Made by a program: the position numbers and the translations under genes. The notes beneath the pieces were generated by a model. It searched no databases. It was given only the letters and a program-made list of their open reading frames with translations, and had not been told where the DNA came from. Shown piece by piece: positions 1 to 28,617 of a DNA stretch of 28,617 bases. Where the stretch lies: IMG/VR virus record IMGVR_UViG_3300021961_000460, positions 1-28,617 of that record. One strand, given 5' to 3'. Every line of letters begins with the position of its first letter. The stretch's first letter is position 1. The DNA is from a virus.

Positions 1-7
1 ATCCTAC
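1..7 (+). repeat. Terminal 7-bp direct repeat, left copy (ATCCTAC)
   Basis: Identical to positions 28611-28617. Joining the ends through one copy gives an uninterrupted leader from the last gene into the small terminase gene. Confidence 0.4.
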
Positions 8-45
8 CGCCAAAAACGCACCGAAAATCTTTTTAGGGGAGAGGC

Positions 46-471
46 ATGGCGGAACGCCCACGGTCAAATGATTCGCGGCAACTTCAAGGCGTAAAGGCCA
101 AGAAGAAAAAAAAGGCCGCGGCGAAAGATGAAATCAAAGACGCAAAGGACAGGCTACGCGGCGAAATTCTCCGGGACGTTGATCCGGATCTTCACGCGGC
201 GTTCGACGCGTTTGGGGAAGGTTGCGATCTGGAGATTCTCACGAAGATGGTGGGCATGGAATTTGTGAGACTTCAGCGAAGCCTTGGACCCGGCGAAGCC
301 CCGGACTTCAGATATTGGGCGGCGTTGAACAAGATCGTTGATCAGCTGCGCAGGCTGATCACGATTCGCGAAGGTTCGGAAACCTTCATCCCGGACGCGG
401 TGACAATGCTACTTGGAAAGCCACCGGAAAAGTTGGACAAGGACAGAAGCGACGTTCCTGAATATTCATGA
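46..471 (+). CDS. Putative small terminase subunit (TerS-like)
   Basis: A 141-residue protein directly upstream of the large terminase, sharing an ATGA stop/start overlap with it. A good Shine-Dalgarno stretch (GGGGAGAGG) precedes the ATG. The N-terminus is very basic, with a lysine run near residues 18-25, followed by a helical, charged body with no motif I recognise. Small terminase subunits bind the packaging site and feed DNA to the large subunit. They diverge quickly, so the call rests on position, size and basic N-terminus. I cannot make out a clear helix-turn-helix, so another small packaging accessory protein remains possible. Confidence 0.6.
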   Translation: MAERPRSNDSRQLQGVKAKKKKKAAAKDEIKDAKDRLRGEILRDVDPDLHAAFDAFGEGCDLEILTKMVGMEFVRLQRSLGPGEAPDFRYWAALNKIVDQLRRLITIREGSETFIPDAVTMLLGKPPEKLDKDRSDVPEYS

Positions 472-1862
472 GATCCGAAGAATACCCAATTACCGCTTTT
501 GGAATCATGGAACCGCACCCGGCGCAACGGCGGGTTTTGTGCGCGGACCCGGGAAAGTCAATCCTTTACCTTGGCGGGCGGGGAAGCGGAAAAACCGTGG
601 TGGGCATTGCCCGCTCAATCGTCCAATGTATGCGCCCGGAAAATGCGGGACAAGCCTACGCAATTATTGCGCCGACCTATCGGATCTTAGTCCGGGTCCA
701 TTTGAAAGTTTTGATGGATATGTTGGACGCATTCAAAACGGAAGCCGGTTGGTCATTGGTCAAACGATATTACAAGCACGATCAACGGTTGGTTCTACGC
801 AATGAATGCGAAATCTTCCTTGCTTCCTTTTCAAACGTGGACAAGATCCGATCTATGACTTTGGGCGCGGGCGTGTATCTCGACGAAATTGAAATTGACC
901 GGGAGCCGATGCAAACCCTAAGCACGATCGCGGGTTCAATTCGTGGAAGCCAAGGAAGCCAAGGGCTTTTAGTAACCACAACCCCGCGGGGTATGCGGGG
1001 AACGGTGGCGCACTGGATCAGCCGAACCCGGGAAGGTTCGGAAGAGTTTGATCCGAACTACCAGTTGATCATTTCCAAGACATTCGAGAATCCCTATATC
1101 AACAAGGCATTCGTTGATCGGCTTCGTTCGTCCATGTCCAAGATCGTTTTTGAGCAAGAAGTTTTGGCCCGGGTCGCACGGGCTTCCGCCACGGCTTTGG
1201 GGAATGAATGGAACCGATCGAAACATCTGATTGATTATCGTTACAGGAAGGGGACTCGATACGCGATCGGGGTGGACCCGGGCTATTCAAACGCTTCAAT
1301 CCTCTTCATTGCCGAAGTGGACAGGCCCGACGGCCCGCCGCGGGAAATTATCTTTCGGGAGTATCACCCCGAGGAACAAAGTTTTGACAAGACAATCCGC
1401 CAGATCGCTTCCGTTGTTCGGGAACTTGGAACGGAACCGTATTTGATAGCGTCCGATCGCGCCCTTCCCCAATTCAACCAAAGATTGATCCGGGAGTTTC
1501 CTTCCGCGACTGTTAAAACAATGCGGACCCGAGAGGAGCAAGCGGTATGGGCGGGCATTGATCGGATCCGTTCTTTGCTGGACCCGCAAGAGGGTCCGCC
1601 CGTTCTGCACGTTTCAAAAGACTTGTTGAAGACTCCAAAACGTGGGATCGTGACGTCAATGGAAAACTTGCGCCGCCGCGTAGTTGCGGGGGAAGCGGTG
1701 GACGCGTTAGAAAAAGGATCGGACGGCTTGGATCACGTCATGGACGCGTTGAACTATTTTGTGAAGGCAAAATACGGCCGGCGGGGTTATTCTTCGGCGT
1801 ATGATTCCGGGGGCGCGGCGGATAGTGCAATGTTAAGCAAGGGCAGATGGGGCAAACTATGA
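468..1862 (+). CDS. Terminase large subunit (packaging ATPase-nuclease)
   Basis: The 464-residue motor that drives DNA into the prohead and cuts it. The Walker A motif GRGSGKT lies at residues 37-43, and a Walker B-like GVYLDEIE follows near 134-141. The C-terminal RNase H-fold nuclease shows YAIGVDPGYSN (first acidic ligand), YLIASD, and a late DGLDHVMDALNY segment that supplies further acids. Length is normal for the family. The start overlaps the preceding stop as ATGA. An internal ATG 13 codons later (MEPHPAQ) is an alternative start. Packaging strategy (cos or pac) cannot be told from the protein alone. Confidence 0.95.
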   Translation: MRSEEYPITAFGIMEPHPAQRRVLCADPGKSILYLGGRGSGKTVVGIARSIVQCMRPENAGQAYAIIAPTYRILVRVHLKVLMDMLDAFKTEAGWSLVKRYYKHDQRLVLRNECEIFLASFSNVDKIRSMTLGAGVYLDEIEIDREPMQTLSTIAGSIRGSQGSQGLLVTTTPRGMRGTVAHWISRTREGSEEFDPNYQLIISKTFENPYINKAFVDRLRSSMSKIVFEQEVLARVARASATALGNEWNRSKHLIDYRYRKGTRYAIGVDPGYSNASILFIAEVDRPDGPPREIIFREYHPEEQSFDKTIRQIASVVRELGTEPYLIASDRALPQFNQRLIREFPSATVKTMRTREEQAVWAGIDRIRSLLDPQEGPPVLHVSKDLLKTPKRGIVTSMENLRRRVVAGEAVDALEKGSDGLDHVMDALNYFVKAKYGRRGYSSAYDSGGAADSAMLSKGRWGKL

Positions 1863-3211
1863 CATTTCCAAACAACCCGAACTTTTTGTTGACTGATAGA
1901 AGAGATTCCGACTTTTGGAAAATGTCCAAGATCTTGGATGAATTCTACCAGCGGGATTTTTCCAGCATTGTGGACACCATGCGCGGTCTTTTCCCGCGAA
2001 GTTGGCAAGATCGACTTCAAGCGGATGTTCCCGTGGTTGAATCGGCTTGCAAGGCCGTTGCCGTTCAATACCGCCAAGCGCCGGCCCGGCGTTACTTTAC
2101 ACCCGACGGCCAAAGCCTAAGCCCGAATCAGGCGGCGGCCCTTGGCCGGTTGTACAATGCGCTGGACGTGAACAAACTGTTCAAAATTGCGTCCGAAAAG
2201 CTAGTAGTTCAGCGGACGATCGTGGGCGTGATTATCCCGAAGCCCGGAACCAATCGATCCGTTGTTTTGACGTTTTGCCCCTTCGAGTGTGAAGTTGACC
2301 CCCACCCAATTATGAACGAGGACCCGCAAGAGGCTTTGGAATATCGCTTCCGGGTTCCACTCAAGGCCGATTACAAGCAGATCGAATATGGCCTTTTGAG
2401 AATGAACAAGGCCGGGGCGTTTTACGAATTCCAAGGAAAGAAAACGGGAGTGTATCAAGAGGATGGAGGATACCCCAAGGAATTCGAAGGCCGCTATCCT
2501 GTGTTCTGTTTCCGCTTGGGTGAACCTCCAAAAGGTTCGTTTTTCTGTTCTTTGGCTTCGGACGTTATGGAAGCCCAACAAGTGGTATCCATTGCAGCAT
2601 CCGACGCGCTCCACGCTTCGCGTTATGCGTCATGGGGTCAACGCGTTTTGACGAATGCGGATCGGAATCAGGTGGACACTCTTCAGATGGGTCCGGAAAC
2701 GATCATTGGCTTGGACGACGAACAGGAACTGAAAGTTGTGAATGGTCAGGCCAACGTCAAACAATACCTTGAAGTGATTGAACATCACTTGAAGTATGTT
2801 TCTTTGCACAATCACTTGCACCCGTCCGTGTTTGTTTCCGGCAATCTCACAGGCCTTTCCAAACAAATGGACCTATACGATCGGCAGTCAATCCGATCCG
2901 ATATGATCCAGAGTTTGGAATCGGGGGAACAGTCATTCTACAACGCGCTTCGGTTGGTCCTGAACGCGGGAGTTCGGGCCGATTCGTGGCCCGCGGCCCG
3001 CGTGGAAGTCCAATTTCAGTTGGAAGAGATGCCTCAAAACGTCCTGCAAGAGGCGCAAGCCCGGATCCTTGATTTCAAGGCGGGAATCTCCAGCCCGTTC
3101 GAATACGTGGCCCGCGTTCGTGGAATCAGTTTGGAAGAGGCGCGGGAACTGGTTGAAGCCAACGCGCAAGAATTCAAAAGACTTGAAGCCGCGGGGATGG
3201 TTGGCGAATGA
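1847..3211 (+). CDS. Portal protein
   Basis: A 454-residue protein immediately after the large terminase, the normal position and size for the dodecameric portal through which DNA enters and the tail attaches. It is a mixed alpha/beta protein with VVESACKAVAVQYRQ early on and a helical C-terminal part rich in acidic residues (residues 390-450), as in portal crown regions. The ATG at 1859 forms an ATGA overlap with the terminase stop and removes four residues. The ATG at 1847 has AAGGG a few bases upstream. I cannot choose firmly between them. The call rests on synteny and overall character, not a diagnostic motif. Confidence 0.85.
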   Translation: MGQTMTFPNNPNFLLTDRRDSDFWKMSKILDEFYQRDFSSIVDTMRGLFPRSWQDRLQADVPVVESACKAVAVQYRQAPARRYFTPDGQSLSPNQAAALGRLYNALDVNKLFKIASEKLVVQRTIVGVIIPKPGTNRSVVLTFCPFECEVDPHPIMNEDPQEALEYRFRVPLKADYKQIEYGLLRMNKAGAFYEFQGKKTGVYQEDGGYPKEFEGRYPVFCFRLGEPPKGSFFCSLASDVMEAQQVVSIAASDALHASRYASWGQRVLTNADRNQVDTLQMGPETIIGLDDEQELKVVNGQANVKQYLEVIEHHLKYVSLHNHLHPSVFVSGNLTGLSKQMDLYDRQSIRSDMIQSLESGEQSFYNALRLVLNAGVRADSWPAARVEVQFQLEEMPQNVLQEAQARILDFKAGISSPFEYVARVRGISLEEARELVEANAQEFKRLEAAGMVGE

Positions 3212-3969
3212 GGAAAACAGCGTCTAGGGGCGTTCAGTACGGATCGATCAACCGCTACATTTTCAGCCAAACGGCGGGGAATGTCGGGATTTCGAAAAAG
3301 ATGCTGAAAGCCGTGAAAAGCCGGAAGAAGTTGGCCGGTGCCGGCGAGTTTTCCATTCAGCTGAACTTTGATCCGCAATGCTTTTTGGTGAACCCGATCG
3401 AAGACGTGCGGCAATACCTAACGAAGTTTTTGGGCGTCAACCTTTCTTTTGCAATCCGGGATCGGGTTGTACTCGACGAACGCGGACCCGATCACAAGGT
3501 CATGGGGCCGTTTTTTAACACCGGGGGGATGTGGCAAGGCTACGACGCCCGCGGGAACGAAAAAACGGTCCGGGCACAATTCTTCAAAAGTTCGTTTTCT
3601 TCTGATTTCCTTTTGGCTGAATTGCGGAAAAATGCGGATCTCACAATGCGTCAACTGAAAAGGGCGGCGCGAGAAAGACGAAAGGCGACGGAAAGCCGGA
3701 AAGGTTACGAAACAAACGTCCGGAACCGACTGAAAGCCCTTTCCGCGTTGAACTCCAAGAAAAAACCGGGTTCCGCCCGCGGCCGTGAGATCTTGGAACC
3801 CACCCACGAAGAGCACACCGCGATCATGGCGTACCTTGAAGATTTGCTTCAAATGCGGGTTATGATCGGCGACGTGTCGAACATTCGGCCAAAGTTGAGG
3901 AAAGCGAGGGCGCGCCGATTGGTTCAAGCCCTTGGAACAATCAAAGCCCCGATGATTCGGGTTCAGTAG
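3208..3969 (+). CDS. Unknown head-region protein, highly basic
   Basis: A 253-residue protein coupled to the portal gene by an ATGA overlap. I do not recognise a family. The first half is mixed and carries a glycine- and aromatic-rich patch (residues 100-115). The second half (residues 138-250) is very rich in Lys and Arg and probably helical. The slot between portal and scaffold is often taken by a head-morphogenesis or protease gene, but I see neither a MuF-type signature nor a serine protease triad. A DNA-contacting internal head protein or minor head protein would fit the charge and location; that is inference. Confidence 0.7.
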   Translation: MRKTASRGVQYGSINRYIFSQTAGNVGISKKMLKAVKSRKKLAGAGEFSIQLNFDPQCFLVNPIEDVRQYLTKFLGVNLSFAIRDRVVLDERGPDHKVMGPFFNTGGMWQGYDARGNEKTVRAQFFKSSFSSDFLLAELRKNADLTMRQLKRAARERRKATESRKGYETNVRNRLKALSALNSKKKPGSARGREILEPTHEEHTAIMAYLEDLLQMRVMIGDVSNIRPKLRKARARRLVQALGTIKAPMIRVQ

Positions 3970-3982
3970 AAAAAGGAAAAGC

Positions 3983-4555
3983 ATGGAAGAACAAACCCAA
4001 GCCGTTCAAAGTGAAGCCGTTGAAGTTGCGGCGGCGGTGGAGACGCCGGCACCGGTTGAGCCGGTGGAAGCAAAGCCGGAAGCCGTTGAAGAACCGGCAC
4101 CCGTTCAGGCGGAAGAGACACCCCAAGCCATGAAGGTGGAAGAAGAAGCACCGAAGGACCCGGGGAAGGACTTGGAATTTTTCATAAAGCGGATCGGCGA
4201 ACTTGAAACCGAAAAAAAAGAATTGAACGGCCTTTTGGCTTCAATGAAAGAAGCGGAAGAACAACGAAAGGTTGAAGAGATCCGCCGAGAAGTTGAAAGG
4301 AAGGAAAAGGCGAGGGCCGATCTTCTTTCAAATGATTGGAAAATCCTGAAACCTGAATATATGGCCCTTGCCCCGTCGGTGGAATTTGCCGACCCCACCA
4401 CCGACGCGGGCAGGGAGTCATTGCGCCAGTGGGTCAACGCCAACCCCGGACTTTTCGGAAAGGCTCCAGAATTGCCAAAAGGTGAACAGACAAGCGAAAG
4501 CCCCGGCGTTTTCGGTGGGGTGAAGGGCTGGAAGTGGGCGGACAAATGGAAATAA
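3983..4555 (+). CDS. Capsid scaffolding-like protein
   Basis: A 190-residue protein with the usual scaffold build: an acidic, Pro/Glu/Ala-rich disordered N-terminus (about residues 1-60), a charged coiled-coil (about residues 65-112, with FFIKRIGELETEKKELNGLL), and a short basic C-terminal tail ending in KGWKWADKWK. Scaffolds of this type line the inside of the prohead and usually bind the capsid protein through a basic C-terminal helix. The gene lies two genes upstream of the capsid gene. AAGGAAAA precedes the ATG. No protease domain is fused to it. Confidence 0.7.
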   Translation: MEEQTQAVQSEAVEVAAAVETPAPVEPVEAKPEAVEEPAPVQAEETPQAMKVEEEAPKDPGKDLEFFIKRIGELETEKKELNGLLASMKEAEEQRKVEEIRREVERKEKARADLLSNDWKILKPEYMALAPSVEFADPTTDAGRESLRQWVNANPGLFGKAPELPKGEQTSESPGVFGGVKGWKWADKWK

Positions 4556-4959
4556 GCGAAAAAGGAAAAGCCAAGATGGAAGACTTGAAAGACATGGAAG
4601 CAGTTGAAAAAGTTGGGAAAAGTGCAAAGCCCAAGGCCGAAAAGGAAAAAAAGAAGCTCTCAAGCGCAGAACTTGCTAGGCTTCGGGCTGAAGCGATCCG
4701 GGACGAAATTGCGAGACGCGGGAAAATACAACCGGGTGAAGTAGTCGGTGGAGATCTTGAGAATTGGGTTTACTACCACGTTGCCACGGGGATGCTTTCA
4801 ACAGATCACACGATCGCAAGGCTGGAGCGTTTAGGATACGAACGCTGTGCCGACGGCGAAAGAATGATCGGAATGAATGGAGGCTTGTTGTTCAAGTGTC
4901 CAAAACTGATTGCAAACGATAGGGCCAAAGAAAAGGCCAAGAAATGGAAGAGGAGATAA
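4546..4959 (+). CDS. Small basic protein between scaffold and capsid genes
   Basis: About 137 residues from the ATG at 4546, which overlaps the end of the scaffold gene by ten bases; a GTG at 4534 in the same frame would add four residues. The first 60 residues are Lys/Glu-rich and probably a charged helix. The middle (DLENWVYYHVATGM) is more globular, with two cysteines further on, and the tail is again basic (AKEKAKKWKRR). I do not recognise the family. Position suggests a head accessory protein, for example an assembly or decoration factor. That is inference only. Confidence 0.65.
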   Translation: MEISEKGKAKMEDLKDMEAVEKVGKSAKPKAEKEKKKLSSAELARLRAEAIRDEIARRGKIQPGEVVGGDLENWVYYHVATGMLSTDHTIARLERLGYERCADGERMIGMNGGLLFKCPKLIANDRAKEKAKKWKRR

Positions 4960-4965
4960 AAGAAG

Positions 4966-5946
4966 ATGACTACTTCACCAGTGAATTATGGGGTAACCAA
5001 CGCCTATCAAGAGCTTGTTTCCGAGTGGACGGCGACAATGGCGCGCCGGGAATTTGAATTCGAACCCTTCACGCGTATCCACACCGACAACGCGGCGCAG
5101 ATAAGACGTTGGGGAGACTTGCCGATCGGACGGATGCCAACTTGGAATGGCGAAGGGGCGATCGCTTCTCAAGAAGTCGGTGCAACCAACGTGAACAGTT
5201 ACAGCCCAACCGGGAAAGCGTTGAAAGTTGAAATTCTCAACTTTGACGTTATTCACAACCCGGGGATCGTCCAGAAGAAGTTGGCACAACTTCAAGATGC
5301 CGTTGTGACCACTGCTAACGCTTTGGTTTTTGGTGCTTTGGAATCTGCTGATTCCGACACCTACGACAACGGGGCCGGTACCACTTCTCCAGTGATCGGA
5401 ATTACCCACAAGTATGCAACGCCGGGGGATGCGGATGGTGTTTTGGACCAAAACCAAAGTAACTACCTCACAACCGCGCTTTCGTACGATGGGCTTTCCA
5501 GTGCGCTTCAACTTCTCCAAGAATTCCGTGACATGTCCGGGGAGCCGATTGGACTTGGAAAAGCTGGGCTCTGTTTGATTGTTCCGCCGGGGTTGTACTC
5601 CACCGCGGTGAACTTGGTGGGTGGTCCTTCGATCGTGATTTCTGAAAGTGCCAGCGCGCAAGCTGCGGCGTACGCAAACGTGACCAAAATGGGATCCTTG
5701 AACCCTTACGGGCAAGGAAACATCCAAGTGGTGTCGAGCGCGTTCCTTTCGGATTCAAACGATTGGTTCCTTTGTGAAACAAGCGCATCGGACAAGACGC
5801 CGGTGAACTTCTGGACCGCTGGAATGCCAACAATCAACGTGACAGTTGACGAAGCCAACCTGAAGACTGTGATCACGGCTTCCGCATTCATGCGGGCTTG
5901 GATTGACGGGCCTTCGGCTGGCATCGTTGGATCTTACGTGGCGTAA
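4966..5946 (+). CDS. Major capsid protein (HK97-type fold expected)
   Basis: A 326-residue protein that follows the scaffold by one gene. The first 60 residues include an EFEFEPFTRIHTDNA segment resembling the extended N-arm and E-loop of Mu gpT-like or HK97-like capsid proteins. Later come LCLIVPPGLYSTA (a central beta strand seen in gpT-type shells) and a C-terminal FLCETSASDKTPVNFW region typical of the A/P domains. Length suits an unfused shell protein, and no protease is needed if it is not processed. A Shine-Dalgarno-like GAGGAGATAAAAGAAG run precedes the ATG. The exact subfamily is uncertain. Confidence 0.85.
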   Translation: MTTSPVNYGVTNAYQELVSEWTATMARREFEFEPFTRIHTDNAAQIRRWGDLPIGRMPTWNGEGAIASQEVGATNVNSYSPTGKALKVEILNFDVIHNPGIVQKKLAQLQDAVVTTANALVFGALESADSDTYDNGAGTTSPVIGITHKYATPGDADGVLDQNQSNYLTTALSYDGLSSALQLLQEFRDMSGEPIGLGKAGLCLIVPPGLYSTAVNLVGGPSIVISESASAQAAAYANVTKMGSLNPYGQGNIQVVSSAFLSDSNDWFLCETSASDKTPVNFWTAGMPTINVTVDEANLKTVITASAFMRAWIDGPSAGIVGSYVA

Positions 5947-5956
5947 AGGTAAAAGA

Positions 5957-6841
5957 ATGGATCTTCAACTTCTGAAAAATTCGACCGGGAACTTGGAGAT
6001 CTATCCTGTCCGGCTTGTGACTTCTGCAAACGTGGAAGTTTTCAAGCCGGACGGGGCCATTTTGGTGGCTTCTAGCGCGGCGACGATCGACGCAACCCAA
6101 ACCACTTTGCAGGGCCAAACTCAAGGAAACCCCAACCGACTCCACTTGGATGACGTGACCGGTTTTGTGGTGGGCCGGAAGTATTTGATCACGGGAACGG
6201 ACGGCGAAACCTTTCAAGTCACGGTTTCAGCGATCGACACTTCAAACAATCATATACTTGTAAACGTTCCACCACCCTTCGACATTCAGAACGGTGACAC
6301 GATCAAAGGAACGCGGGTTTCCTATTCGATCGCGTCGTCTTATTTGGGGACGTTGGATACTTACTATCGAGCCGAATTCACTTGTTCGACCGCTTCCGAA
6401 ACCTTCCGAGAAACTTTGTTTTTCGACGTGGTGCGGATGCAATTTAATATTAAAAGCCCGGAATTGGTGAAGCGTTTGATCACGTTCCAATTTCCGTCCG
6501 CTTCGTCACGGTTTGAATCGGGGATGATTGAAGAAATAGCGGAGAGGGCGCACCGAATGATCTTGGACAAGATCAGATCAACCGGCCGATTTCCGCACCT
6601 TTACGGGTCCCCGGACATGTTTGAAGAGGCTTACGGATACGCCGTCCGGTTGGTTTTGGCGGACTTTGGAATGATTCCAAACGCCGGGGCCGTAGATATC
6701 ATTGACTATATGAACGTGTACCAAGACAAATTGAGGACGGCTTTGGAGATTGCAAGCCAAGGCAATGGATACGACGGGGACAACGACGGGGCGATCGATA
6801 AGTTTGAAAGAATGAACTGGAGCACGAAGATCGTTTTATGA
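5957..6841 (+). CDS. Head-tail connector/adaptor protein with C-terminal EF-hand-like loop
   Basis: The ATG at 5957 follows AAAGGTAAAAG and lies just past the capsid stop, giving 294 residues; upstream in-frame starts run into the capsid gene. Residues 1-150 are beta-rich. Residues 190-270 are helical (GMIEEIAERAHRMILDKI) and resemble the alpha-helical head-completion adaptors that stack below the portal. Residues 273-284, DGDNDGAIDKFE, match a canonical EF-hand calcium loop exactly (D1, D3, D5, G6, I8, D9, E12). Role is inferred from position and the helical domain. The gene is joined to the next by ATGA. Confidence 0.6.
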   Translation: MDLQLLKNSTGNLEIYPVRLVTSANVEVFKPDGAILVASSAATIDATQTTLQGQTQGNPNRLHLDDVTGFVVGRKYLITGTDGETFQVTVSAIDTSNNHILVNVPPPFDIQNGDTIKGTRVSYSIASSYLGTLDTYYRAEFTCSTASETFRETLFFDVVRMQFNIKSPELVKRLITFQFPSASSRFESGMIEEIAERAHRMILDKIRSTGRFPHLYGSPDMFEEAYGYAVRLVLADFGMIPNAGAVDIIDYMNVYQDKLRTALEIASQGNGYDGDNDGAIDKFERMNWSTKIVL

Positions 6842-7269
6842 AATGTTCAGAAGTTAGAACCAAGATCGTGGACGCTATGGAAGCGATTGAACCCCAAAAC
6901 GTTCAGTATTCTGGAGACAAATTTCGGCACGTATCGCCGGGTTCTGAAATTCTTGGATTTGATCGCCAATTTCAATTGCAGCGCGACACGCCGCAAGCCT
7001 TTTCAGGGATTAGTTTTGGTTCGGCGGACACTTTCGAAGTCGTTTTTACGCTTTCCGTGGTATATATCAATACCAACGCGCCGGACTTTGAAACCCGAAT
7101 TTTGGACGACGGGGACGACATAATCCAAGCGTTGAAAATGATCGAACGTGTAAACGATCAGATCTTGACGGTAGACGTTCAAGGATCGAATGATTTGGAA
7201 ACAGACGACCAAGGAAACCGGCTTGTTGAATGGTCCCTTGTCGTACGCTATGACCCCCGGGAGGCTTAA
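6838..7269 (+). CDS. Putative tail terminator / neck protein
   Basis: A 143-residue protein starting in an ATGA overlap with the connector gene and ending four bases before the tail tube gene. The fold looks alpha/beta: an N-terminal helix (CSEVRTKIVDAMEAIEP), beta strands in the middle (FEVVFTLSVVYIN), an acidic helix (DDIIQALKMIERV), and a final strand (LVEWSLVVRYD). This order resembles the tail-terminator and tail-completion proteins of lambda and SPP1, which cap the tail tube at the head end. No diagnostic motif is visible, so the call leans on synteny. Confidence 0.6.
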   Translation: MKCSEVRTKIVDAMEAIEPQNVQYSGDKFRHVSPGSEILGFDRQFQLQRDTPQAFSGISFGSADTFEVVFTLSVVYINTNAPDFETRILDDGDDIIQALKMIERVNDQILTVDVQGSNDLETDDQGNRLVEWSLVVRYDPREA

Positions 7270-7272
7270 GAA

Positions 7273-8568
7273 ATGGCAACGAAGAACCCAACAAGACTTG
7301 GCCGGCTGATTGTCGCGCCCCAATCTGCAAGCGGATCGACCCCCGCGTATTCGAACCCTTTGACGGCGGCCGCGGTCGTTTCAGCTGGAGCCACTGTAGA
7401 GGCCGAAGTTTTCGTACCAAACCCAAGCCGTTCAGTGTTCACGCGGGAAAGCATCAAGTCCGGGTTTTACGAACTCGCCCCCATTTCCGGGGACCAACAC
7501 GGGCAGGAATTCAGCGTCCGCTTTCCGATCAATGGTTGGAGTTCAACACTTCCAACCACTTCACCCGGAGCAACGTCCACCCCTTCAACCGGCCTTTTCC
7601 AAGCGATCTTGGGTGGGTTTATTGCAATGGATCCAGCCACTGGACCCGGCACCGTTTCAACCGGTGCGGATTCCGACACAGTGCCTTACTCGGCCGGGAC
7701 CTATAAAGTGGGTTCGGCCGTTGGTTTGGTGAACTCTTCCAGTGAATACGAACTTGCATTTATCAAAGAAGATTCCGGATCGGCTTTGGAATTGCTGATC
7801 GCGAACTCTTCGGCGTTTGGAAACGCGGCGGACGGTTCAAGCATTTATGGGTCGGCCACATGCTACACGGATCCCGTTTCAACCGCTTGTTTTTCCATGG
7901 TTTGGCAATCCTACACGGCAAACAGCCGGCTTTTGTTCACGTCTTGCATTCCAACAAGCGTGACGGTTTCATTTGATCCGCGTTCGGCACTCATGGCGGA
8001 AGTGACGTTTATGACGAACACTGTGGAGGATGCGAGTTCTGGAGCGTCCACCCTTGCAGAATTTGACTATTCGCTTCCAATTATTTCGCCACCAAGCGGG
8101 GCGAATAACGCCCGGGCCGTATTCCAAAACAATTCCAGCGGATCGGCGTTCACCGATCTGGATTGCGAAGCGTTCACGATGACGTTGACCCAAGAACTCG
8201 CGCCGGCGTTGGCGCACGGCGCAACAACTGGCGTTCGGGACATGATTGTTCAAAATAGAACCCAAGAAGTTTCCTTTTCCGTTCTTTATGGAAACAAAAG
8301 CCCATTTGACCAAACGCCGGACGGAAAGCCATTTGTTGACTTGTCGAATCCTTCGGACGTGGGTGCCATTCAGTTGGCCGTTGGAGATCGGCCCGGCCGA
8401 ATGCTTGGGGTTTTGATTCCAAAGCCTATCATGATGGCGGTGCCTGAAACGGCGGACTTGAATGGGGTTTTCGGGGCTTCGTTTACACTCCGCCCCGGAG
8501 ACTATCAAAACGCCGGATCCGGTTCAGGGGAAGCAAAAGGCACCGACTTCCGGGTGGCATTTGTCTGA
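7273..8568 (+). CDS. Major tail tube protein
   Basis: A 431-residue, Ser/Thr/Gly-rich, beta-dominated protein placed between the tail terminator candidate and the chaperone frames that precede the tape measure gene, which is where the tube subunit sits. Strands such as YELAPISGDQHGQEFSVRF and AFTMTLTQEL fit the beta-barrel tube fold. At over 400 residues it is longer than simple tube proteins and may carry an inserted domain around residues 100-230. Its stop overlaps the start of the next gene by one base (TGATG). Confidence comes from order and composition. Confidence 0.75.
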   Translation: MATKNPTRLGRLIVAPQSASGSTPAYSNPLTAAAVVSAGATVEAEVFVPNPSRSVFTRESIKSGFYELAPISGDQHGQEFSVRFPINGWSSTLPTTSPGATSTPSTGLFQAILGGFIAMDPATGPGTVSTGADSDTVPYSAGTYKVGSAVGLVNSSSEYELAFIKEDSGSALELLIANSSAFGNAADGSSIYGSATCYTDPVSTACFSMVWQSYTANSRLLFTSCIPTSVTVSFDPRSALMAEVTFMTNTVEDASSGASTLAEFDYSLPIISPPSGANNARAVFQNNSSGSAFTDLDCEAFTMTLTQELAPALAHGATTGVRDMIVQNRTQEVSFSVLYGNKSPFDQTPDGKPFVDLSNPSDVGAIQLAVGDRPGRMLGVLIPKPIMMAVPETADLNGVFGASFTLRPGDYQNAGSGSGEAKGTDFRVAFV

Positions 8569-8972
8569 TGTGGCTTTGCACGAAAACAACCGATCGCTTT
8601 CAACTTGTTTTTGAAGGCGATCCAGCCGTTGAGAGTGACGGGAACGACTGGATCCCGCTTGATCAAGCCACTTTGGTGGAAGGTCAAACGCCGGATGTTT
8701 TCGTGTGCCGGCCGCTGAATTCGGACGAATGTTTCCGAATCATTCAGGCCACAAGAAAGGATCAGGCGTTCCTTTCTTTCGCTTCGTTGCTTGGCGTGGT
8801 CGAGATTCAAACGGACGGCCGGACAATCAAAGAACCTTCCGAGATCCAAGCCATTTTGGAAAACGCCCAAAACATGTCTCCCATTATGTCCCTGTCCGCT
8901 GTGATCTTTGGAGTTTCTCGGGAGGGGCTCCAATCCCTTCCCTTTCGCCCTTCACGCCCTTCAGTGGAGTGA
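8568..8972 (+). CDS. Tail assembly chaperone, upstream frame (gpG-like)
   Basis: A 134-residue protein between the tail tube and the tape measure, the fixed location of the G / G-T chaperone pair in lambda-like tails. It has an N-terminal beta part (FQLVFEGDPAV), a middle helix with ECFRIIQATRKDQAF, and a Pro/Arg/Ser-rich tail (LQSLPFRPSRPSVE) that looks like low-constraint readthrough sequence. The downstream frame opens at 8905 inside its 3' end, so a fraction of ribosomes may shift to give a longer product. These proteins bind the tape measure during tail assembly and do not stay in the virion. Confidence 0.65.
   Translation: MWLCTKTTDRFQLVFEGDPAVESDGNDWIPLDQATLVEGQTPDVFVCRPLNSDECFRIIQATRKDQAFLSFASLLGVVEIQTDGRTIKEPSEIQAILENAQNMSPIMSLSAVIFGVSREGLQSLPFRPSRPSVE
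8905..8972 (+). other. Candidate programmed frameshift window
   Basis: The upstream chaperone frame and the downstream frame are both open only here. A Shine-Dalgarno-like GGGAGGGG (8920-8927) is followed by the in-frame codons TCC CTT CCC TTT CGC (8934-8948). CCC followed by T, and TTT followed by C, both let the same tRNA re-pair one base forward (CCT, TTC). No -1 heptamer would help, because the downstream frame is +1/-2 relative to the first. Confidence 0.4.
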
Positions 8973-9279
8973 TCGGATCACCGGGCTTTTTTCTCTCGAT
9001 TGCGACAACTGCCCCCGAGAAATGAACTGTTCAAAGTGGGGCGTTTCTGGTCTAAAGTATAAACACGAGGGCCGAGACATTTTGGGCCGTTCGTGGGAGC
9101 GTTGCCCGGCGGACTATTTGACGGATCCGCATTTGTCGATGGCCGTGGAGTTGTACGCTTCCACGCGGATCAGTCCTTTGGGAGATTGGCCAGACGGGTG
9201 GGCGGCTTGGGTTCGGGATTATCTGGTCAAAATTGATCAGGCGATCAAGGAACGAAAAACTTTCGATCGGGAGCGTTAG
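8905..9279 (+). CDS. Tail assembly chaperone, downstream frame (T-like), probably made by frameshift
   Basis: This frame is open from 8905 (after a TGA at 8902) to 9279, four bases before the tape measure gene. The only early start is a TTG at 8908 with no good ribosome site. The first internal ATG is at 9022, also weakly served. It encodes a cysteine-containing segment (LDCDNCPREMNC), then WERCPADYLTDP and a helical tail with PLGDWPDGWAAWVRDYL. The arrangement suggests expression as a fusion to the preceding protein. Moving from that frame needs a +1 or -2 shift. Independent translation from 9022 remains possible. Confidence 0.6.
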   Translation, partial: SLEFLGRGSNPFPFALHALQWSDRITGLFSLDCDNCPREMNCSKWGVSGLKYKHEGRDILGRSWERCPADYLTDPHLSMAVELYASTRISPLGDWPDGWAAWVRDYLVKIDQAIKERKTFDRER

Positions 9280-9282
9280 AAA

Positions 9283-11640
9283 ATGGCACAAGGTCAAGTC
9301 CGTCTTTTGTTTTCTCTTGTCGGTCAAGACAAGCTAAGCAGCGCGATCGAAAAAAGCCGGGCAAGCCTCGACAAGTTTGCCGACGCTTCGGAAGACGCGG
9401 GGGAAGCGTCCGCCGGGGCGTTTGCTAAACTCACGGGAACCATTTCCGGAATCCCCGGAAAACTTTCCGATCTCAATGCCGGGTTCGATCTTGTTGGAAA
9501 GGGGATTCAACTTGTATCCGAAGCCGTTGGCGAATTGGCCGAAGCGGAAAAGCGAGTAAACGCCCGGCGGATATTTGAGCAAACAGCCGAAGGAGGGAAA
9601 AGCGCGGAAGCGGCTATGGACAGCCTAGCAAAGGCCACCCGCGGGGCATTGTCTCAAGAGGAATTGATCAAGTTTTCCAACTCCATGAAATTCGCCGGCC
9701 AAGATCTTTCGACCATTTCCAAAACTTTGGAAACGGCTTTTATTGTTTCGCAAGGGACAGGCCGGGAAATGGTTGAAGTGGCCGAAACGTTGCGCGATTC
9801 GTTGATCACGGGAGCCGGAACCGGCTTTGAATTTTTGGGAATCACGAAAGATCTAAACGTTGAGATCGAAGCGCAAGCCCAAGCCATGGGCAAGAATCTC
9901 GATACAATGGACACGGCGCAAAAAAGCCAATTCCGTTTGGGTGTAATTTCCAGCACTTTGAAAGATCGCTTGATCGAACTAAACGTTGACGTTGGAGACT
10001 TGTCCACCACGTTCCAAGGCTTCCGAACCGACATTGAAAACGCCAGAAAAGAAGCCGCGGATTTTGCCGTGGAAAACCTTGGGGGAACTCAAAAGGAAAA
10101 GGAAATTGCGGGCATTCGGCAACAGATCGGCGGGTTGTTTCGAACGTTTGAAACTGAACTAAATAAAAACCACGCGGAGGAATTCATAGACAATCTTTCT
10201 CGCGTAACCGGCGTTTCTCGGGACGTGGTCCGCGACCAAACCGAAGAGATGTTGAAAGCCGGAATTGTGAGCGAAAAACGCGTTCAAACTTTGACTTCAA
10301 AGTTATTGAATATTCGGGAACATGCACTTGATCGAGAATTCAAAGCCAAGCGCGAAGCACTCAAAAAAACACGCCAAGCGGAACAGGAAGCCGATCAGCA
10401 ACGGGCCTTTGACATTGTTTCCGCCACGTCCGAACTTGGCCGACTTGAAGAAGAAAAGAACAAGGCGATCAGCGCAAATAACCAAGCCTTGGTTTCTGAA
10501 ATTGACGGGCAGATCGATCGCGTTTCTTCGAAACTTTCGTTCCTTCGCGGAGAGATTGACGCGGCAAGTTTTGCGGCCGACAACCGCCGAAAGGACGCGC
10601 TTGCGGCGCAGAAAGAAGCCCAAGACTTTCAAAAGTTTCATTTGGAAATGGTGAAGGAATACGAAGATCGGAAGAAGCGGGCGACCGAAGCCGCAAAAGT
10701 GGCGAGGGCCGAAGCCAAAGCTCAAGCGGAAGAAACACGGAAGAATCTGGAGGAAGTCCAAAGCCTTCGAACCGAACGCCGGATCGAAGACTTGAAAGAA
10801 CAAAAGAAATTCAACGAAGCCGAAAAGTTAGAAGAAGAAAAAGCCCGGCGCGAAATACTTGGATCCGATGCGGTGTTTGAATCGTTGCGGCTTGATCAAC
10901 GGGTCTTGGCCGAAGAAAAACTGAACGCCGAACTGATCCGGATTCGTGACACCTACGAACAAGCGTCCGACGCTTGGAAGATGGAACAAGAGACAAAACG
11001 AAACGAAGAACAGCAAAGGGCTTTGGATCAGGAAAAGGCCCACTTGGACGCGGTTGCCGAATTCAGAAGAAAGCACCGAGAAGAAGACTTACGGCAAGCC
11101 GAAGAGTTCGCGGCATACGCGTCCAGCCTTTCCGGAGACTTGCGACGGTACGACGAAGACACGGCCACCGTTATCCAAGGCCAAGCGGAGATCACCCAAG
11201 CACTCGCCCAAAACGCTGGCAATGCGGCGAAACAGGCCAGCGCGGGAATAGCGGCCGGGGGTCGAATGACTGAAAGCCTGATCAAAAACGATCGGGCCGC
11301 GGCTGCAACACGGGCGGCCTTTGAAACCGCGGCGGGTTTTGCTTCGATTGCGGCCGGGGACGTCATTGGTTCAACGATGCACTTTACCGCCGCCGGTTTG
11401 TTTGCGGCGTTGGCCGGGGGCGCGGGCGGGAAGAAGGCCGGGGCGCGGCGGGGTGGAACAACCCAGATCAGCCGTGGCGGGGGTGGTTCAGTGGTTGGAA
11501 TGGGTGACGTTTCAACGGGTAATCAAGTGGTTGTGAACGTCGCCGGCTTTGTGACTGGAACGACGAAGGATCTGGGGGTTCAGGTGGCCAACACAATGAA
11601 CGATGTTCAATCAACTGGCCTTTCCACGGCGACGGTGTGA
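9283..11640 (+). CDS. Tape measure protein
   Basis: The longest helical protein of the tail module (785 residues). It is rich in Ala, Glu, Lys and Gln, with extended coiled-coil between about residues 335 and 625 (KKTRQAEQEADQQ, EEVQSLRTERRIEDLKEQKK). A hydrophobic Gly/Ala stretch near residues 680-710 (FASIAAGDVIGSTMHF, AAGLFAALAGGAGG) and a Gly-rich end are typical of tape measures. It sets tail length; by the usual 0.15 nm per residue this would be a tail near 120 nm (inference). No lytic transglycosylase or peptidase domain is visible. A GGGAGCG ribosome site precedes the ATG. Confidence 0.9.
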   Translation: MAQGQVRLLFSLVGQDKLSSAIEKSRASLDKFADASEDAGEASAGAFAKLTGTISGIPGKLSDLNAGFDLVGKGIQLVSEAVGELAEAEKRVNARRIFEQTAEGGKSAEAAMDSLAKATRGALSQEELIKFSNSMKFAGQDLSTISKTLETAFIVSQGTGREMVEVAETLRDSLITGAGTGFEFLGITKDLNVEIEAQAQAMGKNLDTMDTAQKSQFRLGVISSTLKDRLIELNVDVGDLSTTFQGFRTDIENARKEAADFAVENLGGTQKEKEIAGIRQQIGGLFRTFETELNKNHAEEFIDNLSRVTGVSRDVVRDQTEEMLKAGIVSEKRVQTLTSKLLNIREHALDREFKAKREALKKTRQAEQEADQQRAFDIVSATSELGRLEEEKNKAISANNQALVSEIDGQIDRVSSKLSFLRGEIDAASFAADNRRKDALAAQKEAQDFQKFHLEMVKEYEDRKKRATEAAKVARAEAKAQAEETRKNLEEVQSLRTERRIEDLKEQKKFNEAEKLEEEKARREILGSDAVFESLRLDQRVLAEEKLNAELIRIRDTYEQASDAWKMEQETKRNEEQQRALDQEKAHLDAVAEFRRKHREEDLRQAEEFAAYASSLSGDLRRYDEDTATVIQGQAEITQALAQNAGNAAKQASAGIAAGGRMTESLIKNDRAAAATRAAFETAAGFASIAAGDVIGSTMHFTAAGLFAALAGGAGGKKAGARRGGTTQISRGGGGSVVGMGDVSTGNQVVVNVAGFVTGTTKDLGVQVANTMNDVQSTGLSTATV

Positions 11641-11643
11641 TTT

Positions 11644-12288
11644 ATGGCGTACGGCGGCATTCAATTCCACGTTTCGGGTTGGTCCGGGTCGATAACGATC
11701 ACCGAAGGAATCGGGGCTTCGACCATTACGCCCGCGGCCACTTCCAGCCCTTGGCAAGTTGCCGATGCCCTTGTTCAAGCGGCAAACGCCGATCTTTTGT
11801 CTGATTATTCTTGGAGCGTTGCGGACTCTGGAGCGTTGACCCTTCAATCCACCGGGACATTTGATCTGGCCATGTCCGCGACCATTCAAAGTCTTTTTGA
11901 CTTCGCGGCGGCTTCGTATTCTTCGATCTCCAGTGTTACAACGGACGGGCCGGCCGTGGGTGGCTTTTTTCCATATTCGGACGGGGATGGGGTCCTTTTC
12001 ACGCGAAGGGTTCGCGCCCCAATCAATCAGGGCTTTGAACTGTACGAAGGCGGCCGGTGGTTAAATACTCCCGGCACAAACCCCAAGTTTCCCATTTTGT
12101 CCGTGTCGTGTTTGCGATCGAAGGTGGCCGAATTCATGGAAACGATCCAAAACCTTGGCACCCCTTCAAAAGTTGATCTGTATTCTTCCGGATCGCTTGT
12201 TTCCTGTTTTTTGGGTAGCATTTCGATCAATGAACAGGACCCCACAAGTGGTTGGACACGAATTGGAATTGAGGTGATCGAACTATGA
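11644..12288 (+). CDS. Distal tail / minor tail protein
   Basis: A 214-residue beta-rich protein directly after the tape measure, where distal tail proteins lie. The first 110 residues share a pattern with the N-terminus of the next, much larger protein: a W-x-V start of a helix, a short hairpin, strands, then SLFDFAAASYSS followed by TTDGPAVGGFFP, matching ALGFSSTLTAFSS and ITGDVPPAAACP downstream. This suggests a shared domain. Its stop overlaps the next start (ATGA). It probably forms part of the tail tip ring; the exact role is inferred from order. Confidence 0.6.
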   Translation: MAYGGIQFHVSGWSGSITITEGIGASTITPAATSSPWQVADALVQAANADLLSDYSWSVADSGALTLQSTGTFDLAMSATIQSLFDFAAASYSSISSVTTDGPAVGGFFPYSDGDGVLFTRRVRAPINQGFELYEGGRWLNTPGTNPKFPILSVSCLRSKVAEFMETIQNLGTPSKVDLYSSGSLVSCFLGSISINEQDPTSGWTRIGIEVIEL

Positions 12289-15200
12289 TGATCCAAGCGT
12301 TTCTATCGGGTCCGGCGTTCAATTCGTTCAGCTACTCGACGGACGGCGTTAACTTCACAACCGTCACCACTTCCAATTGGTACGTTTTCAAAGACTATTT
12401 GAACGCGTTGGATGGAGTGCTCCCGGCCGGTTGGAGTCTTTACTACGACCAACAAGCCGATCGCGTGAAGTTTCGACCCGGATCCGGAAGCCTCCAGATC
12501 CGTTTTGAATCGCAAAGCCAAGCCGAAGCGTTGGGCTTTTCCAGCACGCTAACGGCTTTCAGTTCTTCCACCATAACCGGGGATGTGCCACCCGCCGCGG
12601 CGTGTCCCCTGAACGGGGCGCACTTTTCAAACCCGATTCCGGGCAAAAAGCCCGAACTGCGGACGTTCCGCCATTCCCGGGGCCGTTCGGTTTCTTGGGG
12701 TTCGGGGACGCGTTACGCCGTGAACACTTTGGCGGATTATGCGAACGCCGATCGAATCTTGGGCGGGCCACTCTCCACGGGCAAAGTGCGGATCGGGGAT
12801 TATACTGCATCCACGGTTTACGGCCCCACGACTTTGGGCGGATACCTAGATGGATTCGTCACGAATCAACCCACGATTGAAGTGTTCCAAGGTGACGTGG
12901 AGCAAACAATCGATCTCCAGTTTGTGATCAATGCGCCGGCGGCCCCGCACAACTCAACGGACCAACCAAAGGATCCGTTTTTTGGACAAGTGGAACGGGG
13001 CTATTCTTTCAACTTCTACGCTTTGATCGAGGGCTTGCCGTTCCGTTTCGTTGAAGTGGACACCGGGATCAGTGATTCAGATCGGACCGTTTCGGCTTCG
13101 CTGATTATTGACGATTCGCAAGCGTCCACTCAAAAGGTTGACCGCTTCAAGGCCGTTTCCGGCGCAAGCGGGGCGACTATTGGGATCCTTGATCCGTTGA
13201 ACGAACTGGGAATTTTTGATCTTCCAACCTTCGAAGTTCAGATCGAAGCGGCCGTGGAGTATGACGACACGTCAATCACTTTGGCCGCTTCAACCGACGC
13301 GCTGCCCTCTTCCGGCGTGGTCTACTTGGGGAATGAGTGCCTGAAATACACTGGAAACACGGGAAGCGGTGGAAGCCCGGCCAATACGTTGACCGGAATC
13401 ACGCGGCCCTTTGGTCCGGGTTATTCATACGGAACGGCCACCGTTCAAAAGTTCAAAACCGTCACGAACTCCAAAAAGGCGTGGGAGGGTTCAACGGTGC
13501 GGCTTTTCGCCCAACTTCTGGACCCGTTCGGCCGGGCGGTGGATTCGACTTGGGAAGGGACGTACACGCGCCAAATGGGGGCCTATTCCATAAAGGGCCT
13601 TCCGGGTTATGACGGCGGAATTTGGGTTTTAGAATGCGAAGACTTGATCCGAAGGTTGAACCGTGAGGCCGTGGCCAGTCCTTCAGCGCAAATCAGCCCG
13701 TTCGACTTTTCCGATTTATACGATCCAGTTCTGAATACGAACAATGAGGCGGCGCGGCTTATCGTGGACAATCGATCGGCGGTGATCGTTGCGGAGTACC
13801 GATATTCTCACAACGGGGATTGGTACAGCGGCGAAATAGAAGTTGATCTTTTGAACTACGGAAGCCCGAACCGTTATTCCAGTTTTGTGGAAGCCGTAAA
13901 CTACGTTTTGAACTATTTGAACGGCCAAAACATTCCGGAAAGTTCAACGGCATTTGGTATTACTTACACGATCGGCGAAATGTCTTGGTTTGAAGTCGTT
14001 CCAGAAGGCTTCAGAATGGACGACGATGGAAAGGTGATCGCACAAGTCCGATCCATTTTTGACATTTATAACACTGTTGGAATGCCGGCGAACGTCGCCG
14101 CAACCCTTACTTTGCGCCCGCAAAACGGACAGGTTCGCCCGTCTTGGCTTGAAAAAAGCACAATTTTTGCCGAATTCACCGGCGGCGTTGAAACCTTGCT
14201 TGACGTGGATCCGGGGTTCAACGGCTTCAATTCGGATTTTGTTGTCATTGATCAACCGTTCAACAATCCCGAAGCCCTTGGAACGTTTCCGGCCTCGGGC
14301 TTTGCGATCTTCGGGGGCGAATCAAACGAAGATGGCCAGTTGGTGAAATATACTGGAACCGCAAGTTTTCAAACCCGGACCATTTTGACCGGGATCACCC
14401 GTCTCGAAGGAAACCCCCAAAGCACCCACCGAAAAGGCGGCGAAGTCACCGCGGCGGAATTCATTGAAGGAAGCGCGGGGCAGTTGATCGCCACGATCTT
14501 GGAATCTTCAGGGTTTGACACCGGGGCGCGTGGAACGTTTGACACGCTTGGGAAGGGCTTTGGGTATGCTTTGAAGGCTTCAGAATTCGTAAACGATTCG
14601 ACCACAATGCCGGATCAAGAATTTGGACTTTTGGGCGGCCCTTCGGTGATTCAAAACTTGCGGCTTGCGTTGACTCGCGGGAAAAGTCTGGACGATCTGT
14701 TTTCCGGGATTCTTTCGAGCTTTGGCCTTGCATTGGCGTGGGTTCGTTCCGGGATCTACTTGAAGATCGGAAGTGTTGGAACCATGACGGTTGGACAGTC
14801 TGAACAATACACGATCACGGATTCGGACTTGATTGCCGGCCGCGCTGCAACGATTCGCCAGATCGGACTTTCCCCCAACTTGGTCAAAATTTCCCAGTCT
14901 TCTTCCATGCTAGGAAAGGGCGGCGCGTCGTACACTTACCGAATCATTGAAGACATCCAAGCCCGTGGCGTTCAATCTCAAAGCCTAGATCTTTTCGGGT
15001 TGGACTCTTCCAGTTTTTTCACCGTTGCGGAACAGGCCGCGGCGCGCTTGGCGGATGGTTCTTTTGCACAAACCGCTTACGAATTGACGGTTTCGGGGGA
15101 TCGGGATTATTTGGCCGGCCAGTTGGTCCGGCTTGACCTATCCTATCCGGGGATTTGGGACTTTCAGGAGCAAACAACCGGCTTGACGGGTCTAGGACGC

Positions 15201-15593
15201 ATTTTGGAAGTGACCCGAAACTTGACCACAAACCGGGTCAAGTTGGTGGTTTTGGTCAATGGAACGGCTGAATTCCTACCACTTTGTCCGGTGGCATTCG
15301 TCACAAGTTACAACCGAAGCACCCAAACGATCACGGTTACGGACGCCGGAATTTTCAACAATGGGGACACCATCCGGGTGGAAATGCCGGGAGTGAATGA
15401 CGGATCAGGACATTCGACTTTTGACGAATTAACGATCACCGGAATCAGCGGGAATGATATAACATTAAGCGCGATCTTAAGTTTCACGCCGGGAACCTAC
15501 ACAGTGGCCACGTATGTCCAAGATGACAACGCGTCGATCCCACAAAACCAACTTGACCATGTCCACGTTTCAGACGGGAGCCGCTACGCATGA
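12285..15593 (+). CDS. Large tail-tip / central hub protein
   Basis: The largest protein in the window (1102 residues), coupled to its neighbours by ATGA overlaps on both sides. The N-terminal 100 residues resemble the preceding minor tail protein. The middle contains repeated segments around SGVVYLGNECLKYTGNTGS (about residue 345) and FAIFGGESNEDGQLVKYTG (about residue 670), each followed by a LTGITR motif, so this domain seems to occur twice. The C-terminal third includes GSAGQLIATILESSGFDTG and a terminal beta domain. Size and position match lambda gpJ-like or baseplate hub proteins that carry receptor-binding factors at the tail end. No enzymatic motif is apparent. Confidence 0.7.
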   Translation: MMIQAFLSGPAFNSFSYSTDGVNFTTVTTSNWYVFKDYLNALDGVLPAGWSLYYDQQADRVKFRPGSGSLQIRFESQSQAEALGFSSTLTAFSSSTITGDVPPAAACPLNGAHFSNPIPGKKPELRTFRHSRGRSVSWGSGTRYAVNTLADYANADRILGGPLSTGKVRIGDYTASTVYGPTTLGGYLDGFVTNQPTIEVFQGDVEQTIDLQFVINAPAAPHNSTDQPKDPFFGQVERGYSFNFYALIEGLPFRFVEVDTGISDSDRTVSASLIIDDSQASTQKVDRFKAVSGASGATIGILDPLNELGIFDLPTFEVQIEAAVEYDDTSITLAASTDALPSSGVVYLGNECLKYTGNTGSGGSPANTLTGITRPFGPGYSYGTATVQKFKTVTNSKKAWEGSTVRLFAQLLDPFGRAVDSTWEGTYTRQMGAYSIKGLPGYDGGIWVLECEDLIRRLNREAVASPSAQISPFDFSDLYDPVLNTNNEAARLIVDNRSAVIVAEYRYSHNGDWYSGEIEVDLLNYGSPNRYSSFVEAVNYVLNYLNGQNIPESSTAFGITYTIGEMSWFEVVPEGFRMDDDGKVIAQVRSIFDIYNTVGMPANVAATLTLRPQNGQVRPSWLEKSTIFAEFTGGVETLLDVDPGFNGFNSDFVVIDQPFNNPEALGTFPASGFAIFGGESNEDGQLVKYTGTASFQTRTILTGITRLEGNPQSTHRKGGEVTAAEFIEGSAGQLIATILESSGFDTGARGTFDTLGKGFGYALKASEFVNDSTTMPDQEFGLLGGPSVIQNLRLALTRGKSLDDLFSGILSSFGLALAWVRSGIYLKIGSVGTMTVGQSEQYTITDSDLIAGRAATIRQIGLSPNLVKISQSSSMLGKGGASYTYRIIEDIQARGVQSQSLDLFGLDSSSFFTVAEQAAARLADGSFAQTAYELTVSGDRDYLAGQLVRLDLSYPGIWDFQEQTTGLTGLGRILEVTRNLTTNRVKLVVLVNGTAEFLPLCPVAFVTSYNRSTQTITVTDAGIFNNGDTIRVEMPGVNDGSGHSTFDELTITGISGNDITLSAILSFTPGTYTVATYVQDDNASIPQNQLDHVHVSDGSRYA

Positions 15594-16609
15594 CAGTTAC
15601 GATCCCTAGTTCTTACGACACCACCGACATCAACAGTGAGGGCGGGGTTTTGTTTGGTGTCCCGGTTCAATATCCGGGGCTTCGAACGATTCAACAGAAT
15701 CACAATTTCATCGGCGGGGCATACACCCCGCCCGTGGGCACTTATCACAACGGGTTGGGCATTGGGACAAGTCACACCGTGGGCGTGGCTTATCACAACT
15801 TGACCGGGATCAGCGTTCCCGGCCAAGCGGACGGGCGCGGCCTTGTCTGCAAGTTTGAAGCGAAGAATGATAGCACTTACGCACAACGGATCCGGCTTGC
15901 AGTTTGCAACACGGCATCCGTTGGCCAAACGATCCCGGCTTCAAGTGGCTGGACCACTTACACGGAAACGATTAGCGCGACTCCGGGCTATCTTTGCTCC
16001 GCCGCGCTTCAATGCCGGAGTTTTTCCGAAACGGCCGACAACACTTGTAAGGTTCGAAACGCCGTTTGGTATTGGGATGACTTAAGCGGGAGCGTTTCAG
16101 ACACTGCCACAAGTTCGGGTTTTGTTTGGGCGCAACAGGAAGATCACAAAGCCACCGAACCGTTGACGGTGGAGCAATATAACCGATTCAGGGGCGGCCC
16201 TCGCGTAATGTTTGAAGCCATGCCACAAACGGCGTCAAGTTTTGTTTCGAGTTGGTACAACCCGGACAACTCCAACAAAACAACGCGCACCCTGATGGGA
16301 CATATTCCGATCTTGAAACGCCGGAACAACTTGCAGATCCGTTTTGACGTCTTAGCGCAAGGGTCATTGGTCGAAATTTACGTTCCCGCGGCTTCAGCTG
16401 GACAAGCCGGGACGTTTTACAACGTGACGCCGGGGATCAGCACTTCGACGGTGGTTTATGAAACATCAACATCCGTTTTGTCGGTGGCATCCAGTTCAAC
16501 CGTGGATTTCACAAACCACCCGCTTTTGACGGTTTGCGAAATTTACATAACAAGCCCAAACACATCGACACAAGCCCGGGTTTTTTCAGTTCAGGCGGTA
16601 GTGGTATGA
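15590..16609 (+). CDS. Tail tip / receptor-binding protein candidate
   Basis: A 339-residue protein beginning in an ATGA overlap with the hub gene. It is almost entirely beta and rich in Thr, Ser, Gly, Tyr and Trp, with several cysteines near residues 87-165. An early His-rich patch (YHNGLGIGTSHTVGVAYHN) could hold metal, as seen in some fibre trimers, but that is speculative. The end (about residues 255-339) looks like a compact beta-sandwich. Being downstream of the hub and upstream of lysis genes, it is likely to contact the host surface. Confidence 0.5.
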   Translation: MTVTIPSSYDTTDINSEGGVLFGVPVQYPGLRTIQQNHNFIGGAYTPPVGTYHNGLGIGTSHTVGVAYHNLTGISVPGQADGRGLVCKFEAKNDSTYAQRIRLAVCNTASVGQTIPASSGWTTYTETISATPGYLCSAALQCRSFSETADNTCKVRNAVWYWDDLSGSVSDTATSSGFVWAQQEDHKATEPLTVEQYNRFRGGPRVMFEAMPQTASSFVSSWYNPDNSNKTTRTLMGHIPILKRRNNLQIRFDVLAQGSLVEIYVPAASAGQAGTFYNVTPGISTSTVVYETSTSVLSVASSSTVDFTNHPLLTVCEIYITSPNTSTQARVFSVQAVVV

Positions 16610-17124
16610 CTTCCAAGGTTTTCGATTCTGTTACGTTTGAGGCCGACAAGTTGCCAACGATCACCGGTGGCACGTTTGCAAACGGGATGCCGGCCACGGC
16701 TTTGGGGTTGGGACAGGCGGACGAATGGCAAGCCTACCTATTATACAAGGGGCCGTGCCATTCTCTGATTTTTGGACAATCAAACTTCATGGGCACCGTT
16801 TCCGGGAGTGCTTCAGGGACTATTCAATTCATGCTTCCGCCATATGCCACCCACGTCCAGATCGGCCTTGTGGCTTCGGGGGTGGGGGATGTTACTTTTG
16901 AAGGGACTTACACGATCAGCGTTTCAAACCCGGCCGGGTCCGGAAGTCTGACGGACTTGGAGTTTTCAAACGTTGTTTGGGGTCCAACCGACGATCAAGC
17001 ATTATCAACCGGGATCAGTCACACCGGAGCCTTCAACGTTTTGGCGTTCGACTGGACAAGGGATGCGGATGTTGCGGTGTCCGGGTGTATTCTTCGATTT
17101 TTCAGACGTTCAACGACACTTTGA
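16606..17124 (+). CDS. Small beta-sandwich tail-associated protein
   Basis: The ATG at 16606 overlaps the preceding stop as ATGA and gives 172 residues; the longer in-frame extension into the upstream gene is not needed. The product is beta-rich with regular strands (TIQFMLPPYATHVQIGLVA, GTYTISVSNPAG) and few charged residues, like a jelly-roll or Ig-like virion domain. It closes the structural operon just before the endolysin gene. It could be a receptor-binding head domain, a fibre subunit or a decoration protein. I do not recognise the family. Confidence 0.55.
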   Translation: MTSKVFDSVTFEADKLPTITGGTFANGMPATALGLGQADEWQAYLLYKGPCHSLIFGQSNFMGTVSGSASGTIQFMLPPYATHVQIGLVASGVGDVTFEGTYTISVSNPAGSGSLTDLEFSNVVWGPTDDQALSTGISHTGAFNVLAFDWTRDADVAVSGCILRFFRRSTTL

Positions 17125-17135
17125 GGGGTTCAACC

Positions 17136-18002
17136 ATGATCAAAGACTTACGAAAAGCGATCAACTATAACCGGCAAGCCCGTGGGCGGGTTTGGGAACA
17201 GCAACAGATTCCGTGGGGGCATTTGGACGCGGGAACGCGGAAATTTGCGCTTCATGTTGCGGCTTTCCAAGGCTCCAGAGGGTTGAAGATTGATGGGATG
17301 CTAGGCCCCAAAACCTTCAAAGCAATCCAAGACAAGGCCGAAGCGGTGCCGCAAGATCAAAAGTTTTTGATTGGTGGGGAATTGGTTGAAGTTTCTGAAG
17401 CGTTGAAGGCTTTGGGGACTCGCATGGGGGAACCCTTTGAAGCCCGCAAACGGACAAAAAGCCCAACGCATATCGTGATCCACGAAAGCGTGACACGAAG
17501 CCACCAACGAACCGTGGACGTTTTGAAGTCTCGAAACCTTGGGGTCCACTTTTCGGTTGACCACGATGGAACCGTTTTTCAGCATTGCGACCCGTTGACG
17601 GAAGCCCCGGCGCATGGGAACCAGCTGAACAGTTCAAGCGTTGCCATTGAAGTGGTAAACCCATATTACCCACACCTTGGCGGTGAACCTTGGATCGTTT
17701 TGGAGCCGGCCAAGTGGTGGACGCATGTCCCGCAAAAACAAGATCCGGCATACGTCTGCCCCACGGAAGATCAGATCAAAGCCGTCCACGCTTTGGTTCT
17801 TTGGCTTTGCGAGTCGGTTGAATCGTTGCCCTTGGCGTTTCCGACTGAAAAACTTGGACCACGGCAAACAAGGATCAAGGGTTGGAAAGAAAAGGGAAAG
17901 CCGGATCCCGGAATCGTGGCGCACCGTGACTATTCGACCCACGCAGACGGCCGATATATATTGGAACGGTTGATCGAACTGGAGAAAAGCGGAGATGCGT
18001 AG
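17136..18002 (+). CDS. Endolysin: PG-binding domain plus N-acetylmuramoyl-L-alanine amidase (Amidase_2)
   Basis: The start at 17136 is backed by GAGGGG nine bases upstream and gives 288 residues. Residues 25-65 form a peptidoglycan-binding type 1 domain (FQGSRGLKIDGMLGPKTFKA). The amidase domain follows, with HIVIHESVT supplying the first zinc histidine, then HFSVDHDGTVFQH and a late AHRDYSTHADGR carrying a second histidine plus His/Asp candidates for the third ligand. It cuts the bond between muramic acid and L-alanine at the end of infection. There is no signal peptide, so it needs a holin to reach the wall. The next gene is a holin candidate. Confidence 0.9.
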   Translation: MIKDLRKAINYNRQARGRVWEQQQIPWGHLDAGTRKFALHVAAFQGSRGLKIDGMLGPKTFKAIQDKAEAVPQDQKFLIGGELVEVSEALKALGTRMGEPFEARKRTKSPTHIVIHESVTRSHQRTVDVLKSRNLGVHFSVDHDGTVFQHCDPLTEAPAHGNQLNSSSVAIEVVNPYYPHLGGEPWIVLEPAKWWTHVPQKQDPAYVCPTEDQIKAVHALVLWLCESVESLPLAFPTEKLGPRQTRIKGWKEKGKPDPGIVAHRDYSTHADGRYILERLIELEKSGDA

Positions 18003-18004
18003 AA

Positions 18005-18199
18005 GTGGACTTGGAAACGATACAATTGGGCTTGCAGATTCTACAAGGTGGAACGGCCGCGGTGTTGGTCGTTTTGGGTTGGATCTGGAAAAGTTTCGTG
18101 GACTATCAAAGAGAAACACGAAAAGCGATCCGGGATCTGGAACACGCCGTGATCCGATTGGAATCACAACGGCCCGGAACGTCGCTATTTGGGGAATAA
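18005..18199 (+). CDS. Holin-like small membrane protein
   Basis: A 64-residue protein with a GTG start two bases after the endolysin stop; a GGAG lies about ten bases upstream. It has one likely membrane helix at about residues 7-29 (LGLQILQGGTAAVLVVLGWI) and a charged amphipathic C-terminal half (YQRETRKAIRDLEHAV). Size, single helix, charged tail and placement between endolysin and lipoprotein genes fit a one-helix holin. The layout (membrane anchor plus periplasmic-type helix) would also fit a short inner-membrane spanin. Function is inferred. Confidence 0.6.
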   Translation: MDLETIQLGLQILQGGTAAVLVVLGWIWKSFVDYQRETRKAIRDLEHAVIRLESQRPGTSLFGE

Positions 18200-18215
18200 T
18201 ATTAGGGGGACTTTC

Positions 18216-18635
18216 ATGCGTCGGCTGTTCTTCGTTTTTGCTTCACTTCTAGTTGGTTGCACTCCGGCAGATCGGGATCGGTTAGCGTCCGGGGCTTGGA
18301 AGGCTTCGGAATGTTCGTTGTTTTCGGCTATGGGATGCGCCGGCCAAGCGGTTGGACATTGCAGCGTTGAAGCCTCTGGAGACTTTCCGGCCTTTGGGGA
18401 TTGTCTTGTCAATAAAACGCAAAATTGCGTGGGAGCGAACCTTGCCCGGTGCGCTTTGTCCGGGATTGTTTACGTCGCAAAAACCACGAACGTGGCGGCC
18501 GGTGGAGTGAGTTGCACCACCGAAGAAAACAAAGCCTTGGTTTTTGATTGTGTCCACTCCCAACCCCTGGAAAGTGAAGCCCAAGCGGTGGAAGCAGTGG
18601 CCCGATGTTGGCTGGAAGTTTGTGAAGAGGACTAG
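18216..18635 (+). CDS. Cysteine-rich lipoprotein of the lysis region (possible outer-membrane spanin)
   Basis: The ATG at 18216 follows AGGGGGA, giving 139 residues. The start MRRLFFVFASLLVGCTP is a textbook lipoprotein signal with lipobox LVGC. After processing the mature protein holds about ten further cysteines (for example SEC, MGC, GHC, GDC, QNC, ARC, VSC, FDC, ARC, EVC), so disulfides are likely in the periplasm. It lies last in the lysis cassette, as Rz1-type spanins do, but is longer and richer in Cys than usual. A superinfection-exclusion lipoprotein is an alternative. The stop shares a CTAG palindrome with the convergent gene. Confidence 0.65.
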   Translation: MRRLFFVFASLLVGCTPADRDRLASGAWKASECSLFSAMGCAGQAVGHCSVEASGDFPAFGDCLVNKTQNCVGANLARCALSGIVYVAKTTNVAAGGVSCTTEENKALVFDCVHSQPLESEAQAVEAVARCWLEVCEED

Positions 18636-18982
18636 GAAGCCGAAACCGAAGCAATGAAGACGGGAGCATCCCCGCCGGAATTCGCCAAGCCTGAATAACT
18701 AATTACCATTTTGTAGAAATTGAACGGGACCCCGTTGGAATCCGTCACGTTTTCAAACACCAAAACCGAAGCCGCGGGGCTTTGGGTTTTGTAAGTGTAT
18801 GCAAAAGCGTCCGGCGTGGTGACGTCGGCGTATAGTTTTACGTCATAAGCCGCCACCGGGCTGGTCCCGTTCACGGCCGCAAGTGCGATCGTCACGCTTT
18901 GAAAGTCTTCAAAATAAAAAGCGGCCGAACCACTCGCGGCCGCACTCTGGATCAAGGTTTCGGAAACTCTTCCTTTTTTCAT
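18632..18982 (-). CDS. Small beta-rich protein, lone minus-strand gene
   Basis: A 116-residue protein read leftward, with a strong ribosome site (GGGGGAAGAC) before its ATG. Its composition (Ala, Val, Ser, Thr, Tyr) and strand pattern (SVTIALAAVNG, YDVKLYADVTT, FYKMVISYSGLA) look like a single beta-sandwich. There is no signal peptide or membrane helix. I do not recognise it. It resembles small virion decoration domains in character but sits apart from the structural operon and in the opposite direction, divergent from the 19156 gene. It could instead be a moron product expressed on its own. Confidence 0.6.
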   Translation of the reverse strand: MKKGRVSETLIQSAAASGSAAFYFEDFQSVTIALAAVNGTSPVAAYDVKLYADVTTPDAFAYTYKTQSPAASVLVFENVTDSNGVPFNFYKMVISYSGLANSGGDAPVFIASVSAS

Positions 18983-19052
18983 GTCTTCCCCCGTGGGTTT
19001 GTTGGTTTCCAGACTTTACACCAAACCCAAAAAAAACGAACCACGAAAAAAA

Positions 19053-19067
19053 ACGCACAAAATGCGT
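19053..19067. promoter_or_regulatory. Palindrome, possible operator 1 (ACGCA-CAAAA-TGCGT)
   Basis: A perfect five-base inverted repeat with a five-base spacer, extended by A and T bases to eight pairs. It lies between two divergent genes, upstream of the promoter at 19076-19104. Its first seven bases, ACGCACA, recur 34 bases downstream in the second palindrome, about three helical turns away. An operator pair is the simplest reading. Confidence 0.45.
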
Positions 19068-19075
19068 TTTCCTTG

Positions 19076-19104
19076 TTGACGGATATACGCACATAGTGCA
19101 CAAT
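19076..19104 (+). promoter_or_regulatory. Sigma70-type promoter for the 19156 operon
   Basis: TTGACG (19076-19081) and CACAAT (19099-19104) are separated by exactly 17 bases. The expected start of transcription is near 19111, leaving a leader of about 45 bases before the ATG at 19156. The spacer and -10 box overlap a second palindrome. Confidence 0.6.
19087..19101. promoter_or_regulatory. Palindrome inside the promoter, possible operator 2
   Basis: ACGCACATAGTGCAC contains the inverted repeat GCAC-ATA-GTGC (19089-19099), overlapping the promoter spacer and the first base of the -10 box. A protein bound here would block RNA polymerase. It shares ACGCACA with the palindrome at 19053. Confidence 0.45.
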
Positions 19105-19155
19105 GGGGACATAAACAAAGGGCCGGAGGCCCGCAACGCAAGGGGACGGCAAACA

Positions 19156-19488
19156 ATGGAAACTCAAAAAATGGAAGAAAAGATCAGCAGAATGGAACAG
19201 ATCGCCAAGCGTAATCACGCGCAAGTTTTGAAGATCGCGCAATGGGGTCCGGGTGAAGCCCGGATCTTTCTCCAGAGTCGTGGAGTCAAGTGGGCGGACC
19301 AAAAAGCGATCGGCTTGTTCCGGAAATGCGTGGCATTCGTTGAACAGCACCCAAAAAGCCACGCCGTGGAAAAGTTCACAAACCCGTGGCATGGGGAACA
19401 CTTGGGGTTTTTCTTCACTTCATTGGCAAACCCGGAACGGCCTGAATGGATGCTTGATCGCTGTGTCAATATTGAGGGGGTGGCGTAA
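19156..19488 (+). CDS. Unknown protein, first gene of the ligase operon
   Basis: A 110-residue protein whose ATG follows AAGGGGACGG. The N-terminal 30 residues are Glu/Lys-rich and helical. The rest is compact, with WGPGEARIFLQSRGVKW and a His/Trp/Phe-rich end (NPWHGEHLGFFFTSL). I do not recognise the family. Its stop overlaps the start of the ligase gene (TAATG), so the two are probably translated together from the promoter at 19076. A role in early takeover or DNA metabolism is suggested only by this linkage. Confidence 0.65.
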   Translation: METQKMEEKISRMEQIAKRNHAQVLKIAQWGPGEARIFLQSRGVKWADQKAIGLFRKCVAFVEQHPKSHAVEKFTNPWHGEHLGFFFTSLANPERPEWMLDRCVNIEGVA

Positions 19489-20237
19489 TGCGCGGCAATT
19501 ATGAAGATGCAACAGTTGAGACAATGGATCTTGCGCACTATGACTTGGTCCAACTGAAGTTTGACGGGATGTGGGTTCAGGTGGAGATTGACGGCCGGGA
19601 AGCCAAGATCTTGAACCGCCACGGGAAGCCGGTGGAAGTGGTAGAACTTGGCGACAAGCACCCGCGATCGGTCTTTGTTGGGGAATGGATGAAAGGGACG
19701 CAACGAACGAAAGGCCAAGCCGTTCACGTTGTGGCGTTTGATTGCGCCGCGGCCAATGGTTGGAGTTGCGAAGCGCGGACCTATTTGCAAAGGATGGAAG
19801 AATTGAAAGCCGTAGAAATGCCCCGGGAATTGGGGAACGTATTAGGCCGGGTTGTCTTTCCGGAAACGTGGCATCCGCGGGAAGCCGAAACGCTTTGGAA
19901 AGACGTGGAAACAGGAAAGGAAGAGGGCTTGATCCTTCGCCGGAATGCAATGCCGTTTGGCGCAACGGTGGCCCGCGTGAAACCGCTGGTTGAACTGGAT
20001 TTTTATGCCACCGAAGTCCACTGGAAAAACGGGAAACCCGTGGCGGTTGGCGGTTCGGAATATCCCGGCGGGCCGGAGTTGGTCAAAGCACGCCTAACGG
20101 TTGGATCAGACTATTCAGGGTTTCAGGTTGGCCGTTGCTTCAAAGTTCAGGGACAGGAAAGAACTGAACGCGGATCCATTCGGTTTCCGTTCTTCAGGGG
20201 GTGGCATCTTGAAAAAACTTTTGATCTTGCAAAATAA
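19488..20237 (+). CDS. ATP-dependent DNA ligase, minimal form
   Basis: A 249-residue nucleotidyltransferase-type ligase. Motif I is KFDG with the AMP-accepting lysine at residue 24. NRHG (residues 43-46) is motif Ia-like, FVGEW (63-67) is motif III, EGLILRR (146-152) is motif IV and ARVKP (162-166) is motif V. About 80 residues follow, enough for a small OB-fold (LDFYATEVHWKNGK). There is no N-terminal DNA-binding domain, as in the smallest viral and bacterial Lig E-type enzymes. It would seal nicks during phage replication and recombination. RNA substrates cannot be excluded from motifs alone. Confidence 0.85.
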   Translation: MRGNYEDATVETMDLAHYDLVQLKFDGMWVQVEIDGREAKILNRHGKPVEVVELGDKHPRSVFVGEWMKGTQRTKGQAVHVVAFDCAAANGWSCEARTYLQRMEELKAVEMPRELGNVLGRVVFPETWHPREAETLWKDVETGKEEGLILRRNAMPFGATVARVKPLVELDFYATEVHWKNGKPVAVGGSEYPGGPELVKARLTVGSDYSGFQVGRCFKVQGQERTERGSIRFPFFRGWHLEKTFDLAK

Positions 20238-20475
20238 TGAAGCGATCAAGATTGGCCGGAAGGCTTTGGGGTGGAATCAACAGCGGCTTGCAGACTTCCT
20301 TGGGGTTTCCTTGTCGATTGTTGGGAAGTGGGAGCGGGAAGAAAGGAAAGCACCGGATCACGTTGTTCTACTTCTTCTATTGGTGAAAAAGTTGGAACCC
20401 GAAGATTTTTGGACCACTGATCCCTACCGTTTCCGGCGTTTTCTCGCATCTCATTTGTCCAATCACACAAAATAA
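20209..20475 (+). CDS. Helix-turn-helix transcription regulator (XRE-like)
   Basis: An 88-residue protein starting at a TTG preceded by CAGGGGGTGG, inside the last 29 bases of the ligase gene and in another frame. Residues 15-45 show an HTH of the Cro/CI type (LGWNQQRLADFLGVSLSIVG followed by KWEREERKAP). The C-terminal part is a leucine-rich helix, then an FRRFL segment that may serve in dimerisation. It is a good candidate to bind the palindromes at 19053-19101 upstream of its own operon, but that is inference. ATG starts in the right frame are absent, so the TTG choice rests on the ribosome site. Confidence 0.75.
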   Translation: MKKLLILQNNEAIKIGRKALGWNQQRLADFLGVSLSIVGKWEREERKAPDHVVLLLLLVKKLEPEDFWTTDPYRFRRFLASHLSNHTK

Positions 20476-20579
20476 ACCCCCTAATTCAAAAAGCGGGGAA
20501 CCGCCCAAACCTTGGCACTTCCAAAGCCGGGCGGGTGGTGCCCCCTTATCATTCGCGGAAAGTTGTCCAACTAGCAGCG

Positions 20580-20607
20580 AAAAAGCCGGCGTTTTTGGCC
20601 CCGGCTT
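20580..20607 (-). terminator. Rho-independent terminator of the leftward recombination operon
   Basis: Read on the minus strand, the stem AAGCCGG / CCGGCTT (7 pairs) has an 11-base loop containing GGCC and AAAAA, followed by a run of five T. It begins within the stop codon of the Sak4-like gene. Confidence 0.7.
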
Positions 20608-21364
20608 ACTCTCCCGCACCCTGAGATCGTCTCTTGTAGGCTTCCCGGAAAAAGTTCAAAAAGCCTTTTCCGTCCAGTGGGAAAACTTCGGGTAACACGT
20701 CGCCACGTTGCCCACCCATCCCGTCTAATTCTGTGCAAGTCGCTAAGCGGTTTCCCTGTTCGTCTTTGAAAGCCCGAATCATAAGATCCGAACGCTTCGC
20801 AATGATAAACCGGGATGATTCCGTTAGCGTGGGGAAGTAGGTTAACTTTTTTTGACCACCGAACCGTTCTGGATCCGCTAAACGATTGCCGGCCATGTCC
20901 GTCTCCACTTGGGTGGCGTGGTCCAGAAACACGCAAGCCCAAGGGCCGGCCATTAAAAGGTTCAACGCGTTTTTCCATGTTTGGGAAACCTTGCCCCACC
21001 CGGCGCGGCCGCCGAACTTCGGATCCGCCGGGTCAACTGCCCGCTTAAGCTGGCAAACGTGGCGGACCAGCTGATCGCGAAGTTCCGTCATTGAGTCCAC
21101 CACAATCACCCCAAAACCGTGATCGGGGTTTTTGTGGAGTTCTTCAACCGCTTGGACAAATTCCGGCCACGTTCGGATCTGAACGTCGAAACAATCGGGT
21201 TCGATCCGAAGCGTTCCGCCTTCACAATCCAGAAAAAGAACTTTCCCGTTTTTCGTCTCCAGATTCGCTGCAAAGGTTGTTTTTCCAACCTTTGGGGGGC
21301 CGTAAAGATAAACGATCAAACCGTCCAGCCCGATCACCTGTTCACGTTTCTTCGTTGGCAACAT
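20606..21364 (-). CDS. Sak4-like RecA-fold ATPase (single-strand annealing recombinase)
   Basis: A 252-residue P-loop ATPase. Walker A is GPPKVGKT at residues 22-29, preceded by LIVYLY. A glutamate-containing FLDCEGGT follows, and Walker B is VIVVDSMTE. Phage proteins of this build next to a YqaJ-type exonuclease are known as Sak4 or AAA_24 proteins and promote strand annealing together with a phage SSB. No SSB gene is obvious here. It starts one base after the YqaJ stop, so both come from one leftward transcript ending at the 20580 terminator. A generic phage NTP-binding protein would be the conservative label. Confidence 0.8.
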   Translation of the reverse strand: MLPTKKREQVIGLDGLIVYLYGPPKVGKTTFAANLETKNGKVLFLDCEGGTLRIEPDCFDVQIRTWPEFVQAVEELHKNPDHGFGVIVVDSMTELRDQLVRHVCQLKRAVDPADPKFGGRAGWGKVSQTWKNALNLLMAGPWACVFLDHATQVETDMAGNRLADPERFGGQKKLTYFPTLTESSRFIIAKRSDLMIRAFKDEQGNRLATCTELDGMGGQRGDVLPEVFPLDGKGFLNFFREAYKRRSQGAGE

Positions 21365-21365
21365 T

Positions 21366-22277
21366 TCAAACCACCTTTACAGTGAACCGCCGGCCGCGGG
21401 CAGTTCTTGACCATTTCACGATCGCACCATTTGCGATCAATTCTTCACCGTCGCCGATCAACGCTTTCAAAACGTTTTCGGCTTCGGTTTTCTTCTCCCC
21501 TTCGAACTTCTCGCGGGCTTTGCTTTCGAAGTACAATTCCAAAGCGCGATCGGCCACTTCATTCCCTCGGGCGTCGAATGGTTCAGGCGCGTCCGGCTTC
21601 GTGTCGTAAAGAAGATCCAAAGCCTTCGCCGTCTTTTCTGAATTGTCCAGCATCCAAAACACGTCGCCGGCTTCCATTCGGGCCCACAATTCAAGTTCTG
21701 CTTTTTGCAGGGCTTCCAGTTCTTCAAGGTCCGGAAATATCCAGAAGAATTCTTCCCGGTAGCCTTCCGTTAGCGCGCCCAAAACGCAAAAATCTAACCG
21801 TGTCACCAAAAGGTAGTGAAGGCATTGGGCGCGATAGTGCTTCGGGATTCCGTCCTTGAACATCAACCCGCCATGCATTGAAAGCGCGGTTTTCGCTTCA
21901 ATAATCCCCGCGCCCTTGTCTCCAAAGGCCCCGGCGTCCATGGTTGCGCGGAGTTGGGGGAAGTCTGGATCGATCATTAGTGGAAGATCTTGAACTTCCC
22001 GGATCGCGTTTGGGAACCGTTGCTTGACCATGTCCACCACAAGGGGTTCCAAAGCGTGACCCCAACGCGTGGCGTTGTTCTCCACTTTTTTGGCCTTGTT
22101 TCGGAACTTGTCAAGATACAGATCGAGGGCGCACTTGTAAGGGTGAACCCCCAACGCCACGGCCGCATCACTTCCACCGATTCCACCGCGCCGCCATTCC
22201 AACCATTCTTGATCGGTCAAGTCCTTTTGGAATGGTCCCCGTGTTGGTTGTTTTTTTCTACTTTTCGCAAAATTCAT
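21366..22277 (-). CDS. YqaJ-like viral recombination exonuclease
   Basis: The ATG at 22277 gives 303 residues. It shows the lambda-exonuclease/YqaJ pattern of the PD-(D/E)XK fold: GGIGGSDAAVALG (residues 31-43), RWGHALEP with Glu77, then MDAG with Asp114 and IIEAKT with Glu127 and Lys129. A HYLLVT helix region follows. The C-terminal 100 residues are helical and charged. It would resect double-stranded ends 5' to 3' for annealing by the neighbouring Sak4-like protein. The start has no Shine-Dalgarno sequence and lies about seven bases from a predicted -10 box. An in-frame TTG at 22313 is unlikely because it falls in the -35 region. Confidence 0.9.
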   Translation of the reverse strand: MNFAKSRKKQPTRGPFQKDLTDQEWLEWRRGGIGGSDAAVALGVHPYKCALDLYLDKFRNKAKKVENNATRWGHALEPLVVDMVKQRFPNAIREVQDLPLMIDPDFPQLRATMDAGAFGDKGAGIIEAKTALSMHGGLMFKDGIPKHYRAQCLHYLLVTRLDFCVLGALTEGYREEFFWIFPDLEELEALQKAELELWARMEAGDVFWMLDNSEKTAKALDLLYDTKPDAPEPFDARGNEVADRALELYFESKAREKFEGEKKTEAENVLKALIGDGEELIANGAIVKWSRTARGRRFTVKVV

Positions 22278-22279
22278 AT

Positions 22280-22313
22280 TTGACAAGTACGGAACCCCGC
22301 GTTTATTTGTCAA
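22280..22313. promoter_or_regulatory. Symmetric overlapping divergent promoters / operator
   Basis: A perfect inverted repeat TTGACAA (22280-22286) and TTGTCAA (22307-22313) with 20 bases between. Each arm supplies a consensus -35 box TTGACA pointing inward. With 18-base spacing each promoter has a weak -10 (TATTTG at 22304-22309 on plus, TACTTG at 22289-22284 on minus) that overlaps the other's -35. The ATG codons at 22316 (plus) and 22277 (minus) are each six bases beyond the -10, equally far from the centre, and neither has a ribosome site. Confidence 0.5.
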
Positions 22314-22315
22314 GC

Positions 22316-22546
22316 ATGAAGTTGACCGAATACCTAAACGAAACGAACCAAACCGTTCACGGCCTCGCCAAGGCCGCCGGCGTCACGCCGTCCGTGGTCT
22401 ACAAGTTCATCCAAGGCAATCAAAAAAGCGTGAAACCCCATATTGCCCGCGCAATTTCCGAAGCGACCGGGGGAAAGGTTGGGATACTGGATCTCTTGTT
22501 TCCGGATCAGACTTTTGAATTTCAGATCAAGGCGGTGGACAAGTGA
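22316..22546 (+). CDS. Cro-like HTH regulator
   Basis: A 76-residue protein from the ATG at 22316. Residues 1-45 form a helix-turn-helix: VHGLAKAAGVTPSVVYKFIQ, the usual Cro/CI pattern with recognition helix around TPSVVYKF. The remainder (IARAISEATGGKVGILDLLF) matches the end of the same domain. It lies at the edge of the palindromic promoter region and is the natural candidate to bind it. The following gene starts in a GTGA overlap. With no ribosome site upstream, the message may be leaderless. It is too small for a CI-type repressor with a separate dimerisation domain. Confidence 0.8.
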   Translation: MKLTEYLNETNQTVHGLAKAAGVTPSVVYKFIQGNQKSVKPHIARAISEATGGKVGILDLLFPDQTFEFQIKAVDK

Positions 22547-23031
22547 AAACGTGGTTTCCCGTGCCAATGTCTTGGATCAATTCACCCGCGTGGCACTCGC
22601 TTACGCCACGCGCCCGGGTGCTTTTGTTTCTACTTTGGGCGAAGTCCGAAACCGGAGAAGTTCCAGCGGACCCCAAAGCCGTCCAAGTTCTTTCCGGCAT
22701 GGCGGACAGGCCAAAGCGGATTGCGGAAGCGGTGGAAGAACTGAAGGCCGCGGGCTTTATTGAACGGGAAGAAACCGGCTTTTTTTTGGCTTCATTCCGT
22801 ACAATTTTGGCAAAATTTCGGCACAAATCCGGCACAAATTTGGCAAAAAATGTACGCAAGAAACGAACGATTCCAGAGACTTCCGCGGATCTCTCACGCG
22901 CGCGCGCTTTTCCCCCTAAAGGGGAAAAGAAAAGAAAAGACGAAAAAGGAACGAACCCACCGGGTGGCGGTTCGTCCTTTTCGTCAGAATTAGATCCGCG
23001 GGTTTTGGAATTGATGAAGGTGAAACCATGA
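22543..23031 (+). CDS. Replication initiation protein (winged-helix type) carrying internal origin repeats
   Basis: A 162-residue protein with a GTG start overlapping the regulator's stop. Residues 1-85 look like a winged helix of the phage replication protein/DnaD-N kind (WINSPAWHSLTPRARVLLF, then RIAEAVEELKAAGFI and a beta wing). Residues 95-150 are basic, Pro/Gly-rich and probably disordered. The gene comes just before the DnaB-like helicase, as lambda O and P18-type loaders do, so it probably binds the origin and recruits the helicase. The coding DNA for residues 86-148 contains four 11-bp repeats and two inverted repeats, listed separately. Confidence 0.65.
   Translation: MKTWFPVPMSWINSPAWHSLTPRARVLLFLLWAKSETGEVPADPKAVQVLSGMADRPKRIAEAVEELKAAGFIEREETGFFLASFRTILAKFRHKSGTNLAKNVRKKRTIPETSADLSRARAFPPKGEKKRKDEKGTNPPGGGSSFSSELDPRVLELMKVKP
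22798..22856. repeat. Four 11-bp iterons framed by an inverted repeat; probable replication origin
   Basis: Units at 22806, 22817, 22828 and 22839 follow the consensus TTYGGCAMAAA, with GGCA recurring at exactly 11-base steps (22809, 22820, 22831, 22842). The block is flanked by CGTACA (22798-22803) and TGTACG (22851-22856), a perfect inverted repeat. Since 11 is not a multiple of 3, the encoded peptide is not repetitive, so the periodicity is a DNA-level signal. Placement inside the replication protein gene resembles lambda ori inside O. Confidence 0.65.
22907..22929. repeat. Inverted repeat next to the iterons
   Basis: CTTTTCCCC (22907-22915) and GGGGAAAAG (22921-22929) form a perfect nine-pair stem with the loop CTAAA. 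A CG-alternating run (22898-22907) lies just upstream, and a purine-rich A-rich stretch follows. It may be a structural part of the origin. No U-run follows it, so a terminator role is less likely. Confidence 0.5.
22939..22985. repeat. Long imperfect hairpin in the origin region
   Basis: The left arm 22939-22957 (GACGAAAAAGGAACGAACC) pairs with the right arm 22969-22985 (GGTTCGTCCTTTTCGTC). All 17 bases of the right arm can pair, leaving two single-base bulges in the left arm. The apex carries a further CACC/GGTG pairing. It lies within the replication protein gene over a low-complexity linker. Confidence 0.55.
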
Positions 23032-24320
23032 GATCTGAAGAATTGGAAAAGGTGGCACTTTCGACGGTGCTTTATTATCAGGAAGTGGTGGGACAACCGA
23101 TTGAACCCGTTGATCCTGAATTGTTCACGGTTGCGGGCTTCAAGGCGGTGGCCGAAGCCATGCGGGAAGTGGGGCCCCACGCCCTTTTGATTCTGGAGAA
23201 AGTAAAGAATGACCAAGTTGCGACCCGGGCTATTTGTAATCTTGTTGGGGAGTTTGAACGGCACGCGGTTCCCGCTGGAGTATTTGAAAACAAGGTTTTG
23301 GAGCCGCTTCGAACGTATAAACGCGGGCGCGGCTTGGAACTTGCGGCGCGTGAATCGATCGCCCTTGTGCGCCAACAGGAAGTGGCCAAGGCGTCCCAAC
23401 ACCTAAAAGAACGGCTGGAAGAGGAAGACGCGAAGAACGAAGCCAAAACCGTGAAAAACGCGGTGCATGGGTCGATTGAATATCTTGATCTTTTGTCCAA
23501 ACTTTTGGGACCGGAAGAGATGGACGAAAGGATCAAAACCGGGATCGAACTAATCGACAAGACAATCAACGCTTCGATCGGGGGCGGGTTGCACGAAGGG
23601 CAGATCGCCACCATTGCAGCAAGGCCGGGCCGTGGAAAATCCACCGTCATGGCTTGGATCGTCTTTTCAATTCTCAAAAGCAACGAAGCGGAAAAGGTTG
23701 GCATTTTTTCCTTTGAAATGACGGCCCGCGACGTTTCCAAGAAATTGATCGACGCGGAGATCGGAAGGCGGGGACAGTCCACCGCGTTGGGGCCGGGATA
23801 TGCGGGCGCGGCGTCGTGTGTCATTGCGGATCTGGAAAAGACTTTTCAACGGGTTTTGATTGACGACCGAAGCGGGTTGGAAGTTTCGGAAATTATCGAA
23901 GCGGCCGAAAATATGGGAAAACAAGGGGTCCGGCTTTTCTTCGTGGACTATATCCAACGCGTGAAAGTTGGAGACGTGAACCCCGAAGCGTTGCGGGTTG
24001 CATTTGCGGAAGTGGTCGAAGCCTTGACCCTAGACGCAAAGCGGAACGGAAGGATCTGGATCCTTTTGTCTCAATTCAGCCGAAGCGCGGAAGGCCGGCC
24101 CGGGACAATGGCGGACCTAAAAGAAACGTCGGCACTCGAAGAAAACAGCTTTTTCGTTTTTGGACTTCACCGGCCTCACACGGTGGAAAATGGGGTTCAA
24201 AAGTTGGATTCAAACCGGTTGGAAATTCACGTTTTGAAAAACCGCTTCGGGGAAGTGGGTGGGGTTTATCCGTATCGGGTGAATTGGCCGGCGTGTCAAT
24301 TTGAAGCGTTGGGGAATTAA
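23028..24320 (+). CDS. DnaB-like replicative DNA helicase
   Basis: A 430-residue hexameric helicase coupled to the initiator gene by ATGA. An N-terminal helical domain (about residues 1-140) is followed by the RecA-type motor: TGIELIDKTINASIGGGLHEG, Walker A ARPGRGKST at about residues 197-205, the DnaB signature FSFEMTARDVSKK, Walker B LFFVDYIQRV, and LLSQFSRSAEGRPG with sensor residues. The end FEVHVLKNRFG-like segment (EIHVLKNRFGEVGG) carries the conserved arginine-finger region. It unwinds the phage fork. No separate primase or polymerase gene is visible, so the host enzymes probably do the synthesis. Confidence 0.93.
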   Translation: MRSEELEKVALSTVLYYQEVVGQPIEPVDPELFTVAGFKAVAEAMREVGPHALLILEKVKNDQVATRAICNLVGEFERHAVPAGVFENKVLEPLRTYKRGRGLELAARESIALVRQQEVAKASQHLKERLEEEDAKNEAKTVKNAVHGSIEYLDLLSKLLGPEEMDERIKTGIELIDKTINASIGGGLHEGQIATIAARPGRGKSTVMAWIVFSILKSNEAEKVGIFSFEMTARDVSKKLIDAEIGRRGQSTALGPGYAGAASCVIADLEKTFQRVLIDDRSGLEVSEIIEAAENMGKQGVRLFFVDYIQRVKVGDVNPEALRVAFAEVVEALTLDAKRNGRIWILLSQFSRSAEGRPGTMADLKETSALEENSFFVFGLHRPHTVENGVQKLDSNRLEIHVLKNRFGEVGGVYPYRVNWPACQFEALGN

Positions 24321-25037
24321 ATGATCAAGCCTTACGAATGCATCCTTGGCGATTGCCTTGAAGTCATGGCCGACATTCCAACCGATTCAGTGGATGCGGT
24401 TTTGACGGATCCGCCGTATGGAACGGCGTCCGAATCCAAGGTTGTGAAGTTAGAAACGTTCGATCACGCGTGGGATCGGTCGCTTCCTTTGGAATATCTT
24501 GAAGAATGCGCCCGGGTTTTGAAGCCGGGCGGATCATTGGTGACTTTCACCGACACCAAACGGGTGGAAACCGTTTGGAACTTTCTGGAATCGGTTGGGT
24601 TGAATCCATTGCAAACGTTCTACTGGGTGAAGACAAACCCACCACCCCAGCCGCGCAAGAACTTCCAAAGCGCGGTGGAATCCGCGATCTTCGCTCGCAA
24701 GCCGGGGAAGGTTTTGTTTTGGGGCGGCGGTGGTGCTTCGGCAAACGTGATCAGTTCTTCGATTGCAATGGGTGGGGATAGGACAGCGCACCCAACCCAA
24801 AAACACGTGGCTCCAATGAAATATTTGATGGAGTTGGTTTGTCCACCCGGCGGGATTGTTCTGGACCCGTTTGGCGGTTCAGGAACGACGGGGGTGGCCG
24901 GGCTTTTGACGGGCCGGCGGGTGCTATTGATTGAAAAGGATCCGGAATATCACCGGATCGCGCTTGATAGGCTTGTTGCTTGGGAGCGTTCGGACATGGT
25001 GCGGCAAATGTCGCTTTTTGGGGAGGCTTATGAATGA
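24321..25037 (+). CDS. DNA methyltransferase, DPPY type (N6-adenine or N4-cytosine)
   Basis: A 238-residue amino-methyltransferase beginning directly after the helicase stop. The catalytic motif DPPYGT is at residues 30-35, and the AdoMet-binding motif DPFGGSGTT is at 182-190, followed by LIEKDPEYHRIALDRL. This order (catalytic first, AdoMet later) is the beta class. The short central part (residues 60-170) would hold target recognition, including PTQKHVAPMKYLM. No restriction enzyme is adjacent, so it is a solitary phage modifier that may protect DNA from host restriction. The recognised sequence is not readable from the protein. Confidence 0.92.
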   Translation: MIKPYECILGDCLEVMADIPTDSVDAVLTDPPYGTASESKVVKLETFDHAWDRSLPLEYLEECARVLKPGGSLVTFTDTKRVETVWNFLESVGLNPLQTFYWVKTNPPPQPRKNFQSAVESAIFARKPGKVLFWGGGGASANVISSSIAMGGDRTAHPTQKHVAPMKYLMELVCPPGGIVLDPFGGSGTTGVAGLLTGRRVLLIEKDPEYHRIALDRLVAWERSDMVRQMSLFGEAYE

Positions 25038-25818
25038 GTTGGCTTTATTCGCGGGGGCTGGTGGCGGAATTCTTGGGGGGAAACTGCTTGGATGGCGGAC
25101 AGTGTGCGCCGTTGAGCGGGACGAATACGCCGCAAGCGTACTTATACAACGACAAAACGATGGACACTTGGAACCCTTCCCGGTTTGGTGTGACGTGCGA
25201 ACTTTTGACGGAAAGCCTTGGCGTGGAATTGTTGACGTGGTTTCGGGCGGGTTTCCTTGTCAGGACATCAGCAGCGCGGGAAAAGGGGCCGGAATTGAAG
25301 GAGAAAAATCCTCAATGTGGGTGGAGATGGCACGAATCATCGGTGAAGTACGACCCAAGTACGTTTTCGTGGAAAACTCGCCAATGCTCACTGGCCGGGG
25401 GCTTGGTCGAGTTCTCGGGGACTTGGCCGCGCTGGGGTACGATGCGGAATGGGGAGTCGTGGGAGCGCATCATGCCGGCGGACCTCACAAACGGGACAGG
25501 ATCTGGATCGTTGCTTGCGACTCCGACAGCGACGGCAAACCAACTCAGTCCCTCAATGATGAAGCATTCGGGGTGCCGAAATTGGCTTCCGACTCCAACC
25601 GCGCACAACTCGAAAGAAGCGGCTTGCCCAGCAGAATTCAAAAGGAAAACGATCACTTTGGCCGCAACAGTTGGTGGAAAATTGAACCCGGGATGGGTCG
25701 AGTGGCTAATGGGGTGGCCCGTCGGGTGGACCGATTGCGAGCCATTGGCAATGGACAAGTTCCGGGAGTGGCGGCAATCGCATTTGAAATCCTAAGAGAA
25801 AGACTGGAGGAACGATGA
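25030..25818 (+). CDS. C5-cytosine DNA methyltransferase
   Basis: The ATG at 25030 overlaps the upstream methyltransferase by eight bases and gives 262 residues. Motifs: I at residues 4-13 (LALFAGAGGG), IV with the catalytic cysteine at residue 77 (SGGFPCQDIS), VI with VEN at 114-116, VIII-like HKRDRIWIVA, and a final IX/X block RLRAIGNGQVPGVAA. The target recognition part is short (about 70 residues). Only three bases separate the GGGGAGG ribosome site from this ATG. The whole gene is overlapped in the +1 frame by another long reading frame starting at 25034. It methylates cytosine at carbon 5, with unknown target. Confidence 0.93.
   Translation: MNELALFAGAGGGILGGKLLGWRTVCAVERDEYAASVLIQRQNDGHLEPFPVWCDVRTFDGKPWRGIVDVVSGGFPCQDISSAGKGAGIEGEKSSMWVEMARIIGEVRPKYVFVENSPMLTGRGLGRVLGDLAALGYDAEWGVVGAHHAGGPHKRDRIWIVACDSDSDGKPTQSLNDEAFGVPKLASDSNRAQLERSGLPSRIQKENDHFGRNSWWKIEPGMGRVANGVARRVDRLRAIGNGQVPGVAAIAFEILRERLEER
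25034..25795 (+). CDS. Overprinted protein nested out of frame in the C5-methyltransferase gene
   Basis: A 253-codon frame, +1 to the methyltransferase, starting MSWLYSRGLVAEF at an ATG that overlaps the upstream stop as ATGA, the standard coupling here. GGGGAGG is seven bases upstream, better spaced than for the 25030 start. It contains YDPSTFSWKTR, FSGTWPRWGTMRNG, two TPTA motifs (LLATPTATAN, WLPTPTAHNSKE) and LNPGWVEWLMGWPVGWT. I recall annotated phage proteins with just these motifs (MSWLYSQ starts, TWPRWG, LNP..VEWLMG.P.GWT), so this may be a real protein family. Its function is unknown to me. It could also be a conserved out-of-frame shadow of methyltransferase motifs. Confidence 0.5.
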   Translation: MSWLYSRGLVAEFLGGNCLDGGQCAPLSGTNTPQAYLYNDKTMDTWNPSRFGVTCELLTESLGVELLTWFRAGFLVRTSAAREKGPELKEKNPQCGWRWHESSVKYDPSTFSWKTRQCSLAGGLVEFSGTWPRWGTMRNGESWERIMPADLTNGTGSGSLLATPTATANQLSPSMMKHSGCRNWLPTPTAHNSKEAACPAEFKRKTITLAATVGGKLNPGWVEWLMGWPVGWTDCEPLAMDKFREWRQSHLKS

Positions 25819-26054
25819 GCATTACCAGTTTCAAGCATTGCAAACAGAGTCATTACACAGGACACCTTGATACAGACGAGTGCCCTTGGTGCATTGTGAA
25901 TTTTTTGATTCCGTACGCTGAAGGCGTAGTTTCATTTGAAGTAGCTAGTCTTACAAATGACCATCCTGACTCGATGGAGTTGGTTAAAAATATCGAAAAG
26001 CTCGAACGTGCGATTGAATTTATTAAGTCACTGCGAATGTTGAAGGAGTTTTGA
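25815..26054 (+). CDS. Small protein with Cys/His zinc-ribbon-like cluster, low-GC block
   Basis: A 79-residue protein starting in an ATGA overlap with the C5-methyltransferase. Near the N-terminus HCKQSHYTGHLDTDECPWC carries two Cys/His groups that could bind zinc. The rest is acidic and helical (ELVKNIEKLERAIEFIKSL). Base composition is clearly lower in GC than the surroundings (21 of 60 bases in 25981-26040). I do not recognise a family. It is the first of three small genes that look like a later insertion. Confidence 0.65.
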   Translation: MSITSFKHCKQSHYTGHLDTDECPWCIVNFLIPYAEGVVSFEVASLTNDHPDSMELVKNIEKLERAIEFIKSLRMLKEF

Positions 26055-26055
26055 T

Positions 26056-26256
26056 TTGAAGATTACCAGTGTGACAGATGATGAGTTGTATTCAGTCATG
26101 CGGCCATTCGTGCGAGTAATTGGAGATCATCGAGAATTTGAAGTTGGTGTCGAGGAAGGCGATTTGTTGGAGATGGGTCGAGAGCTTGAGAAGCTATTTG
26201 TTGAGAAGATTTTAGAACCAGCATTAAAGGGTCAGGTGGAAAAAGATGACTATTGA
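26056..26256 (+). CDS. Small acidic protein, low-GC block
   Basis: A 66-residue protein with a TTG start eight bases after AAGGAG, which makes this start convincing despite the rare codon. The product is acidic and helical (EEGDLLEMGRELEKLFVEKI) with no motif I recognise. It begins one base after the preceding stop and overlaps the next gene by 11 bases, so the three small genes are probably translated in series. Confidence 0.6.
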   Translation: MKITSVTDDELYSVMRPFVRVIGDHREFEVGVEEGDLLEMGRELEKLFVEKILEPALKGQVEKDDY

Positions 26257-26524
26257 GCCAAAAAGCTACCTTGAGAAGAAGGGTCTACACGCATTTTTGG
26301 ATTTTGAAAATTCGGCGCTTGACGTTGAGGATGCCGTGATTTCTTTCGGAAATTGGGATCGGGTCAATTTGAAATGGAATCAAGCGTATTTGACAAGCAA
26401 TGAGACAAAAGCGCTTTGTTTGTCGATGGTTACATATTTCAAGGCGTATGACCCAGAGTTTGCCGCGCAGCTAGAAGGCGTTTTTTCTAAAACCAGCATA
26501 AAAAATGGAGGTTTCAAGAGATGA
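26246..26524 (+). CDS. Small unknown protein, low-GC block
   Basis: A 92-residue protein with an ATG inside the preceding gene's end. It has an acidic N-terminal half (FLDFENSALDVEDAVISFG) and a helical second half (ETKALCLSMVTYFKAYDPEF). I do not recognise the family. It ends in an ATGA overlap with the next, GC-rich gene, which marks the right edge of the compositionally different block. The AAAAAGATG context gives it only a modest ribosome site, so coupling to the upstream gene is likely. Confidence 0.6.
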   Translation: MTIEPKSYLEKKGLHAFLDFENSALDVEDAVISFGNWDRVNLKWNQAYLTSNETKALCLSMVTYFKAYDPEFAAQLEGVFSKTSIKNGGFKR

Positions 26525-26775
26525 TGTTTCGTTTCTTCGTTGACGGGAAAACAATGGACACGATCGCGGATCGGGTTTTTGCTTTGGGCGGTTCGATTCC
26601 GGCGACTTGGTGCGCCAGTGTTCCACGGGATGCGGTGGAACAGTTCACCGCTTGGATCGATCACTTAGGGGTTGAATATGAAAAAACAAGGTTGGAAACG
26701 CAAGAGATCAAAGATCCGCTTGGGTTGGTTGCTTCTCACGTCCGGTTGGCCACTTTTGGCCGTGGTTGGCTTTAG
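26521..26775 (+). CDS. Small unknown protein
   Basis: An 84-residue protein whose ATG overlaps the preceding stop; a second ATG at 26524 is also possible, and GGAGG lies close upstream. It combines a beta start (FRFFVDGKTMD), a helix (AVEQFTAWIDHLGVEYEK) and a basic, hydrophobic end. Composition and GATC density are back to the genome norm. I do not recognise it. It precedes the RuvC-like resolvase by 18 bases. Confidence 0.6.
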   Translation: MMFRFFVDGKTMDTIADRVFALGGSIPATWCASVPRDAVEQFTAWIDHLGVEYEKTRLETQEIKDPLGLVASHVRLATFGRGWL

Positions 26776-26793
26776 CGGTTTGGGGGTGGTGGT

Positions 26794-27279
26794 TTGCTTT
26801 ATTTTGGAATTGATCCGGGGTTGGATGGTTGCCTAGTTGTTCTCGACTTTCGCGGACGGTTGGTGGGGGTTCACAATCTTCCAACGGTGAAACTTGGAAC
26901 CAAGCGCGAGTTTTTGATCTCGGACTTCGCCCGGGTTGTGCGGCGGTACGTTCAGGAAGTGGAGCCGGAAAACATCCGGGCAACCGTTGAGCAGCACACC
27001 CCGATGCCGAAACAGGGGATTTCGAGTCAATGCAAAGGGGCCGGAATCGTCGGGGCCGTTTGTGGAGTCTTGGCCGGGTGCGGCATTAGTTTCCAAAAGG
27101 TTCATCCGCGCACTTGGACAAAGGTGATGCGCGACGCGCCCGGGAAAGACAAGAAAGGCCGATCGGTTTTTGTGGCTTCGAACCGTTGGCCGGATCTGGA
27201 ACTCAAAGGGGCGAAGGCGCACAACGTCGCGGATGCGGCCTTGATTGCGGAATGGGGGCGTCAGCAGTGGGACGAATGA
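26794..27279 (+). CDS. RuvC-like Holliday junction resolvase
   Basis: A 161-residue RNase H-fold nuclease with a TTG start after GGGGGTGG. The pattern is GIDPGLDG with Asp7, an acidic VEQHTPMP after the third strand, and a C-terminal AHNVADAALIAEW with the paired Asp residues typical of RuvC and related phage or poxvirus resolvases. The central KGAGIVGAVCG helix also matches. It would cut four-way junctions left by Sak4/YqaJ recombination and clear branched DNA before packaging. A role limited to crossover-junction cutting is inferred from the family. Confidence 0.85.
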   Translation: MLYFGIDPGLDGCLVVLDFRGRLVGVHNLPTVKLGTKREFLISDFARVVRRYVQEVEPENIRATVEQHTPMPKQGISSQCKGAGIVGAVCGVLAGCGISFQKVHPRTWTKVMRDAPGKDKKGRSVFVASNRWPDLELKGAKAHNVADAALIAEWGRQQWDE

Positions 27280-27431
27280 GACAATACCAAGAACAAGACG
27301 AAACCGAAGGGTTCACGCTTTTTGATCGTTTCGTTTGGTGGTTTGCTTTATGGTTGGACACGAATGGGTTGATCAAATTGGAACGCCGCGGCGTTCAGAT
27401 TCGTGGAGGATGGAACAGTGGAAGCGATTGA
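27276..27431 (+). CDS. Small unknown protein, aromatic-rich
   Basis: A 51-residue frame starting in an ATGA overlap with the resolvase gene. The middle is hydrophobic and aromatic (FDRFVWWFALWLDTNG), flanked by an acidic start and a basic end, so it may sit on a membrane surface. No family is recognised. Its end overlaps the next small gene by 14 bases. The tight coupling supports it as real, but short length keeps the call modest. Confidence 0.5.
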   Translation: MRQYQEQDETEGFTLFDRFVWWFALWLDTNGLIKLERRGVQIRGGWNSGSD

Positions 27432-27573
27432 TCTTGGATACACTGAAGCCTTTGGCCTTGGTTTCGTGGCGGGCATGTCCTTTGCTTTTGCCATTTTGAA
27501 GAAGTTGATGGATGCGAACCTGAAAAAGAAGGTTGAAAAACTGCAAGAGGAGTTGGGAACCAATGCCGGTTGA
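27418..27573 (+). CDS. Small membrane protein with C-terminal coiled helix
   Basis: A 51-residue frame with a GTG start seven bases after GGAGGA. It begins MEAIDLGYTEAFGLGF, followed by a hydrophobic stretch (GLGFVAGMSFAFAILKKL, about residues 13-30), then a Lys/Glu helix (KKKVEKLQEELG). One membrane helix with a cytoplasmic coiled part is the likely form. It overlaps both neighbours slightly, as genes here do. Function is unknown; an accessory membrane factor would be a guess. Confidence 0.5.
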   Translation: MEAIDLGYTEAFGLGFVAGMSFAFAILKKLMDANLKKKVEKLQEELGTNAG

Positions 27574-28057
27574 ACGTTGCACACGAGACGGCCGCCGCGG
27601 TTGGCGTTGGGGGTCGCGTGGCTTTTGTCACGTTGGAACGTTCGCAAAGGAACAAGCCGAAGCGGACGGGGATCCGTATTCCGAGATCAACCTTGTCCCA
27701 CCGCGTGACGTTCGCGAGGCGGCGGCCCTTGGGCTGGAACTTCGCCGGAAGTTTGGGCGCGGTGGATTGTCCAGCCGTGAGGCCGGGGAAGAAGGGATCC
27801 GATCCGGGGTGGTCCGGGCTTCGACGTTGGAACGCGGCTTGAGACTTCAACCCGAAACGATCCGGGCCATGGTTGCTTATTTTTCAAGACACGAAAAGGA
27901 CAGCGAAGCGGCCGGGAGTCGCTCCAGAGGGTTCTGGGGTGACAACTCCAATCCATCGGCGGGCTGGATTGCGTGGCTTTTATGGGGTGGGGACCCGGGA
28001 AGGGCTTGGGCTTTGGAACGTCTCGCGGAAATTGAAGCGGTGGAGGCGGAACGGTGA
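27563..28057 (+). CDS. Conserved phage protein with C-terminal SAGWIAWLLWGGDPG motif
   Basis: The ATG at 27563 with AGGAG nine bases upstream gives 164 residues. The start VERCTRDGRRGWRWGSRG has a Cys-x-Gly-Trp pattern. The middle has NLVPPRDVREAAALGLELRR and a Gly-rich loop. The end has LQPETIRAMVAYFSRHEKD and PSAGWIAWLLWGGDPGRAW. I recall this last region as a recurring module in phage genomes, sometimes fused to head proteins, without a settled function. It lies next to the RHH-nuclease gene near the packaging end, so a packaging or head role is possible but unproven. Confidence 0.65.
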   Translation: MPVERCTRDGRRGWRWGSRGFCHVGTFAKEQAEADGDPYSEINLVPPRDVREAAALGLELRRKFGRGGLSSREAGEEGIRSGVVRASTLERGLRLQPETIRAMVAYFSRHEKDSEAAGSRSRGFWGDNSNPSAGWIAWLLWGGDPGRAWALERLAEIEAVEAER

Positions 28058-28554
28058 AAGTTTTGAACTTCCGAGTTTCCGATCAAGTGCGCGAAGCGTT
28101 GGATCGGTTGGTTGATCAAGTTGCCGAATCAGGCGGAGAAATGAGTTTTTCCGAAGTGGCGCGACTTGCGATGGCCGAAGGGTTGGAATCCCTGAAGTTG
28201 AAAACCGCCGGGACGAATCACCACAAGGGCATCCGGTTTGAACGTTGGGTTCTAAAGCAGTTACGCGAAGCCTTGCCGGACTTTGAATTTGAACACTTGC
28301 GGGCCGAACAAGGCCGGAAGAATCCGGATATTTTGGGGCCGTTCTTCGCCTACGAATGCAAGACGGGGAAACGGCCTTCCACGCGTCAAGCGTTGGATCA
28401 GATAATGGAAAGCGATCGCGAGGGCCGGATGCCGGTTGCCGTGATTCGTGACGACGGCGGGGAAGCGTTTGTAGTGCTACCTTTGCCGGCTTTTTTGAAA
28501 TTGTTGAAAGCGTTTGGAGTTTTGGCGGGCTTCGTCCGGGAGGCGAACAAGTGA
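28054..28554 (+). CDS. Ribbon-helix-helix domain fused to a PD-(D/E)XK nuclease-like domain
   Basis: A 166-residue protein with a GTG start in a GTGA overlap. Residues 1-48 resemble a ribbon-helix-helix DNA-binding unit: strand VLNFRVSD, helix REALDRLVDQV, helix SFSEVARLAMAEGLE. Residues 58-150 carry the pieces of a PD-(D/E)XK nuclease: Glu63 in FERWV, Pro91-Asp92, and Glu101-Cys-Lys103 (YECKTGK), then the strand VAVIRDD. It is the last gene before the GC-rich end that probably joins the terminase genes, so it may nick or cut near the packaging site or in recombination. The function is inferred from motifs. Confidence 0.65.
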   Translation: MKVLNFRVSDQVREALDRLVDQVAESGGEMSFSEVARLAMAEGLESLKLKTAGTNHHKGIRFERWVLKQLREALPDFEFEHLRAEQGRKNPDILGPFFAYECKTGKRPSTRQALDQIMESDREGRMPVAVIRDDGGEAFVVLPLPAFLKLLKAFGVLAGFVREANK

Positions 28555-28575
28555 AACGTTGCGAAGGAAGGAACA

Positions 28576-28612
28576 CCCCCCCCATTGTGGCGCGGGGGGG
28601 ACCCCGCGCAAT
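28576..28612. other. GC-rich hairpin region, possible packaging (cos-like) site
   Basis: A run of eight C (28576-28583) is followed by the stem GCGCGGGG (28590-28597) / CCCCGCGC (28602-28609) with loop GGGA, and a run of seven G inside it. It lies in the short non-coding stretch between the last gene and, if the molecule is circular, the small terminase gene. Confidence 0.35.
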
Positions 28613-28617
28613 CCTAC
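28611..28617 (+). repeat. Terminal 7-bp direct repeat, right copy (ATCCTAC)
   Basis: The last seven bases equal the first seven bases of the window. This could be an assembly overlap of a circular genome, a filled-in cohesive end, or chance (about 1 in 16,000 for a given pair of ends). Confidence 0.4.

Follow-up and report, generated by a model that had tools for sequence, protein, structure and literature searches.

The stretch of DNA analysed here (the window) is an entire IMG/VR virus record, 28,617 nucleotides of a virus of bacteria without close known relatives. Midway through a putative replication initiator gene it carries a tandem array of 11-bp iterons (Table 1), and we consider it very likely that this array serves as an origin of theta replication and is bound by the protein that its own host gene encodes, in the manner of SPP1 oriL and the lambda ori. 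The reading is supported by the array itself, by the DNA-level constraint on its repetition, by its predicted curvature, by gene order and by the recurrence of such arrays in open reading frames (ORFs) that adjoin helicase genes. An origin within the initiator gene is an already known arrangement (lambda, P22 and SPP1).

Table 1. Coordinates of the array, its surroundings and the neighbouring genes in the window.
Feature	Position	Strand	Basis or remark
Four 11-bp iterons, in register: TTTTGGCAAAA (22805), TTTCGGCACAA (22816), ATCCGGCACAA (22827), ATTTGGCAAAA (22838)	22805–22848	+	Letters, Tandem Repeats Finder, lag self-match, unit profile
Degenerate fifth unit, ATTCCGTACAA	22794–22804	+	In register with the four strong units
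60-bp stretch of highest intrinsic curvature in the window	22776–22835		88.5 degrees predicted, wedge model; largely array
Candidate unwinding region, a 9-bp hairpin (TTTTCCCC/GGGGAAAA) ahead of an A-rich purine tract with GAAAA repeats	22907–22952		Tentative
Putative replication initiator gene, 162 aa, GTG start	22543–23031	+	Synteny, weak phrog_270 match, low-confidence fold model
DnaB-like replicative helicase gene	23028–24320	+	phrog_19, E 1.5e-44; PF03796, E 7.5e-30, above cut-off
Cro/YdaS-like helix–turn–helix (HTH) gene, first of the operon	22316–22546	+	HTH match
YqaJ/RecE-like exonuclease gene, divergent	21366–22313	-	Exact start codon uncertain
Sak4-like single-strand annealing recombinase gene	20606–21364	-	phrog_124, E 5.5e-32

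The iteron array and its DNA

An earlier note on this DNA, made from the letters alone, had described four iterons with GGCA cores at 11-base intervals, and these were confirmed letter for letter: the GGC cores lie at 22809, 22820, 22831 and 22842, in steps of 11 bases. Tandem Repeats Finder returned 22803–22848, with period 11, as the top-scoring array of the 28,617-base window. The lag-11 self-match of the array (26 of 33 bases) is the best in the window across lags 8–40; none of 200 first-order Markov simulations of the whole window exceeded 22 at lag 11, or 24 whatever the lag. The count of four holds for the strong units, but a degenerate fifth unit in the same register had been missed; scored with the unit profile, ATTCCGTACAA falls in the top 0.08% of 11-mers. 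The note had also framed the array with an inverted repeat. CGTACA (22798–22803) and TGTACG (22851–22856) are indeed both present as an inverted pair, but the left arm lies inside the fifth unit and a 6-bp inverted arm at most 20 nt away on each side occurs in ∼ 6% of simulations, which is chance level. We therefore rejected the pair as a separate flanking element.

A period out of step with the codons had been taken to imply selection at the level of the DNA, and this argument stood up to a direct comparison. The gene was recoded synonymously 20,000 times, drawing on the codon usage of the other genes of the window; the lag-11 self-match reached at most 25, and the observed 26 was never attained. 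The repetition is therefore not explained by the amino-acid sequence alone. The array exceeds both the Markov and the synonymous-codon nulls and reflects a DNA-level constraint.

No second array was found in the window, and a search of IMG/VR for the exact iteron array, as a degenerate pattern of three units, gave no hit. The window holds two DnaA boxes, equal to chance expectation, and neither is near the array. GC skew, suggested earlier as a check on the origin, proved uninformative: its sign flips with gene direction at ∼ 20.5 and ∼ 22.4 kb, and since it tracks gene direction in this window we rejected it as origin evidence.

The predicted curvature of the array region was attained by 16 of 2000 synonymous recodings. 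The arrays of lambda O and SPP1 gene 38 are also the curvature maxima of their own loci. Those of P22, phi80 and several other viruses are not, and curvature is consequently treated as supporting evidence only; as a general mark of such arrays it was rejected, several arrays elsewhere not being curved. The least stable 30 bp of the initiator gene begin at 22917, in the purine tract past the 9-bp hairpin. A GC-rich spacer of ∼ 50 bp separates the array from this tract, which is not exceptional in the window, and naming it as the opening site is a guess. As a separate observation, an alternating, Z-DNA-like CACGCGCGCGCGC precedes the perfect hairpin and the GAAAA repeats (22895–22952 in all), again inside the initiator gene.

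The enclosing gene and its neighbours

The array lies at 0.58 of its gene and codes for approximately residues 88–102 of the 162-residue protein, immediately past the predicted DNA-binding domain. The protein gave a weak match to the PHROG family of ‘replication initiation protein’ (phrog_270; E 0.008, residues 9–101), a family also hit by P22 gp18 (E 3.5e-9) and by several initiators from the comparison described below. There was no match in Pfam, NCBIfam or the PDB sequences, none to the lambda O and P22 gp18 families (phrog_277 and phrog_345), and no relative in IMG/VR, GTDB genomes, phage records, plasmid records or the initiators that were fetched. Pairwise BLASTP gave E 0.06 against P22 gp18, which is not significant, and chance matches only against SPP1 gp38. 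By sequence the protein could thus not be placed in a known family, those of lambda O and SPP1 gp38 included. A single-sequence AlphaFold2 model (mean pLDDT 62, low confidence) has helices at 22–36, 44–54 and 57–70, the pattern expected of a winged helix. Comparison of this model with known folds returned nothing significant; the weak matches include Rep/initiator domains and phage DUF1376 proteins. On this model an N-terminal winged-helix DNA-binding domain is probable, and it is predicted to give way to a basic, low-complexity tail at the position of the array. We regard the protein as a putative initiator on the basis of synteny, the one weak profile match and the low-confidence model.

The initiator gene lies directly upstream of the helicase gene, whose product contains a DnaB C-terminal domain (PF03796), and overlaps it by 4 nt (ATGA). 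Its own GTG start sits on the stop codon of the HTH gene (GTGA). The small HTH protein matched Pfam YdaS_toxin barely above cut-off. Divergent from this operon are the genes for the Sak4-like annealing protein and the exonuclease; the latter is 28% identical to SPP1 gp34.1. The terminase genes occupy the opposite end of the window (46–1862). Pattern searches found no relatives of the terminase or the exonuclease in IMG/VR, and the capsid and a tail protein had none among phage records.

The region between the exonuclease and HTH genes contains an operator-like inverted repeat, TTTGACAAGTA/TATTTGTCAA (22254–22323). One iteron-like site on its own, TTTTCGCAAAA at 22262, falls within the divergent promoter region (22254–22318) and is the best + strand match to the unit profile outside the array. 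Autoregulation by the initiator or the HTH protein through this site and the inverted repeat is possible. Two further observations concern genes downstream. Two + strand frames that overlap, 24931–25818 and 25034–25795, each match DNA methyltransferases: one hits PF00145/phrog_363 and the other phrog_1008 (E 1e-24), the latter with relatives in phage records that reach 44% identity across 99% of its length. Judged by sequence, the pair is a candidate dual-coding overlap. The same small genome also encodes two Holliday junction resolvases of different families, RuvC-like (phrog_1770) and RusA-like (phrog_244), at 26794–27279 and 28054–28554.

Known origins and helicase-adjoining genes of other viruses

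The same scan was applied to known or annotated origins as positive controls. It recovered repeats at lag 20 and 0.41 of the gene in lambda O, at lag 24 and 0.48 in P22 gene 18, and at lag 21 and 0.57 of the part fetched in phi80 gene 15. In SPP1 gene 38 (X67865) it returned lag 11 at 0.50 of the gene, where the DNA of the locus is also most curved; a possible reading of the units is GAAGAAACGAC AGAGAAACGAC ACGAAAAAGAC ACGAAAAAGAC, with AT-rich repeats after them. Gene 38 of SPP1 contains oriL, whose direct repeats are the binding sites of gp38 (PMC6316719; PMC5499656); an AT-rich unwinding element is a further part of this origin (PMC6316719). Judging from position, the array that we detect presumably corresponds to the published gp38 sites.

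SPP1 oriL is the nearest known system in spacing, and P22 18/12 the nearest in gene order. SPP1 shares with the window an 11-bp-period array in the middle of the initiator gene, at the most curved DNA of the locus, and it likewise has genes for a DnaB-type helicase and for an exonuclease of YqaJ type. It differs in that the initiators have no detectable similarity, that the AT-rich repeats follow the array directly instead of after a GC-rich stretch, and that in SPP1 the helicase loader has its own gene, 39, and oriL is accompanied by another origin, oriR (PMC6316719). In P22, as here, the initiator gene overlaps a DnaB-like helicase gene (gene 12) by 4 nt, with the origin mid-gene, no loader gene between the two, and an initiator that touches phrog_270; the repeat lag of 24 bp is different and there is no significant protein similarity. 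The lambda ori in gene O resembles the array in having four iterons mid-gene and strong predicted curvature. It is unlike the window in its loader P, which recruits the host helicase, in its 18-bp iterons spaced 20–24 bp apart and in the AT-rich tract adjacent to them. The lambda-type parallel proposed in the earlier note thus stands for the placing of the origin within the initiator gene, but SPP1, with its 11-bp period, is the closer system. The origin of lambdoid phages occupies the middle of gene O and comprises iterons, to which O binds, and an AT-rich tract; changes to the iterons that spare the protein sequence abolish replication (PMC7466680). The lambda iterons bind the gene O product (PMC7466680); here the 162-residue protein would be the one that binds. 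In all three known systems, as in the window, the (here putative) initiator gene has direct repeats in tandem midway along its coding sequence.

Since no close relative was available, the scan was extended to genes of other viruses that occupy the corresponding position. The set consisted of 80 IMG/VR loci obtained by alignment of related helicases, 13 found earlier and three phage loci; clustering by helicase left 45 independent loci (44 relatives and the window) with 900 bp upstream. Repeats were scored when they reached p ≤ 0.01 in comparison with Markov shuffles and their period was not divisible by three. Significant arrays of this kind were present in the upstream 900 bp at 18 of the 45 loci, within none of the 45 helicase genes and in none of 43 downstream regions. 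A second test was restricted to upstream ORFs of at least 140 aa ending at most 12 nt from the helicase start, with loci from species-genome contigs added. Here 18 of 47 clusters had an array in the adjoining ORF, compared with 0 of 47 equal lengths of helicase; the window itself is one of the 18 in both tests. The period is 10 bp in five of the 18 and 11 bp in eight (13/18), and 14 of the arrays lie at 0.48–0.62 of the gene. Some of the arrays (e.g. L003, L055 and L072) are simple A/G-rich repeats and carry less weight.

The loci most like the window are uncharacterised IMG/VR loci (L056/L073, L088, L046 and L053) in which an ORF adjoining a DnaB-like helicase gene has an 11-bp array at 0.49–0.59; their repeat sequences are different and their initiators lack similarity to the 162-residue protein at the level tested. 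At five further loci (L049, L064, L066, L078 and L092) a 10-bp array of ATGCCAACAT-like units lies upstream of the helicase gene, in or near a short ORF. One helicase-adjoining gene (L080, 1826–1900) contains two different successive 10-bp arrays, of CCAGCGGAGA and ACATAACAGG types, and its protein has no PHROG match. A scan of species-genome contigs was positive upstream at 2 of 46 loci and downstream at 5 of 45, without enrichment. These loci seldom have an adjoining upstream ORF of phage type (only 3 of 46 overlap) and are not a fair repeat; the scan neither repeats nor contradicts the virus result and lends it no support; it also makes clear that the test can give positives elsewhere. Taken with the DnaB-like neighbour, the nulls that were exceeded and the recovery of known origins, the contrast between 18 of 47 and 0 of 47 leaves the proposal of the earlier note, an origin inside the initiator gene bound by its own product, as the best-supported reading.

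Alternative readings and a model for initiation

The array could be an operator, at which the initiator, the HTH protein or a host protein regulates transcription of the early operon without any origin activity. Curved A-tract DNA is frequent in regulatory regions, and the similar single site at 22262 lies in the divergent promoter region. The array itself, however, is ∼ 480 bp inside the transcribed unit with no promoter-like site found nearby, and mid-gene arrays recur in helicase-adjoining ORFs, known origins included; we therefore think this reading unlikely. A role as a packaging or recombination site (pac, cos or a resolvase target) seems the least probable of all. Short repeats and bent DNA are used at such sites too, and recombination genes flank the locus, but the terminase genes are at the other end of the window and the array is within a gene that adjoins a helicase gene.

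Two readings place the function of the stretch in the transcript or the protein. The array may simply reflect the coding of a basic, disordered linker, with many lysines and A-rich codons, and have no function as DNA. The array does coincide with the switch from the predicted DNA-binding domain to the basic tail, and some arrays at other loci are simple A/G-rich repeats. The unit consensus, GGCAMAAWTYY, is nevertheless not of low complexity, and the non-codon period and the outcome of the synonymous recodings largely refute this explanation, which we now consider very unlikely. Highly improbable, too, is an mRNA hairpin that tunes translation of the initiator or the helicase. The stretch self-folds (z -4.1 as DNA, -2.2 as RNA), but the units are individually near-palindromic and arranged in tandem, so that self-complementarity is a by-product; the RNA z-score is modest, the stem is interrupted, there is no match in Rfam, and neither a strict 11-bp period nor curvature is needed for a hairpin.

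For the array as an origin we suggest the following model, in which binding by the 162-residue protein, the opening site, helicase loading and origin activity are all inferred. Copies of the protein would bind the five in-register 11-bp sites through their predicted N-terminal winged-helix domains and would sit side by side, roughly on one face of DNA that is already curved. The earlier note had placed the sites on one face of the helix; this is approximately right, because 11 bp is near the helical turn of ∼ 10.5 bp, but the difference amounts to a drift of ∼ 17 degrees per unit. The bound copies would form a compact nucleoprotein complex that wraps or bends the DNA. This complex may then open nearby A-rich DNA, perhaps 22907–22952, and pass the DnaB-like helicase, the product of the overlapping downstream gene, onto the opened strand.

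It is possible, though we hold it to be doubtful, that the 162-residue protein is the founder of an unrecognised and unusually short initiator family, which needs no loader and itself loads a DnaB-like helicase from an origin whose sites are spaced one turn apart, and that in addition 10–11 bp phasing inside the initiator gene is a general, so far uncollected rule in tailed phages that encode their own DnaB-like helicase. The probable origin was located from sequence alone, with statistical control, in an uncultured virus without close relatives. A simple scan for repeats of non-codon period ahead of a DnaB-like helicase gene finds candidate origins across many unrelated phages, most of them with 10- or 11-bp spacing, and the rule that origin complexes assemble on one face of the helix becomes testable on many systems. 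For specialists, this 10–11 bp spacing in the helicase-adjoining ORFs of phages may be the most useful part of the result.
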